Of a stretch of 57,912 nt of DNA, positions 1-57,912 are shown in pieces (the first letter of the stretch is position 1; each line of letters opens with the position of its first letter). This stretch comes from Verrucomicrobiales bacterium. GTDB taxonomy: Bacteria; Verrucomicrobiota; Verrucomicrobiia; Limisphaerales; CANJXF01. The translations under genes were made by a program, and so were the position numbers. The stretch lies in assembly GCA_947478865.1 (NCBI GenBank), contig CANJXF010000027.1, positions 1-57,912 on the forward strand, read 5' to 3'. The notes beneath the pieces are model-generated. The model did not search any database and was not told where the DNA came from. It was given only the letters and a program-made list of their open reading frames with translations.

Positions 1-63
1 AGCCACGCCTGCCATGATCTTCAATCTCTCACGTTCGCTCCCACTCATCTGTAATGTCTCCAT
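1..63 (-). CDS. ISNCY-like transposase, N-terminus only (cut by window edge)
   Basis: Reading leftward from an ATG at 63, the 21 visible codons give METLQMSGSERERLKIMAGV followed by Ala, then the window ends. A start of the type MSxxERxRLKxM is characteristic of the N-terminal helix-turn-helix region of ISNCY/IS1202-type DDE transposases, which cut and paste their own element. The ATG at 48 is an alternative start. Upstream (64-139) lie a hairpin and two direct repeats, as expected at an insertion sequence end. Only the first helix is visible, so the family call rests on a short match and the intactness of the gene cannot be judged. Confidence 0.6.
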   Translation of the reverse strand, partial: METLQMSGSERERLKIMAGVA

Positions 64-71
64 GTACGGGC

Positions 72-139
72 GGGTTGCTACCGCAACCCAACCCACGGGG
101 ACATTCTTATCGAGTTACCAAGGGGACATTCTCATGGAG
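72..139. repeat. Insertion-sequence terminus: hairpin plus two GGGGACATTCT direct repeats
   Basis: A perfect 7-bp hairpin (GGGTTGC / GCAACCC, loop TACC) spans 72-89, just upstream of the leftward transposase start. Two near-identical direct repeats follow at 97-114 and 122-139, each beginning GGGGACATTCT and 25 bp apart. Repeats of a GGGGACATT type near the end are, from memory, common in ISNCY-like elements and probably bind the transposase. The outer repeat overlaps the start of the small gene at 134, so the element boundary lies close to it. Confidence 0.5.
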
Positions 140-418
140 TTCCGACATGTAGATTTGGAACGCTTGAAGAATGCGCCAGCTTCGGTTAATCCTATGAAGG
201 TATTGGATAGAACCACATCTATTTACACGGTTAATTGGCTCCACGAGGGAAACATTATCGCCCAAGTAACTTTTGTACAACCTACAGGTGAGATTTGGAC
301 ATTGCGTGTGGAATATCCAGATTATATTCTGCGAAAGCCTATCGAGATACCCAATCTCGCAGAACTGCTGAAACAGACGAATGCGCCAGTTAATTCGACA
401 TCTCCCGATAAACGGTAA
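134..418 (+). CDS. hypothetical protein (94 aa)
   Basis: I do not recognise this protein. The ATG at 134 starts MEFRHVDLERLKN. An in-frame start further upstream would lie inside the insertion-sequence end and is less likely. The product is 94 residues, without membrane segment or signal peptide. The middle (WLHEGNIIAQVTFVQPTGEIW) alternates hydrophobic residues like beta strands, and the tail is polar. Base composition is more AT-rich than the neighbouring genes, fitting acquired DNA or a small accessory protein whose promoter may come from the adjoining insertion sequence. It could also be the remnant of a longer gene whose 5' end was replaced by the element. Confidence 0.45.
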   Translation: MEFRHVDLERLKNAPASVNPMKVLDRTTSIYTVNWLHEGNIIAQVTFVQPTGEIWTLRVEYPDYILRKPIEIPNLAELLKQTNAPVNSTSPDKR

Positions 419-495
419 ATCTCGGCATAACGGCCTAAAATCCATCAAATCATCGAAAAGACGCTAAATTCGCCGTTCAACGCTCTCGACGATAG

Positions 496-787
496 ATTCA
501 GAGGAATCGTATGCTAATCCAGCGAACGCGGACGGACATTCAGAGGGCACGGCGGCAATTCAGAGCAGGCGGACGGCAATTCAGCGGCCTCGGATGCACA
601 TTCAATGCTCCCGTTAGAGATTCAGCGGACGCTGATGGTCATTCAGGCGTCGCGGATGACAATTCAGCGTGCGCGGCTGGCAATTCAGCGTGCCCGGTGC
701 CTCATTCGGCAGAAGCGGCGCACAATTCAGAACACGTGGTCGCCAATTCAGCAAACCAGACGCATCATCGGAACCAGCGGTAAGGTG
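496..787. repeat. Degenerate 21-bp tandem array (ATTCAG minisatellite, about 14 units)
   Basis: The word ATTCAG, or a one-base variant, recurs at 496, 517, 538, 558, 579, 600, 620, 641, 662, 683, 704, 725, 746 and 767. Eleven of the thirteen spacings are exactly 21 bp and two are 20 bp. The rest of each unit is GC-rich, roughly CGNNCGCGGNTGGCA. Because 21 is a multiple of three, each frame reads as a seven-residue repeat, for example IQRARLA-IQRARCL. The 20-bp units break the frame, so I treat this as a DNA repeat and not as protein coding. It lies between the small gene at 134 and the unknown protein at 995. Confidence 0.85.
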
Positions 788-859
788 GGGCGCGCCACTC
801 CGTGCGCGCCGGGGACTCACAAACCAAACGACGGCGTGCACGGAGTGACATGCCCTACC
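779..859. repeat. GC-rich palindromic repeat
   Basis: Arms at 796-811 (CACTCCGTGCGCGCCG) and 832-847 are inverted copies matching at 15 of 16 positions around a 20-bp loop. An outer pair GGTAAGG (779-785) and CCCTACC (853-859) extends the symmetry imperfectly. It would form a strong cruciform or RNA hairpin. The form resembles dispersed palindromic elements in Verrucomicrobiota genomes (family memory, not checked here). No reading frame is needed to explain it. Confidence 0.7.
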
Positions 860-994
860 GGCGAGGGAATGGACAGTTGCGGAAAGTTCAAAAATTTTCC
901 TTGCGCAAAATTTCGCATCGGTTCAAGGTCGGCCAACTTGACGGGAATCAACGGGATATCGGGAATTGTTTCAACGGATGAACAATTAAACATC

Positions 995-1732
995 ATGAAA
1001 GACACCTTATCCAATAAACTCAGTTCTTTTACCACAACTCTGAACGTGGCTAACCGGACGGAATTCGTTCCCGTCTGGACAACCCAACCGCCGCTGGCCT
1101 TCGCTGAAGGTCTGGCTGAAGCTCGCTTGATGGTGGCCGATCTGGCCAGCACGGGCGCGCAACAAAGCTCCCCGATCACCGGCGACACCGAAGCCCTGGC
1201 CTTGTTGCGCCAACAGTTGGAAACCAGGCTCCATGTACTCTGTCGCGCCGCGTTTCAAACATTCACCTCGCTCCATCGCGTGGAAGATGCCGCCAAAGTG
1301 GATTTTGAGCCGAGCGATTTCACCCGCGCCCGCGCTGGTGCTCTCGCAGGAATTGCTGAGACAGTCCTTGACCTGGCTGAACCGTTGACGGTCGCTCCGG
1401 GCGGCGGTGGCGCGGCACCGGGTGAAAAATATGGCGTCACTGCGGCGCGAGTTGGGGGAGTGGATTTATTATGGACCAATTTCAGTACCGCGATTGGCGC
1501 ACCCGCCGGAGCTCGCGCCACGCGAAAAGCATTATCAGACAAGCTACCCGGTGATTTCCGCAAGACCGAAGCGAAGTTCGCCGCGCTGGATGACCTGGTC
1601 GTGCAATTCGGCGATACTGCCATCGGCGCGGATTTCGTTAATGCCTGGTTTAATGCGCGCAAGGTATCGGCTCTCGGTCGTCGCGCTGCCAAACCTGCGC
1701 CGCCGTCTCCACCATTGCCCCCGAATCCCTGA
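995..1732 (+). CDS. hypothetical protein with proline-rich tail (245 aa)
   Basis: The function is unknown. The frame is open far upstream through the 21-bp array, but the natural start is the ATG at 995 (MKDTLSNKLSSFTTTLNVA). The product is mostly alpha-helical and soluble: an Ala/Leu-rich helical stretch at about 60-160 and a basic proline tail (KPAPPSPPLPPNP). It resembles, in length and style, the roughly 240-residue uncharacterised proteins with a basic PPxPP tail that occur in many copies in Pedosphaera-like genomes. That resemblance is from memory. There is no signal peptide or membrane segment. It converges on the ANL ligase gene, with 22 bp between the stops. Its position next to a tandem array and a palindrome suggests a dispersed, possibly mobile, gene family. 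Confidence 0.6.
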   Translation: MKDTLSNKLSSFTTTLNVANRTEFVPVWTTQPPLAFAEGLAEARLMVADLASTGAQQSSPITGDTEALALLRQQLETRLHVLCRAAFQTFTSLHRVEDAAKVDFEPSDFTRARAGALAGIAETVLDLAEPLTVAPGGGGAAPGEKYGVTAARVGGVDLLWTNFSTAIGAPAGARATRKALSDKLPGDFRKTEAKFAALDDLVVQFGDTAIGADFVNAWFNARKVSALGRRAAKPAPPSPPLPPNP

Positions 1733-1754
1733 TCCGGGAACTACGATCGCGGCG

Positions 1755-3041
1755 TTACCGTTTGAAAAACCTCGTGTCGGCTGCGGCGCGGTTTCTCAAA
1801 TAATTCTGACGCCATTCGAGGCGGGAACGTTTTCCGCGCACATTGGCCTGGAGCGACTCCACGAACCACCATTCGCGCGGCACCTTCCACGCTGGCAATT
1901 TTGCGAGCAGAAATTGTTTCAACAACTCGGGGGTCGTGCGGCCATGGATCGCTACACAGGCCACGATTTCTTCACTGCGATCCGCGTCGTCGCTGGGGAT
2001 TCCAAACACTAGCGCGTCGGAAACTTCCGGATGCGTGAGCAGCGCCGCCTCGATGATTTCCGGAGAAACCTTGCGGCCTGCGACGTTGATCTGGTCGCCC
2101 GAACGGCCGACGAGAAAGATTTTTCCATCGCGGATTTCAGCGAGGTCGCTGGTGACGAACCGGCCCTGGCCAATAGCGGGATTGGGTACCGGCCAATAGG
2201 TTTCGCCGACGGCGTCGCTGCAGACTTCGAGACAGCCGTTTTCGTCGAGTCCAAGTTGAACGCCATCCATCGGTTCACCCACGAGGGTGGCGTCCGTGCG
2301 CGGTTGCTGGCTGCGATCGTAGGCAATGCCGCCGCATTCGGATGCGCCGTAAAAATTATGAATTTTCACGCCGCACTTTTCGAAAACGGCGCTTTCCAGT
2401 TCGATGGGCAACGGCGCTCCGGCAGAAATGGCGAGGCGAACGTTCTTGGGGATCGCGTCGGCGCCCAGCCACGCGCGCCAGAGTGCGGGAACCGCAGGCA
2501 GCGTGATGGAGCGGAAGTTTTCGCCCGCGCGACGAACGTTTTCGGGTAACGCAGAACCAGCCAGCGCAAGCGGAATTCCATGGAGCAACAGCGGCAAAAT
2601 CAAATTGGAAAAACCGTAGGAGTGCGAGAGGGAAATGACGCCGACGTTCGGCGAATCTGGTTCAAGACCCATGGTTGAAACGATGTTCCGGGCGTCGGCG
2701 GCAAGCTGCTCCGCAGTGAAGGCGACCATGCGCGCTTCGCCGGTGCTCGCGGAAGTCATTTTCAGATGAGCGCAGTTCGGCGGAAAGGCGGTCAACGCGG
2801 GCGGAGCTTTCCCGGCGTCCAATGGGAAAACGATTTGGCCAAATCGCCACGCCCGCAAAACGGAAAAGATGAAGAGCGCCGAGGCTTCTTCAGGAAAGGC
2901 GATGGGCCCGCAGGGTTTCTCGGCGGCTTCGGTCAGGCTCGCGAGTTGCGAGAAGGTCCACCGCTGATTTGCGGCGAGGTCGTGGAGCGCAATTTCATTC
3001 TGGAAATCGTGCGCAACTTGTCGCCAGCGGTCGTAAAGCAT
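1755..3041 (-). CDS. AMP-dependent synthetase/ligase (ANL superfamily)
   Basis: This enzyme should activate a carboxylic acid as an acyl-adenylate and pass it to CoA or another acceptor thiol. The ANL core motifs appear in order: A3-like TSASTGEAR (96-104), A5-like YGASECGG, A7-like TSDLAEI, A8-like GRSGDQINVAGRKVSPEIIE and an A10-like RGKRSR supplying the C-terminal lysine. At 428 residues it is shorter than usual acyl-CoA synthetases (500-650), with a reduced N-terminal subdomain. The usual lysine of the P-loop (TSGSTGxPK) is replaced by arginine. Such short ANL proteins are often associated with aryl, O-succinylbenzoate or polyketide-type substrates, but no partner genes are nearby. It is divergent from the lipoprotein gene at 3081, with 39 bp between starts, so the two may share a control region. 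Confidence 0.85.
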   Translation of the reverse strand: MLYDRWRQVAHDFQNEIALHDLAANQRWTFSQLASLTEAAEKPCGPIAFPEEASALFIFSVLRAWRFGQIVFPLDAGKAPPALTAFPPNCAHLKMTSASTGEARMVAFTAEQLAADARNIVSTMGLEPDSPNVGVISLSHSYGFSNLILPLLLHGIPLALAGSALPENVRRAGENFRSITLPAVPALWRAWLGADAIPKNVRLAISAGAPLPIELESAVFEKCGVKIHNFYGASECGGIAYDRSQQPRTDATLVGEPMDGVQLGLDENGCLEVCSDAVGETYWPVPNPAIGQGRFVTSDLAEIRDGKIFLVGRSGDQINVAGRKVSPEIIEAALLTHPEVSDALVFGIPSDDADRSEEIVACVAIHGRTTPELLKQFLLAKLPAWKVPREWWFVESLQANVRGKRSRLEWRQNYLRNRAAADTRFFKR

Positions 3042-3080
3042 TGTCAGTTTCCTAACGCAAGATTACGCTGCGCCGCAAGC

Positions 3081-3893
3081 ATGATGTGGCTGAATTCGAA
3101 AAAACTCTCCCCGGTTCGTTGGTCGGCGACGGTTCTTTTGCAGATTGCGCTGATCGGTTTGCTGAGCGGTTGCGCGACGTCTTATCCAAAAATATCGGCC
3201 AAAGCCCGGCCGTTTTCATTTGCGACTGACACGTTCTCTTTCGCCAACGAACTGAAGTGGGAATATTTTTTCGACGAGCAGGGAAAATGGACGCATCGCC
3301 GTCGCGAACCGGCGCCGGAATACCGGCAACATTGCTTTGTGGTGGCGCATGCGGCGAGACAGTTTTTCGCTCGCGCGGAATTTGATTCACGCAAGCCGAT
3401 GGCTTCGGAAGAAGCCTATCGTGAAATCATCCGGGGAATCGTTTTCGAAAACGGCGAGAAGAAAATCATCGTGCCCGGCTATGGCAACCTGCGTGAATTC
3501 AGCGCGGCGCAGGATAAGATTTTGAAAGAAGAATGCGGCGACGCCTGGCGAAGTTACTTTCAGCGCGGCCACTGGCGGATGTTGGGGTGGTTCACCCGGG
3601 AGCATCAGCAAGCCACGAGTGAAAGCTTTGTGCGTGAGATCAAGGAACGGCATGCGATCGTCGTCCACGTGGTGCGCTTCCCGCAATTGACCATCAATCA
3701 CGCGCTGCTGCTGTTTGATTCACGGGAAACGGAGAGCTCGATAGAATTTTCAGTTTACGACCCAAACAATCCGGAGAAGCCGGTGTTACTTAATTATGAT
3801 CGAGCAACCCGAACCTTTTTCTTCGCCCAGAACGATTATTTCGTCGGCGGGAAAGTAAATGTTTACGAGGTTTACCGCTCCTGTTTGTATTAG
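3081..3893 (+). CDS. lipoprotein with papain-like Cys-His-Asp arrangement
   Basis: The product is 270 residues from the ATG at 3081; a second ATG follows immediately. A hydrophobic segment ends in a lipobox LLSGC, predicting lipidation at Cys31. I do not recognise a named family. Residues that could form a papain/C39-like triad occur in the right order: C85 in a helix-like RQHCFVVAHAARQF, H207 in a strand-like TINHALLLF, and D227 in VYDPNNP. A transglutaminase or peptidase-like fold is therefore plausible but inferred. The 3' end abuts the SGNH hydrolase gene (start 3913), so the two are probably co-transcribed cell-envelope proteins. Confidence 0.65.
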   Translation: MMWLNSKKLSPVRWSATVLLQIALIGLLSGCATSYPKISAKARPFSFATDTFSFANELKWEYFFDEQGKWTHRRREPAPEYRQHCFVVAHAARQFFARAEFDSRKPMASEEAYREIIRGIVFENGEKKIIVPGYGNLREFSAAQDKILKEECGDAWRSYFQRGHWRMLGWFTREHQQATSESFVREIKERHAIVVHVVRFPQLTINHALLLFDSRETESSIEFSVYDPNNPEKPVLLNYDRATRTFFFAQNDYFVGGKVNVYEVYRSCLY

Positions 3894-3912
3894 CCCGTTG
3901 CTCCGCAGCTTT

Positions 3913-5166
3913 ATGAGATCAAGATTCAAATTTTACGCCGGGTGGCAGGTTTTATGGGCCGTTACGCTGTCGGCGATTTCGACTTCCTTCGCTGGCGAGG
4001 AGAAAGCGGCGGCTTCATTCGCTTACTTCGATCAGGGGGCCCGCGCCGGAAAACCTCAAACCGTGGTGTTTTTTGGCGGTTCACTGGCTGCGGGAGCAGG
4101 GGCGAGCAATCCAAATGTGACGAGCTACCGGGCATTGCTGGAAGGGCATTTGAGACAAGCTTATCCCGCGGCGACATTTACGTTCCGTGGAGCCGCCTTG
4201 CCTGGCACCGGCTCAAAGCTGGGCATGTTTCGTTTGGACCGGGATGTCTTGGTGAACCGTCCGGACCTGCTATTCCTTGATTTTACGGTGGAGGACAACT
4301 TGCGGGGAACTGATCGCCAGACTTTGGCCAGCTACGAACGGATTCTGCGCGAAGTGATTTCCGAAGGAATTCCCGTGGTGGAAATTCTCAATGCAACCCA
4401 GGATTTTGCTGGTCCCGCCTGGAAGCATCTCGGTCCGCCCCGCTTGCGCGATCATCTCGAACTTGGAAAACTGTATCATACCGGCGTCGCCAACAGCCTT
4501 AGCCTGATCCAGAATTTTTTAATGAACAATCTGGCGCGGACCCGTGACCAGATTTGGACGGGGGACGGGCCGGCGATGACGGATGAGGGGCATCGATTTG
4601 TTTATCTGGCTGTGCGCCTGAGCTTGGGCGAGGCGATTCAAGAGAAGCGGATTTGTTACGTCCCGCGCGATTCCGTCTTCGCCACCGAATACAAAAATAT
4701 TTTCCAGTTTTTCCCGGGAACTTTTCCATTGCCACCGGGCTGGAAAAGCGCTGCTCCGCTTCGTGAAACCATTGCTCAGGCCGATAGTTCAATCTCCGAG
4801 GTCGCGGTGTGTGACGGCAAGGACCGCGATATCACCAAGCCGCTGCACTTGAATTTCAACGGAAGTTTTCTTGGAATTCTGGGCGAGGCGACGACCAACG
4901 GACTTGGTTTCAAAATAGTTGTCGATGGCAAAACAATTCACTATGCGACGACTCCGGAGAATGATGTCTGGCCAACGCGCATCGCAGCAAATGATGGAAA
5001 CAAATTCTTCTGGCATGAAGTGGCTCGCCATTTTGCGCCGGGCCGACACACGGTTGAGGTTTCCCCCGTATTTGCACCGGGTACCGAAGGAGAGTTGCGA
5101 ATCCAAAGTATTTGCGTGGCCGGAATGGATCCAGAGCCAGGGCCTTCCGCGAGCCTGGCCAAATAA
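3913..5166 (+). CDS. secreted SGNH/GDSL-type hydrolase
   Basis: Esterase or acyl hydrolase of the SGNH fold, exported by an N-terminal signal peptide that ends near the AGEE of residues 27-30. Block I appears as FFGGSLAAGAG with candidate nucleophile Ser57, where GGS replaces the usual GDS. A block-V-like MTDEGHRF supplies the Asp and His of the triad. The core is followed by a C-terminal beta-rich region of about 130 residues, perhaps carbohydrate-binding. I chose the ATG at 3913 because it gives a clean signal peptide; an upstream ATG overlaps the preceding gene. The substrate may be an acetylated sugar, as for many secreted SGNH enzymes, but this is inference. It sits 19 bp after the lipoprotein gene. 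Confidence 0.75.
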   Translation: MRSRFKFYAGWQVLWAVTLSAISTSFAGEEKAAASFAYFDQGARAGKPQTVVFFGGSLAAGAGASNPNVTSYRALLEGHLRQAYPAATFTFRGAALPGTGSKLGMFRLDRDVLVNRPDLLFLDFTVEDNLRGTDRQTLASYERILREVISEGIPVVEILNATQDFAGPAWKHLGPPRLRDHLELGKLYHTGVANSLSLIQNFLMNNLARTRDQIWTGDGPAMTDEGHRFVYLAVRLSLGEAIQEKRICYVPRDSVFATEYKNIFQFFPGTFPLPPGWKSAAPLRETIAQADSSISEVAVCDGKDRDITKPLHLNFNGSFLGILGEATTNGLGFKIVVDGKTIHYATTPENDVWPTRIAANDGNKFFWHEVARHFAPGRHTVEVSPVFAPGTEGELRIQSICVAGMDPEPGPSASLAK

Positions 5167-5171
5167 GTGGG

Positions 5172-5555
5172 CTAAAGCGGTTCGCGGCCTGGATATCCGG
5201 ATTCCAGGTCGTGCCAGAATTCGATATCCTCCTCATCTTTTTCCCAGCAGAGGAGAATTTCTTTTCCGTTTCGCAGCGCAGGAAAATCGATCAACCCGCG
5301 CTCCAAATCTTTAATTTGAATCGCGCGTGATTCAAACTCATTGAGCACGCCATGCAGCTTGGCGTGCGTTTTTATCGAGGTATTCACCGTGTCTCCGCCC
5401 ACATCATCGCCGGATGAACTCAAGCTGCTCAACCGCAGATCGAGTTCGCGTAATTGCTGCTGAAGCCGTTCGATTTCCCCGAGCCATTTCCGAACATCCG
5501 GCAACAACGCCCGGGCTTCTTCAATGGTGTAATGTTTTGAAAAATGGAAGCTCAC
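5172..5555 (-). CDS. DUF2203 family protein
   Basis: The short protein (127 aa) begins with the family signature FSKHYTIEEARALLPDVRKWLGEIERLQQQL, here given only as a description: an EEARALLP motif followed by a coiled-coil helix to about residue 45. The C-terminal half ends in the conserved LCWEKDEEDIEFWHDLESGYPGR, with the W-K-x-D-E...FWHD core typical of DUF2203. The role is unknown; it is cytoplasmic. The start is taken as GTG at 5555, because this GTG overlaps the TGA of the TPR lipoprotein gene (GTGA, 5552-5555), which implies translational coupling. An ATG at 5627 would create a 76-bp overlap. It converges on the SGNH gene with 5 bp between stops. Confidence 0.8.
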   Translation of the reverse strand: MSFHFSKHYTIEEARALLPDVRKWLGEIERLQQQLRELDLRLSSLSSSGDDVGGDTVNTSIKTHAKLHGVLNEFESRAIQIKDLERGLIDFPALRNGKEILLCWEKDEEDIEFWHDLESGYPGREPL

Positions 5556-7252
5556 AGGGAAGAAGAGGCTGCCTTTAGTTTTTTCTCGATCTCTTGGTTC
5601 GGCTCCAGCGAAAGAGATTTGCGCCATGCTGCGATGGCCTTTTCATTTTGCTTTAGAGCCTGATAAACGTCACCGATATGATCGTAAATTGAGGCGTCAG
5701 GTTCTTCATTTAGTTCTGCAGCTTTCAGAAGCTTCTCCAGCGCGGATTCCGGTTGGCGCAACTTGAATAAAACCCAGCCGAGGCTGTCCATGAAAGCGGC
5801 GTTCTTTGGTTCAAGCTTCACGGCTTTCTCCAGCAGCGCGCGGGACTTTTCCAGGTTGACTCCCCGGTCGGCCCACATGTAACCGAGGTAGTTCAGAGCC
5901 TCGGCGAAATCCGGCGAGAGCTTCAGCGCTTTTTCGAAATACATTTCGGCCTGCGCGTAATCCTTGTTCCGCTCAAAGGCGGTGCCGAGCTGAAAATAAA
6001 AAAGGTGGTTCAGTCGATTCGTGTCGCTGGTGTTTGCGATCAATTCAGAAGCTGTAAAATGCCGCACGGCTTCCCCATAACTTTTCATTTGGGCGAAGGC
6101 GAGCCCGGTGAAGAATTCCACGGTGAAGGTGTTTGAAAATTTTGAGCGCGCCTTTTCCAAGGTTTTCAACGCCTCTCCGGCTTGGTTTTTGCTGAGTTGA
6201 ACCCCGGCAAGATCGTAATACGCTTGTTCCATTTCCGGATTCACCACAAGGGCGCGATTGTAATATTCGGCCGCCTTGTCCAAATCCCTTGCATCTGCCG
6301 CAAAGGCGCCGAGGTAATACCAAGCCTCCGGATAGCGCGTTGGACTGTCGCGAACGATTGCCTCCAATTGCTCGGCGGCCTTCTTTTTGTCGCGGCTGCG
6401 TAAATAAATGTTTGCCAGTTTTTCTCGGAGCGCATCGCGCAGTAACGGCAAATCGCGGTATTCCTCCAGTAATTCCAAATACAATTCCGCCGCTTTTTTC
6501 GTTTCGCCCAATAGGTTGAAAACATCGGCCAATTTTTGCCGCACATTTGGATTGGTCGGCTTTAAAGTGACGGCACGGTTCAAAGCGTCCAAGCCGTGTG
6601 ATTTGACGGCGTCCGGTTCTTTGGGCTGGGCGCGAAGTAAATTGGCGTGCAGTTCGCCCAATCCAACGAAGAATAACGCCTCACCGTTGGTCTGGCGGGA
6701 GGCGCTGCCCAGGAGCTTGACGACTTCGTCCGGCTTGCCCTGTTTCAAGAAAATATCAGACAAAACCTGGTAACCGAAAATGGACGATGGCTCTTTTCGA
6801 ATGGCGGAGCGGCTCGCCGTGATGGCTTGATTGGTTTGTCCCGTGGAAAGGTAAGCCTGGGCGAGCAAGGAAAATAGTTTCCCGGAAGCCTGGGGGAGGC
6901 TGGCGGATTTTGACAAAAGGACGATGGCTTTGTCCGCCTCTTTCGTTTTCAGGAAACGAATCGCCAGCTCAATTGCGAGCGGCTCGTTCGAAGGATCGGC
7001 CAAAGCGGCTTTATGAAATTCTTCAATGGCCAGTTCCGATTTATCGCTGAGCTCGTAAGTGACACCTGTAGCGAAGCGGGCCAAGGCTTCCGCTCGTTGG
7101 TCGCGGAGATTGTCCCGCTCTGGAGTTCCAGCCGAACTGGAGCCTTCGAGGGGTGCTGCCGCGCGTTCGATTGGAGATGGCTTCGGACACAAGGAACCGC
7201 ATCCGGATGTGATCCATGCGAGCGTCGCGAAAATCAGAAGTGAATACTTCAT
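5552..7252 (-). CDS. TPR-repeat lipoprotein
   Basis: The 566-residue protein starts with a lipoprotein signal (ATLAWITSGC, lipidated at Cys18), followed by a Pro/Ser-rich linker and then a solenoid of tetratricopeptide repeats from about residue 50 to the C-terminus. Recurrent 34-residue units show the W/Y-LG-A-A-P pattern, for example PEAWYYLGAFAADARDLDKAAEYYNRALVVNP and, near the end, AEALNYLGYMWADRG and AFMDSLGWVLFKLRQPESALEKLLKA. TPR arrays bind peptides or organise complexes, here probably on the periplasmic face of the inner or outer membrane. It is the first gene of a pair with DUF2203, with a GTGA overlap. No enzymatic domain is visible. It could act in envelope assembly or polysaccharide/protein secretion. 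Confidence 0.85.
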   Translation of the reverse strand: MKYSLLIFATLAWITSGCGSLCPKPSPIERAAAPLEGSSSAGTPERDNLRDQRAEALARFATGVTYELSDKSELAIEEFHKAALADPSNEPLAIELAIRFLKTKEADKAIVLLSKSASLPQASGKLFSLLAQAYLSTGQTNQAITASRSAIRKEPSSIFGYQVLSDIFLKQGKPDEVVKLLGSASRQTNGEALFFVGLGELHANLLRAQPKEPDAVKSHGLDALNRAVTLKPTNPNVRQKLADVFNLLGETKKAAELYLELLEEYRDLPLLRDALREKLANIYLRSRDKKKAAEQLEAIVRDSPTRYPEAWYYLGAFAADARDLDKAAEYYNRALVVNPEMEQAYYDLAGVQLSKNQAGEALKTLEKARSKFSNTFTVEFFTGLAFAQMKSYGEAVRHFTASELIANTSDTNRLNHLFYFQLGTAFERNKDYAQAEMYFEKALKLSPDFAEALNYLGYMWADRGVNLEKSRALLEKAVKLEPKNAAFMDSLGWVLFKLRQPESALEKLLKAAELNEEPDASIYDHIGDVYQALKQNEKAIAAWRKSLSLEPNQEIEKKLKAASSSL

Positions 7253-7266
7253 GATAGCGCCATGCC

Positions 7267-7300
7267 GAAAAAACAGCGCAGCCCGGGAAACAGGCTGCGC
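7267..7300 (-). terminator. Rho-independent terminator after the mS38-like gene
   Basis: Read leftward, an 8-bp GC stem GCGCAGCC / GGCTGCGC (7300-7293 and 7283-7276) with a 9-nt loop is followed within two bases by TTTTTT (7273-7268). It lies between the stop of the mS38-like gene (7334) and the start of the TPR lipoprotein gene (7252), both leftward, so it separates the two transcripts. Confidence 0.75.
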
Positions 7301-7333
7301 CCGACCAAATTGGTGTAGCCGAAAAGGCAGTCG

Positions 7334-7435
7334 TTACTTCTGCCAGGTGCGCTTCTTGTGACGATTAGCGCGGAGCTGTTTTCGACGTTTGTGTTTGTTA
7401 ATTTTGCTTTTACGACGTTTTTTTAGTGAACCCAT
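7334..7435 (-). CDS. small basic mS38/COX24 (AURKAIP1-type) ribosomal-associated protein, 33 aa
   Basis: This tiny gene encodes [20 protein letters not shown] followed by [13 protein letters not shown]. Start MGSxKKRRKxKxxKHKRRK is the signature of the AURKAIP1/COX24 C-terminal domain (mitochondrial mS38) and of its short bacterial homologues found in Bacteroidota, Chlamydiota and Verrucomicrobiota, which are thought to bind the small ribosomal subunit. Nearly half of the residues are Lys or Arg, consistent with RNA binding. It follows hisG by 15 bp on the same strand and is closed by a strong terminator (7267-7300). The gene is easily missed because of its length, but the motif and the terminator support it. 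Confidence 0.85.
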
Positions 7436-7450
7436 ATTATTAACTTCGGC

Positions 7451-8326
7451 TTAGTATACTACTTTGTTCAACGGATATTCAATGATTCCCTCAGCGCCAG
7501 CCGCTTTTAGCTGAGGGATAATTTCACGAGCGACATGCTCGTCTATAATTGTTTCCACTGCAACCCATCCTGACTGACTCAAAGCTGAAATCGTAGGATT
7601 GCGCAACGCGGGCAAGGTTTTCAACAAGCGCGCGATGTTTTTCTCCTCGATATTCATCTTCAAACCCACTTTTGCTTCGGCTTCCAATGCGCCCTTGAGC
7701 AACAATGAAAGCGTCTCAATTTTGCTTCGCTTCCACGTTTCTTTCCACGCCTTGTGATTTACAATTAAGCGCGGCGTGGAGCTCAGCAGCGTTTCGACAA
7801 TGCGCAATTTGTTCGCGCGCAACGAGGAGCCCGTCTCCGTCAGTTCCACAATCGCATCGACCAATTCGTGCGCCTTCATCTCGGTTGCGCCCCAGGAAAA
7901 TTCGACTTCGGCTTTGACGCCATGCTTCCGCAAATACTTTTTCGTCAGGTTAACGACTTCTGTTGCGATCCGTTTGCCTTCCAAATCCTTGACCGTTTTG
8001 ATCGGGGAATTCTCCGGCACGGCCAAAACCCATCGTGCTGGTTGCCGGGTGGCTTTGCTGAAAAGAAATTCGCCGACTTCATGGACGTCAGAATTGTTTT
8101 CCTGCACCCAATCGTGGCCGGTGATGCCGCAGTCCAGATATCCATGCTCAACGTAGCGGCTGATTTCCTGCGCGCGGATCAGGCGAATTTCCAATTCGTC
8201 ATCATCCACGTAAGGAACGTAAGAGCGGCTGCTGATTTGAATATTAAAACCAGCCTTGGCCATCTTCTCGATGGTTGCTTCCTGCAAACTGCCTTTCGGC
8301 AGGCCAAAACGTAATTTTTTTGTCAT
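7451..8326 (-). CDS. hisG: ATP phosphoribosyltransferase, long form
   Basis: HisG condenses ATP and PRPP to phosphoribosyl-ATP, the first and feedback-regulated step of histidine synthesis in the cytoplasm. The protein (291 aa) opens with [14 protein letters not shown], the family's N-terminal signature, has a GITGHDWV segment, and carries the PRPP-binding [19 protein letters not shown] stretch in the second lobe. Residues from about 215 form the ACT-like C-terminal domain that binds histidine, ending [17 protein letters not shown], so this is the long hexameric form that does not need HisZ. I chose the ATG at 8326 because the extra 39 upstream residues look non-homologous. No other his genes are in the window; purN lies 199 bp upstream on the same strand. 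Confidence 0.95.
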
Positions 8327-8525
8327 TTCCAATCTCGGGAATCTTAAGCTTGCACGCGGGCGGGACGATTCTCCTGACTTCTTCACGCGCGTCGACTCAT
8401 TGATTTGCCAGTCTCTGCCCCGCAAAGCGACTTTTTTCTTCAAAGGGCTTGTTCAATAATTCTTTGGAGTCCGCGTCGATGAAACGGTGTTCAGAGGAAA
8501 TGCCTCCCAAAACCGCGGGTTTTCC

Positions 8526-9161
8526 TCAAGCCTGAGCCGGTTTCCAAATCGTTTGACGGCCTTGCACTTGAACCTCCCCGCGCGCCAAAGCACCAACTGC
8601 CTCGGGAAAAAGTTCCCATTCAGCCTTTTGGATGCGCACATGCAGACTCTCCGGGGTGTCGCCAGCCAGAACTGGAACAGTTTGCTGCGCAATGATCGGT
8701 CCGGTATCGACGCCTTGATCGACAAAATGCACGGTGCAACCAGTGAATTTGACGCCGTAATCCAGCGCCTGTTTCCAGGATTCCAACCCAGGGAACGCAG
8801 GCAAGAGCGAGGGATGAATATTAATCACGCGATTGGCAAAGACCCGTAGAAACTCGCCTTTCAAAATTCTCATAAAGCCCGCGAGCACGATTAAATCAAC
8901 CTTCGCGTTTTGTAATGTATCGATGAAGGCGCGTTCCGCATCATCGTCGAGCTTGGTCCGAAATTTGCCGGGTGAGATAAATTCTGCGCGCAAACCACGT
9001 TCCCGCGCCCGAGCGAGAATCCCGGCTTCCGCCACATCGCTGATCACGACGGCAATTTCCGCGGGGATTTTTCCTTGCGCACAAGCATCGGCGATCGCGA
9101 CAAAATTCGAGCCTTTGCCGGAGCCAAGCACGCCGATTCGAAATTTCTTTTCGTTATTCAC
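8526..9161 (-). CDS. purN: phosphoribosylglycinamide formyltransferase
   Basis: PurN transfers a formyl group from 10-formyl-tetrahydrofolate to GAR in purine synthesis. The 211-residue product shows the N-terminal [11 protein letters not shown] phosphate-binding loop, the catalytic [12 protein letters not shown] (Asn-His) motif, and the Asp of [11 protein letters not shown] that completes the active site. The length agrees with single-domain PurN (about 200-215 aa). The start is set at GTG 9161, directly before [10 protein letters not shown]; a TTG at 9197 would add 12 residues that look unrelated. It may be transcribed with hisG although the gap is 199 bp. A large inverted repeat (9227-9302) lies just upstream. 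Confidence 0.93.
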
Positions 9162-9226
9162 TGGTCTTTGTTTCTCGCAGAACGCCAACCGCCGCAAGCG
9201 GAATTAAAACGAACAGCACAGAAGCA

Positions 9227-9302
9227 GACACGAATTTCACGAATTAACACGAATTGGAGAAGGCCCTTTCATGAATTCGTGTTCATTCGTGAAATTCGTG
9301 TC
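9227..9302. repeat. Long inverted repeat with phased CACGAATT words
   Basis: Arms 9227-9255 and 9274-9302 are inverted copies matching at 28 of 29 positions, around an 18-bp loop. Each arm itself contains CACGAATT three times at spacings of 9-10 bp. The DNA can form a cruciform and the RNA a 29-bp hairpin. It lies in the divergent gap between purN and the EVE-domain gene. This 'CACGAATTTCACGAATTAA' style repeat is known to me as a dispersed element of several environmental phyla (memory only). Confidence 0.85.
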
Positions 9303-9349
9303 TCCTCCTTTTCTCTTTCACTTTAAATCTCTCGACTTAAACATTCCGC

Positions 9350-9772
9350 ATGGCGAAAAACTATTGGCTCGTGAAATCGGAACCAGAGTCCTACTCGTGG
9401 ACTGATTTTGTAAAAGACGGGAAAACAGCGTGGACGGGCGTGCGCAATTACGCGGCCAGAAACAATCTTCGCGCGATGAAGCGGGGCGATCCGGTTTTAT
9501 TTTATCACAGCGTCAGCGAGAAACAGATTGTCGGAATCGCTCGCGTGCAAAAGGAATTTTATCCCGACCCGACGGCCGGCGAAGGCGACTGGTCGTGCGT
9601 CGAATTGATTCCGGTGAAAAGTTTGAAAAAGCCGGTGACGCTGGAAACGATCAAGTCGGATAAAATTTTGAAAGAGATTCCGCTGGTTCGCCAATCGCGT
9701 TTGTCGGTCACGGCTTTAAACGAGATTCAGTACAAACGGCTGCTGGAACTTTCGGGATTGGAATCCAAGTGA
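9350..9772 (+). CDS. EVE (PUA-like) domain protein
   Basis: The complete 140-residue protein is one EVE domain, a PUA-like fold that binds modified bases in RNA or DNA. It starts with the family signature YWLVKSEPESYSWTDF and continues with TAWTGVRNYAARNNLRAMKRGD, VLFYHS and IVGIARV, then the late LVRQSRLSVTALNEIQY segment. The aromatic cage region (YWLVKSEP and W around residue 30) is intact. EVE proteins are often associated with defence or RNA modification systems, but here the neighbours are purN and an unknown secreted protein, so no such link is shown. It has its own upstream region containing the large inverted repeat. Confidence 0.93.
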   Translation: MAKNYWLVKSEPESYSWTDFVKDGKTAWTGVRNYAARNNLRAMKRGDPVLFYHSVSEKQIVGIARVQKEFYPDPTAGEGDWSCVELIPVKSLKKPVTLETIKSDKILKEIPLVRQSRLSVTALNEIQYKRLLELSGLESK

Positions 9773-9873
9773 AAACGAAAAGTTGGACGACTGTGAAAAT
9801 CTCGCCGAACTGCCAACCTGCCAATAGATGTTGGACGCAGGACAGGTCATGGTTGCTCCTTCTTGAGGGGTTC

Positions 9874-11223
9874 CTACTCCAATCGTTGCTTTAGGGCCGC
9901 AATGGCGAGGTCGGCTACCGCCTCGGGATTCCTCGCGGTGCCTTTGGCTTCGAGTTCAGTCTTGGCTTTTAGCATCGCTGGCTCCGAGCTGCCATCAACA
10001 ATCTTCAGAATCTCACGGAGAGCAACATCGCAGACGCGTTGGCGCGGTGGAGTGTTGGCTAATCCTTCCTCCTGCGGATGAACGGCAATACGTCTATCAT
10101 CCAGTCCGGGCCGGAGCACCGGCACCAGGCTTCGCGCACCAATATCGCCGGCCTCCGACGCAGCCTCGCACCAGGAATACAGGTCACCCGCAGCGAGGAA
10201 GGTCACGTTGGTGTTTAACAAATGGCGATGGCGCAGCAAACCGGCAGCAAGATGCGCGATCTGGTCTTTATTCGTTGCCCAATCCGGCCGGTGATACCCC
10301 AGGACCAGAAGCAAGGAGCTTTGGCCGGTATTTTCGAAGAGCGAAACCAGGGGTGCCGCCCAGTCGCGATTCCAGAGCTGCTCGGCGAGCAAATCATCGA
10401 CGGCGCGGAAGTTCCCCTCCTCGAGCTCTTTCCTATAGAGCTGCACCACTGTGGGATCGTCCGCGAAACGCCTGGCCAGCACTTGTACCGCTGAATTGCG
10501 GCCATCAACAGAGTTTTGCCGGGATTTGCGTGCGGCCAACAATTCTTCAAGGCTTGCAGCATCCGCCACCTCCTGGACCGCGGCAAGAGAATGAAGTCGA
10601 TAGCCGTGGCCAAACTCGTATTTTGGATGCGCCAGGAGTTCTTTAAAGCGCAGGCTCATGGAGGCCATTTCCTCTCGGGTCGGGTAGCGCCACATGAAAC
10701 CGAACTTCACACCTTCACGTGGGACGGAAAAAGACGTGTTATCCGAAAGACGCACGTTCCCTTTGGCAACGAGATCGACCTGAAAGCCCTCTCTAGGGGG
10801 CAATCCCAAGTTTGCCAGGCCGCATTCAAATACACCGTGCTGGTTCGCCCTAGTTCTTCCCGGAGGCAAGTTCCCGTTGTAGATGACTCCACTGGTCATA
10901 CCACCCATAAAGACCGATGCTTTGGTGGCCCGGTTCACCCGTGTACCGGACAAGTCGAACCATGCCTGGGCAACACCCAGTGCTTCCCCCGTTTGATTGT
11001 TCAATTCAACGAACATGTAATCCTCATCGGCCAACGAAGCCTCAGGCAGGTAGTTAAGAGTTGCTGAGAGGATTTGATTAGTCCAAAGCACTACCGATTT
11101 CCACCGGGTGCTCGCCGAAGCCCCGGGTAGACTCGACGCTGAGCCGCCGGCGGCGTGAATCATGCCGAGCACCGGCATCAGGCACAGGTATATTAGAACT
11201 CTGAGACTCACTTTCGTAGGCAT
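9874..11223 (-). CDS. hypothetical secreted protein (449 aa)
   Basis: The start at 11223 gives a standard signal peptide (MPTKVSLRVLIYLCLMPVLG...HAAG). A more upstream start is possible but spoils it. The mature N-terminal half (about 40-190) appears beta-rich, including VELNNQTGEALGVAQAWFDLSGTRV, which looks like an Ig-like or carbohydrate-binding sandwich. The C-terminal half is alpha-helical with repeated helices (LEELLAARKSR, FADDPTVVQLYRKELEEG, AEQLWNRDWAAPLVSLFENTGQ), resembling a HEAT-like solenoid. I do not recognise a family. It is isolated on the minus strand between the convergent EVE gene and the LysE gene, 146 bp from the latter's stop. Confidence 0.65.
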   Translation of the reverse strand: MPTKVSLRVLIYLCLMPVLGMIHAAGGSASSLPGASASTRWKSVVLWTNQILSATLNYLPEASLADEDYMFVELNNQTGEALGVAQAWFDLSGTRVNRATKASVFMGGMTSGVIYNGNLPPGRTRANQHGVFECGLANLGLPPREGFQVDLVAKGNVRLSDNTSFSVPREGVKFGFMWRYPTREEMASMSLRFKELLAHPKYEFGHGYRLHSLAAVQEVADAASLEELLAARKSRQNSVDGRNSAVQVLARRFADDPTVVQLYRKELEEGNFRAVDDLLAEQLWNRDWAAPLVSLFENTGQSSLLLVLGYHRPDWATNKDQIAHLAAGLLRHRHLLNTNVTFLAAGDLYSWCEAASEAGDIGARSLVPVLRPGLDDRRIAVHPQEEGLANTPPRQRVCDVALREILKIVDGSSEPAMLKAKTELEAKGTARNPEAVADLAIAALKQRLE

Positions 11224-11369
11224 GCCAACCTCACGCCGTCCAACATTATGATTATTCCGCACCCCATGCACGACACAGTGCATGATTGATTTTTGCAAGG
11301 GCTTCATAATTCCGCGCTTATCAAAGCCGATACGCGACTTTCTGTGAAGAATTATTCCTGGAGAAAAAT

Positions 11370-12038
11370 CTACATCTTATGATGCGTCATTTGCCAAACG
11401 ATGCGGATGCCGTGAATTACTGCCAACAAAATCAATCCGATTCCTGAAAAGTGTTCGATGCGTAAAAGGTTTTTTTCAGTCAAAATTTTGTGCTTTCGGG
11501 AAACGGCATAGCTCAAACTTGTGAACCAGAGGCTGGCCCCGACGCCGACGCCAAAGATGCAGGAGAATTTGGCTTGGCCAACCGGCTCGACCCAGTCGCG
11601 TGAAATAAAATTCGCCGCCATTACAATCCAGAGGAGCAAGACGCCCGGATTTCCCATCACCCGGACGAATCCAATCATATAAGCGGAGTGCGGATGGAGT
11701 TGTTTCTCAATTTTTTCTTCAAGCCGGTGGGTCGCAGGAATTGATTTGGCCTTTAAAAATTTCAAGCCCAGATAAAGCAGGAAAACAAAGCTGGATAATT
11801 CCATCGCCGCTTTGATAACTCGATTGCCAAAGAAGGAGGCAAAGCCAGTAAAGGCCACAGTGCAGTAAATTAAATCCATCGTCACCGCGCCGAATGCGAT
11901 CATGATCGCCCAGAGGAAACCGCGGCGCGCACCTTCGTTGATGATGGTCAGGTTGACCGGGCCGACCGGCACTGAGAGCAGCAGGCCACTGATCAAACCC
12001 GTCAAAGCCGCCAGCACGTTTGGGTGATTATCAAACAT
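11370..12038 (-). CDS. LysE/RhtB-type amino acid exporter
   Basis: The 222-residue membrane protein has about six hydrophobic segments and the LysE-family start SGLLLSVPVGPVNLTIINEGARRGF, whose GPVN and G-x-R-G residues are diagnostic. Members export lysine, arginine, homoserine or threonine down the proton gradient. Further matches are the FGAVTMDLIYC of helix 2 and the LLYLGLKFLKAK segment before the cytoplasmic loop (about 95-120), which is charged and longer than usual. It is the last gene of a leftward operon psd-pssA-lysE, starting only 3 bp after the pssA stop. The link between lipid synthesis and amino acid export may be coincidental; a role in serine or ethanolamine metabolites is a guess. 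Confidence 0.85.
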   Translation of the reverse strand: MFDNHPNVLAALTGLISGLLLSVPVGPVNLTIINEGARRGFLWAIMIAFGAVTMDLIYCTVAFTGFASFFGNRVIKAAMELSSFVFLLYLGLKFLKAKSIPATHRLEEKIEKQLHPHSAYMIGFVRVMGNPGVLLLWIVMAANFISRDWVEPVGQAKFSCIFGVGVGASLWFTSLSYAVSRKHKILTEKNLLRIEHFSGIGLILLAVIHGIRIVWQMTHHKM

Positions 12039-12041
12039 GGA

Positions 12042-12908
12042 TTAGCCCAGAGTTGAGGGAGAGGCTTCATCGTCGTCCTCGTCCTCAATTTCGTGCCGCA
12101 TTCTGCGGGAAATATGCGGGCGGATGAATCCATAGAGCAGATAAAGGGTGAACAGGGCCGGCAAAACCACCTGCAAAATTTTGTCCCAAAGAAGAACGAA
12201 AAATCCGATGAGCAATACGATGAAAATCATCTTCGTAAAAGTCCGGGTCGCTCGGAAATCCAGCTGCTTGAAGGTCGGATATTTCACCTCGCTCACCATC
12301 ATCATCGAGAGGAAAACCATGATCACCGGCAAAGCAAACCGCCAACTGCCTGTGGAAAAATTCTTATCTTCCAACCACATCAGGAACAAGGTGATCGACG
12401 CCACCAGCCCGGCGGCAGCTGGAATAGGGAAGCCCAAGAACTCCTTGCCTCCCCCGCCTCCGGACATGGTCGCAAGGCAATTAAATCGGGCCAATCGGAA
12501 GGCGCCGCAAATCAGATAAACGGACGCGATAAACCAACCGAGTTGTGGGTACTTGATGAAGACGCCATTGAGAACAATGCGATGGACTAAAAACGCCGGA
12601 GCCGCTCCAAAAGAAATGATGTCGGCTAACGAATCAAATTCCCGGCCGAAAGGGCTTTCGCAGCCGCCCATGCGAGCCACGCGGCCATCCAGCAGATCGA
12701 AAATACACGCGAGCAAGATGAAGAACAGCGCGTGTCGAATTACGCGATTGAAATCAGCGAGGTTCGAGGCATCGGCTTCCACAATTTTGGTGAGCGCGAG
12801 AAATCCACAGAAGAGATTCCCGGCCGTCATCAAATTCGGCAGGAAATAGATTTTTAATTTCGCCTGGGGCGGTTCCGGTTCAGCCGCTTGGACCTCGGGA
12901 TTTGCCAT
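12042..12908 (-). CDS. pssA: CDP-diacylglycerol-serine O-phosphatidyltransferase
   Basis: PssA makes phosphatidylserine from CDP-diacylglycerol and serine at the inner membrane. The protein (288 aa) is polytopic, with the CDP-alcohol phosphotransferase motif spread as LDGRVARMGGCESPFGREFD, then SLADIISFG, containing the catalytic and metal-binding aspartates. It begins LKIYFLPNLMTAGNLFCGFLAL, the usual first membrane helix of PssA. A start at 12908 is chosen because it leaves one base after the psd stop codon; a start at 12944 would overlap psd. The C-terminal tail is acidic (EDEDDDEASP). Together with psd it gives the two-step route to phosphatidylethanolamine. Confidence 0.93.
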   Translation of the reverse strand: MANPEVQAAEPEPPQAKLKIYFLPNLMTAGNLFCGFLALTKIVEADASNLADFNRVIRHALFFILLACIFDLLDGRVARMGGCESPFGREFDSLADIISFGAAPAFLVHRIVLNGVFIKYPQLGWFIASVYLICGAFRLARFNCLATMSGGGGGKEFLGFPIPAAAGLVASITLFLMWLEDKNFSTGSWRFALPVIMVFLSMMMVSEVKYPTFKQLDFRATRTFTKMIFIVLLIGFFVLLWDKILQVVLPALFTLYLLYGFIRPHISRRMRHEIEDEDDDEASPSTLG

Positions 12909-12909
12909 G

Positions 12910-13596
12910 CTACGCCTTCGCCGCAATGATGGTTTCGCCGCCAACGACTTTGTCGCCGATTTTGGCGCGCACGGTGTAATTCAGCGGCAGGTAGAGATCC
13001 ACGCGTGAGCCGAATTGAATCAGGCTGATGCGCTCGCCGGCAGCAACGGTGTCATTGACCGCGACCCACGGAATAATGCGGCGCGCGATCAAGCCGGCGA
13101 TCAGGCGGACGCCGATTTTTTCAGCAGGGTTTTCGGACGGCAAGAAGCCGATCAACACATTTTCGTTGTGAACGGCAGAATCCGTTTTCATGGCGTTGAT
13201 GAACAAACCAGAGGTGTGTTTCAGAAAAGCAACCCGGCCAGCGACGGGCGATTGCTGCACGTGAACGTTGAACACGTTGAGAAAAATGGATACGCGCTTG
13301 CACTTGCCGCCGATGAATTCGTTTTCGGAAGTTTCGTCGATGACATCAATGGTTCCGTGCGCGGGAGAAACGACAAGATTCTTGCCGCTCGGCACGGTGG
13401 GATTTGGATCGCGGAAAAAATAAAGGGTGAAAAGAACGAAGATGAGCCAAATGAAAACCAGGGCCGAGGCAAGAGCCAGGACAATTCCCCCGAGGAATTT
13501 GGCGATTAAGCCTGCGGCCAGAATGGCAACCAGCAGGACTAAAGATGTAATTATTAATTTTAGCGCCGCTTGGGACGCTTTTCCCGAATGCTTCAT
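12910..13596 (-). CDS. psd: phosphatidylserine decarboxylase, short type
   Basis: Psd decarboxylates phosphatidylserine to phosphatidylethanolamine. The 228-residue proenzyme has two membrane helices (about 14-60), followed by YFFRDPNPTVP, the SPAHGTI segment and HVQQSPVAG (conserved HVxRSP-like). The self-cleavage site is FGSR, cut between Gly196 and Ser197 to make the pyruvoyl group. Length and order match the short, PSD-A type. At the position of the usual SPADG motif, the Asp is His (SPAHG), which is the residue generally included in the catalytic triad; this is noted as unusual. It is the first gene of psd-pssA-lysE and starts 43 bp after the glnD stop. Confidence 0.9.
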   Translation of the reverse strand: MKHSGKASQAALKLIITSLVLLVAILAAGLIAKFLGGIVLALASALVFIWLIFVLFTLYFFRDPNPTVPSGKNLVVSPAHGTIDVIDETSENEFIGGKCKRVSIFLNVFNVHVQQSPVAGRVAFLKHTSGLFINAMKTDSAVHNENVLIGFLPSENPAEKIGVRLIAGLIARRIIPWVAVNDTVAAGERISLIQFGSRVDLYLPLNYTVRAKIGDKVVGGETIIAAKA

Positions 13597-13639
13597 GTTT
13601 TAAGAGTAGGGTTCAGTAAACAAAGTTCAAAGGCAAAGT

Positions 13640-16408
13640 TCATCCGAGCCGATTGATTGCGGAACGCAGTTTTTTCTCGATTTGTTTTTGCCGGTCTGGA
13701 CCGGTGATTTTGCTGCCATCGCTTTCCGCGATGTAAAAGCTGTCGATCGCCGCGCCTTTTTCGGTCGAGATTTTCGCGACGTAAATATCGAGTTCCAAAT
13801 CATTTAGCACCCGTGAAATGGCGTAGAGCAAACCAACACTATCTTCGGTTTCAACCTGGACGATGGTGCGCGTTTCGGAAGTTTCATTGTCAAAATCGAT
13901 CACCGTTGTGATTCGTTCCCCTTGGAAATTGTTTGCGATACCAGCCGTTTTTGTTTTCTCGATGAGCGCAGTGAGATCGATTTCTTCACCGTTAAGGATT
14001 TTATTCAGCACGGTCTCAAATGACTCACGCTCCTCGCGTTTGGCCAGCAGACCGGTTTTCGCATCGGTCACAAAAAACGTATCGAGAATGATTCCGTCGC
14101 CCCGTGTGATGATTTCAGCGCTTAAAATATTCAATCCCGCCGCGGTCAGCGACCCGGTGATTTTGCTGAATAACCCCGCGCGATCCCAAGTGCAAACATG
14201 TACGGTGGTGTAACCTCGATCCGGTTCGTTATGCCAACTAACCACCGGCGAGAGAGCTTGCTCGTTTTCCGATAATTGATAATGCATGAACCGATGCACC
14301 TGGGTGAGGTCGGTGAGAATTTCCTGGGCGGTGTTAATTTGGAAATAGCGCGATGGCAGATTGGCAAAATGCGCTTGCACTTCATCGGAGCTAAAGCTCG
14401 GAGGCATGAGGCGCTCCACTTCGTCGGCGAGCAATTCGCGCTGCTTTTCCTCGACTCGTGAGAATTCAGTCCCGCCAATCAGCATTTCGCGAGTGCGGGA
14501 AAACAAGGTCCAGAGCAGGGAATCCTTGAAACCGTTCCAAAGCTGGTCGCTCGTGCCCATGGAGTCCGCAAAGGTGTGCAACGTGAGCAGGGTGAGGTTT
14601 TCCACCGTTTGAATCTGGTGCGCAAAATTGCGGATCACCGAGGGATCTTCCAGGTCGCGGCGCTGCGAGACTTGCGCCATCGTTAAATGATGCTCGATGA
14701 CGAGGCTGAGCGTGTGCGTGGTCGCGCCGTCAAGGCCGAGTCGGCGCGCGACGCGCAACGCAAGCCGGCTGCCGACCTCCTCGTGTTTACCGGAGCGGGC
14801 GGCTTTGCCGGAATCGTGCAGGAGCAGGGCGAGATATAATACGAATGGGCGTTCCACCGTTCGGAAAAGTTCAGCATAAGCGTCGGAGGGCGGGGTCTTC
14901 GCCGTCCAGACTTGATCGAGCTTTTCGATGCAGACCAGGGTGTGTTCGTCGGTGGTGTATTGATGATAAAACTCGTGTTGAACCAGGCAGGTGAGCCGTC
15001 CGAACTCGGGTAGAAATTTCCCAAGAAAACCAACCTCGTGCATGGCGCGGAGCACGGGCGCGACGCTGCCGCGTTGGTCGAGGATTTCCAAAAAGGTTTC
15101 GCGCACATGGGCGTCGCGCAGAAAGGAATTATTGACCAGCGGGAGCTGGTTGCGAATGAGTTGCGCGAGGTCGGGATGCAGCTTCAGGTCGCGCTGCTGT
15201 GCGTAGAGAAAAACCCGCATCAAGCGCTTGGGCCGATCGCGGAATACATGCTGGTTGAGCGGATGGATTTCGCCATCGAGAACTTTGAAGCCATCGATGA
15301 TTTGCTGGCGCATGCGCTGCGTTTGTGTTTGCAGCATGCGGCGAAACGACGGAAGAAAACTTTGGCTTGGGAGCAGCGCGAGTCGTCGTTCGACCGTGCG
15401 GGTGATCAAGTCAATGTTGCGCGTGTGAGTGTAGAAATCGCCCATGAACTGTTCGATCCGTTTGCTGGCGGATCGGTCGCGATAGCCAAGGTTGTGGGCG
15501 ATGGAGGGCTGAATGCTTTTCCCCAGCACATCGACCGGTCGCCCCACGTGGTAATGAACCTCGTTGCGGACGCGCAGGAGAAAATCGTAGGCGGCTTCGA
15601 GCTGCTTACGTTCGCTGGCGCTGATCATTTCCTTTTGTTGCAACTCGCTGAGGGAACGGGTGCGGTATTTGAAAAAGGCCATCCAGATCAGGTTTTGATA
15701 ATCGCGCAGGCCGCCGCAGCCGTTCTTGATATTTGGTTCCTGCATGAAAGCGGAATTGCCAAATTTCGCGCGTCGCGCCGCCTGGTCTTGCACGCGGGCG
15801 TTGATGTATTCGTCTTCATGCCCGGAAACGCATTTGGACAAAACCGTTTTCTCAAATTTGTCGAACAGAGCCTGGCTTCCGGTGATGAGCCGCGCTTCAA
15901 TCAGCGACGTCTTGGATTGCATGTCGCTGTTCGCCACTTTCACACAATCATCAAGGCTCCGGACGGAATGTCCGACTTTCAACCCGATGTCCCAGAGCGT
16001 GTAGAGCAAGCCGTCGGTCACGGCGGTCAAAGTGGGATGAACTTTTCCGCGCGTCACCAAATCGCCGTCATGCAAAAACATGATGTCAATGTCGCTGTGG
16101 GGATTAAGTTCACCTCGTCCATACCCGCCGATGGCGACCAGCGCGAGGGCAGGGACTTTTCCCGAATCGGGCTCCCTCAGGTTCGTGACCGCTTCCAAAA
16201 TGTAGCGCAACGAGACGTCCAGGATGGCGGAGCGCGCCTGACAGACTTCGCGGCCACTGCCGCCCGCGCGATGGAGAATCTTCAGCCGGTGCGTTTCAAC
16301 TTTGAGGAAATTTTTGTAGCGCGCCAATTCCTCGGAAGGCTGGCGGCCTTTCGGCAAAGTCAATCGGCCGGCGGCATTTGTTTCGATTTTTTCCAACAAG
16401 GTTGGCAT
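13640..16408 (-). CDS. glnD: [protein-PII] uridylyltransferase/uridylyl-removing enzyme
   Basis: GlnD senses glutamine and uridylylates or deuridylylates PII, thereby regulating nitrogen assimilation. The 922-residue protein has, in order: an N-terminal nucleotidyltransferase domain with GGYGRGELNPHSDIDIMFLHD (Asp106 and Asp108 bind metal); a PII-uridylyltransferase helical region; an HD hydrolase domain with LLHDSGKAARSGKHEEVG; and two C-terminal ACT domains (YTTVHVCTWDRAGLFSKITG and IVQVETEDSVGLLYAISRVLND). All signature residues are visible and the length is typical (about 850-950). No glnB is in the window. It is divergent from the sigma factor gene at 16521, with 112 bp between starts. 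An antisense open frame of 497 residues inside it is a GC-rich shadow. Confidence 0.95.
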   Translation of the reverse strand: MPTLLEKIETNAAGRLTLPKGRQPSEELARYKNFLKVETHRLKILHRAGGSGREVCQARSAILDVSLRYILEAVTNLREPDSGKVPALALVAIGGYGRGELNPHSDIDIMFLHDGDLVTRGKVHPTLTAVTDGLLYTLWDIGLKVGHSVRSLDDCVKVANSDMQSKTSLIEARLITGSQALFDKFEKTVLSKCVSGHEDEYINARVQDQAARRAKFGNSAFMQEPNIKNGCGGLRDYQNLIWMAFFKYRTRSLSELQQKEMISASERKQLEAAYDFLLRVRNEVHYHVGRPVDVLGKSIQPSIAHNLGYRDRSASKRIEQFMGDFYTHTRNIDLITRTVERRLALLPSQSFLPSFRRMLQTQTQRMRQQIIDGFKVLDGEIHPLNQHVFRDRPKRLMRVFLYAQQRDLKLHPDLAQLIRNQLPLVNNSFLRDAHVRETFLEILDQRGSVAPVLRAMHEVGFLGKFLPEFGRLTCLVQHEFYHQYTTDEHTLVCIEKLDQVWTAKTPPSDAYAELFRTVERPFVLYLALLLHDSGKAARSGKHEEVGSRLALRVARRLGLDGATTHTLSLVIEHHLTMAQVSQRRDLEDPSVIRNFAHQIQTVENLTLLTLHTFADSMGTSDQLWNGFKDSLLWTLFSRTREMLIGGTEFSRVEEKQRELLADEVERLMPPSFSSDEVQAHFANLPSRYFQINTAQEILTDLTQVHRFMHYQLSENEQALSPVVSWHNEPDRGYTTVHVCTWDRAGLFSKITGSLTAAGLNILSAEIITRGDGIILDTFFVTDAKTGLLAKREERESFETVLNKILNGEEIDLTALIEKTKTAGIANNFQGERITTVIDFDNETSETRTIVQVETEDSVGLLYAISRVLNDLELDIYVAKISTEKGAAIDSFYIAESDGSKITGPDRQKQIEKKLRSAINRLG

Positions 16409-16520
16409 TCATTCGGGAAGTTAGCGGTTGGAATAAGCAGGCGCAAGGAGCGTGCTGAAGCGGGTGAGAAAAAGTCGCAACCTTGTGGGACATCCGGTTT
16501 TAACTACAGTATCCATTGTA

Positions 16521-17132
16521 ATGGCGACTGAACTGGAACCCGATGCTGCATTGATGCTGCGCGTTAAAAGCGGCGACATGCGTGCATTTGAGGAACTGGT
16601 CGAGAAATACAAACAGCCGGTCATGAACGTGATTTTCCGCACGTTGCGTGATCAGGTAGAGGCGGAAGACCTCGCGCAAAATGTCTTTGTTCAGGTTTTC
16701 AAATCGGCCCATCGGTATAAAGTCACGGCCAAGTTTTCTACCTGGCTCTTCACGATTGCGCGGAATCTTTGCCTGAACGAAATCCGCCGCCGCTCACGGC
16801 ATCCGGCCGAATCGCTGGAAACATCACAAAGCGAAAATGACGATTATCCGGCGCGACAATTTGAAGATGTAAAAACGTTTTCGCCAACCGAGAACGTCCT
16901 GCAAGCCGAACTGGAGAACAAGGTCCAGGCGGCACTCGATGAGTTGCCCGAAAACCAGCGTACCGCCCTGCTGCTCTGCCGCCAGGAGGAATTGTCTTAC
17001 GACGACATTTCCGAAGTCCTGGGCTGCTCGCTCTCGGCCACCAAATCGTTGATTCATCGCGCTCGCGAGACTTTGAAGCTGAAACTCAAACCTTACTTGC
17101 ACAATGGCGCGTGGAAAGAAGCGGAAAAATGA
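16521..17132 (+). CDS. ECF-type RNA polymerase sigma factor
   Basis: The 203-residue protein is a complete extracytoplasmic-function sigma factor. Region 2 is recognisable as AFEELVEKYKQPVMNVIFRTLRDQVEAEDLAQNVFVQVFKSAHRY, including the FxWL-like -10 recognition segment FSTWLFTIARNLCLNEIRRR. Region 4 (about 145-200) holds LPENQRTALLLCRQEELSYDDISEVLGCSLSATKSLIHRARETLK, the helix-turn-helix that binds the -35 element. The start ATG at 16521 follows an upstream in-frame stretch without homology. The gene is followed by an anti-sigma-like protein (43 bp gap) and a DUF3106 protein, the usual sensor-regulator arrangement. A short CG-rich gap precedes it, opposite glnD. Confidence 0.93.
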   Translation: MATELEPDAALMLRVKSGDMRAFEELVEKYKQPVMNVIFRTLRDQVEAEDLAQNVFVQVFKSAHRYKVTAKFSTWLFTIARNLCLNEIRRRSRHPAESLETSQSENDDYPARQFEDVKTFSPTENVLQAELENKVQAALDELPENQRTALLLCRQEELSYDDISEVLGCSLSATKSLIHRARETLKLKLKPYLHNGAWKEAEK

Positions 17133-17175
17133 GAGCAACTTTGTCAAAAAAACGGAGTTTAACCAGAGAGGAACC

Positions 17176-17664
17176 ATGAACGAGATCGAGTTCGACAAAT
17201 TGAAACAGACCCTCTGGCGACGCCCGCTGACCGAGCCCGAGAACTCGGCGCTCAATCGATATTTGGCCACACATCCTGGGGCGCGTGCGGAATGGGAAGG
17301 GGAATTTGCCTTGGCCCAGACGCTGCGGCAAATGCCGGATGTCCCCGTTTCCAGCAATTTCACCCGGCTCGTCATGCAAGCAGTTGAGCGTGAAAACGCC
17401 CGACCCGTTCATGGCGCTCCGAGGTTTTCGCATTGGCTTCGACGCCATTGGTTGCGAACCACGGCGTTGGCCAGCCTTTTGGTTTGCGCCGGTTTGGCTG
17501 CCGGGCAGCAATACCGTTCGCTGCAACGAATGAACATGGCGCAAGGTGTCTCAGCCGTTTCGCAAGCCGCCGCGTTCCCTCAACAATGGCTGGTGGATTT
17601 CGACGCCATCAATCGTTTCGACCAACCGCCCGTGGACAACGAGCTACTCGCCGCGTTGCAATAA
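17176..17664 (+). CDS. anti-sigma factor-like membrane protein (162 aa)
   Basis: The gene follows the ECF sigma factor and is probably its inhibitor. A Shine-Dalgarno-like AGAGAGGA precedes ATG 17176. The N-terminal 90 residues (FDKLKQTLWRRPLTEPENSALNRYLATHPGARAEWEGE) form an amphipathic helical domain resembling the zinc-free anti-sigma domains; one transmembrane helix lies at about 105-122 (TALASLLVCAGLAAG). The C-terminal tail, about 40 residues, faces the periplasm. No HxxxCxxC zinc motif is seen. I assign the role from position and architecture; sequence identity to known anti-sigma factors is not obvious. Confidence 0.75.
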   Translation: MNEIEFDKLKQTLWRRPLTEPENSALNRYLATHPGARAEWEGEFALAQTLRQMPDVPVSSNFTRLVMQAVERENARPVHGAPRFSHWLRRHWLRTTALASLLVCAGLAAGQQYRSLQRMNMAQGVSAVSQAAAFPQQWLVDFDAINRFDQPPVDNELLAALQ

Positions 17665-17668
17665 TTTC

Positions 17669-18652
17669 ATGCGTGCGCGGCTGAATATCCTGATTTTTTC
17701 TGGCTGCATTCTTTGCGCAATTGCGGTCACAAATGTTGTCGTCTGCGGGGCAGAAGGTAAATTAAAGCCTCAGCCGAAAGAAGTTGCGCCGCCTGTCCCC
17801 CCCATTCCTCAAGCGCCGATCGATTTTTTCCGCGTGCTGCTATCCTTATCACCCGACGAGCGATTGAAGGTGATTAACGAACGGTCAATTTTGCCTGAAC
17901 AAAGGCGAATCCTGCTCGTGAAAGTCAAAGAATACGAAGCGATGACGCAGGAGCAGCGTGAACTGCGGCTCGGCGTGACTGAGCTGCGCTGGTATTTGGT
18001 TCCACTGATGAGGACCGCACCGAACGATCGGGGCGAAAGGTTGGAAAAAATTCCAGAGGACAAACGGAAGCTCGTCGAGGAACGACTGCGCCATTGGGAT
18101 CAGCTGCCGTTTGCCCAGCAGAAAGAGTTTTTGGAAAATGAAATGGCAGTTCAATATTTTCTTCGATTGCAATCCAGCACGCCAGAACAGAAGGCGAACT
18201 ATTTGGATACCATTCCGAGTCAGAGCCGTGAAAAACTTGATGCGGATCTCGCGCGCTGGCTTGCCTTGCCCGCGGAAAAACGAGAGCGGATGTGCGATGG
18301 ATTTCAGCAATTTTTCGATTTAAACCCGACGGAAAAAGAGAAAACTTTGGGCAAGCTTTCTGAGGTGGAACGAGCCCAAATGGAGGCAACTTTGCGAACT
18401 TTCCAGGCATTGCCCACGGCACAACGAAAACAGTGCATCGAATCGTTCGGGAAAATTTCCAACATGAGCCGGAGCGAGAGGCATCAATTTCTGCGCAAGG
18501 CTGAATTGTGGCAGGAGATGACCCCTGCGGAACGGAAATCGTGGCGCGAGTTAGTCTACAAACTGCCCCAGTTGCCACCGCTGCCGCCCGGGCTGAAATT
18601 CATGCCACCGCTCCCGCCCAGCTCGCAGATGGCCACCAATTCCCCACGTTGA
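17669..18652 (+). CDS. DUF3106 repeat protein
   Basis: The product is 327 residues with a signal peptide (LNILIFSGCILCAIAVTNVVVCG) and then a low-complexity Pro-rich stretch (PPVPPIPQAP). It continues with about ten repeats of a 20-25-residue helical motif of the form LSPxERxxxLxxxxxxPxxxR (for example LSLSPDERLKVINERSILPEQRR and MTQEQRELRLGVTELRW). This is the DUF3106 family, exported, with unknown biochemistry. The tail is Pro-rich (LPQLPPLPPGLKFMPPLPP). The start is 5 bp after the anti-sigma stop, so the three genes form an operon. A role as a periplasmic stress sensor or chaperone coupled to the sigma factor is inferred from position only. Confidence 0.82.
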   Translation: MRARLNILIFSGCILCAIAVTNVVVCGAEGKLKPQPKEVAPPVPPIPQAPIDFFRVLLSLSPDERLKVINERSILPEQRRILLVKVKEYEAMTQEQRELRLGVTELRWYLVPLMRTAPNDRGERLEKIPEDKRKLVEERLRHWDQLPFAQQKEFLENEMAVQYFLRLQSSTPEQKANYLDTIPSQSREKLDADLARWLALPAEKRERMCDGFQQFFDLNPTEKEKTLGKLSEVERAQMEATLRTFQALPTAQRKQCIESFGKISNMSRSERHQFLRKAELWQEMTPAERKSWRELVYKLPQLPPLPPGLKFMPPLPPSSQMATNSPR

Positions 18653-18701
18653 CCGAGCAATCGAAGCTTGGCAGCGCATAATCTTTTTTTAGTATGGCTG
18701 G

Positions 18702-19226
18702 GTGATCGGCATTTTAAGGTTTATTGGCTTGCTCAATGCGGCGGTTTGGCTGGGCGCTGCCGTCTCGTTCACTGTTGCCGTCGGGCCAGCCTTTTTTTCA
18801 CCGGAAATGAAAACGATGATTCCTCCCCCGCACAACGGAGTCGCGGCGCAGATTGTCATTGAACGCTATTTTATTTTGTTGAACTGCTGTGGCGGTATTG
18901 CGGTGCTGCATTGGGTTGTGGAGAAACTTTACCTCGGGAAAATGACCGAACGCTTCATTCTTGCGCTGCTTGGCGGGACGATTTCTCTCAGCTTGATTGG
19001 CGGGTTCTGGTTGCAGCCAAAATTAAAAGGGCTGCACCGTAAAAAATACGACATGCGGGCAACGACGGAAACCCGGGCTGTCGCCGACCGCTCGTTCAAA
19101 ATGTGGCATGGCGTCTCGCAAACGATGAATCTCGTTGTGATGGGAGGATTGCTGATTTATTTGTGGCGCGTCGGAAATCCAGGGGACGGGACTCGCTTTG
19201 TCAGTGCGCAAAAATTCAGGACTTGA
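18702..19226 (+). CDS. DUF4149/TMEM205-like membrane protein
   Basis: The start is GTG at 18702. The 174-residue protein has about four membrane helices: FIGLLNAAVWLGAAVSFTVAVGPAFF, the ERYFILLNCCGGIAVLHWVVEKLY, the FILALLGGTISLSLIGGFW and a last MNLVVMGGLLIYLW. The pattern of a first helix ending in VAVGPAFF, an ERYF at the second, and a helical charged cytoplasmic segment (about 110-135) matches DUF4149 proteins related to TMEM205. The function is unknown; membrane metabolism is suspected. It lies 49 bp after the DUF3106 gene on the same strand and may be part of the same transcript, though it has no functional link to it. Confidence 0.75.
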   Translation: MIGILRFIGLLNAAVWLGAAVSFTVAVGPAFFSPEMKTMIPPPHNGVAAQIVIERYFILLNCCGGIAVLHWVVEKLYLGKMTERFILALLGGTISLSLIGGFWLQPKLKGLHRKKYDMRATTETRAVADRSFKMWHGVSQTMNLVVMGGLLIYLWRVGNPGDGTRFVSAQKFRT

Positions 19227-19303
19227 ACATTCAAAATTTGACAAATGCCTGATCATGTCGAACCAGTAACAAGAGGTAGTTTTATCCCGCAAACAAATGA
19301 AGT

Positions 19304-19609
19304 ATGATTTCAAACGAACGTCCATCGCCCTACGGCAATCGCCCTTATTCCAGTTACAACTCGGCTCAACCAAGACCGCCGGTTAATGAGGACACACTCA
19401 AGACCGATAAGATCCAGATCGAGCGCAAAACATTTATTTTTACTTTGAAGGAAAATCCGCGCGGCCGTTTTCTGCGGATTACCGAAGATGTGAATGGGCG
19501 GCGCGACAGCGTGATCATTCCTTCCACCGGACTGGAAGAATTCAAGCGAATCCTGGACGATATGGTCAAGGCGAGTATCGAAATCCCGCCGCCAAAACCG
19601 ACTGCGTAA
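19304..19609 (+). CDS. DUF3276/PUR-alpha-like nucleic acid-binding protein
   Basis: The 101-residue protein has a disordered N-terminal part (about 1-28, rich in Pro, Ser, Tyr and Asn) and one PUR domain: TDKIQIERKTFIFTLKENPRGRFLRITEDVNGRRDSVIIP, where RKTFIF and RGRFLRI are typical of bacterial PUR-alpha (DUF3276) proteins. These dimerise and bind single-stranded DNA or RNA. The role here is unknown, possibly in transcription or RNA metabolism. It is alone on the plus strand, converging on rsfS with 11 bp between the stops. Its promoter is in the 77-bp gap after the DUF4149 gene. Confidence 0.87.
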   Translation: MISNERPSPYGNRPYSSYNSAQPRPPVNEDTLKTDKIQIERKTFIFTLKENPRGRFLRITEDVNGRRDSVIIPSTGLEEFKRILDDMVKASIEIPPPKPTA

Positions 19610-19620
19610 AATGGTCGCTG

Positions 19621-19995
19621 CTACTTGGTTTTTTTGGCCCGCGCCCGGGGTTTAGGGGTTTTCAATTTCGGCGCATCACCCCAAAGGCTTTCCAGATCGT
19701 ATTTTTCGCGCGCATCTTTGCGCATGACGTGGACGATCACGTCGAAGAAATCAAGAACCTGCCACGCCGCCTGGAAATCGCCGTCGATTGCCCGAGGTCG
19801 CAAATCGAATTCATCGCGCAGTTTATCTTTGATCTCGCTGATAATGGCTCGCAGATGCGGTTCGCTCGTCCCTGTCGCAATCACGAAATAATCAGTGATC
19901 GAAGAGAGTTTCCCGACATCGAGGATGGTGACATCTTCCGCTTTTCTATTCTCGGCTAATTCCTTGCAGAGTAACGCCAGTTTTTTTGAATCCAT
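19621..19995 (-). CDS. rsfS: ribosome silencing factor RsfS
   Basis: RsfS (YbeB, Iojap) binds ribosomal protein uL14 and blocks subunit joining under starvation. The 124-residue protein has the signature ITDYFVIATGTSEPHLRAI and the conserved AAWQVLDFFDVIVHVMRKDARE with the W-x-x-D-x-x-D-x-x-V-H pattern. The C-terminal 20 residues are a basic lysine/arginine/proline tail (TPKPRARAKKTK), longer than in E. coli. ATG 19995 is preferred to the TTG nine bases further out. It is the third gene of the leftward row cstA-nadD-rsfS; nadD and rsfS are adjacent in many bacteria. Confidence 0.95.
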   Translation of the reverse strand: MDSKKLALLCKELAENRKAEDVTILDVGKLSSITDYFVIATGTSEPHLRAIISEIKDKLRDEFDLRPRAIDGDFQAAWQVLDFFDVIVHVMRKDAREKYDLESLWGDAPKLKTPKPRARAKKTK

Positions 19996-20019
19996 TGACG
20001 GCAAAATAGCGCAACAGCC

Positions 20020-20595
20020 TCAAAGATAAAGGCGATTGTTGCGAATCGCCTCGGCAACCGTGCTGGGGACGAGATGTTCGACGGGCAGACCAGCCTTCAC
20101 CCGCGCGCGAATCTGCGACGATGAAACCCCGAGCGGAAATCCGCCCAGAAATGCTCCCCGAAATGGAGATGGAATCGCCACCTTCAATTCTCCGGGCCTT
20201 GGAATCACTAAAAACTCCACAAGCGTGGAAAGCTCACTGGCTTCGCGCCACTTCGGCAATTGCCCGACGTGATCCGCCCCAATCAGATAAAACAATTTTG
20301 TTTTTGGAAATCGGCGGGCGTAATTGCGGACCGTTTCGATTGTGTAAGAAACCCCGCCGCGTTGGATTTCTTGCTCATCGACTTCCGCTCGCGAATTTCC
20401 CGCCAATGCCAGGCGCAACATCTTTGTCCGCTCCGCTGCCGGCGTTGGTTTCGCGTCAGGTTTGAAAGGGGATTGCGCCGCTGGGATAAAGAAAATGCGG
20501 TCGAGTTGCAGCTCCTCGCGCGCCGCTTGTGCCACCAGCAAGTGGCCAAGGTGCACTGGGTCAAAAGAGCCGCCGTATAATCCAATTCTTTGCAT
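20020..20595 (-). CDS. nadD: nicotinate-nucleotide adenylyltransferase
   Basis: NadD adenylates nicotinate mononucleotide to form deamido-NAD. The 191-residue protein opens with MQRIGLYGGSFDPVHLGHL, the (H/T)xGH nucleotidyltransferase signature, and holds the ATP-binding VSSSQIRARV motif near the C-terminus (the ISSTxIR equivalent). Length and order are typical for the bacterial enzyme. It starts 15 bp downstream of the cstA stop and precedes rsfS by 24 bp. The proximity to rsfS is conserved in many bacteria and supports both calls. Confidence 0.95.
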   Translation of the reverse strand: MQRIGLYGGSFDPVHLGHLLVAQAAREELQLDRIFFIPAAQSPFKPDAKPTPAAERTKMLRLALAGNSRAEVDEQEIQRGGVSYTIETVRNYARRFPKTKLFYLIGADHVGQLPKWREASELSTLVEFLVIPRPGELKVAIPSPFRGAFLGGFPLGVSSSQIRARVKAGLPVEHLVPSTVAEAIRNNRLYL

Positions 20596-20610
20596 GAGGT
20601 CGAAAAGATT

Positions 20611-22986
20611 TCAGCAACAACGATTCACGCTGCCGCTGTTGAAACGTCGTTCGGTTTCTTGAAGGTAAGATTTTTCAAGCGACGTTTTCGTCTGGTCCAA
20701 GCTCGCGGAACGCAAGCCGGTTTCCCTCTGATGGTCCGCGCAACACGTAGCTGGGTCGGCGACCCGAGCCCGTTCCACTGCGGATTCGCCCGATAATTCT
20801 TTGGCAAGGGCAAACGCAAGCGCAACCGTGGAAAAGATATGGGCTGGCCTTGACTCCGCGATTGCGTAATCAGGCAGCCAAACCGGATCGGATTCGCGCA
20901 ACATGGCCAATCGTTTTCGCGCTAAGAGAAGAATCCATTCGCGCAAGCTCAGCGTCACAATCAAAACAACCATGAAAAGAAAAATTCCAGTGACGACTGC
21001 ATCCAGCAGGAGGTTGAAATGGAGCACGCGATTGTTGCGCAACGCTTTTTGCGCAACAGCAAGAGTTGAGGAACCCGCGAGCGGTTTCGCCGCATCAATT
21101 GACTCTTGAAGGCTCGGGAGTTTTGAATCCAAAACTTTCGCCGCTGCCAGAAAACCGATTCTTTCGTCCGCACTAAAAATCTTCTGAATGCCCGCCGTTC
21201 CGGTCACCGCCAGCAACCAGACCAGCGGAACGAGTGTGATGAGCGCGAACGATGGATGCTTCTTCAATTTCGAGGTTGTGGTTCCACTCGGTGCGAGCGC
21301 CATTTTCAAAAGGATCGTGGTGGCAAGGCACAGCGCAATTGCCGCCAGCAATTGATTCGCAATTCCAAACAGTGGCCAGAGCGAATTTATTCCGCCAAGC
21401 GGATCTTTGACCCCTTGAATCAAGAAATATCCCCATGCGCTCACGACCAGCATGCTCGCCAGCCATGTCGCTGCGGCGCTGTTTGTTTTCCCGAGCGGTT
21501 TCCAAATGTGGCCGAGCAAATCTTGGAGCAGATATCTTCCCACACGCGTCCCGGCGTCGAGGGTCGTCAGGATGAACAACGCCTCAAACATGATCGCGAA
21601 GTGATACCAAAGATCGAGGCCATGGCCGCGCACGACTTTGGAAAAAATATGCGCCATGCCAACCGCCAGAGTCGACGCGCCGCCGGTTCGACCGAACAAC
21701 GTTTTTTCTCCGAGATCACTGGCAAGCGTGTCCATCTGTTGGGTGGTGACTGGGAATCCGAGCGCGGAAACTTTCGCCACGGTTTCCGCCGGTTCGCCTT
21801 TGACGTTGATGCTGAAGTAAACCCCCGGATCAAGCGTGCAGGCGGCGATCAATGCCATGATTGCAACCAGCGATTCCAAACACATCGCACCGTAACCAAC
21901 CGAGCGGGCGTAACTTTCACGCGTGATAATCTTAGGCGTCGTGCCGCTCGCAATCAGCGTGTGGAAACCGGAAATCGCGCCGCACGCAATTGTGATAAAG
22001 CAAAAAGGAAAAAGTTTTCCTGCCACCACCAACCCGGAGCCGTCGATGAATTTGCTGACTGCGGGCATCGCCAAATCGGGGCGCACTAGAAATATTCCCA
22101 GCGCCAGCGCGCCAATCGTTCCCAGTTTCATGAAGGTACTTAAGTAATCGCGCGGGGCCAACAGCAGCCAGACCGGGACAACGCTCGCGGCAAGTCCGTA
22201 GAGTATGATCGACCACGCGAGCGGCAGCGCTCCGATGGTGAGCGCCTTGGCAAGCACGGGATCTTCGTGGAAAAACTTTCCGCCCCAAACCGCCAGCAGC
22301 AGCAGGGCGACTCCAATCGCGGAGGCTTCCATGACTTTTCCGATGCGCCAGTATCGCAGGTAGCCGCCCATGAACATCGCGATGGGAATCGTTGCGGCCA
22401 CGGTGAAAATTCCCCAGGGACTTTCGGCGAGCGCCTTTACCACGACGAGCGCGAGCACCGCGAGCAGTATGATCATGATCGCGAGAATGGCGAACATCGC
22501 GACGTAGCCCGCCGGGTTGTTCAACTCCTCTTTCACCATTTGACCGAGCGATTTTCCATTCCGTCGCATTGAACAAAACAAAATGACGAAGTCCTGCACC
22601 GCGCCTCCGAGTACCACACCGATCAAAATCCAAAGCGTGCTGGGCAGATAACCAAATTGCGCCGCGAGCACCGGACCGACCAGGGGGCCGGGGCCCGAAA
22701 TCGCCGCGAAATGGTGGCCGAAAACGATCCACTTGTTTGTCTTAACGAAATCTTTGCCGTCATCGTGGACCTCGCAGGGCGTGGCGCGCCGGTCATCGAG
22801 AACCAGGACGCGCGTTGCGATCCACTTTGAATAAAAGCGGTAGCCAATCGCGTAAGTGCAAAGTGCCGCCATGAGAATATAAATGGAGTTGAGCTGCTCG
22901 CCGCGTTTGAATGCGAGCACGGCGTAAGCCCACGCGCCGAGTCCCGCGACCAGAAACCAGAGGATGGAAAAAGAGAATTTCTTCAT
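20611..22986 (-). CDS. cstA: carbon starvation protein A (pyruvate/peptide transporter)
   Basis: CstA is an inner-membrane transporter for pyruvate and/or peptides, induced by carbon starvation. The protein has 791 residues with about sixteen hydrophobic segments and the strongly conserved block GHHFAAISGPGPLVGPVLAA, followed by QFGYLPSTLWILIGVVLGGAVQDF. Other family matches are the SGFHTLIASGTTPKIITRE and GMAHIFSKVV. The C-terminal tail is long and polar (about 720-791), unlike E. coli CstA (701 aa), and has three cysteines. The nadD gene follows by 15 bp. The upstream gap of 124 bp to the divergent BtpA gene probably holds the promoter, but I see no clear operator. Confidence 0.93.
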   Translation of the reverse strand: MKKFSFSILWFLVAGLGAWAYAVLAFKRGEQLNSIYILMAALCTYAIGYRFYSKWIATRVLVLDDRRATPCEVHDDGKDFVKTNKWIVFGHHFAAISGPGPLVGPVLAAQFGYLPSTLWILIGVVLGGAVQDFVILFCSMRRNGKSLGQMVKEELNNPAGYVAMFAILAIMIILLAVLALVVVKALAESPWGIFTVAATIPIAMFMGGYLRYWRIGKVMEASAIGVALLLLAVWGGKFFHEDPVLAKALTIGALPLAWSIILYGLAASVVPVWLLLAPRDYLSTFMKLGTIGALALGIFLVRPDLAMPAVSKFIDGSGLVVAGKLFPFCFITIACGAISGFHTLIASGTTPKIITRESYARSVGYGAMCLESLVAIMALIAACTLDPGVYFSINVKGEPAETVAKVSALGFPVTTQQMDTLASDLGEKTLFGRTGGASTLAVGMAHIFSKVVRGHGLDLWYHFAIMFEALFILTTLDAGTRVGRYLLQDLLGHIWKPLGKTNSAAATWLASMLVVSAWGYFLIQGVKDPLGGINSLWPLFGIANQLLAAIALCLATTILLKMALAPSGTTTSKLKKHPSFALITLVPLVWLLAVTGTAGIQKIFSADERIGFLAAAKVLDSKLPSLQESIDAAKPLAGSSTLAVAQKALRNNRVLHFNLLLDAVVTGIFLFMVVLIVTLSLREWILLLARKRLAMLRESDPVWLPDYAIAESRPAHIFSTVALAFALAKELSGESAVERARVADPATCCADHQRETGLRSASLDQTKTSLEKSYLQETERRFNSGSVNRCC

Positions 22987-23110
22987 TGGGCGCGAGCTAT
23001 CATACGAGTGAAGTTTTTGGATTCAACTCCTAACCCCGAACCCCGCAAACCTTCGGACGAACCGATGTTTTTTCCTTCGCACAGAACCGCCTCTAAGTAA
23101 ACATCGCGGC

Positions 23111-23896
23111 ATGAATTCGATTTTCTCGAAAGGTAAAGCGCTGGTCGGCGTGGTTCATCTCTTGCCGCTTCCCGGATCGCCGCGGAGCAGGGAATCCATC
23201 AACGCCATCGTTCGCGGAGCCGTCGCTGACGCGCGCGCCTACGAGCAGGGCGGGGCGGATGCGATTTTCATCGAGAATTTTGGCGATATTCCATTTACAA
23301 AAGGCGCGGTTGCGCCGGAAACCATCGCCAGCATGGCTGTGGTCGGGCGCGCCGTTCGCGAGGCGGTGAAAATTCCGATTGGCTTCAACGTTTTGCGCAA
23401 CGACGGTCACGCGGCGCTCGCATTGGTGGCGTCCTGCGGCGGAAGTTTTGTGCGCATCAACGTCCACACCGGCGCGATGCTAACCGATCAGGGCTTAATC
23501 GAAGGCAATGCTTACGCGACATTGCGATTGAAGCGGAATCTTTGTCCCGAAGCGCAAATATTCGCCGATGTGCACGTCAAGCATGCCGTGCCGCTCGGCA
23601 ATTGGACCATTGAAGATTCTGCGCGCGACACGATCGAGCGCGGTCTCGCGGACGGCTTGATTGTTTCCGGCACGGGCACCGGCATGGCCACGGATGTGGA
23701 AGATGTCCGCCGCGTTCGCAACGCGTGTCCCGGGGCGAAAATACTGATCGGCAGCGGCGTCACCGTGGGAAATGTGAAAACGCTCCTGCCGCTCATCGAC
23801 GGCGTGATCGTTGGCAGTTCGCTCAAGCACAATGGAAAACTGGGCAATCCCGTGGACGCCAAGCGCGTCGCCGCGTTGAAACGGGCGATGAAATAA
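23111..23896 (+). CDS. BtpA/SgcQ family TIM-barrel protein
   Basis: The 261-residue protein belongs to the BtpA family, named after a cyanobacterial photosystem I assembly factor. Conserved parts include LVGVVHLLPLPGSP, the GGADAIFIENFGD and a phosphate-binding like LIGSGVTVGNVKTLL and DGVIVGSSLKHNG at the C-terminus, the latter resembling those of (beta/alpha)8 phosphate-binding barrels. In non-photosynthetic bacteria the function is unknown; links to sugar or nucleoside metabolism have been suggested for SgcQ. It is single, 70 bp upstream of the DUF485 gene and divergent from cstA. Confidence 0.85.
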   Translation: MNSIFSKGKALVGVVHLLPLPGSPRSRESINAIVRGAVADARAYEQGGADAIFIENFGDIPFTKGAVAPETIASMAVVGRAVREAVKIPIGFNVLRNDGHAALALVASCGGSFVRINVHTGAMLTDQGLIEGNAYATLRLKRNLCPEAQIFADVHVKHAVPLGNWTIEDSARDTIERGLADGLIVSGTGTGMATDVEDVRRVRNACPGAKILIGSGVTVGNVKTLLPLIDGVIVGSSLKHNGKLGNPVDAKRVAALKRAMK

Positions 23897-23966
23897 CTGC
23901 TTCAAACCGTTTAACTGGAGACAAACATTGCTCCGCTGCTGGCGCTTTGTTACATCATTGCGACCC

Positions 23967-24299
23967 ATGAAAAATCCGAGTTCCGAAAAGGTGGACATCC
24001 ACAGTGAAAGTTTTTTGCACACGCTGATGCGCCGGCAGCTAAAACTTTCCACTGCGTGCGCGGTGACGTTCATGGCCGTGCTGCTTGGGTTGCCGCTGGC
24101 GAATTATTTCCTGCCCGAGCTCATGGCCAAGCGCGTCCTCGGTTTCACACTGACCTGGTTCATTCTCGGCATCGCCTTCTTCCCGTTCGTCTGGATTATT
24201 TCCTACGTTTTCATCAAACGCTCGATTGCACTGGAAGAGGCGGAAGTTGAGGAAGTGTCCCGCGAAGGGGCGAAGGAGGCGAAGGTTGGACATGAATGA
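23967..24299 (+). CDS. DUF485 membrane protein, C-terminus replaced by a repeat element
   Basis: The 110-residue protein has two membrane helices, LKLSTACAVTFMAVLLGLPLANYFL and FTLTWFILGIAFFPFVWIISYVFI, matching DUF485 (YjcH type), small partners of sodium/acetate symporters. It begins with a short cytoplasmic helix, typical for the family. The last 14 residues, SREGAKEAKVGHE, are translated from the repeat copy at 24256-24288 and have no counterpart in DUF485 proteins, so the natural C-terminus was apparently replaced when the GxxExxY cassette was inserted. The SSS gene, its usual partner, now lies 528 bp downstream. The stop overlaps the cassette gene start. Confidence 0.8.
   Translation: MKNPSSEKVDIHSESFLHTLMRRQLKLSTACAVTFMAVLLGLPLANYFLPELMAKRVLGFTLTWFILGIAFFPFVWIISYVFIKRSIALEEAEVEEVSREGAKEAKVGHE
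24256..24288 (+). repeat. Cassette-flanking repeat, left copy
   Basis: A 33-bp stretch beginning TGTCCCGCGAAGGGGCGAAG. Its first 21 bp are repeated exactly, in inverted orientation, at 24743-24763 and with two changes, in direct orientation, at 24782-24810. It is located in the 3' end of the DUF485 gene and encodes that gene's last residues. Repeats of this type often surround GxxExxY genes, from memory. Confidence 0.8.
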
Positions 24300-24720
24300 A
24301 GAAAGCGTTGGCAAACAGGTGCTCGACGCAGCTTTTCATGTTCATACGATTTTGGGACCGGGATTGTTGGAATCAGTATATGAGGCTGCAATGACGATCG
24401 AATTGAAGAAGCGTGTCTTGCAAATTGAGGTGCAAAAACCCATTCCAGTCTTTTACGAAGGGCAGAAGCTAGATGTGGGTTTTCGAGCTGATTTGGTTGT
24501 CCAAGGACTCGTCCTCGTCGAATTGAAATCAGTTGAAGCAGTGACGCCACTCTTTAAGAAAATTACAAACAATTACGTTCGGCTCATTCCATTGCGTCTC
24601 GGGTATTTGATCAACTTCAACGTCCCGCACTTAAAAGACGGAATCACTCGTGTAGTCAACGGCATCGATGGGAAACCGCTCTGGTCGCATGACCAATCCA
24701 ACCTAATTAAACCGATTTGA
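24292..24720 (+). CDS. GxxExxY protein (142 aa)
   Basis: The protein carries the family signature HVHTILGPGLLESVYEAAMTIEL, where G-P-G-L-L-E-x-x-Y is the GxxExxY motif, followed by FRADLVVQGLVLVELKSVEAV with the D...E-x-K arrangement of PD-(D/E)XK-type nucleases. The family (about 125-140 aa) has unknown biological function; a nuclease-like fold is proposed. The product is 142 residues from ATG 24292, just inside the repeat. The start overlaps the DUF485 stop by 8 bases. The gene lies between inverted repeat copies and looks like a self-contained cassette that has inserted into a DUF485-SSS operon. Confidence 0.85.
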   Translation: MNEESVGKQVLDAAFHVHTILGPGLLESVYEAAMTIELKKRVLQIEVQKPIPVFYEGQKLDVGFRADLVVQGLVLVELKSVEAVTPLFKKITNNYVRLIPLRLGYLINFNVPHLKDGITRVVNGIDGKPLWSHDQSNLIKPI

Positions 24721-24733
24721 ATCTTCTTCTTCA

Positions 24734-24810
24734 TCTTCGCAACCTTCGCCCCTTCGCGGGACAATTCTCTTCTACAAGGGATGTCTCGCGAAGGGGCGAA
24801 AGTTGCGAGG
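24734..24810. repeat. Cassette-flanking repeats, right copies
   Basis: Two copies of the cassette repeat follow the GxxExxY stop. The first (24734-24763) is inverted relative to the left copy and matches its first 21 bp exactly. The second (24782-24810, TGTCTCGCGAAGGGGCGAAA) is direct, with two mismatches in the same 21 bp. The pair forms an inverted repeat upstream of the SSS gene, and a hairpin of about 20 bp could form in RNA between 24743 and 24802. Confidence 0.8.
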
Positions 24811-24826
24811 GAAGGCATTTTTTGAT

Positions 24827-27112
24827 ATGAATATCGACCCTTGGATCCTCAGCTTCAGTGCTGTCACCGTTATCGCCACGATCTTCATGGGCTTCTGGTC
24901 CGCGCGCCGATCGAAAACGGCCTCAGACTTTTTCGTCGCCGGACGCAGCGTGAGCGTGGGTTGGAATGCGTCGGCGATTTCCGGCGAATATTTGAGCGCG
25001 GCGTCGTTCATGGGCGTGGCGGGAATGGTGATGAGTTCCGGTTACGACGCGCTTTGGTATCCGGTTTGTTATGCGTGCGGTTATTTATTCTTGCTGCTGT
25101 TCATCGCCGGGCCGCTGCGACGCTTCGGCGCTTACACGATTCCTGATTTCGCCGAGGGCCGATACGATTCGCCGGTTTTCCGCAAAATCGCCGTCATCTT
25201 CGTGATGTTCATCGGATTTTTCTACACGATGCCGCAGATGAAAGGGGCCGGGACGACGTTCGCCTATATTTTTCAAAGCGCGGATCTGCGGGGTTGGTTG
25301 CCGGATTTCATGCTGGCTCACGACAAAGCTGGGGTTGCTCTGATTGGCCTGCCATATTGGGTGGGCGTGGCGCTGGTCGGCGCGGTCATCACGCTCAACG
25401 TCGCGCTCGGCGGCATGAAAGGCATCACGCTCGTGCAAGCCTTTCAATACTGGGCCAAAATGTTCGCCATCTCCGTGCCGATTTTCGTGCTGATGAGTGT
25501 GTATGGGCATTATGGGAAACAGTTGAATGCAACGTCGGCCTCCCAAGGCAATGGCGCTAGAAGTACCTTTAATGTCCAGAATGCAACATTGGTCTCGATA
25601 GGCAACGCCGTTACAAATACCTTTTATGTCGAAAAGTTAAAATCTGCGAAAAGCTTTAAATCCCAAGTGCCAGCCCAGATGCAGACTCTCGATTTAGCAA
25701 AAAAATTGAGTTTCAAACATGGAGCAATGAACTCCATAGGGTTGGAGATCCGAGAGGTAGGCGCGATGTCGACAGGAAATCCAGAATCTGTGTTTGCAAT
25801 GCTTTCTCACCTTGCCGGATTGGGTGAGGTGTTCTGGGTAGACTCGTGGACAAATTTCCCTGTCAAATTGCCGCAGACACAAATTCCGGGGCAAATTGCT
25901 GTTTCTCGACGAGACGCGGTTAAAGCGGCTCTTGACGCACTCGAAACCTCTGGCGCATGTATTCTCGAGGCAGGCGAGAACCGTCACCTAGTCGTCCACG
26001 TTTCGGAAAAAAATAATTACGAAGCAGCAATGCGTTCTCTCGGATGGATTGATGGATTTCGGAAACCACTTCCCGAAAAAGCTCCCGCTGATCAAAAATG
26101 GATTTCGCCTTTCGGCCCGTTGACCACCAAAGCCGCCGCGAAAGCCGGTTTGAAAGCCGAAGAACAAAAACCATTTTCGCTGCTTTACACTTACTCGCTC
26201 ATCATCGCGCTGGTTTGCGGCACGGCGGGTTTGCCGCACATTCTCGTTCGCTTTTACACGAACCCCGACGGCGTCGCCGCCAAGCGCACGACGATGTGGG
26301 TGATGATTCTCATCGGTATCTTTTACGTTTTCCCGCCGGTGTTCGGCGTGATGGGACGAAATCTTTTGCCGGAACTTTATCTCGGCGCAGGCTCGAAAGG
26401 CTCCGACAAAGTCGTGCTGGAATTGCCGCGCATCCTGAACGAACGCGTGCCGATGCTCGGCTCAATTCTCAGCGGCATCACTTGCGCGGGAGCGTTCGCG
26501 GCGTTCATGAGCACGTTCAGCGGTTTGCTCGTCTCGATGACCGGCGCGCTGGCCCACGATGTTTACGGCAGAATCCTGCGCCCGAAATCAACGCCGGAGC
26601 AGCGCATGAGAATGTTCAAATTCGGCGCGGTGCTCATCGGCGCGGTGGCGATTTTGCTCGGCATGCAAGTCGAACAATTGGAAATCAATTTCATGGTCGG
26701 CCAGGCGTTCGCCATCGCGGCGGCGAGTTATTTTCCATTGCTGTTCATGAGCGTCTGGTGGCGCGGCATGACGCAAAAAGGCGCGGCGATCGGGATGTTA
26801 ACCGGCGGATTGCTTGCACTCGGTTGCATCACGCTGACGAGCATCAGCGACCTCGCGCTTAAGAAAGAATGGAAAGGTCCGCTGCTCGACGCCACCGAAC
26901 AGTTTTGGATTCATCATCCGGCCATTCGCATTTTGTGCGAGCAACCGGCGATCTGGGCGGTGCCGCTGGCCATTGGTTTGATGATCGTGGTGTCCAAATT
27001 GACGAGGAAAGATATTCCATCGGACATCCGCATGAAAATGCTCGTGCTGCACGCGCCGGAAAAACTCGGGCTGAAGCAGGAATATATTCAAGAGCACCAC
27101 GCGGGACACTAA
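24827..27112 (+). CDS. sodium/solute symporter (SSS family, ActP-like) with a large internal insertion
   Basis: The 761-residue protein is a member of the solute:sodium symporter family, probably for acetate or another carboxylate, given the DUF485 partner. Core matches: TASDFFVAGRSVSVGWNASAISGEYLSAASFMG (helix 1-2), the LYTYSLIIALVCGTAGLPHILVRFYTNPDGVAAKRTT (helix 7-8) and FAAFMSTFSGLLVSMTGALAHDVY. About thirteen membrane segments are visible. Between the helix-6 and helix-7 regions a polar stretch of about 190 residues (233-425) interrupts the core; it is AT-richer than its surroundings and holds a helix-strand pattern (SRRDAVKAALDALETSG, CILEAGENRHLVVHV) reminiscent of STN/secretin-type beta-alpha-beta domains. 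The insertion is in frame. Start ATG 24827 is preferred because upstream codons are repeat DNA. Confidence 0.87.
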   Translation: MNIDPWILSFSAVTVIATIFMGFWSARRSKTASDFFVAGRSVSVGWNASAISGEYLSAASFMGVAGMVMSSGYDALWYPVCYACGYLFLLLFIAGPLRRFGAYTIPDFAEGRYDSPVFRKIAVIFVMFIGFFYTMPQMKGAGTTFAYIFQSADLRGWLPDFMLAHDKAGVALIGLPYWVGVALVGAVITLNVALGGMKGITLVQAFQYWAKMFAISVPIFVLMSVYGHYGKQLNATSASQGNGARSTFNVQNATLVSIGNAVTNTFYVEKLKSAKSFKSQVPAQMQTLDLAKKLSFKHGAMNSIGLEIREVGAMSTGNPESVFAMLSHLAGLGEVFWVDSWTNFPVKLPQTQIPGQIAVSRRDAVKAALDALETSGACILEAGENRHLVVHVSEKNNYEAAMRSLGWIDGFRKPLPEKAPADQKWISPFGPLTTKAAAKAGLKAEEQKPFSLLYTYSLIIALVCGTAGLPHILVRFYTNPDGVAAKRTTMWVMILIGIFYVFPPVFGVMGRNLLPELYLGAGSKGSDKVVLELPRILNERVPMLGSILSGITCAGAFAAFMSTFSGLLVSMTGALAHDVYGRILRPKSTPEQRMRMFKFGAVLIGAVAILLGMQVEQLEINFMVGQAFAIAAASYFPLLFMSVWWRGMTQKGAAIGMLTGGLLALGCITLTSISDLALKKEWKGPLLDATEQFWIHHPAIRILCEQPAIWAVPLAIGLMIVVSKLTRKDIPSDIRMKMLVLHAPEKLGLKQEYIQEHHAGH

Positions 27113-27132
27113 GGCCGCTGCGCTCGGCTTTG

Positions 27133-29826
27133 TTACGGTGCTCTGACGCGATAAAACCGCGCCGTCGAGGCGGAGAGCGAATTCGTAATCACTTTCGTGC
27201 TGCCGTCACCGGACAGGGTTTGCAACGTTGTCCAGGTCGCTGCGTTCAACGAGTCCCTGTATTCCACCGTGTAGATTTGGCCGGACAAAGTCGGGAAGGA
27301 GAAGTTGATATTCGTTCCATTGCGCAAAACGTTGACGATGGCCGGGGGCGAAATGCAGCAGGCAAATCCATCCGTGATCGCGATCGTGTCCAGATACCAA
27401 CCGGCGGCGCTGCCGCTGTTGTCGGTGCCGGAATACCAGCGCAGTTGCACCGTTTTTCCTGCGGCAGCAGCGGGCAATTTCGCGGTGGTGGTGACGAAGC
27501 CGCCGGAGTTTCCCGTCCACGCGGATCGACCGCCCAGCGGATTTCCGTAGAGCGTGGGGAGGATGGCGCTATAGCCATTTTCTGTGAACAAACCACCGGC
27601 AGTGACGAAATCGGAAAACGCGGCGCCTCCAATCGAAATTTCCAGCACGCCGCCGTCATAGCCCGGTTCAAAATCATATTTGTGGACGAAACTCAGTTGC
27701 GGATTCGTGCTGATAATTGAAAACGTTGGCGAGGTTATGCGATTGCTGCTGATGCTGCCGGGCGCCGCTGAGAACGCGGCGTTCGGAAGAGTGTCGCGGA
27801 ATGACGTGGAGGTGTTCCAAGCGGACACGTTCCCCGCAATCGTGGTCCAACCAGCGGGCAATGCGGGAGCAGCCACGCCATCAAAATTCTGGGAGAACGC
27901 GGTCTGTGCGACGCCGAGCTGGAACTGGTTGGTGATCGTGCCGAGGCTATTGGTTCCATCTTGAAGTGAAAACACCGCAGTGATGATTCCGCCGCAGGTT
28001 CCGCTTGCGGCGAAGCTAAATGATCTTGTGACCGAAGAACCCGCTGCGATTAAGCCGCCATAATTCTGTGCGCCGCTCGGCGAGGCGATTCCGCTGTTTG
28101 TTTGCAGCGTGGCGGTCAAGTTGGTGACGTTCAGCCCGCCCACATTTTTCAAAGCGACATTGACGGCCACCGTCTCGCCTGGGTCAATCAGACCGTTGGT
28201 CGGTGTGCAGTTTTCTGAAGTCAAAGTCGTCGATTCAAAAATGACGTTTGGCCCGGCATCGACGCGCGCCCACCAGGTTCCCCAACGACTGTTGCCCTCG
28301 ATATTGGGATCACCCACCGAGGCGGCGGCGTATTCCTGAATCGTCCAGAACGTCAGGTCGTTGATCGGATCGACGACGGTGCTACTGTAATCGCCCCAAC
28401 GATTATCGGCGTTGCCAAAGGTCTTGTAGTAAGCGCTTTCGCCCGCCTTGAAAACCGTGTCGTCCCGCAACGTGTTTGTCGCGTCAAACGCAAAGCGGAA
28501 CGAATAATTGCCGCTCGCATACTGGTTCGAGGCGAAGCGCGAGTAGCCGATTAGAAAGTCGCTATTTTTATTCACCGCGATACTCGGGTAACCGTAATTT
28601 GTTTTGCCGGAGGAATCGTCGCGGCGACCCAGTTGTTTCACGACGCCATTGGTTGCGATTTCCCACCATTGCAAGGCCGCACGGGTCTGGGTGAGCGTCG
28701 GCAGAAAAACAGCGTGCGTCGCCCAAAGACTGCCGTTGCGATAAACCAGATTTTGAATTCGCGAATCACCACCATCAATTGTATGCACCGAGCCGAGCTG
28801 CGGCATGAGATCGCCATTGCCGCCGAAACCCCAGGTGTTGGCATTCGTCGGAAATGCGGTTCCCTTGTTCAAAATTTCGGACCCGATCGTGCCGGTGATG
28901 GTGCTCAGGCGCAATTGGCCGTTGGTATTGTCAAAATCTTCGAGCAGGTAGATTCGGCTCAGATTCGTGTCGTAGGTGATCGCCGGAGCCATGGTGAAGC
29001 CGAGGCCGGAGGTGTCTTTCAACAACGTGAACGTTGCGGTTCCGGCATAGAGATTGGTTTTGTTGAGCACGTAAAGGTTGACCTGATTGGCGCCGGAACC
29101 GCTGACTGGAAACATATTAAGAGAGGCAACGACCCAATCTTTATTGAAGCCGAGACTTGGATAATCCGCCCAATAAGCGTGGCTCGCATCGGCCGCAATT
29201 TTAAACAAGAACCACGTGCCCGTCGGATCGCTGGTTTGGGTGACGCCGATTAACACCGCCGAGTTGGTTGCGCCGCCATTCGCTGCGGCGGTGAAAATCC
29301 AGCGGTTCTTGTAAGGGTCATAAAGGGCTTTCGGATCAAACGGATCCGCGTTGCCAACCGAAGCCCAAAAGTTACTCAGGGATACCGTGCTGATCACGCC
29401 GCCGTTGCGATTCTGGATGCGGACCTCGCTGTTCAAAGTGGTCATGACGTGATTCGGGCCGACCGCGCCATGGGTGTCGGGCGGAATGTTGGCTTGGTCG
29501 TCCGATAACCCCAGAAAGTTCGAAGAGGGAGTCGGCCCGGGAGCGAGCGGATCGCCTTTGCCGGCGGTATCGACGGCGGAGACGGGCTTGGACTTTTTCT
29601 TGGTGCCAGGAATTTTTGGGCGCGGGATCCGGCGCTTTTCACGGGGCCCTTTCTCTTTCCGGGCGAGCTCTGAAAATTCAACGACGGCCCGAGCTGCGGC
29701 GGAGCCCGGAGTTCCATGAACGATTTCCGGTTGTTCTGCGGCCATCACAGTATTAAATCCAAGGCGCCAAACGAAGATGGCGATCAAGGCAATCCGGGAG
29801 CCAAAGATAAACTTACCTTTTATCAT
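27133..29826 (-). CDS. large secreted multi-domain protein with beta-propeller-like body and C-terminal FYRV module
   Basis: The protein has 897 residues and a signal peptide (LIAIFVWRLGFNTVMAAEQ). A Lys/Arg/Pro-rich spacer follows (about 60-85). The body (about 100-560) contains repeated beta-type motifs such as PPDTHGAVGPNHVMTTLN, DPFDPKALYDPYKNRWIFTA and NNWGDYSSTVVDP-like segments, suggesting a propeller or adhesin of unknown function. The middle region (about 560-690) has an Ig/CARDB-like stretch (ALKNVGGLNVTNLTATLQTNSG). After it a jelly-roll-like domain (680-850) with LSFVHKYDFEPGYDGGVLEISI resembles the MAM/peptidase-associated folds. The last 45 residues (YTVEYRDSLNAATWTTLQTL...ARFYRVRAP) match the C-terminal module of the proteins at 39183 and 56030. 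It converges with the SSS gene with 20 bp between the stops. Confidence 0.75.
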   Translation of the reverse strand: MIKGKFIFGSRIALIAIFVWRLGFNTVMAAEQPEIVHGTPGSAAARAVVEFSELARKEKGPREKRRIPRPKIPGTKKKSKPVSAVDTAGKGDPLAPGPTPSSNFLGLSDDQANIPPDTHGAVGPNHVMTTLNSEVRIQNRNGGVISTVSLSNFWASVGNADPFDPKALYDPYKNRWIFTAAANGGATNSAVLIGVTQTSDPTGTWFLFKIAADASHAYWADYPSLGFNKDWVVASLNMFPVSGSGANQVNLYVLNKTNLYAGTATFTLLKDTSGLGFTMAPAITYDTNLSRIYLLEDFDNTNGQLRLSTITGTIGSEILNKGTAFPTNANTWGFGGNGDLMPQLGSVHTIDGGDSRIQNLVYRNGSLWATHAVFLPTLTQTRAALQWWEIATNGVVKQLGRRDDSSGKTNYGYPSIAVNKNSDFLIGYSRFASNQYASGNYSFRFAFDATNTLRDDTVFKAGESAYYKTFGNADNRWGDYSSTVVDPINDLTFWTIQEYAAASVGDPNIEGNSRWGTWWARVDAGPNVIFESTTLTSENCTPTNGLIDPGETVAVNVALKNVGGLNVTNLTATLQTNSGIASPSGAQNYGGLIAAGSSVTRSFSFAASGTCGGIITAVFSLQDGTNSLGTITNQFQLGVAQTAFSQNFDGVAAPALPAGWTTIAGNVSAWNTSTSFRDTLPNAAFSAAPGSISSNRITSPTFSIISTNPQLSFVHKYDFEPGYDGGVLEISIGGAAFSDFVTAGGLFTENGYSAILPTLYGNPLGGRSAWTGNSGGFVTTTAKLPAAAAGKTVQLRWYSGTDNSGSAAGWYLDTIAITDGFACCISPPAIVNVLRNGTNINFSFPTLSGQIYTVEYRDSLNAATWTTLQTLSGDGSTKVITNSLSASTARFYRVRAP

Positions 29827-30010
29827 TCAGGTTAGAATTCATACGCTTTCATCTTTTACCTTATTCTTGAAACGAGGGCAAACGATCAGGCCAAAGTTTC
29901 GTTCGCAAAAAACCAGTGCCAAAGTGCGCTCAGAACTATTGACAGCGGCGGCGCTACCTGTTTCGTTTTCGTCATGAATTTAGTTGTGACCTCGCGTGGT
30001 TCCCGCATTC

Positions 30011-30029
30011 AGCAATTTTAAAAATTGCT
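30011..30029. promoter_or_regulatory. AGCAATTTT palindrome before argJ
   Basis: A perfect 19-bp palindrome (AGCAATTTT A AAAATTGCT) lies 40 bp upstream of the argJ start. Its length, symmetry and AT-richness suit a dimeric repressor operator, for example an arginine repressor or other regulator of the arginine operon. It does not match the ARG-box consensus closely. The role is inferred from position alone. Confidence 0.4.
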
Positions 30030-30069
30030 ACCCTCAATTTTTGCATTCGTGCCGATCAATAGACATTAG

Positions 30070-31398
30070 ATGAAACCTTCTTTCAAAACTGTTTCCAGTT
30101 CGATTACCGCGCCCCAGGGATTTTTCGCCGCCGGCGTTTTTTGCGACATCAAGCGGCTTGGCACCGGCAAAGGTTCCAACAAAGGAAAAAAGCGCGACCT
30201 TGCGTTGATCGTTTCGGAAACGCCCGCCACGGTCGCCGGAATGTTCACGACCAGCCAGGTTTGCGCGGCGCCGGTGAAGTTGTGCGCGGAGCAAATTAAA
30301 AAAGGGGTGGCGCAAGCCGTCGTGGTGAATTCCGGAAATGCCAATGCTTGCACGGGCGCACAAGGACTTCGCGATGCCAAGGCAATGGCGCAACTGGTTG
30401 CCGATCAATTGCAGATTTCTGCGGCAAAAGTTTTTGTGGCATCCACCGGCAGAATCGGCGTGCCGATGCCGATGCCTAATGTGAAACGCGGAATTCTTGC
30501 TGTGTCACAATTGCTGAATCAGTCCGAAGAAAACGCGCAGCAGGTCGCCGAAGCGATCATGACCAGCGACACCAAGCCAAAACAGATCGCCGTTGAATTT
30601 AAACTGGGCGGAGCAACGGTGCGCATCGGCGGCATTTGCAAAGGCGCGGGTATGATTCAGCCTGGAATGAGCGCAACTGGTGCTCGGCCCGCCGCGTTGC
30701 CCGGTTTGCACGCGACGATGCTTGGGTTCATCACGACGGACGCAGCGATTGACCAGAAGATGTTGCAGGCTTCTCTGCGGGAAGCGGTCGCGCAAAGCTT
30801 CAATCGCATTACGGTCGATGGCGACATGAGCACGAATGACACGGTTCTGGTTTTGGCAAATGGCTTGGCCGGAAATTCCAAACTCAAAACTCAAAACTCA
30901 GATCTTAAAACTTTTCAGTCCGCGTTGAATCACGTCTGTCTCGAACTCGCAAAAATGATTGTGCGCGATGGGGAAGGGGTTTCTCGTTTCGTCACGGTGC
31001 GGGTTACTGGAGCAAAGACGCAAGTCGATGCCGACCGCGCCGTCCGCGCCGTGGGCAACAGTGCGCTGGTGAAAACGAGCTGGCACGGCGGCGATCCTAA
31101 CTGGGGGAGAATTCTCGGCGCGCTGGGTTATTCCTCGGCCAAGGTTGTTGAAGAAAAAATCGACGTTGCCTACAGCGAGCCGGGCAGTAAAAAGCTTTTG
31201 TTCTCGTTGAAGCGCGGGCAGCCGACCAAAACTTCTTTTGCTGCGCTCTGCAAAGTCGCCGCGCAAAAGGAATTTGACCTGCACATCAATTTAAACATCG
31301 GGAGCGGCAGCGCGATTCTTTACGCCGCAGATTTGACGGAAGACTACGTTGATTTCAACAAAGGCGACGTGACCGACCCAACGACCCTCGGCGGATAG
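30070..31398 (+). CDS. argJ: bifunctional ornithine acetyltransferase/N-acetylglutamate synthase
   Basis: ArgJ recycles the acetyl group between N-acetylornithine and glutamate and, in the bifunctional form, also uses acetyl-CoA. The 442-residue precursor has PQGFFAAGVFCDIK at the N-terminus, VVVNSGNANACTGAQGLRDA, and the autoprocessing site HATMLGFITTDA with Thr216 as the nucleophile that becomes the new N-terminus of the beta chain. The C-terminus holds the EDYVDFNKGDVTDP end. It is the first gene of argJ-argB-argD-argF, all rightward. The stop is 1 bp from the argB start, indicating tight coupling. A 19-bp palindrome lies 40 bp upstream. Confidence 0.96.
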   Translation: MKPSFKTVSSSITAPQGFFAAGVFCDIKRLGTGKGSNKGKKRDLALIVSETPATVAGMFTTSQVCAAPVKLCAEQIKKGVAQAVVVNSGNANACTGAQGLRDAKAMAQLVADQLQISAAKVFVASTGRIGVPMPMPNVKRGILAVSQLLNQSEENAQQVAEAIMTSDTKPKQIAVEFKLGGATVRIGGICKGAGMIQPGMSATGARPAALPGLHATMLGFITTDAAIDQKMLQASLREAVAQSFNRITVDGDMSTNDTVLVLANGLAGNSKLKTQNSDLKTFQSALNHVCLELAKMIVRDGEGVSRFVTVRVTGAKTQVDADRAVRAVGNSALVKTSWHGGDPNWGRILGALGYSSAKVVEEKIDVAYSEPGSKKLLFSLKRGQPTKTSFAALCKVAAQKEFDLHINLNIGSGSAILYAADLTEDYVDFNKGDVTDPTTLGG

Positions 31399-31399
31399 C

Positions 31400-32275
31400 A
31401 TGCAAGACCTAATCTCCAAAGCGGCAATGTTGCTCGAAGCGTTGCCTTACATTCAGAAGTTCAGCGGCGAAACCTTCGTCGTGAAATACGGCGGCTCATT
31501 CATGGATTCACCCGATGCGAATGTTCGTAACGGCGTGGCTCGCGACGTGGTTTTTTTGGAAGCCGTGGAGATTAATCCTGTCGTGGTTCACGGCGGAGGT
31601 AAGGCAATTACTCGCGCGATGGAGAAAGCCGGCCTGAAAGCCAATTTCATCCAAGGCCAGCGCGTGACGGATGAGGCAACGGCGAAAATTGTGGACGATG
31701 TTCTTTCGCGCGAGATCAATCCCGAGGTGGTGGCGACGATCAATTCTCTTTCCGGCGCGGCGAAAGGTTTTGCCGGTCCGGAGATTTTTAAATGTCGGAA
31801 AATTTATTTGAAAAGTCCGGAAGGCGAACCGCTCGACATTGGTTATGTCGGGGAAGTGATCGAAGTGAACACCGCTCCGTTGCTCGAATGCATTGCTCAA
31901 GGAATTACGCCCGTGATCAGCCCAACCGGGCGGGGCGAGGATGGAAAAATTTATAACTGCAACGCAGATGTCGCGGCGGCGCAGGTCGCCATCGCGCTGA
32001 AGGCAAAGCGTCTCGTGTTCATGAGCGATGTTCCGGGTTTGATGCGTGATCCGAAAGATCCGTCCACCGTGATTTCGCATTTGCAAATCTCGGAAGTGGA
32101 CGGACTGAAGCGAGCCGGAGTAATCGACAAGGGAATGATTCCAAAAGTGGACAGCGCCGTGGCGGCGATTACCGCTGGAGTGGAAAAAGTTTCTTTCGTC
32201 GATGGCCGCGTTCAACACTCCGTGCTGCTGGAGATTTTCACCGACGAGGGCGTAGGCACTGAGGTTGTGATGTGA
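31400..32275 (+). CDS. argB: acetylglutamate kinase
   Basis: ArgB phosphorylates N-acetylglutamate, the second step of arginine synthesis. The product of 291 residues has the amino acid kinase fold with FVVKYGGSFMD, VVVHGGGKAITRAMEKAG and the late segment GRGEDGKIYNCNADVAAAQVAIALKAKRLVFMSDVPGLM, which contains the nucleotide-binding NADVAA. The last block MIPKVDSAVAAITAGVEKVSFVDGRVQHSVLLEIFTDEGVGTEV is fully conserved with typical enzymes. It lies 1 bp after argJ and 56 bp before argD. The ArgB family can be feedback-inhibited by arginine, usually with an N-terminal helix extension, which is present here (LISKAAMLLEALPYIQKFSG). Confidence 0.97.
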   Translation: MQDLISKAAMLLEALPYIQKFSGETFVVKYGGSFMDSPDANVRNGVARDVVFLEAVEINPVVVHGGGKAITRAMEKAGLKANFIQGQRVTDEATAKIVDDVLSREINPEVVATINSLSGAAKGFAGPEIFKCRKIYLKSPEGEPLDIGYVGEVIEVNTAPLLECIAQGITPVISPTGRGEDGKIYNCNADVAAAQVAIALKAKRLVFMSDVPGLMRDPKDPSTVISHLQISEVDGLKRAGVIDKGMIPKVDSAVAAITAGVEKVSFVDGRVQHSVLLEIFTDEGVGTEVVM

Positions 32276-32331
32276 ACAGGAATTCCGATTACGATTTAAC
32301 CCACACTGCAAATTTTCGCTTGAACTATTGA

Positions 32332-33618
32332 ATGAAAGATATTGTTCCACTGCCGCCCGCGATCGTTCGGAACGACGTCGCCGCCGTTAAAGGATTGTAC
32401 GAGAAAAACGTCATCCCCACCTACGCGCGATTTGAAATCGTGCTGAGCCATGGGAGCGGAAGCTACGCCTGGGATATTCTTGGAAAACGTTACCTCGATT
32501 TTGGCGGCGGCATTGCGGTCACCTCGCTTGGTCACGCGCATCCTGCCATGACCGAGGCGTTGATCGAACAGTCGAAGAAGTTGGTTCACACTTCCAATCT
32601 CTATTTCAGCGAACCGCAAGGGCGCCTCGCCGAAAAACTCGTTAATGCGATTGGGCCTGGAAAAATATTTTTCTCCAACAGCGGCGCGGAAGCCAACGAG
32701 GGCTTGTTCAAGCTGGCTCGCAAGTTTGGCCACGACGAAGGGCGTTTTGAAATTCTCACCGCGGAAAACTCCTTTCACGGCCGCACGCTCGCCGGCATCT
32801 CCGCAACCGGTCAGGACAAAGTCAAAAAGGGTTTTGAGCCGATGATGCCGGGCTTTCGTCACGTGCCCTACAACGACCTGGAAGCGATGCGCAACGCGAT
32901 TTCTCCGGCGACCGTCGCGATTATGATCGAGGGCATCCAAGGCGAAGGCGGAATAACCGCAGCAACGCCCGAGTATCTGCTGGGCTTGAGAAAACTCTGT
33001 GACGAAAAGAAGTTGCTGCTGCTCATGGACAGCGTGCAGTGCGGCCATTTTCGAACCGGCCACTGCCAAAGCTATCGACGCATTTTAGAAAACGTTCCTG
33101 GCGGAGAAACATTTTTGCCCGACGGGATTTCAATGGCGAAATCGCTGGGCGGCGGATTTCCAATTGGCGCATTCTGGGTGCGACAGCCGTTTGCTGATTT
33201 ATTGAGCGCGGGCTCGCACGGTTCCACCTATGGTGGCAGCCCCCTGGCTTGTGCGGTGGCGTTGAAAGTTTTCGAAGTAATCGAACGTGAAAAGCTCGCG
33301 GACAATGCACGAAACATAGGCAATTTTCTAAAGAACGAATTGCTGCGGCTTTCCCGCGATTTTCCGACAATTATTAAAACAGCCCGCGGCTTCGGGATGC
33401 TAATTGGACTCGAGCTTGCGGAAAAAATTCCGGCATTTGCATCCAGTGAAAAATCCCACGCGGTGCAATTTGTCAGCCGTTTGCATGAAGCTGGCATGCT
33501 CACCATCCCGTCCGGCACACAAGTGATTCGCCTTTTGCCGCCATTGAATTTGCGGCGTGAAGACGCGGAGGACGGAATCGCAATCATCGAATCGACTGTG
33601 AAGAAGCTCCTTTTGTAA
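32332..33618 (+). CDS. argD: acetylornithine aminotransferase
   Basis: ArgD transfers an amino group from glutamate to N-acetylglutamate semialdehyde. The product has 428 residues, with FGGGIAVTSLGHAHPAMTEAL, FFSNSGAEANEGLFKLARKFGH and TAENSFHGRTLAGISATGQDK motifs of class III PLP-dependent aminotransferases. The PLP lysine lies in SMAKSLGGGFPIGAFWV. The usual D-E-V-Q-x-G-x-G-R-T-G stretch is MDSVQCGHFRTG, with Ser and Phe in place of Glu and Gly, and 11 extra residues before the lysine (NVPGGETFLPDG). This looks like a clade-specific form. It stands between argB and argF, the latter beginning 3 bp after the stop. Confidence 0.92.
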   Translation: MKDIVPLPPAIVRNDVAAVKGLYEKNVIPTYARFEIVLSHGSGSYAWDILGKRYLDFGGGIAVTSLGHAHPAMTEALIEQSKKLVHTSNLYFSEPQGRLAEKLVNAIGPGKIFFSNSGAEANEGLFKLARKFGHDEGRFEILTAENSFHGRTLAGISATGQDKVKKGFEPMMPGFRHVPYNDLEAMRNAISPATVAIMIEGIQGEGGITAATPEYLLGLRKLCDEKKLLLLMDSVQCGHFRTGHCQSYRRILENVPGGETFLPDGISMAKSLGGGFPIGAFWVRQPFADLLSAGSHGSTYGGSPLACAVALKVFEVIEREKLADNARNIGNFLKNELLRLSRDFPTIIKTARGFGMLIGLELAEKIPAFASSEKSHAVQFVSRLHEAGMLTIPSGTQVIRLLPPLNLRREDAEDGIAIIESTVKKLLL

Positions 33619-33621
33619 TTT

Positions 33622-34518
33622 ATGAAACATCTGTTGAGTTTGGAAAAGTTGGCGCGCGCGGATATGGACCAGATTTTGGCGGCGTCCACCGTGGTCAAGC
33701 AAGAGCGCGGCCAGGAGACAGCCCAGCCACTGCTCGGAAAAACCTGGGGATTAATTTTTTCTAAATCGTCCACGCGCACCCGGGTTTCGTTTGAAGTCGG
33801 GGTTCGAGAGTTGGGCGGCAACGCGCTCTTCCTGAACGCGAACGACATTCAGCTCGGTCGCGGCGAGCCGATTAAAGATACCGCGCGTGTGCTGGGTCGG
33901 ATGATTCACGGCGCGATCATCCGGACCTTTGCGCAGAGCGATGTGGAAGAGTTTGCCGAGTTTTCAAATATCCCAACCATCAACGCGCTGACCGACGACG
34001 AACATCCCTGCCAGGTGTTGACCGATATTTTTAGTTTTCAGGAAAAGCGCGGGCCAATTGCTGGAAAAGTGGTGACGTTCATTGGTGACGGTGCCTGCAA
34101 CATGCCGGTGTCGTGGATTTTCGCGGCAGCGAAGCTTGGGTTTGAATTGCGAATTGCGGCGCCGAAAAATTTCCAGCCGGCACCCGACATTTTGAAGCGC
34201 GCAGGTGGAAAAATCATTGTTACCGAGGATTTGAAAGCGGCTGCTGAAAACGCGGACCTTCTCTACACCGACGTTTGGATTTCGATGGGCAAGGAAGCCG
34301 AGTCTGCGGATCGAATCCGCCAATTGACTGGCTACCAGATTAACCAATCACTGCTTAAGCTCGCCAGGCGCGACGCGCTGGTGATGCATTGTTTGCCAGC
34401 CTATCGTGGGAAAGAAATCGACGAAGAAACGTTTGAAGCCCACGCGCAAACTATTTTTGACGAAGCAGAAAATCGCTTGCACGTGCAGAAGGCAATTCTC
34501 AGGTGGGTCGTTGGGTAA
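33622..34518 (+). CDS. argF: ornithine carbamoyltransferase
   Basis: ArgF condenses ornithine with carbamoyl phosphate to make citrulline. The 298-residue protein carries the carbamoyl-phosphate signature SKSSTRTRVSFEVGV, the DDEHPCQVLTDIFSFQE motif that contacts carbamoyl phosphate, and the ornithine-loop HCLPAYRGKEIDEETFEA. All residues usually found in OTCase are present. The length is slightly shorter than average (about 310-330). It ends the argJBDF operon. After the stop two small hairpins (34529-34557 region, GCCCA/TGGGC and CGAGT/ACTCG) could terminate or stabilise the transcript, but there is no T-run. Confidence 0.97.
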   Translation: MKHLLSLEKLARADMDQILAASTVVKQERGQETAQPLLGKTWGLIFSKSSTRTRVSFEVGVRELGGNALFLNANDIQLGRGEPIKDTARVLGRMIHGAIIRTFAQSDVEEFAEFSNIPTINALTDDEHPCQVLTDIFSFQEKRGPIAGKVVTFIGDGACNMPVSWIFAAAKLGFELRIAAPKNFQPAPDILKRAGGKIIVTEDLKAAAENADLLYTDVWISMGKEAESADRIRQLTGYQINQSLLKLARRDALVMHCLPAYRGKEIDEETFEAHAQTIFDEAENRLHVQKAILRWVVG

Positions 34519-34586
34519 TTTCTGCCCATTTGACGTTGGGCGAGTGGGGACTCGACAGTATTAATTCCCAATAAGACTGAATCTAC

Positions 34587-35408
34587 TCACGCGCCGGAGG
34601 CAGGTGTGACCCCAGCGTGGAGTTTCAAATATTTCACGGCGACTTTTAAGTCCTTTGGCCAGGGCGCTTCAATCGTGACCTCGTTTCCACCGACCGGATG
34701 CGGCAAGACTAGTTTTTCTGCGTGCAGCGCAAGGGTTGAAATCAACGGGCGTTCCACCTTTTTTGGCTTCAAGTGAAAATCCTTTTTCAACGAGGAAAGC
34801 AGCAATTGCGAACCGCCATAGGTGCTGTCGCCCAAAATTGGCAACCCGAGATATTGCAGGTGAACGCGAATCTGATGCGTGCGTCCCGTCAGTGGCCGGC
34901 ATTCCAAGAGGGAATAGCCCTTGAACCGTTCACGGACGGTGAATTCGGTGCGCGAGCGCTTGCCGCTCTTTTCGTCCACGCGCATGTAACCGATCTTCAC
35001 CGGATGTGGAGCGATCTTCGCATCAATTTCGAAGGTGTCCTGGTGCATTGAGCCGCGGACCAATGCAGCGTAGGTCTTCAGCGGTTTCTCCGAACCAAAT
35101 TGATTGGCCAGTGCGACAAGGACTGGTTTTGTTTTCGCAAGCAGAATGATGCCGGTTGTTTCAAAATCAAGCCGATGCGCGTTCATCAGGTAAGTGAGGC
35201 CAACCCGCCTTTTGGCCCATGGCGCACCGCGCTCGATATCGCGATGCAGCAACTTCATCAGGTTTGGGCGATCGGGATCGTAGCGATCAGGTGAAGTCAG
35301 CAAGCGAGCCGGTTTGTTCAACGCAAGCAGATGCTCGTCCTCAAAGAGAACTTCGACTTCCCAGAATTCCTGGGTCGCCGCGGAAGATAGTTTAATGACG
35401 TCGCTCAC
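34587..35408 (-). CDS. RluA-type pseudouridine synthase
   Basis: The enzyme isomerises uridine in rRNA or tRNA to pseudouridine. The 273-residue protein has the catalytic NAHRLDFETTGIILLAKTK segment, where the Asp of HRLD is the active-site residue, plus KTYAALVRG and the RPLTGRTHQIRVHLQYLGLPILGDSTYG block, all RluA-family signatures. A short N-terminal leader lacks an S4 domain. The substrate site is unknown; RluC/RluD-like targets are possible. It starts 27 bp after the stop of the SurA/PpiD-like gene on the same strand and may be co-transcribed. The C-terminal residues (HAGVTPASGA) are of no known function. Confidence 0.92.
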   Translation of the reverse strand: MSDVIKLSSAATQEFWEVEVLFEDEHLLALNKPARLLTSPDRYDPDRPNLMKLLHRDIERGAPWAKRRVGLTYLMNAHRLDFETTGIILLAKTKPVLVALANQFGSEKPLKTYAALVRGSMHQDTFEIDAKIAPHPVKIGYMRVDEKSGKRSRTEFTVRERFKGYSLLECRPLTGRTHQIRVHLQYLGLPILGDSTYGGSQLLLSSLKKDFHLKPKKVERPLISTLALHAEKLVLPHPVGGNEVTIEAPWPKDLKVAVKYLKLHAGVTPASGA

Positions 35409-35435
35409 AATGTTTTGCGAACGTGCGTCAAACGG

Positions 35436-37154
35436 CTAGGATTTGCCACCGGAAGCTTTCGCTGGGGTGACCAACTTCATTTCTTCCGGCAACTTTTGGA
35501 ACCATTCGCTGTAGGCTGCGGACATGCGCTGCTCACGTTGGCGGGCCAGAAATTCAGGCAATTCCGTTTTCAGTTTTGCTTCATCCACGGGAAGTTTGGC
35601 TTTCAAATGCATGACCAATCCGCCCTCTGTGGTTGGAATGAAAGAGCTGACCTTCCCCGGGGCCAAGCTCGATGCAACGTTCTGCAATGTCTCGAGACTG
35701 CGTCCATCTCCGAGTTCAGGCAAACTGCGAGTGCTCAAGGAAAATGCCGGGACCGTGACCAAGTTTACTTTTGCGTCAGAGGCGAGTTGCGCGAATGATT
35801 TTCCTGCCGCCGCGCTGTTGGTGATGCTCCGGGCGAAAGCGTCTCCATTCTGGCGCGCGAGTTTCAATGCTTCTTCCGCTCGATAATCAGCCGTGACTCT
35901 GTCGCGGACTTTTTCAAATGGCTGATTTTCACTTGGAAAACGTTGGTTAAAACCGATCACATATACGGAATCTTCCGAGAAAACGGGGGAGGAGGGATAA
36001 AGAAGTTCCTTGGCTTTGTCTTCCGGATCGTCATTCCGCAAACGGAATGCGGTTTGCACGAAGCCAGGGGAGACATTCAAAATCTTCGCGCCGGTCATCT
36101 GATCAAAGGCCGGAGTCGTCTTCATTTGGAGCCCCTTTGCCTTCGCCAACTTTTCAAGGTCATCGGTCTTGAAAGGATTCTTTTCGTCGTGGCCTTGAAA
36201 GAGTTCGGCGAGGAATTCGCTCGCTTGTTTTCGGGCAAGCATTGCAGCCAGCGCCCGTCGCTCATCTTCCTTGATCTTCGCTTTTGCAGCTTCGATCGTG
36301 AGCGGCTTTCCTGCTTCATCTTTGTAAGTGTTCGTGGCGCCGTTCTTGAAGTAAACCTCTTCGAGTCGTTGCGAGAGGTTCGTGACTTTGCCCAGTTCCT
36401 TGTCCGCATCGGCCAAGTAGTTCGTTAATTGCCATTTTACGTAGTTCACCTGGACGCGATCAGGCAAGCGGTATTCGGCCATGTTGTTCGTGTAGAATTG
36501 TCCCAGAGCAGCAGGCGTGATCGAAACGCTGCTGAGATAATTCGAGGCGCTAAAGAAAACCGCTTCCGTGGACAAAGTTTCGTTCATTCGGCGATAAAAC
36601 GATTCAGCCTCTTGCGGCGTGATCATTTTTCCGCCGAGTCCATAAACAGAAATAAGGTGTTGCTGGCCGACTTGATGACGTGCGAACCGAGAAAAGTCAT
36701 CTGCCGTGAGGTTGCGTGGCGTCAATTCGGTTTTCACAAAACCTTGATAACGCTCCATCGGAAAAGCTGCCTGGTCATTGCCGCCGCGAAAGATTTCGCC
36801 AATCCACTTGGCGGTCGCCTCAGTGGTCGGTTGCACGTTGAGCTCTTTTAATTTTTCAACCAGGAGAATGCGGTTGTAGGTTTCGCGCTCAAGATTGAAG
36901 CCGGTTTGCAGGGAGTCTTCGCGCGTCAGCCATTTTCCAAAGCGCATAAAGTAGAAGATCTCGATTTCATTTTGCGCATTGCGAAATTGTTCGCGCGTGA
37001 TGGGGCGATCTTTGATCGAACCAAAGTTATAGCTGTCTCCTCGATCGAAAACCCCCGTTTTCGTTGGAGAAAAATAAACCACAAAGCTGACGATAATTGC
37101 CAAAATGATAATTACCCAAAGCCATTGCTGATGACGCCGAATCGTTCCGATCAT
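35436..37154 (-). CDS. SurA/PpiD-like membrane-anchored foldase
   Basis: The 572-residue protein has a single N-terminal membrane anchor (WLWVIIILAIIVSFVVYFSP) and a long periplasmic part with the SurA_N-type start IKDRPITREQFRNAQNEI. Residues of about 200-360 are helix-rich, resembling the chaperone segments of PpiD and SurA. A weak parvulin-like stretch may lie at about 395-490 but I see no clear PpiC catalytic signature. It probably assists folding of exported proteins. This matches PpiD in architecture but the sequence is only moderately similar. The downstream gene is the pseudouridine synthase with a 27-bp gap. Confidence 0.75.
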   Translation of the reverse strand: MIGTIRRHQQWLWVIIILAIIVSFVVYFSPTKTGVFDRGDSYNFGSIKDRPITREQFRNAQNEIEIFYFMRFGKWLTREDSLQTGFNLERETYNRILLVEKLKELNVQPTTEATAKWIGEIFRGGNDQAAFPMERYQGFVKTELTPRNLTADDFSRFARHQVGQQHLISVYGLGGKMITPQEAESFYRRMNETLSTEAVFFSASNYLSSVSITPAALGQFYTNNMAEYRLPDRVQVNYVKWQLTNYLADADKELGKVTNLSQRLEEVYFKNGATNTYKDEAGKPLTIEAAKAKIKEDERRALAAMLARKQASEFLAELFQGHDEKNPFKTDDLEKLAKAKGLQMKTTPAFDQMTGAKILNVSPGFVQTAFRLRNDDPEDKAKELLYPSSPVFSEDSVYVIGFNQRFPSENQPFEKVRDRVTADYRAEEALKLARQNGDAFARSITNSAAAGKSFAQLASDAKVNLVTVPAFSLSTRSLPELGDGRSLETLQNVASSLAPGKVSSFIPTTEGGLVMHLKAKLPVDEAKLKTELPEFLARQREQRMSAAYSEWFQKLPEEMKLVTPAKASGGKS

Positions 37155-37321
37155 AAAGTAAAAATTCCGTTAATTAGAGCGCGCAAGCTACCTGTCCCGC
37201 AGCGGGGCGGTCAAACCGAAAATGAATTATCTGCTGCTTGAACTGTTGGTTTGCAGCTCCATGTCCGAAAACCAACTTTACAAGCAGCGCCTGCTTTGCG
37301 AACCTCCGCCCGAGACGAGTT

Positions 37322-37705
37322 ATGAAAAAATTTCTTTTACTTTCCTTGATGCCATTGCTGTTCGCAGGTTGCAGCACAATTACGAACCTGACCCCGACCC
37401 AGCAATCTCGCAATGCCACCGGGCTTTATCCTGTCGAAGCGGCCTGGGATTCCCGCCAGCAAAGTATTCGCGAAGGCTCAATGAAGCCTTCCGTGATTGT
37501 GGGCATGGAGAATTATCCGATGCGCAAGACCTCCTTGATGCGTAACCGGTGGGAAACCCTCATTCCGATTCCTGCGGACAAGAGCACCGTCATCTATCGC
37601 TTCAAATTCGATTTCGACTACAACGCCATTCCCAAGCCGCTGCCCGACAGCAAGCTTTCGCGCGAATACAAATTGCAGATCGTCGATAAACCCGGCGCGA
37701 AGTAA
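37322..37705 (+). CDS. small lipoprotein of unknown function
   Basis: The 127-residue product begins with a lipoprotein signal, LLLSLMPLLFAGCSTITNL, with lipobox LFAGC and predicted lipidated Cys17. The mature part is about 110 residues, beta-rich, with charge-rich segments (YPMRKTSLMRNRWETLIPIPADKSTVIYRFKFDFDYNAIPKPLPDSKLSREYKLQIV). It may form a small beta-sandwich. I do not recognise the family. It is isolated on the plus strand between the divergent SurA/PpiD-like gene and the convergent iron alcohol dehydrogenase gene, with 14 bp between stops. Confidence 0.8.
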   Translation: MKKFLLLSLMPLLFAGCSTITNLTPTQQSRNATGLYPVEAAWDSRQQSIREGSMKPSVIVGMENYPMRKTSLMRNRWETLIPIPADKSTVIYRFKFDFDYNAIPKPLPDSKLSREYKLQIVDKPGAK

Positions 37706-37719
37706 ATCGTCTTGGCGTC

Positions 37720-38931
37720 TTATCTGGACGCCGAAGCGCTTTCAAAAATTCGGACGAAATCCGCTTTTTCCACCGTTCTGGGATTAAACTGCGCCGTCCA
37801 TTGGCGGGCGGCTTCTTCGGCGAGACTTGGAATTTCTGACGCCTTAACTCCGCAGTCCTGAAGCGATCGCGGCATTTCCGCCAAAGCCAGCGTCGAATCG
37901 AGCCAATCAATCATGTCCAGCCAGCGCGTCCGTTCGTCGGGCGCAGATGAAATCCCTGCCAACAGCGCGAGGTTCGCGTAAGTTTTTCGAGCCTCATCCT
38001 GTTCGCCGTTGAAGCGAATCACGTGCGGTAAAATCATTCCGACCGCTTGGCCATGCGCAATTTCATAATGTGCCGTCAGTGGGTTCGCTGCTGAATGCGC
38101 TGCGCCCAACATGCTGTTCTCAATGGCGGTTCCCGCAAAGGCTGCTCCGAGCAACATCTGCCCGCGCGCAGCGAGATCGAGGGGATTCCCGAGCACTTCG
38201 GCAAAATGGTTCGCCGCCAGCCGAAACGCCTCCTGCGAATACAAAACCGAAATCGGGTTGCGCTTCTTCGTCACGGCAGTTTCAACGGCGTGCGCGATCG
38301 CATCAATTCCAGTGCAGGCTGTTACCCGTGGGGGTTGCGACAGGGTTAGCGCCGGATCCAGAATGGCCACGCGCGCCGCCGCTTTGGGATCAAGGCACGC
38401 CATTTTTTGATGGGTCACTTCATCGGCAATCAACGCAGCGCTCTGACATTCGCTCCCCGTTCCCGCCGTTGTCGGAATGGCAATCAAAGGCAGCATCGGC
38501 TTCATCGCTTTGCCCACGCCCCAGTAATCCTTCATCTCGCCACCATTGGTCAGCAGAAAATTGCAACCCTTCGCCGTGTCCATCGAACTGCCGCCGCCCA
38601 GGCCGACGATCGCATCAATCTGATTTGCTCGAGCAAACGCGACACAACGATCGACGCAGCGAGTGGTTGGGTTTTCCCGGACCTGGTCGAAAATGAAAAC
38701 GGAAAGATGTTCGAGCGCCAGAAGTTTTTGGACGCGTTCGGCGTGTCCGGCAGCAACGATACCCGCGTCTGTTACTAGGAGGATTTTTTTTGCCCTTAAA
38801 TTTTTTGCGAGTTCCCCGACGCGCTCCACGCTGTTGCTTCCAAAAATGAGCCGCGGGTGCGACTGGAAATCAAATGATTCGAGGGTGGAAAGTTCAGCAG
38901 GCGAACGTGAATCGTATTTTTCGGTGCTCAT
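37720..38931 (-). CDS. iron-containing alcohol dehydrogenase
   Basis: The enzyme oxidises alcohols or reduces aldehydes with NAD(P). The 403-residue protein has the nucleotide-binding AIVGLGGGSSMDTAKGCNFL, the PTTAGTGSECQSAALI loop, and the metal ligand region ACTGIDAIAHAVETAVTKKRNP, with further His in LGAAHSAANPLTAHYEIAHGQAVGMILPHV. All match group III (iron-type) dehydrogenases, in the subfamily of 1,3-propanediol and long-chain alcohol enzymes. The substrate cannot be told. ATG 38931 was preferred over the TTG upstream. The gene has no operon partner; the next leftward gene is at 39183, 251 bp upstream. Confidence 0.92.
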   Translation of the reverse strand: MSTEKYDSRSPAELSTLESFDFQSHPRLIFGSNSVERVGELAKNLRAKKILLVTDAGIVAAGHAERVQKLLALEHLSVFIFDQVRENPTTRCVDRCVAFARANQIDAIVGLGGGSSMDTAKGCNFLLTNGGEMKDYWGVGKAMKPMLPLIAIPTTAGTGSECQSAALIADEVTHQKMACLDPKAAARVAILDPALTLSQPPRVTACTGIDAIAHAVETAVTKKRNPISVLYSQEAFRLAANHFAEVLGNPLDLAARGQMLLGAAFAGTAIENSMLGAAHSAANPLTAHYEIAHGQAVGMILPHVIRFNGEQDEARKTYANLALLAGISSAPDERTRWLDMIDWLDSTLALAEMPRSLQDCGVKASEIPSLAEEAARQWTAQFNPRTVEKADFVRIFESASASR

Positions 38932-39182
38932 CGGCAATTTTCAGACGCGCCCAAGTTGCCGACTGTTCAACCGAATCGGCAATCTAAATTTCCCGCAACC
39001 GGTTGGCGCTTGTCTCCCGGCGGGTGCGTAGTTTTTCTATTTCGAGGTTGGATGTTCATCGTCCCACTCGACCAATTTCGTCAACTTTCATTCTGCCCTG
39101 GGCTATAAGGTTTTAGCGTTACGGTTCAGTCGAAGGCCATTTGGTCGGTCATCGACCAGTTGAATCCCGCGTTCAAAAAGGA

Positions 39183-40325
39183 TCAAGGTTCTGCCAGCCT
39201 GAAGAAGCTGTTGCTGGACACGGCCGACAACGTAACCAGGTTGGTTGAATCGGACCCGGAAACCATCTGCCAATTTGGATTTATCAGGTCGAAAGTGCGC
39301 TGCAACTTCATGCCGGTTGCTCCGCTCGCCCACGAGGCATCCACGCTGCCATTCTGGACCGCTGGCGCGATTTGAAGGTGAGGTTCGGAATACGGACTGA
39401 GGTAGTAACTCCGGATTGGCTCGGCTGTGTTTGAAGCCCACTGACCGGCTGGGGCCAGCTCTCCGCTGGCCTCCAGCGAGAAGGAAATGTTAATCGTTTT
39501 TCGCAAACCAACGATGTGCGGGGCCGATGAATGAGGTTGAGTGGCGTCCCGCATGAAGCCTCGAAATGGAGCAACCATTTCCGCCTCGTGACCATCGGCC
39601 GAACGCGCCATACGGATGATTCCCTGATAACTAGGCCCTTTATCGGTGACAAAAGTGATGCTGGAAGAATTGTCCGGCGCTGGGAGGCGGTAGGTTCCAT
39701 TAGTCGGGCTATCAAAATAGACCCACTCGGGATAAAAATCGTAAGATCCGGGCAACACCCGCACGATCCCGTTGGTCTGGTCTTGAAATGCGGCATCCTT
39801 CTGGATCTGGTTTGTGGCTCCATGGTTGAGGTAATTGCCCTTATTGGGATGGCCGTTGTAAAACTCAAACTCCATGTTCATGTCGTAGCCGTAACTGGTG
39901 GGGAAGTAACCTCCCTCGTGCAAGCCGTAGCCCGTGTTCGTGCTGTTGTCCACGTCGATGGTCACGATGACGTAATAGCGTCCATGTTGCGTCGCGTTGC
40001 TGATGGTGTTCCCAATTACGCCGGCCGCCCGGAAGTAGGCGTAGAGATTCGATGAATCATGCGTGAACTTGTATTCGAGGAGATCCACGTCGGGGTGGTT
40101 TTCGTAAAGAGGGATGTAGCTGGCGGTGTTCCCGTCGGTGTCGTGGGTATTGGGGATGCCGTTGTGAACATTTGTGCCTGCCGGATCATAATATGAAGGG
40201 ATCGTTTCCCAATCCGTAAAATTGCCATCGATGACGATGTTGTGGGTGTTCTCGCCATGAATTGGAAAAATGCCTGACACCAAGGCAACACCGAGGATAA
40301 ACAACCGTGATCGAATGAAGTTCAT
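39183..40325 (-). CDS. secreted protein with C-terminal FFRL module
   Basis: The 380-residue protein begins with a signal peptide (NFIRSRLFILGVALVSGIFPIHGENTHNI). The domain after it (about 28-290) begins IVIDGNFTDWETIPSYYDP, reminiscent of the N-terminal IDGxxxDW of family 9 carbohydrate-binding modules (DOMON-type fold), where the following segments HDSSNLYAYFRA and YYVIVTIDVDNSTNTGYG fit the beta-sandwich. A final 45-residue module (MKLQRTFDLINPNWQMV...NSFFRLAEP) resembles those of the proteins at 27133 and 56030. The function may be binding of a sugar or lipid on the cell surface. No catalytic motif is seen. It is divergent from the C45-type hydrolase gene. Confidence 0.7.
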   Translation of the reverse strand: MNFIRSRLFILGVALVSGIFPIHGENTHNIVIDGNFTDWETIPSYYDPAGTNVHNGIPNTHDTDGNTASYIPLYENHPDVDLLEYKFTHDSSNLYAYFRAAGVIGNTISNATQHGRYYVIVTIDVDNSTNTGYGLHEGGYFPTSYGYDMNMEFEFYNGHPNKGNYLNHGATNQIQKDAAFQDQTNGIVRVLPGSYDFYPEWVYFDSPTNGTYRLPAPDNSSSITFVTDKGPSYQGIIRMARSADGHEAEMVAPFRGFMRDATQPHSSAPHIVGLRKTINISFSLEASGELAPAGQWASNTAEPIRSYYLSPYSEPHLQIAPAVQNGSVDASWASGATGMKLQRTFDLINPNWQMVSGSDSTNLVTLSAVSSNSFFRLAEP

Positions 40326-40525
40326 GCTGGCGAACTCTAGTTTCATTGCAGAACCAGGAACAGAGATTTCGGTTCTAAATTTTTTGCGACATCATCTTCT
40401 CGCTGATCGCGAATTGGGAAAGCCACGCTTGACTGTTTTTGCTCGTGAAATAACGTTTTGCTTCAGCCACGCGCAATGAATGTTTTCGGAATCGCGAACG
40501 TCATTCCAAGGCTCTGCTCATAGTT

Positions 40526-42448
40526 ATGAAAACCTCGAAAAATCTTCTCTTAACGCTCCTGTCGGTTGCGCTGTTGTCGTTGGGCATCCGGCCTGCGCAG
40601 AGCGCCGACGTGGAACCGGCCTCTGGTCTCTTTGCCAAAGCGGTGGCTCGCCTTGCGCAAACGATCGAACCCGCAAAAGACGCGGCGCCAGTTACGTTCA
40701 CCACGCAATTGAAAATCGTGAAGGCCGATGGTTTGCCCAAGGAATTGGCCGGGCAGAAATTCGATTTCGCGTGGCAAGGGCCGGATCACTTGCGCCTCTC
40801 GGGAATGTTAAATGGCGAAGCGCTGGCCGCCGCGCGCGACGGTCAGGAATTATGGATTTATTCTTCGGAAAAGAAATTCGGCCTGCTCGGTTCTGCGGAT
40901 GCCGCCTTGTTCTCGACCGCGCCGGATAAAAAAAATTCCAGCGTCCTCGGCCCCATCAAATTGCCGCTGCCGGCCGACCAGCTCACGATCCTTCCGCTCT
41001 TGATGGATTTGAAAAGTTTGCCCGACGAAACCGTTGAAAAAATGCTGTGTCACGTCGTCACCGCCAAGGCGAAACCAGAAGCGATCGAGGCGATCAAGGA
41101 ACTCCCGCGGGGCACGTTCCAGTTTTGCATTCGCGCTAGTGATTCGTTTCCCGTTCGCATCGGCTACACGGAAGGCAAGACCGATGTTCAGATTGAACTG
41201 GTTGACCCGCAATTCGCCCCGGCGTGGCCCGAGAGCAAATGGAAAATCCCGGCTCGCGACGGCGATCACATTGACCGAGTCGGGCGAGACCATGTGATGC
41301 GTTTCCTCGCCGTCATGCCGCAAATGTTGGGCGAAAAGATCGCCACGCTCGGGCCACCCACCGGCGAGCGGCGCGTGGTTGCTCGCGAAGGAAATGGACG
41401 CCTGGAAATGATCGATGGCACGCAGGTTCTTTTCGTCAAAGGCACGCCGGAAGAAATGGGCCAGCAACACGGAAAGCTGATGCGCCAGGGCGTTCGCGAT
41501 CTCGTGGACCACATTCTCTACGGCGTCGGCGTCGGCAGCTCGTTTGAAAAAGGCCGCTGGTTCCTCGGCGAAATTGAATCCGCGCAAAAACGGCTGCTGC
41601 CATTCATGAATGCACGTTATTTGCGTGAGATGGATGCGCTCGCCGATGCGTCCGGATTGCGGCGCGAAGAAGTGCGGCTCGCGAATTTTTTCCCGGAACT
41701 ATTTCATTGCAGCGGTTTCGCCCTTTTTGGAAAAGCGACCGATGGCGGAGTGATGTATCACGGGCGAGTGCTCGATTACCTGCGCGGCCTCGGCTTGGAA
41801 CAGAACGCCGCCGTCATGGTGATGCAGCCGGAGAAGGGCAACGCCTGGGTCAACGTTGGCTACGCTGGTTTCATCGGATCGGTGACGGCGATGAATTCCA
41901 AACACGTCGCGATGGGCGAAATGGGCGGGCGCGGCGAAGGCAATTGGGACGGCAAACCGATGGCGCAACTCATTCGCGAAGTCATGGAAAATGCGAACAC
42001 GTTGGAAGAAGCCGTTGAAATCATGCGCAAAAGCCCGCGCACCTGCGAATATTACTACGTCATTTCGGATGCAAAAACGAAACGCGCCGTGGGCATTGCG
42101 GCCACGCCGCAAAAATTCGAAACGATCTGGCCTGGCCAAACGCATCCGCAATTGCCCCACGGCATCGAAGACACTGTGCTCATGTCAGCGGGAGATCGCT
42201 ATGAAGAACTGGCCCGCCGCGTGCAAGCCGGTTACGGCAAGTTCAATGCCGCTGGCGCGCGTGACCTGATGAAACGCCCCGTCTGCATGACGTCGAACAT
42301 CCACTCGGTCTTGTTTGCGCCGGACAGCCTGGATTTCTGGGTGGCGAATGCCGACTCGGAGAATCCAGCCGCGCACACGCGCTACACGCATTACAATCTG
42401 GAAGAACTGTTGCGCCCGGAAAAGAATCTCAGCCAGGCGCTGCCCTGA
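40526..42448 (+). CDS. C45-type acyltransferase/hydrolase with N-terminal LolA-like domain
   Basis: The exported 640-residue protein has two parts. After a signal peptide (LLLTLLSVALLSLGIRPAQSAD), residues of about 30-230 resemble LolA/LolB-like sandwich domains (DAAPVTFTTQLKIVKADG, FAWQGPDHLRLSGMLNG, QELWIYSSEKKFGLLG). The C-terminal part (about 290-630) matches peptidase C45 or acyl-CoA:6-aminopenicillanate acyltransferase-type Ntn hydrolases: FVKGTPEEMGQQHGKLM, MDALADASGLRREEV, then FHCSGFALF with Cys395 as the likely nucleophile. In this family autoproteolysis often exposes Cys; here the domain sits behind the LolA-like one. The substrate is unknown (an acyl-amide?). It is divergent from 39183 and stands alone. 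Confidence 0.8.
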   Translation: MKTSKNLLLTLLSVALLSLGIRPAQSADVEPASGLFAKAVARLAQTIEPAKDAAPVTFTTQLKIVKADGLPKELAGQKFDFAWQGPDHLRLSGMLNGEALAAARDGQELWIYSSEKKFGLLGSADAALFSTAPDKKNSSVLGPIKLPLPADQLTILPLLMDLKSLPDETVEKMLCHVVTAKAKPEAIEAIKELPRGTFQFCIRASDSFPVRIGYTEGKTDVQIELVDPQFAPAWPESKWKIPARDGDHIDRVGRDHVMRFLAVMPQMLGEKIATLGPPTGERRVVAREGNGRLEMIDGTQVLFVKGTPEEMGQQHGKLMRQGVRDLVDHILYGVGVGSSFEKGRWFLGEIESAQKRLLPFMNARYLREMDALADASGLRREEVRLANFFPELFHCSGFALFGKATDGGVMYHGRVLDYLRGLGLEQNAAVMVMQPEKGNAWVNVGYAGFIGSVTAMNSKHVAMGEMGGRGEGNWDGKPMAQLIREVMENANTLEEAVEIMRKSPRTCEYYYVISDAKTKRAVGIAATPQKFETIWPGQTHPQLPHGIEDTVLMSAGDRYEELARRVQAGYGKFNAAGARDLMKRPVCMTSNIHSVLFAPDSLDFWVANADSENPAAHTRYTHYNLEELLRPEKNLSQALP

Positions 42449-42854
42449 GGAATTCGGAAAGTTGGTTTGCGCGGTTGATTTGTTGAATTACAGGAACCGT
42501 TTTGACCAGCGCTAACGAGCATTCGCGGAGTGGGATCTTCTCGTTATCCTTGCCCGCTTTCGTTTTGGCCCGATCGTTGTCCGCCTCGGGAGGAAAAGTG
42601 GATATTGCCGGATATTACGCTTTTGCTTTGGTAATCAAATCTTTCAAACAGGGCGGGATGGGCTCGGAGCTGCAAAGTTTCGGGCTCATTTGTCGGGCCA
42701 CTTTTGCCCGATCCACTTTGCGCAATCTATCGACCCTCCGCCGATTAAGCGCGGTTTTTTAATTCCAAGCTTGAAGCTGGAAAAAAACCCTCTTTAGTTA
42801 AGCTCATGCGCAGACTGCTAATTCCCGATTCCTGCTGGAAAATCTCTCCAAAAA
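42449..42854. other. Gene-free gap before the accessory cluster
   Basis: About 400 bp between the C45-type gene and the transporter gene. A small frame at 42502-42762 has no homology or ribosome site and I do not accept it as a gene. A T-run, an imperfect hairpin TTCCAAGC-TTGAA-GCTGGAA and an A-run occur at 42756-42788, and the last about 60 bp, AT-rich, may hold the promoter for the cluster that begins at 42855. Confidence 0.45.
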
Positions 42855-44189
42855 ATGGCTAAGCAATCTAACCCTTTAATCCGCGAACAGCTTTCCTGGC
42901 GGTGGCGTATTTTGATTTCCACCTACTTCGCTTATGCGGGTTTTTACCTGACGCGAAAGGTCTTCACGATCTGCAAAACGCCTCTCGCCAAGGAATTCAA
43001 TGTGGGCTTGGACCAAATCGCGCACATCTGGACCGCCTACCTCGTCGCCTACATGGTCGGCCAATTCCTGTGCAGTTGGCTCGGGCGCAAATGGGGGCCG
43101 CGCGTCCTGCTGCTCGGGGGACTTGGCCTTTCCATCGTGATTAACGTCATCTTTGGTTTCGCCAATTCTTATTCGACTTTTTTAATCTTCATGTTTGTCA
43201 ACGGGTTGGCGCAAGCGGCCGGTTGGCCCGGGTGCGTCGGCGGAATTTCCGAATGGCTGCGCGCGAAAGAGCGTGGGCAAATCATGGGCGTCTGGTCCAC
43301 GAGTTATCTGGTGGGCAACATACTCGTCAAAGCCATTGGCGGTTATCTGCTGGGCGCCTACGGCTGGCGTTACGCTTTTTTTGGCTGCACGATTTTGACC
43401 GTGGGCACATGGTGGCTGGTTTATTTTTGGCAGCGCAATAAGCCTCAGGATGTCGGGCTCGCGCCAATCATCCAGCAGGAGAAATCCGAGGAGAACCGGA
43501 CCGTCCGCGCATCCACCGACGAGCAAATAACCCTGCGCCAATATCTGCATCTGGCCTTCAACCCCGTCGTGCTCATCATGGGGACCAGCTATTTCTCGAT
43601 CAAATTTTTGCGTTACGCCCTGGACTCATGGCTGCCCACGTTTCTCAATCTGCAAGGAATGGATATCGGGCGCGCTTCCTACTATTCCGGCATTTTCGAT
43701 ATGGCGGGTCTGGCCGGAGCCATCAGCGCCGGCTGGGCGTTGGACCGTTGGTTTCGCGGCCAATGGCAGATCCTCTGTTTCGTCATGGGCCTCGGAATGG
43801 TGTTGGGTTACTTGATGGTCGTGAAATTTGGCGGCAACCCTTACATGCTGGCGGTTTGTTTCGGTCTGGTTGGGTTCATGATTTACGGACCCGATACCAT
43901 TTTGTCCGGAGCTGCCTCGGTTCAAGTTGCAGGTGAGCGAAACGGCGTTGCAGTAGCCGGCATTGTAAATGGCCTCGGTAGTTTGGGCCCGGTCATTCAG
44001 GAAGAGGTCATCGGCCAACTGATGAAAGGCAAAGATTTCCAAACTGCCATTCGCAATTCAAATCTGTTGACCCTCGCGATGAGCGTCGCTTTTCTCCTGA
44101 CCATGGTTGCGGTCATCTGGTATGTGCATGTCGCTCATAAAAAAAATAACGCGCTGGATGCCAAGGCGTTGAAAACGGAAACGACTTAA
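42855..44189 (+). CDS. MFS transporter, organophosphate:phosphate antiporter (OPA) type
   Basis: The 444-residue protein has twelve hydrophobic segments and the OPA-family start WRWRILISTYFAYAGFYLTRKVFTICKTPLAKEF, corresponding to the YxxRxxF region of UhpT/GlpT/UhpC. The second conserved block is GLAQAAGWPGCVGGISEWLRAKERGQIMGVWSTSYLVGN. Members exchange sugar phosphates, glycerol 3-phosphate or phosphonates for phosphate. Candidates here include glycerol 3-phosphate released by the GDPD protein of the same cluster, but the specificity is not clear from the sequence. It begins the rightward cluster up to 52528 and its stop lies 1 bp before the RmlD-like gene. Confidence 0.88.
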   Translation: MAKQSNPLIREQLSWRWRILISTYFAYAGFYLTRKVFTICKTPLAKEFNVGLDQIAHIWTAYLVAYMVGQFLCSWLGRKWGPRVLLLGGLGLSIVINVIFGFANSYSTFLIFMFVNGLAQAAGWPGCVGGISEWLRAKERGQIMGVWSTSYLVGNILVKAIGGYLLGAYGWRYAFFGCTILTVGTWWLVYFWQRNKPQDVGLAPIIQQEKSEENRTVRASTDEQITLRQYLHLAFNPVVLIMGTSYFSIKFLRYALDSWLPTFLNLQGMDIGRASYYSGIFDMAGLAGAISAGWALDRWFRGQWQILCFVMGLGMVLGYLMVVKFGGNPYMLAVCFGLVGFMIYGPDTILSGAASVQVAGERNGVAVAGIVNGLGSLGPVIQEEVIGQLMKGKDFQTAIRNSNLLTLAMSVAFLLTMVAVIWYVHVAHKKNNALDAKALKTETT

Positions 44190-44190
44190 A

Positions 44191-45081
44191 ATGGCCGGGA
44201 AAATTCTCATCACTGGCGCGCAAGGTTTCGTCGGGAGCAACGTCATTCAACAGTCGGATCCGAACTGCGAAATTCACGCGCTTTCCCGCCAGCCCGGGAA
44301 AGTTCACCGCGCCGGTTTGCACTGGCACACGGTTGATCCGAGCGATGCCGCCGCGCTCGGTAAAATTTTCGAGCGCCACCGGCCGGATGCGGTCATTCAC
44401 GCTGCCGCCATGGCGAATATCGACGAATGCGAAGCGCATCAAGCCCTCGCGCAATCGGCCAACGTCGGCTTCACGCAAACGCTGGCCAACCTCTGTCGCG
44501 CTCATGGAGCAAAAATGGTTTTCTGCTCGACGGATACGGTCTTTGATGGCGAACACGCGCCTTACCAGGAAAGCGATTTGCCGCAGCCGATTAATTTTTA
44601 CGCGCGGACCAAAGTGGAAGCGGAGGGAATCGTCGCGCAGCTGGGCAGCAAAGGGGTCATCGCCCGCCTCGCCCTGGTGATAGGGCTGCCGTTGGTGGGA
44701 CAGGGGAATTCCTTTCTCGCCGCCATGATTGCCTCCTTCAAGGCCGGACGCGCCGTCACTTCGCCAACCAACGAAGTCAGGACGCCCGTCGATGTCATCA
44801 CCTTGGCGCGCGCGTTGATCGAATTAGCCACCGCAGATCATACTGGAATATTTCACCTGTCCGGCAATGACGGCCTCAACCGATTCCAGATGGGGCAAAT
44901 CATCGCGGACCGGCTCGGCTTTGATCGCCAGCTGGTTCTTCCCACCGATTCCAGCACGATGCTCAACCGCGCGCCTCGGCCCAGGGATGTTTCGCTGAGC
45001 AACGCCCACGCGCGCGCGAATTTGAAAACTCCGATGCGCGGTTTCGAGGACGGACTGGCTTTGGCGCTGCACGGCGGGTAA
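44191..45081 (+). CDS. RmlD-like NAD(P)-dependent sugar nucleotide/SDR reductase
   Basis: The 296-residue protein belongs to extended short-chain dehydrogenases. Glycine-rich start ILITGAQGFVGSNV is followed by VIHAAAMANIDECEAH (RmlD-type), the FCSTDTVFDGEHAPYQESDLPQP, and the catalytic Tyr-x-x-x-Lys in NFYARTKVEAE. It likely reduces or epimerises a sugar nucleotide or a related ketose. It overlaps nothing; the start lies 1 bp after the OPA gene and the DegT gene follows in 13 bp. These short gaps imply one transcript. Together the two enzymes could create an amino sugar or cyclitol from a keto compound. Confidence 0.88.
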   Translation: MAGKILITGAQGFVGSNVIQQSDPNCEIHALSRQPGKVHRAGLHWHTVDPSDAAALGKIFERHRPDAVIHAAAMANIDECEAHQALAQSANVGFTQTLANLCRAHGAKMVFCSTDTVFDGEHAPYQESDLPQPINFYARTKVEAEGIVAQLGSKGVIARLALVIGLPLVGQGNSFLAAMIASFKAGRAVTSPTNEVRTPVDVITLARALIELATADHTGIFHLSGNDGLNRFQMGQIIADRLGFDRQLVLPTDSSTMLNRAPRPRDVSLSNAHARANLKTPMRGFEDGLALALHGG

Positions 45082-45094
45082 ACAAATTGAACTC

Positions 45095-46285
45095 ATGAAA
45101 ATCCAACACGACCTGCAAATCAAATTCGGCAACGAATACGGCCCCGAAGAGGAGCGCGCCGTAATCGAAGTGCTTCGCCAAGGCGCGCCGACCAGTGGCG
45201 ATGCTTGCATCCAGTTCGAAAATGATTTTGCCGCCTATTGCGGAACCACCCACGCCCGCGCCGTCAGCAACGGCACCGCCGCGCTGTTCCTTTCGCTCCT
45301 CGGCGTTGGCGTCAAACCGGGCGACCGCGTCCTGACCACGCCGTTGACCTGGATCGCCACTGCCGCTGCGGGCGTGACGCTAGGCGCGGAAGTCGATTTC
45401 GTCGACGTCGATCCCGTCACCTACAATCTTGATCCGAAAAAGTTGGAGGAAAAACTCACGCCCAATACAAAAGCCGTTCTCCCAGTCCATCTCTACGGCC
45501 AATGTTGCGACATGGATCCCATCCTCGCGTTATCCAAACAACACGGATTCGCGGTGGTGGAAGACGCCTGTCACGCCGTTGGGGCTGAATACAAAGGTCG
45601 CAAAGCCGGCAGCATGGGAACGACCGGCTGCTTCAGTTTTCACGAGCAGAAAAATATCTCCACGCTGGGCGAGGGCGGCATGATCGTTACCAACGACCCC
45701 GGTGTTTTTGAAACAATTGCGCTCTATCGCTCCCATTGCACGCGTGTTTACGGCAAGAGCACAAAATATTGCTCGCTCGACGAAACCAAGCTCCCGATGG
45801 GCAAGCGCTTTTGGTGGCAGGATTTTGATGACTGCGGCTACAACTTTCGCATGACCGATGTGCAGGCAGCGGTCGGCATTGTCCAACTGCGGAAGCTGGA
45901 CGCGTTCAACCAGCGGCGCATCGACAACGCCGCCTACTTGAGTGCCGGCCTGCAAGGCGTTCCCGGCCTGACTCTGCCCTGCGTGGTTCCGGGCAACAAA
46001 CATGTCTTCCATCTCTACCCGGTTCAGGTTGACCCCGCTGAGTTCGGCATGGTTCGCGAAGATTTTATCTACGCCATGATGAACGAGCGTGGCGTCAAGG
46101 TAGGGACCCATTACACCCCGCTGCACTATTCAACCGCGTTTCGAAATCGTGGTTTCAAGAAGGGGCAATTTCCGGTCGCCGAAGCGATTTCCGAGCGCCT
46201 CGTCACGCTTCCGATCAACCCGCGCCAAACCCGTGAAGCGCTCGACTACCTCATCGAAAGCGTCCGCCAGATGCAGAAGCGGTAG
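45095..46285 (+). CDS. DegT/DnrJ/EryC1-type aminotransferase
   Basis: The 396-residue PLP-dependent enzyme is of the sugar aminotransferase family. Matching motifs: YGPEEERAVIEVLRQGAPTSGDACIQFENDFA, AVSNGTAALFLSLLGVGVKPGDRVLTTPLTWIATAAAG, VLPVHLYGQCCDMDPILALSKQHGFAVVEDACHAVGAEYKGRKAG and the PLP lysine block GCFSFHEQKNISTLGEGGMI. The active-site Asp (in VVEDACHA) and Lys are both intact. It should aminate a keto-sugar or keto-cyclitol using glutamate or glutamine. The gene stands 13 bp after the RmlD-like gene. The product may enter polysaccharide synthesis or, reversed, catabolism of an amino sugar. Confidence 0.93.
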   Translation: MKIQHDLQIKFGNEYGPEEERAVIEVLRQGAPTSGDACIQFENDFAAYCGTTHARAVSNGTAALFLSLLGVGVKPGDRVLTTPLTWIATAAAGVTLGAEVDFVDVDPVTYNLDPKKLEEKLTPNTKAVLPVHLYGQCCDMDPILALSKQHGFAVVEDACHAVGAEYKGRKAGSMGTTGCFSFHEQKNISTLGEGGMIVTNDPGVFETIALYRSHCTRVYGKSTKYCSLDETKLPMGKRFWWQDFDDCGYNFRMTDVQAAVGIVQLRKLDAFNQRRIDNAAYLSAGLQGVPGLTLPCVVPGNKHVFHLYPVQVDPAEFGMVREDFIYAMMNERGVKVGTHYTPLHYSTAFRNRGFKKGQFPVAEAISERLVTLPINPRQTREALDYLIESVRQMQKR

Positions 46286-46378
46286 GTTGTTGGCAAAACC
46301 TTTGCCTAATCGCCCGCCGGTTTGCCGTGGAAATATTTTGGTTGCGAAAGGATTGTGGTTCGCAATAACTCTTTGCGC

Positions 46379-46873
46379 ATGAACCCTCCATCTCCCGCTG
46401 TCCGGACACCCTCGACGCTGAGTCCGTCGATTCGCGAGCGCTTGAGCCTGGCCGTCACGCCAGAGCTTTACGACACCATCCGGCGGCTTTGGATTAATCA
46501 TTCGAAGGCGGAAGACAATCGTGATTTGCAGGGCTTGATCGACACGTTGACCGAGGATTGTGTCTACGAAATCCCCTCGACGGGTCAACGTTGGGTTGGG
46601 CACGCCGGCGCGCGCGAATTCTATACGTCGTTCCTCGGCGCATTCCCTGACGTGCATTTTGATCTGACCGACATCGTCATCGGGCCACAGGGAGTCTTCG
46701 AAGTCGCGGACATGACCGGAACTCAGCTTGGCTCATGGGCGGGCGTGGAGGCGACGGGCAAAGCCGTGCGCTATCCGGTGATCATTTATTTTCCCTGGGA
46801 TCCCGTCGCGAAGAAATTCTCCGGAGAAAAAATTTATTACGATCAAAATGCAGGCCCGGGCCAACAGCAATAA
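46379..46873 (+). CDS. SnoaL/NTF2-like fold protein
   Basis: The 164-residue protein has the NTF2-like cone fold pattern of the SnoaL family: the helix PELYDTIRRLWINHSKAEDNRDLQGLIDTLTEDCVYEIP, then GQRWVGHAGAREFYTSFLGAFPDVHFDLTDIVIG and GVFEVADMTGTQLGSWAGVEATGKAVRYPVIIYF. Members include polyketide cyclases, isomerases and many of unknown role. The start is unsure: ATG 46379 leaves a 30-residue Ser/Pro tail in front of the domain. The gene is 93 bp after the aminotransferase on the same strand, so it may belong to the cluster. The substrate is unknown. Confidence 0.82.
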   Translation: MNPPSPAVRTPSTLSPSIRERLSLAVTPELYDTIRRLWINHSKAEDNRDLQGLIDTLTEDCVYEIPSTGQRWVGHAGAREFYTSFLGAFPDVHFDLTDIVIGPQGVFEVADMTGTQLGSWAGVEATGKAVRYPVIIYFPWDPVAKKFSGEKIYYDQNAGPGQQQ

Positions 46874-46874
46874 A

Positions 46875-46961
46875 GTGAACGCCAGTGATCATCCAGAGGC
46901 CGGATTGCAGTCGCGAATCGGCGCGTTGCGAAGCCAATTGCAGATGCCAGGAAAGTTATGA
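46875..46961 (+). CDS. possible 28-aa leader or gene remnant
   Basis: A GTG two bases after the SnoaL stop begins a frame of 28 codons, and its TGA overlaps the GDPD start (ATGA, 46958-46961). The peptide ends GLQSRIGALRSQLQMPGKL, which resembles the first helix of aminopeptidase P-like enzymes (RIxxLRxxL), so it may be the remnant of such a gene; it may also serve only to couple translation. No Shine-Dalgarno sequence is visible. Low confidence. Confidence 0.25.
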   Translation: MNASDHPEAGLQSRIGALRSQLQMPGKL

Positions 46962-48502
46962 AAAACACGCTCGTTCTATATTTCTCCGCGTTCCTTATGA
47001 TTCCGTCCGTCAGCTTCGCCAGCGACTTTCAATTTTTTGAACCGCTCAATCCGCCCCGTCCCGCCCAGGTGATGGTCCATCGCGGCGCGGCGAATCAAGC
47101 GCCCGAGAACACGCGCCCGGCGTTGCAGCGCTGCATTGAAGACGGCTTCGAGTGGGCCGAAGTTGACGTGCGTTTGACGAAAGATGGCCAGCACGTCCTG
47201 GCTCACGATGCCAGGCTGGAACGGATTTCCAACGGCGCTGGTTTGGTGAAGGACCATGCGCTGGAAGAATTGCTGGCGCTGGATGCGGGATCATGGTTCG
47301 CCAAACGTTACGCGAAAACCCCTCTTCTCTCGTTCAAGCAGTGCCTCGTGTTTTCCAAGGGCAAACTCAATCTCTACCTCGACTGCAAAGAGGTGAATCC
47401 CGAGCGGCTGGTCCAGGAAATTCTCGATGCGGGCATGGAGCATCAGGTCGTTGTCTTCGACCATTTGGAAAACCTGGCGCGCGTGCGCAAGGCAGGGCAG
47501 GGCAAGGTGGCGATCATGGCCAAGTGGCACCCGAAATACGGCCTGACCACGTGGATCGAGACTGTGCAGCCGGACGCTGTGGAAATCGATGCGGGCGAAA
47601 TCACTCCGGCGATTGCTCAAGCGTTTCACGAAAAGAAAATCCGCGTTCAAACGAAAAATCTCGGCGAATGGGATGCGCCGAAGTTCTGGGATCAGGCCCT
47701 GGCCGCAAAAGCGGATTGGATGCAAACCGATTTGCCAGAGGAAATTATCGCGCACGATCTGCATCGGCGAATTCCCAAATGGCCGGTTCGTATTTCACTC
47801 CATCGCGGCGCGAATCGTTATGCGCCGGAGAACACGTTGCCCGCGTTCGCCAAGGCGATTCGTCTTGGCGTGGACTTTGTCGAGTTCGACGTGCGCACCA
47901 CGAGCGATGGAAAATACTATCTCCTGCACGACAGCTCGTTCGACGGCAAGACCGATGGCCACGGCGCAATTGCATCGACCCCTTCGAGCGTCGTGAAGTC
48001 GATCAGTGCCGGCGTGAAATTTGGACATCAATTTGCCGGGCTCGGCTTGCCCACGATGGAAGAATTTCTCGCGTCAGTCGAAGGCAAGATCGACATCTAC
48101 TTCGATGCGAAGGCGATCCCGCCCGAAGCTTTGGCCGAAGCGTTGGCACGGCACAACATGGCGGAGCGCACCGTGGTTTATCAGGACGTCGATTATCTGT
48201 TGAAACTCAAATCGATTGATCCGCGCATCCGCGCGCTGCCGCCGCTGGGCAATGCGAAACAGCTCGATGAAATTGCCGCGAAGTTGAAGCCTTATGGCGT
48301 CGATGCCTCGTGGGAAATCCTATCGAAGGCGCTCATCGACCGCTGCCACGCGCATGGAATTCTGGTTTTCTCCGACGCCCTTGGGCTCAACGAAAATATC
48401 GCCGACTATCAGGAGGCAATCGGCTGGGGCATTGACGTCATTCAGACCGATCATCCGATGCGAGTGATGCGCGCGATTGAATTGTGGGCCGCGAAAAAAT
48501 AA
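46958..48502 (+). CDS. secreted glycerophosphodiester phosphodiesterase with two GDPD domains
   Basis: This exported protein (514 aa, signal peptide LVLYFSAFLMIPSVSFASD) carries two tandem GDPD domains. The first begins QVMVHRGAANQAPENTRPALQ (His41, with the EVDVRLTKDGQHVLAHDARLERISNGAG catalytic His and acidic residues). The second begins RISLHRGANRYAPENTLPAFAKAI (about residue 282) with FVEFDVRTTSDGKYYLLHDSSFDGKTDGHG. Both have the HRG and the H-D-x-x-x motif, so both may be active. Each should split glycerophosphodiesters to glycerol 3-phosphate and an alcohol. The two-domain form is unusual for bacteria. Its product could be taken up through the OPA transporter that heads the cluster. Confidence 0.9.
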   Translation: MKNTLVLYFSAFLMIPSVSFASDFQFFEPLNPPRPAQVMVHRGAANQAPENTRPALQRCIEDGFEWAEVDVRLTKDGQHVLAHDARLERISNGAGLVKDHALEELLALDAGSWFAKRYAKTPLLSFKQCLVFSKGKLNLYLDCKEVNPERLVQEILDAGMEHQVVVFDHLENLARVRKAGQGKVAIMAKWHPKYGLTTWIETVQPDAVEIDAGEITPAIAQAFHEKKIRVQTKNLGEWDAPKFWDQALAAKADWMQTDLPEEIIAHDLHRRIPKWPVRISLHRGANRYAPENTLPAFAKAIRLGVDFVEFDVRTTSDGKYYLLHDSSFDGKTDGHGAIASTPSSVVKSISAGVKFGHQFAGLGLPTMEEFLASVEGKIDIYFDAKAIPPEALAEALARHNMAERTVVYQDVDYLLKLKSIDPRIRALPPLGNAKQLDEIAAKLKPYGVDASWEILSKALIDRCHAHGILVFSDALGLNENIADYQEAIGWGIDVIQTDHPMRVMRAIELWAAKK

Positions 48503-48607
48503 ATTGATTGATCGCGATCGAATCACTCTGCTGCAGAATTCGGCGGCAAAACAGCTCGGGGCAAGTCAACGCTGGTATTTTTATTCGCGACCCGTTTAGC
48601 TGATTTC

Positions 48608-50002
48608 ATGATCAAGCGATTTCTGTTTCGGGTGGGTTTACTTTCATTCCTCGCGGCTCGTATTGCGGTCGCGGAATCGCCCGCCGCTGCTCCTTCTTCC
48701 AACACTGTTTTGCGGCTCGCTACGTTCGACGTGGATGCCACCCCGCCGGTTGGCTCAATGATGGCCTACGATCCCGTCACGAATAAATGGGATCTCAGTT
48801 TGCGCGCGCGCGGCATTGTTTTGCTTGGAGCAGGCGACCCCATCGTGCTCTGCGCCGTGGATTGGATCGGTATCGCCAACGAAGGTCATGACGCCTTCCG
48901 GGCAGCTCTCGCTGGAGCTGCCAGCACGTCGCCCAGCCGGGTCGCGGTTCACAGCCTGCACCAGCACGATGCGCCGGATTGCGATTTTTCGGCGGAACGA
49001 ATTCTCAAGGAAGCCGGGCTTAATCCGCGCCAATATGATGGGCGTTTTCAGCGCGAGGTGATCTCCAATCTGACCACGGCGGTGCGTGAAGCGCTTTTGC
49101 GGGCGCAACCCGTCACGCACCTGGGTTTGGGCGAGGCGCGGGTGGAGAAGGTTGCTTCCAACCGCCGTATCCTTGGAGCGGATGGGAAGGTCCGCGATGT
49201 TCGCTGGACGGCGACGACCGATCCGAAAGTCCGTGCTGAGCCGGAAGGGGTCATCGATCCGCTGGTCTCCCTGGTAAGTTTCTGGGACGGCGAGAAGCCT
49301 GTCGCGGTATTGAGTTACTACGCGACGCATCCGCAAAGTTATTACCGCACTGGATTTCCTAATCCTGATTTTCCGGGCATTGCGCGGTTCTTGCGGCAAC
49401 TGGCAGTTCCGGCGGCGCTCCACGTCCATTTCAATGGAGCGGGCGGCAACATCGGCGCTGGAAAATATAACGATGGCGCGCCGGAGAACCGCGTCGTGCT
49501 GGCCGAGCGGGTGGCCGACGGCATGCGCCGCGCCTGGGAAGGCACCAGGCGCCAAGCCATCACCAGCCGCGATGTGGCCTGGAACGTGGAGCAAGTCGCC
49601 TTGCCTCCTGGCAGGCAGCTCTCGCTGGAAAAAATGGAAGCGCAACTTCAGGCGCACGACGCGGCTTTCGTTGCGGAGGGAAATCCCTCGCGCCTCGCCT
49701 GGCTGCGGCGCTGTCGCGCGGGTCACAAAATTGACATTGCCTGCCTGAGCCTGGGAACGGCCCGCATTTTGCATCTGCCGGGCGAGGCGTTCGTGGAATA
49801 TCAGCTCGCGGCCAAGGCAGCGCGCCCGAACTCATTGGTCGCCGTGGCGGCTTATGGCGACTACGGGCCGTGGTATATCGGAACAGCCATCGCTTACGAA
49901 CAGGGCGGATACGAAACAGGTCCTTCTGCGTCCAACGTTGCTCCGGAAACAGAAGCGGTTCTCATGGCCGCGATTCAAAAGCTCCTGAAGCCGTCACCGT
50001 GA
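48608..50002 (+). CDS. neutral/alkaline ceramidase-like protein
   Basis: The exported protein of 464 residues (signal peptide [14 protein letters not shown]) matches the N-terminal catalytic part of neutral/alkaline non-lysosomal ceramidases. It begins [19 protein letters not shown] and has [14 protein letters not shown] (zinc-ligand-like His residues, about 115-122), [20 protein letters not shown] and [16 protein letters not shown]. These fit the Zn-binding and Ser-acting pocket of the family, although the C-terminal Ig-like domain of longer ceramidases is missing. Short forms of this kind are frequent in Planctomycetes and Verrucomicrobia, where the substrate is not known and may be other N-acyl lipids. 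It is 105 bp after the GDPD gene. Confidence 0.85.
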
Positions 50003-50074
50003 GTCTGAGGGGAAATTTCAAAGGTTCATCGTCCTAGGTTGCAAAAAGTTCTGCGGTTGCGGCAAACTTGGCTC

Positions 50075-52528
50075 ATGACACCTTCATCTCGCCGTAATTC
50101 GGCTGTGCTTTGTCTGTTGCTGGGCAGTTTTCTGGCCATCACCCCTTTCGGCTTGAGCGCAAAAGGCAATTCCACCGGCGAACCTGAAAACGCGAAAAAT
50201 CCCCAGGCGGTTGCCGAGGTGCAATCCGGCCAGCGCACGACGGCAAACGCGGCCTGGTGGGGGTTCAATGCCGAGGACGCAACCGAGGCGCTGCAGGCCG
50301 CGATTCGCTCGGGCGCAAAACGCGTGATCGTGCCGAACGTGGGCAAGGACTGGGTGGTCCGTCCGCTTCAACTGGCCAGCGATCAGGAACTGTTTCTCGA
50401 GAAAGGCGTGGTGGTCACGGCAATGCGCGGGGCCTACCGCGGTGGCGGGGACAGCGTCTTCACCGCCAATGATTTAACCAACGTGACGGTTCGTGGTTAC
50501 GGCGCAACGGTGCGAATGCAGAAGGAGGATTACATCGTCGGCAAGGTGCTCAAGGACCTTGGCTGGAATCGCTGGTATGGCCAATACGAAAAAGCGGAGT
50601 GGCGCATGGCGCTGGCGATTCATGGTTGTGCGAAGGTGAAAATTGAGGGGCTGACTCTTCGGGACAGCGGCGGGGACGGCATCTACATTCAAGGCGGCGG
50701 AAAGCTGAGCTACTCAAAGGACATCCACATCAAGGAGGTGATTTGCGACAACAACTATCGCCAGGGCATCAGCATCATCAGCGTGGATGGGCTGATCGTG
50801 GAAGACAGCGCGTTCAACAATACGTGGGGCACCCCGCCTTCCTCCGGCGTGGATATCGAGCCGGATTCCGCGAATGATCGCATCAAGAACGTGATCTTCC
50901 GCAGCTGTCGCTTTGCGGATAACTACGGCGACGGCATTGAAGTCTTTCTCGGCAACCTCAAGACGAATTCGGAGAACGTTTCCATTCTGTTCGACCGCTG
51001 CACTGTCACCAGCCGGCGCGGGCCGGGCATTCGCTTGACGCGCATCAACGACGATGGCCCCGATGGCCTGATCGAGTTCCGCAACTGCGTCGTGGAAGGC
51101 ACGGAGGGCTATGGATTGAAAGTGCGCGACAAATCCGCCGACCGTGCGCGCGTGCGCTTTGTTGAATGCACCATTCGCGACGCGGCGCGCGACCGGAATT
51201 TCGCTGACCTGTGGGCGCCTATCGCCCTGGAAGCGTCGCAATCGGATCGGCAAAAAAGATTCGGCGGCGTGGAATTCGTGCGGTGTGTTGTCGAGGACAG
51301 CAGGCCGCGTCCTGCAATTCTAGGTCGCGCGGAAACCGGTTTGTTCAACGTGACCGGCGATATCACGGTGAGAAGCTCCCATGCGATCAAATCCGACCTC
51401 GGCGCGAAGCAAGAGGGCATGGCTCTGCGCGTAAGCGAAGCCAGGCTTTCCCCGTTTCAGAACGTCAAAGTCTTCTCCGAGCCCGGCCGCTTCGGAGGCT
51501 GGCCCGCCAACCACGGTATCTGGTCCTGGGAGAACGAAATCCTGGTCGGCTTCAGCCGCGGCTACTACAAGGATCTCGGGGACAGCCACAACATTGATCG
51601 CGAGCGGCCCGAGGAACACCTGCTTGCCCGCAGCCTCGACGGCGGCGAGACCTGGAGCATTGAAGATCCCTCGTTGCACGCTGCGCTCATTCCGGCAGGG
51701 AAAGCCCTTCACGGCATTGCCCCTTCCAACGCAAAAGAAAACCCGTGGCGCGACTGCCCCGGCGGAATTGATTTCACCCATCCCGACTTCGCGATGGCTC
51801 TCCGCATGACCGGCGTGGCAAGTGGTCCCTCACGGTTTTATTACTCCACCGACCGTGGACACCGCTGGGAAGGTCCTTTCGGCCTGCCCATGTTCGGCCA
51901 GAGCGGCGTTGCGGCGCGCACCGACTACCTCGTCAACGGCCCCGGCGAATGTCTTCTGGTCCTGACCGCAGCGAAGCCGAACGGCGAGGAGGGACGCCCT
52001 TTCTGCGCGCGCACGAGTGATGGCGGAAAAACCTGGGAATTTGTCTCGTGGATCAACCGTGATCCAAAAGGCTACGCGATCATGCCTTCGACAATCCGCT
52101 TGAGTGACAGTGAACTTCTGACCGCCATCCGTTGCCGCGACGACGAGAAAGCGCGGATTGAGACCTATCGTTCACTCGACAACGGCCAGCATTGGAAGTT
52201 GGAAAATATTCCCGCGCCTGACCTGGGCACCGGCAACCCGCCGAGCATGATTCGGTTGAAGGATGGGCGCGTCTGCTTGACCTACGGGCATCGCGCGCCG
52301 CCCTACGGCATTCGTGCGCGAGTGAGCAGCGATGGCGGTCGGAATTGGGGGCAGGAAATCATCCTGCGCGATGACGGCGGCGGAACCGACCTCGGATACC
52401 CGCGCACCGTCCAACGACCGGACGGCAAGATCGTGACCATTTACTATTTTCACGATCAGCCGAAGGGCGACCGCTACATCGCGGCAACCATTTGGTCGCC
52501 GGACGAGAAAACCGCAAACCGAGAATGA
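50075..52528 (+). CDS. fusion of a parallel beta-helix domain and a sialidase-like BNR propeller
   Basis: The 817-residue protein has a signal peptide (AVLCLLLGSFLAITPFGLSAKG), then a right-handed beta-helix (about 60-440) with repeated turns such as VKIEGLTLRDSGGDGIYIQGGG and SVDGLIVEDSAFNNTWG. From about 455 onward is a six-bladed sialidase-like propeller with five Asp-boxes: SLDGGETW (about 520), STDRGHRW (590), TSDGGKTW (647), SLDNGQHW (698) and SSDGGRNW (750). Arg residues that might form the sialic-acid triad are not all obvious. The start ATG 50075 gives the best signal peptide. The fusion of pectate-lyase-like and sialidase-like parts suggests cleavage of complex polysaccharides or glycoconjugates. 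It closes the rightward cluster. Confidence 0.87.
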   Translation: MTPSSRRNSAVLCLLLGSFLAITPFGLSAKGNSTGEPENAKNPQAVAEVQSGQRTTANAAWWGFNAEDATEALQAAIRSGAKRVIVPNVGKDWVVRPLQLASDQELFLEKGVVVTAMRGAYRGGGDSVFTANDLTNVTVRGYGATVRMQKEDYIVGKVLKDLGWNRWYGQYEKAEWRMALAIHGCAKVKIEGLTLRDSGGDGIYIQGGGKLSYSKDIHIKEVICDNNYRQGISIISVDGLIVEDSAFNNTWGTPPSSGVDIEPDSANDRIKNVIFRSCRFADNYGDGIEVFLGNLKTNSENVSILFDRCTVTSRRGPGIRLTRINDDGPDGLIEFRNCVVEGTEGYGLKVRDKSADRARVRFVECTIRDAARDRNFADLWAPIALEASQSDRQKRFGGVEFVRCVVEDSRPRPAILGRAETGLFNVTGDITVRSSHAIKSDLGAKQEGMALRVSEARLSPFQNVKVFSEPGRFGGWPANHGIWSWENEILVGFSRGYYKDLGDSHNIDRERPEEHLLARSLDGGETWSIEDPSLHAALIPAGKALHGIAPSNAKENPWRDCPGGIDFTHPDFAMALRMTGVASGPSRFYYSTDRGHRWEGPFGLPMFGQSGVAARTDYLVNGPGECLLVLTAAKPNGEEGRPFCARTSDGGKTWEFVSWINRDPKGYAIMPSTIRLSDSELLTAIRCRDDEKARIETYRSLDNGQHWKLENIPAPDLGTGNPPSMIRLKDGRVCLTYGHRAPPYGIRARVSSDGGRNWGQEIILRDDGGGTDLGYPRTVQRPDGKIVTIYYFHDQPKGDRYIAATIWSPDEKTANRE

Positions 52529-52592
52529 GGAACCGCCCATGAGCGATGCTTGGTAGCGGCGGATGGCGATGGGGTGAGATTATTTGATCCCG

Positions 52593-52734
52593 ACTTCCGA
52601 AGTAGCGGCAGGCGTCCGCGCCTGCCGTGGAGGGCGTGCGTCTCGCCGCCCGGAAAAAAGGGATGGAAAGTTTGAGCGGTTCTGAAACGTCCTAGCGGCT
52701 GGATCGTGGGTGCGTTAATCCGCCGGGCGGGGCG
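52593..52734 (+). repeat. 142-bp direct repeat, copy 1
   Basis: Begins ACTTCCGAAGTAGCGGC and ends CCGCCGGGCGG. It contains a perfect 8-bp hairpin GGCAGGCG-TCCG-CGCCTGCC. It is similar over its whole length to the copy at 53354-53494 with small changes. It lies 65 bp after the end of the sialidase-like gene. A GC-rich hairpin of the GGCGGGCGTCCGCGCC kind is a common dispersed repeat in this phylum, from memory. Confidence 0.8.
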
Positions 52735-52841
52735 TCCTATTTAGGGATTCGGGTTCAATCCGGTTCAAAGTTGAAACTGCGGATTTCGTGGATGACGGGA
52801 TGCCAATTCGGTTCCGCACTTTACCAAACCTTTACGGTTCC

Positions 52842-53147
52842 TCGACGTTTGTAGTGGGTAATGATGTCGGGGGGAAGAATGCGGCAGGTGACGCAGAGGT
52901 TGGCGGCGGCTCGGAGAACACCGAGCTGGGCGCAGCATCTCGCAGGAAAGTAAAGAAGCGTCGAGAATAGCCAATGGCAGGAATCGCCTGTGTTCATGCG
53001 GGTGCGGGAGCTGTAGTGGATACATGACTTCGAGCAGGCGTATGGGCGCGACCAAGAGCTTTGGAAGAGGCAGAAAACAATGGGCGACCCAACCTTGGGG
53101 TGAATCATTGTCCCATCCAATGGGACTTTACCCATTACAAACGTCGA
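52842..53147. repeat. Inverted-repeat element (possible MITE)
   Basis: Termini TCGACGTTTGTAGTGGGTAA (52842-52861) and its inverted copy at 53128-53147 match at 19 of 20 bases. The 266-bp interior has no intact frame; it begins with ATGATGTCGGGGGGAAGAATG. A further 7-bp hairpin GTCCCAT-CCA-ATGGGAC is next to the right end (53110-53126). Target-site duplications are not evident. Size and form suit a miniature inverted-repeat transposable element. Confidence 0.6.
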
Positions 53148-53353
53148 AGAAGCACCTTTACTTTTTCTTTACCTTTTCTTTACCAAAATCAAATTTGTGG
53201 CGCGGTCATCCGTTCCAGGTTTCGTCCGATATTCGGTCCTTTCCGGCCGGAACTTTTTTGCAGTACCGGCCCAACCCGCTTGATTTTGGCGGATGATTGA
53301 TGGTTTAGGGAGTATCATTGCTGCGGCTGATCCTTTGGACACAGCCGCACTTG

Positions 53354-53494
53354 ATTTCCGAAGTAGCGGCGGGCGTCCGCGCCTGCCGTGAGGGCGTGCG
53401 TCTCGCCGCCCGGAAAAAAGGATGGAAGGTTTGAGCGATCCTGAAATGTTCCAGCGCTGGATTGTGGGTGCGCTGATCCGCCGGGCGGGATGCG
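53354..53494 (+). repeat. 142-bp direct repeat, copy 2
   Basis: Similar to 52593-52734 with point differences: the hairpin is GGCGGGCG-TCCG-CGCCTGCC and one base is missing in the CTGCCGTG(G)AGGGCG stretch. It lies directly downstream of the methyltransferase gene stop (53522). Confidence 0.8.
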
Positions 53495-53521
53495 TTTCCA
53501 TACCCGACGGAACGGGACGAA

Positions 53522-54241
53522 TCAGCCGCAAATCTTTTTTGCGATTATCAGATCACTGCAACCGCGATACACTAATTCCTGTTTCAAGATTTGAAAACCG
53601 GCGGTTTCAACCGCACCTCGAAATTGATCTGGCGAGTGCATCCAGTATTTTCCGTGCCGTTGGAGCCTAGCGATTTTTCGGTTCTCGCGGGCAATCTGGC
53701 GACCGCGCCAAAGGATTTTTAGCGTTTCGAGAAGACCATTTTCCCGACACAGGTGTTTGAATAAATAGTTCCTCCAATCAGCTACCTCCATCACACGACC
53801 AAAATCACAGAGGAATACCAAGCCTCCGGGACGGAGCCACGCCGCAAACCGCCGCAATTGTTCCTGTGGCTGTGGCATGGTGTAGAGGGCGTGGACGCTG
53901 GTTATTACATCAAACGCCGCCGCTGGAAATTCGGCCGCTTCAATTGCGCGTTCGTCAACAATCAGGTTCGTGATTTGCCGTGTCTGTGACTTGGCTTTGA
54001 CACAGAGATTCATGCCGAGATCCGGTTCGAGATGAATGATTTTAGCGGTAGGAAGTTTTTGTGCTGCGACAAGCGAGAAGTTGCCCGTGCCAGCACCAGC
54101 ATCCAACACCCGTTGGAGGGGAGTGATGCAGTTCGCCGCGATAAAATCACGGTAGCATTTCACCAATTCCTGATACGCGGGATTGTTTTCCGCCATCAGG
54201 TCATAAACAGCGGCGTATTGACGCCAAGAAACATTTTTCAT
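53522..54241 (-). CDS. class I SAM-dependent methyltransferase
   Basis: The 239-residue protein has the Rossmann-type start VLDAGAGTGNFSLVAAQKLP (motif I, about 45-64), followed by IIHLEPDLGMNL (motif II acidic residue), ITSVHALYTMPQPQEQLRRF and LRPGGLVFLCDFGRV. The C-terminal third is helical and basic (LKILWRGRQIARENRKIARLQR), possibly capping the substrate pocket. It should methylate a small molecule. Its ATG overlaps the TGA of the FeeM-like gene (ATGA, 54238-54241), so the two are translationally coupled. The substrate is therefore likely the product of that enzyme, which is an inference. Base composition is AT-richer than most of the window. Confidence 0.87.
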   Translation of the reverse strand: MKNVSWRQYAAVYDLMAENNPAYQELVKCYRDFIAANCITPLQRVLDAGAGTGNFSLVAAQKLPTAKIIHLEPDLGMNLCVKAKSQTRQITNLIVDERAIEAAEFPAAAFDVITSVHALYTMPQPQEQLRRFAAWLRPGGLVFLCDFGRVMEVADWRNYLFKHLCRENGLLETLKILWRGRQIARENRKIARLQRHGKYWMHSPDQFRGAVETAGFQILKQELVYRGCSDLIIAKKICG

Positions 54242-54885
54242 AGCTCGATTTCGGAGGAGTCAAAGATTCCGCGCTTGTCCCATGGACAGTTCAAACATTG
54301 ATTAAACAACGCGTGTTTTGTCAGGTGCTCGCGGTCCCGCTTCCAATTTAAGGCAGCAAGAATCGTGGGAAAATTGACACCCGGATAGGAGCGGGGACTG
54401 CATAGCTGTTCAAATTTCAGATGCGAGTAAAATGAAAAATGTTCCTTTCGGAATGCCGCAACGATGTAGTCGCATCCAAAATGATCGCCGACACACGGTG
54501 CACTGCTGCAAAGCGCAAGAATTGCTTTCCGGTCTGCTGCGCCGCCCGTAACTGAGATGCGACTCAGCTCTACTAGCCGACTTTGCGGATGAAAGTTTGA
54601 CTCAAGCACGTCCGCGAATGCTTCCATGCAAGGGATTTTGTTCCAGCCAGTCTTACCGAGAAAGATGCAGGTGCGAATGGATCCGACAGTTTGGTCTCGG
54701 CGGTACAAGAGCCAAGTGGGACAATTCACATTCTGGTCGTAGCTGTCTGAGAAAAGGCCTGTAGCATTAGGCTCAATAAACCCTTGTTCAACGTAAGCCT
54801 CGTATCGAATCTGAAATGCTCGGACGCGCTCATTCTTCTCGGTGGCCGCTGCCAGCAAATATCCATGACGGCTAAAACTGCTCAT
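54238..54885 (-). CDS. FeeM-like N-acyl amino acid synthase
   Basis: The 215-residue protein resembles FeeM and related GNAT-fold enzymes that join a long acyl chain, taken from acyl carrier protein, to an amino acid and are structurally related to LuxI autoinducer synthases. Visible hallmarks: an N-terminal VRAFQIRYEAYVEQGFIEPN (R27-Y28, like the RY(R)VYV start of the family), LFSDSYDQN, and the LVELSRISVTGG segment (about 104-115), matching the E-x-SR-F/I-x-V motif of the FeeM/LuxI fold. The C-terminal tail has a CLNC pair (Cys197 and Cys200), unusual. It overlaps the methyltransferase by four bases and the upstream small gene by 14. No acyl carrier protein gene is nearby. Confidence 0.75.
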   Translation of the reverse strand: MSSFSRHGYLLAAATEKNERVRAFQIRYEAYVEQGFIEPNATGLFSDSYDQNVNCPTWLLYRRDQTVGSIRTCIFLGKTGWNKIPCMEAFADVLESNFHPQSRLVELSRISVTGGAADRKAILALCSSAPCVGDHFGCDYIVAAFRKEHFSFYSHLKFEQLCSPRSYPGVNFPTILAALNWKRDREHLTKHALFNQCLNCPWDKRGIFDSSEIEL

Positions 54886-55066
54886 TTATCAATTCGGAAG
54901 CTCCGCTTTCCGCAGCCATTAACCACAACCGACCCGGCGACGGTCGGAAACTTTCACTCGGCAAGAGCGGACGGAGTTGGCGTGTGTAGTCCCCGTGTTT
55001 AAGTAGCCGCATATCATTGATGGGAAGTTGTTCCCCGTGACGCTCCGCAGCCAATGACAGTTTCAT
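54872..55066 (-). CDS. 64-residue protein upstream of the acyltransferase
   Basis: The small protein from ATG 55066 is not recognised. It is mixed in charge with a basic first half (LSLAAERHGEQLPINDMRLLKHGDYTRQLRPLLPSESFR) and ends WLMAAESGASELINEQF. It lacks the DSL serine of acyl carrier proteins and has no signal peptide or membrane segment. Its 3' end overlaps the FeeM-like gene by 14 bp, so expression is tied to it. It may be an accessory, regulatory or substrate peptide. The upstream gap contains a 33-bp palindrome (55125-55157). An alternative start further upstream would add 27 residues that look non-coding. Confidence 0.55.
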   Translation of the reverse strand: MKLSLAAERHGEQLPINDMRLLKHGDYTRQLRPLLPSESFRPSPGRLWLMAAESGASELINEQF

Positions 55067-55124
55067 TATTATTTGTTTACGTTCTGTAATACACGCCAAG
55101 GGTGTCACTACTGGTTCTTGCCCG

Positions 55125-55157
55125 CTAGAGGCATACGCCTCAGGCAAATGCCCCTAG
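55125..55157. repeat. 33-bp palindromic repeat, copy A
   Basis: CTAGAGGCATACGCCTCAGG followed by CAAATGCCCCTAG: an imperfect palindrome with CTAG at both ends. It matches the copy at 55553-55585 except for a few bases in the left arm. It lies 58 bp upstream of the 64-residue protein gene. Confidence 0.75.
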
Positions 55158-55552
55158 TGCGAAAATGGGTTTTGCTTCGACTGGAGATTTGGTTTTGGGA
55201 TAAAGGATGGCGATGTGGCCAATTCAGCCTTCGCGATTCCGCTGTTACTGGCTGGTGGGGCTGGTGTGATTGGCCGGTTTGAGCATCTCGGGCTGGCCGG
55301 GCTGGGTGTTGCATCGCGATGCCGTGAAACTTTCATTCTCCCATCTTAACGACATTGGAACCCGCTGGATTGTTCCGGGTGTTAAAGGCTAAAGGGTCAG
55401 CGGGTCGGGGGAGGTGCATTTTAGAAAAACGCACCTCCCCAATCCCAGTCCCGCGCCGTTCTGCCAGACAGCGCAAAAGCGCTTCAAATGGCAGAATTCC
55501 CTCGGCGCCTAATCCGCCCTGCCTCCATTCAACACCATCCCAGAAGAACGCA
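55158..55552. other. Gene-free segment between two palindromes
   Basis: About 395 bp, without a convincing gene. It contains a strong hairpin (55408-55440) and GC-rich tracts. Frames in both orientations are short and unlike known proteins. Because it is bounded by direct copies of a palindrome it may be a single mobile or recombined unit. Confidence 0.5.
55408..55440. repeat. Strong GC-rich hairpin
   Basis: Stem GGGGAGGTGC (55408-55417) pairs with GCACCTCCCC (55431-55440). The inner ATTTT-AGA-AAAAC can extend the helix to nearly 15 bp with a three-base loop. There is no T-run next to it. It could work as an RNA stabiliser or transcription pause; it lies 267 bp upstream of the palindrome copy A. 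Confidence 0.6.
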
Positions 55553-55585
55553 ATAGAGGCATTTGCCTCAGGCAAATGCCCCTAG
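55553..55585. repeat. 33-bp palindromic repeat, copy B
   Basis: ATAGAGGCATTTGCCTCAGG followed by CAAATGCCCCTAG. The arms TAGAGGCATTTGCC and GGCAAATGCCCCTA are inverted copies with one mismatch. It is a direct copy of the element at 55125. Confidence 0.75.
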
Positions 55586-55870
55586 TGGTCAGCGCCAAAA
55601 GGCCATCGGCGAAGTTCAAGACCGCGTGGCGCATGAACTCAGGTTCCCCAAGGTGAGGAAGTTTTCACACCACGTCGGCTCACGGTCGAACCGCGCGATA
55701 AAAACCCCAAACCAGCAGGTGGATTGGTGTCCTGGAACAGGCCGGTTCCGTTCGTGCTGATCAAGGCTGAACCGATGTTCGTCCAAGGTCCGGTGAGCAA
55801 AAGGGGGTGTTCAATGTTTTGGCCATCATGGCAGCGCCGGCAAAATTAGGCACATCGGCACGGTGGTTAA

Positions 55871-56026
55871 CGCGACCGCGACATCCTCCCGCGCGATGTC
55901 ATCAGCCGCCAGCTGAGCGAGTTTAACGCCGAACGAAGCTTCTTCAGCCGGCACTCCCTGCCCGCTGGATTCACCAGCAAGGAGATTGTGGATTTTGAGG
56001 AGGATATGGCATCAATCCCAAAATAG
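55871..56026 (+). pseudogene. C-terminal fragment of an unknown protein
   Basis: A frame of 51 codons opens directly after a TAA at 55868 and has no start codon. It reads RDRDILPRDVISRQLSEFNA and ends KEIVDFEEDMASIPK before a TAG. The amphipathic, protein-like composition and codon usage suggest the tail of a lost gene. The family is not recognised. It converges on the small secreted protein gene at 56030, and the block upstream (55590-55870) carries no intact frame. Confidence 0.45.
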
Positions 56027-56029
56027 CCG

Positions 56030-56473
56030 TCAATTTTCGATAAGCCGGTAAAATCTTTGCGTCACATTTGGCGCAGAATTTGTCACGGTTTTCACGGTGC
56101 CATCGCCTCCAATGCTCGGCAGACCCTGCCAGTTCAAAGCGGGAAGTGAATCAACGTATTGTGCGGTGTAAGTTTTCCCTGGCTCGGTTTGAAATGAAAA
56201 CAGGAAATTTGTTCCAACTTTGGCGGGAGAGAAAATGATTGGAGCAGGCCAAATCCAAAAGCCGTTTTGAATAGAGTAGCGCGAACTTCCTGGCACGGCG
56301 GCAAGAGGTTGGCCGATCGTGCTGGCCAGTTGGAAATGGCTGTTGGTGCTGGCGGTCGCACCTCCGCCGGCAATCACGCTGCGTGATATTGAGAAACGCG
56401 CGCTGTTTTGGGCGACAGCAGGTGTTGCCAGAGTAATCAGTGAGAAGAATAAAAAGATGTGTCGCGGGTTCAT
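56030..56473 (-). CDS. small secreted protein with the FYRL C-terminal module
   Basis: The 147-residue protein begins with a signal peptide (HIFLFFSLITLATPAVAQNS). The central part FSISRSVIAGGGATASTNSHFQLASTIGQPLAAVPGSSRYSIQNGFW resembles a domain found in many Verrucomicrobiota and related secreted proteins (GGGGxS..F.L..TIGQ...... .Y.L..GFW). The last 45 residues (KTYTAQYVDSLPALNWQGL...TQRFYRLIEN) match the C-terminal module of 27133 and 39183. Its start overlaps the tail-fibre-like gene's stop by four bases (ATGA, 56470-56473), so it is co-expressed with it. The function is unknown; it may be an accessory of the fibre. Confidence 0.75.
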   Translation of the reverse strand: MNPRHIFLFFSLITLATPAVAQNSARFSISRSVIAGGGATASTNSHFQLASTIGQPLAAVPGSSRYSIQNGFWIWPAPIIFSPAKVGTNFLFSFQTEPGKTYTAQYVDSLPALNWQGLPSIGGDGTVKTVTNSAPNVTQRFYRLIEN

Positions 56474-57633
56474 GGTGTTCCGCCCTTCCGGTTCACGAGT
56501 GCAGAGACAACTTTTTCCAAGTCCGTCAGCCGTTGTTTTAAAGCAGCTATCTGTGCTTCTTTTTCTTGAACGACTTCGTTCAAGCCCTGAATCGCGGCCA
56601 GAGCGACACCGCCTTCATCTATTGTGGAGATGTGTTTGTCATCGGGCCCGACCTTGAATGCTGCATAAAAATCCTGCGCCATCGGACCGATGTGCCTCAT
56701 CTCTGGATCAGTTTTGAAATTCCACTTGGAGATCGGCAGGCTGACGACTCGTTCCAACACATTCCTGCTGTCAACCATATCAAAGTTCTCTTTGGTGTGT
56801 CGGTCGCTGGTATTATTAAAACCACCGGCATACATTTGCCCTAAAGAGGTAATATTCCCGTATGCGTACATAAAAGAGTGAGAAGTTATGTTACCTTGGG
56901 CATTCACATTTGCGTCGGTATAAATCTGTTGGTGAGCAATTAATTGTCCGTTGGCAATGATATTTAAGGCGGAGTAAATTAGTTCGTCGGACGTTACCTG
57001 GCCATGGGCAACTATGTTTTTAGCACAATAGATTTGTTCGCCAGCACTGAATAGACGTGTGCCTATTTGGTCAGCACCTAATTGACCTGTAGTATTAATA
57101 TTTGCGGCGCTCATGTTACCTTGGGCGGTTATATTTCCCCCGGCAGAAAAATCTCCCACCCCGACTGATATCTGAATGTTGTTACCCCCGGGTGTCAGGG
57201 TCACATTCTGTCCCGCTGAAACTGTCACCGCGTCTTTTAGACCATTCAGCGTTACAACCCCGTTCGTCCCCGGCAACCCTTGAGGTCCGATTGGGCCAGT
57301 TGAACCAATCGGGCCTTGAATGCCTGGCGCTCCAGAACGCGTGTCGCCTGGCACGGACATGGCCGCCGCCGACGAATCGCATCCGTCCCTGCTGCCGGCG
57401 TTGGGCACGGCCCGTGGCTGGATTTCTGAGCGACCATTCCAGACCATGCGCACGGACGGATTGCGCGAGACGGGATTCTGGTTCGGCCTGACCTTGTTTG
57501 CGTCGAATCCCGAGCAGCGCTTTTCTTCGAGTGAGCGGTTGGAGGCTCCTGAACAACGCACACAACGCGGGAGAGCATTCAATCGCTCAATTGCGACCGG
57601 ATTGCTCGGCGTGTTCATCTCCACCGATCGCAT
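56470..57633 (-). CDS. tail-fibre-like protein with collagen-like region and S74 chaperone domain
   Basis: The gene encodes up to 387 residues. Residues 101-125 are a collagen-like G-x-y run (GAPGIQGPIGSTGPIGPQGL and following). From about 145 to 270 lie repeats of about 19 residues (for example NIVAHGQVTSDELIYSA, NIIANGQLIAHQQIYTD and NVNAQGNITSHSFMYAY), suited to a trimeric beta-shaft. From residue 272 the S74 intramolecular chaperone domain begins (NTSDRHTKENF), with the Ser276-Lys281 self-cleaving dyad, then IGPMAQDFYAAF and GGVALAAIQGLNEVVQEKEAQIAALKQRL coiled coil. Such proteins occur in phage tail fibres and in surface adhesins. The first 95 residues do not look like protein and overlap a plus-strand frame; they are probably repeat DNA, and the real start is uncertain. 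The 3' end overlaps the next gene. Confidence 0.75.
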   Translation of the reverse strand: MRSVEMNTPSNPVAIERLNALPRCVRCSGASNRSLEEKRCSGFDANKVRPNQNPVSRNPSVRMVWNGRSEIQPRAVPNAGSRDGCDSSAAAMSVPGDTRSGAPGIQGPIGSTGPIGPQGLPGTNGVVTLNGLKDAVTVSAGQNVTLTPGGNNIQISVGVGDFSAGGNITAQGNMSAANINTTGQLGADQIGTRLFSAGEQIYCAKNIVAHGQVTSDELIYSALNIIANGQLIAHQQIYTDANVNAQGNITSHSFMYAYGNITSLGQMYAGGFNNTSDRHTKENFDMVDSRNVLERVVSLPISKWNFKTDPEMRHIGPMAQDFYAAFKVGPDDKHISTIDEGGVALAAIQGLNEVVQEKEAQIAALKQRLTDLEKVVSALVNRKGGTP

Positions 57634-57777
57634 GGTGGAGCGCGCTCACAATGCCACCAACCGGCCCAGCCGGATTCATGTCCGGCTCTATGCGGCCCAG
57701 AAGCCATCCCCGGCCGCTTTGTTCAACCAGCTTACGCCGGCACCGGCCTCGCCACGGCATCGGCTGGGCTTGTATAC

Positions 57778-57912
57778 TTAGCAAACGCATAAAGTTTGGG
57801 ACAGGTGGCGATAGATGAGACGCTTGCCCTGGATGCATCCGACGAATTTCGCCAGGCGAATTCCATCGGAGTCATGGCGCGTGTTCCAGCGGAACGCGAA
57901 TTCGTTGGCGTA
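57778..57912 (-). CDS. IS1595-like transposase, C-terminus only (cut by window edge)
   Basis: Reading leftward from the right edge, 44 codons give YANEFAFRWNTRHDSDGIRL followed by AKFVGCIQGKRLIYRHLSQT and the end LCVC, then TAA (57778-57780). The pattern Y-x-N-E-F-x-F-R-x-N-x-R and the late GKRLxYRxL are characteristic of the C-terminus of IS1595/ISXO2-type transposases. The rest lies outside the window. It marks the right-hand boundary of the mobile-rich mosaic. Confidence 0.75.
   Translation of the reverse strand, partial: YANEFAFRWNTRHDSDGIRLAKFVGCIQGKRLIYRHLSQTLCVC

Follow-up and report, generated by a model that had tools for sequence, protein, structure and literature searches.

What might a compact set of genes that pairs an apparent acyltransferase with a methyltransferase make in a Verrucomicrobiales bacterium? 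The window analysed here is the whole 57,912-nt stretch of contig CANJXF010000027.1 (assembly GCA_947478865.1), and the locus in question consists of three open frames on its minus strand, encoding 64, 215 and 239 amino acids. An earlier note, written from the sequence alone, had described them as a three-gene operon of a small protein, a FeeM-like N-acyl amino acid synthase and a methyltransferase (MT), with overlapping genes running in one direction. These overlaps and the common direction are seen in the open frames: the first two share 14 bp, and the acyltransferase and MT genes share the 4 bp of an ATGA stop/start (54238..54241, minus strand), which suggests that the two are translationally coupled. 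At other FeeM-MT junctions, we found 4-bp overlaps (loci L051 and L052) and a 0-bp gap (L064). The locus is also more AT-rich than its surroundings, as had been remarked, yet only mildly so (50.8% GC versus 54.5% for the window, with values as low or lower in 5.7% of equal-sized windows).

While the operon description holds for the FeeM-type and MT genes, it does not extend to the 64-aa frame (54872..55066, minus strand), which is probably no conserved component. This frame spans 64 residues from its ATG, or 91 if started at an upstream TTG; its product matches no Pfam or NCBIfam family, and a search of 57 further genomes from the same order gave no homologue. Its codon score is -0.025 bits per codon, whereas 64-codon pieces cut from the long ORFs of the window average 0.25; it is matched or exceeded by 41% of the other window ORFs of 50-90 aa, although the score alone is weak evidence against the frame, given that the FeeM gene scores low as well. 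With neither a homologue nor a coding signal, we rejected the small protein as a third component of the system, be it as a carrier, a regulator or a substrate peptide.

The palindromes and repeats said to flank the operon are present, all outside the system: an 86-bp intergenic repeat lies downstream of the MT gene (53355..53440, plus strand), with a 95% identical copy at 52595..52678 (plus strand), and a palindromic repeat with a GAGGCATTTGCCTCAGGCAAATGCC core lies upstream of the operon (55119..55161), with a second copy at 55549-55591. However, the 86-bp element has 22 matches genome-wide, over many contigs and in part closely spaced (contig C72), and resembles repeat families of the REP or MITE type. 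Because it is dispersed and not specific to the operon ends, the flanking repeats do not mark a mobile unit, and we discarded the idea that the operon moves by means of them. Elsewhere, the window encodes an 829-aa protein (50039-52528) in which a right-handed beta-helix is joined to a BNR/sialidase-like domain.

The 215-aa protein (54238..54885, minus strand) is assigned as a FeeM-type N-acyl amino acid synthase by its family match and its predicted structure. It scores 108.4 bits (E 3.9e-31) against the FeeM family PF21926, exceeding the cut-off of 27 fourfold, and it carries the residues of the FeeM-type E-x-S-R and D..D motifs, namely E106-L-S-R109 (54559..54570, minus strand; from sequence and alignment), D47 and D50. 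Across an alignment of 24 acyltransferases, R27, Y31, D47, D50, R71, R109 and F152 are invariant. In Foldseek, the best PDB match of its AlphaFold2 model (mean pLDDT 83.6) is FeeM itself (2g0b, E 1.5e-12), with six FeeM chains (2G0B) ranking ahead of acylhomoserine lactone (AHL) synthases and these ahead of other GNATs. Likewise, VIA-align ranks FeeM 2g0b first, with a Z-score of 19.2 and an rmsd of 3.0 for 174 residues; AHL synthases reach 16.8 and other GNATs at most 15.9. As a single query, the sequence is too divergent to retrieve relatives from genome and viral contigs, and against the PDB it yields only spurious matches; a profile of its family leads to AHL synthases there. The FeeM-like identity proposed in the earlier note is thus borne out, including by comparison with a FeeM structure, and the protein neither aligns better to unrelated GNATs nor lacks the E-x-SR motif. 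From fold and motif, we strongly infer that the enzyme would N-acylate an amino acid.

The 239-aa protein (53522..54241, minus strand) is a class I SAM-dependent MT, which we assign by its match to Methyltransf_23 (68.3 bits, E 8.6e-19) and by its homologues to a FeeM-linked subfamily. We define this subfamily by full-length similarity to the MTs of roseobacters, Deinococcus and gammaproteobacteria together with conserved residues, of which the window MT has Y9, Y13, D14, N20, N187, Q194, W200 and H202 in the alignment. Full-length homologues are 33-65% identical and almost all adjoin FeeM-like genes; when the MT alignment was run against the GTDB species genomes, the clear family reached down to E 4e-33, with the next match at 6e-17. 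The best NCBIfam match is BioC, although far under the cut-off (E 3.3e-12). BioC is a carboxyl O-methyltransferase. At the family level, the MT's neighbors include further carboxyl O-methyltransferases beside BioC, namely trans-aconitate methyltransferase and CysG/BelI (PMC11408123). Its closest solved relatives by sequence are phosphoethanolamine N-methyltransferases, and N-methyltransferases score equally well. When its model (mean pLDDT 92.3) is compared with known structures, CmoA, CysG/BelI, UbiG and others all fall within 4 Z units, so that the fold does not fix the substrate, and we rejected an assignment read off the structure.

Conservation offers a different clue. Between the window and the roseobacters, the MT is about 42% identical and the acyltransferase about 22%, whereas within the roseobacters MT and FeeM diverge equally (65% and 63%). 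A more conserved MT is expected if it acts on a part that all products have in common. We propose that it methylates an N-acyl amino acid, most likely at the carboxylate; carboxyl methylation is our best reading, not a demonstrated activity.

The FeeM-MT pair itself recurs across phyla. Members of the MT subfamily adjoin FeeM-like acyltransferases in Roseobacteraceae, Deinococcus, Cyclobacteriaceae and gammaproteobacteria, in both gene orders. In the GTDB species scan, the two are direct neighbors in 23 alphaproteobacterial loci, nearly all of them from Rhodobacterales (more than 20 genomes), and a Cyclobacteriaceae genome has them in the order of the window. A search of plasmid proteins likewise found the best MT relatives next to FeeM genes, in Sulfitobacter and Deinococcus. 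The Sulfitobacter plasmid order is MT, FeeM, histidine kinase, while in a Deinococcus actinosclerus plasmid (L043:6264-9622) a single run comprises genes for a fatty acid desaturase, FeeM and two MTs, in this order; the desaturase would be in keeping with unsaturated acyl chains like those of the N-acyl amino acid methyl esters (NAMEs) of roseobacters. On the Sulfitobacter plasmid unnamed03 (L049:4223-6384), we observed an IS256 transposase gene that interrupts the MT, with the FeeM and kinase genes still open. In Carideicomes, both domains are encoded in one ORF, and the more distant Patescibacteria have FeeM beside or fused to a related MT. In the single-ORF form at locus L060, a ribosome-site-like GGAAGG is kept before the FeeM ATG, so a stop codon may have been lost here, without a fusion having evolved.

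In four gammaproteobacteria (L075, L078, L079 and L080), a protein of PilZ-FeeM type adjoins the MT or shares a gene run with it, with an MMPL transporter gene between the two in all except L080; this acylation module is possibly under cyclic-di-GMP control. In the run at L079:1106-7059, a conserved membrane protein precedes the two-domain PilZ-FeeM acyltransferase, the MMPL transporter and the FeeM-linked MT, and comparable runs were observed in the other three.

Two quantitative observations tie the genes together more closely. Among 84 Roseovarius genomes, MT and FeeM are found in exactly the same seven, in nine copies each and about 28 bp apart; for two independent sets of seven, the probability of coinciding would be about 2e-10 (1 in C(84,7)), kinship ignored. 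Furthermore, the pairwise distances of MT and FeeM are correlated (rho 0.91, 26 pairs), to a degree reached by none of 1000 permutations. A point on the other side is that, in the tree, the window FeeM clusters (95/87 support) with a homologue lacking an MT neighbor and branches away from the roseobacter FeeMs. Overall, it is well supported that FeeM and MT share one pathway. The coupling suggested in the earlier note has therefore stood up to a comparison of distant genomes: a separation of the genes in relatives, which would have spoken against it, was not encountered for the second and third genes, while the 64-aa gene found no support. We found no description of the FeeM-MT pairing in the open-access literature.

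In the window's own lineage, the system is scarce. Of 320 genomes of the order, two have close relatives of the window FeeM, the window's own included; the MT is present in 1 of 293, which is the window's own, and in 2 of 388 phylum-wide. The other phylum occurrence (genome G633, locus L149) was rejected as another instance of the pair, since its MT is more distant and has no FeeM beside it. FeeM homologues are found in 52 of the 388 phylum genomes, and because no FeeM-linked MT was seen in the stretches analysed around them, the pair is rare in the phylum. An uncultured bacterium (L050) has an MT 65% identical to that of the window and is probably related to the window genome, given that its phosphofructokinase is 73% identical. 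At that locus, the upstream gene overlapping the MT encodes an acyltransferase of Acetyltransf_5 type, for which BLAST gives no alignment with the window acyltransferase; the position of the MT is thus retained next to a different acyltransferase.

A candidate product class is known from roseobacters. Methyl esters of N-acyl alanine are formed by Roseovarius tolerans EL-164 and those of N-acyl glycine (NAGMEs) by three Loktanella isolates, while Roseovarius sp. D12_1.68 produces related esters (PMC6296433). No candidate synthase genes are known for NAMEs or NAGMEs (PMC11580390, PMC6296433), and the reported products differ from one another in both the acyl chain and the amino acid, having only the amide and the methyl ester in common. 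The R. tolerans type strain DSM 11457 encodes the FeeM-MT pair twice, with a kinase gene after one copy, whereas more than 90% of the genus is without it, and three Loktanella genomes also carry the pair. DSM 11457 is of the same species as the producer EL-164, but a different strain, so that the match is one of species for R. tolerans and of genus for Loktanella; at a carriage of 7 in 84 Roseovarius genomes, a chance match with R. tolerans has a probability of about 8%. This genomic match is consistent with NAME synthesis by the pair, but is not a proof of it.

In roseobacters, the pair is also accompanied by a membrane histidine kinase with a hydrophobic N-terminal half. Its HisKA/HATPase gene lies directly downstream in 24 of the 25 roseobacter-type loci with room for it, one of them ordered FeeM, MT, kinase; at the remaining locus (L056), the opposite strand carries it, about 0.9 kb upstream. 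A Loktanella salsilacus plasmid (L048:3676-6471) combines a kinase sharing 42% identity with its usual counterpart, a FeeM from the sister branch of the roseobacter clade (97/96 support) and a membrane MT of PEMT/ICMT type, which matches PEMT better than ICMT. This MT is an apparent non-orthologous replacement, and implies that a methyltransferase is kept even where its type changes. Together, the roseobacter module and its kinase probably serve make-and-sense signalling. We do not claim this for the window, where no kinase gene adjoins the pair and the sensor half has no homologue in the genome (best E 0.58). We tentatively suggest that acyltransferase, MT and kinase might constitute an undescribed communication system, with the pair as the missing NAME synthase, partly plasmid-borne and reduced to the synthase in the window genome, Deinococcota and Bacteroidota.

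Our main reading, to which we assign a probability of about 0.6, is that 54238-54885 and 53522-54241 form a two-enzyme module, in which N-acylation of an amino acid by the FeeM-type enzyme is followed by capping of the product by the MT, probably as a methyl ester. The FeeM-type enzyme would first transfer a long acyl chain from acyl-ACP to an amino acid at its amino group. Next, the MT would methylate the N-acyl amino acid, most likely on its free carboxylate, to yield a NAME-type lipid. The ester would mask a charge and thereby let the lipid leave the cell or partition into membranes; no part for the 64-aa frame would be needed. In Roseobacteraceae, the added kinase would sense this lipid, while in the window genome, without such a kinase, the lipid may act as a signal, an antibiotic or a surfactant.

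The step most exposed to doubt is the site of methylation. An MT acting on a nitrogen or a side chain is an unlikely but serious alternative, in line with the phosphoethanolamine N-methyltransferases as its nearest solved relatives, with the better PEMT fit of the L. salsilacus enzyme and with Stieleria, where nasY genes lie near methyltransferases in species that make C- or O-methylated tyrosines (PMC12479983). Yet the producers matched by species are producers of carboxyl methyl esters (PMC6296433, PMC11580390), the amino acids of these products vary (Ala, Gly, Val, aminobutyrate) and offer no side chain open to O- or N-methylation, and one MT type is kept across very different acyltransferases. 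Carboxyl methylation, favored also by the amide and methyl ester common to the reported products and by the retention of a methyltransferase in L. salsilacus, therefore remains our preferred assignment.

It is improbable that the two genes are neighbors for another reason, such as shared regulation, with an unrelated MT substrate. A class I MT sequence does not by itself fix the substrate, and in one family member (L076) neither a nearby acyltransferase nor, anywhere in the genome, a PF21926 match is seen; but both gene orders, single-ORF forms, the exact co-occurrence in Roseovarius and the correlated divergence would be very unlikely without a shared pathway. Still less probable, to the point of being nearly negligible, is that the acyltransferase is a GNAT of another kind. 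The GNAT fold is common, many GNATs match the model too, and the genome with the closest relative of the MT pairs it with the unalignable Acetyltransf_5-type protein. Against this stand the top Foldseek ranks, held by FeeM and then AHL synthases, a PF21926 score of four times the cut-off and the conserved E-x-S-R and D47/D50 residues. For the two-enzyme module, what is new is the conserved FeeM-MT pairing and its match to NAME producers. Since the candidate pair occurs twice in a NAME-producing species but rarely in the rest of the genus, and a sensor kinase gene follows it, biosynthesis and signalling become directly testable, and the window extends the module to lineages in which such lipids have apparently not yet been sought.

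Several known systems resemble parts of this module. The LuxI-type AHL synthases have a fold in common with the window acyltransferase, and acyl-ACP chemistry is expected for both, but the latter has no match to their family (Autoind_synth, PF00765) at E up to 1. AHLs form from SAM, and their synthases have no partner methyltransferase. The acyltransferases associated with PEP-CTERM/exosortase systems (TIGR03694) belong to the same broad superfamily, but the match is weak (24.3 bits, under the cut-off of 111.95). FeeM is alike in Pfam family, fold and E-x-S-R motif, yet only about 21% identical in the structural alignment, and the window gene overlaps a dedicated MT whose subfamily we found in no description of FeeM clusters in the open-access literature. 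The stieleriacine clusters come closer in composition, in that nasY, a FeeM-like synthase gene, lies near methyltransferase, ThiF and nitroreductase genes (PMC12479983); however, their products are tyrosines methylated on the aromatic side chain, their MTs cluster with UbiE or SfmM2 (PMC12479983), and no ThiF or nitroreductase gene adjoins the window pair. In the Phc quorum sensing of Ralstonia, the methyltransferase PhcB, the kinase PhcS and methyl 3-hydroxymyristate act together (PMC8578825). That system acts on a hydroxy fatty acid and is described without a FeeM acyltransferase, and no kinase of the roseobacter kind was found in the window genome, but the roseobacter module would play a similar role, combining a predicted MT-made methyl ester lipid with a sensor kinase. 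Finally, NAMEs are the product class expected from a FeeM-type synthase acting with a carboxyl methyltransferase, and the pair is carried by R. tolerans and by several Loktanella genomes, a species and a genus among which such lipids are made.
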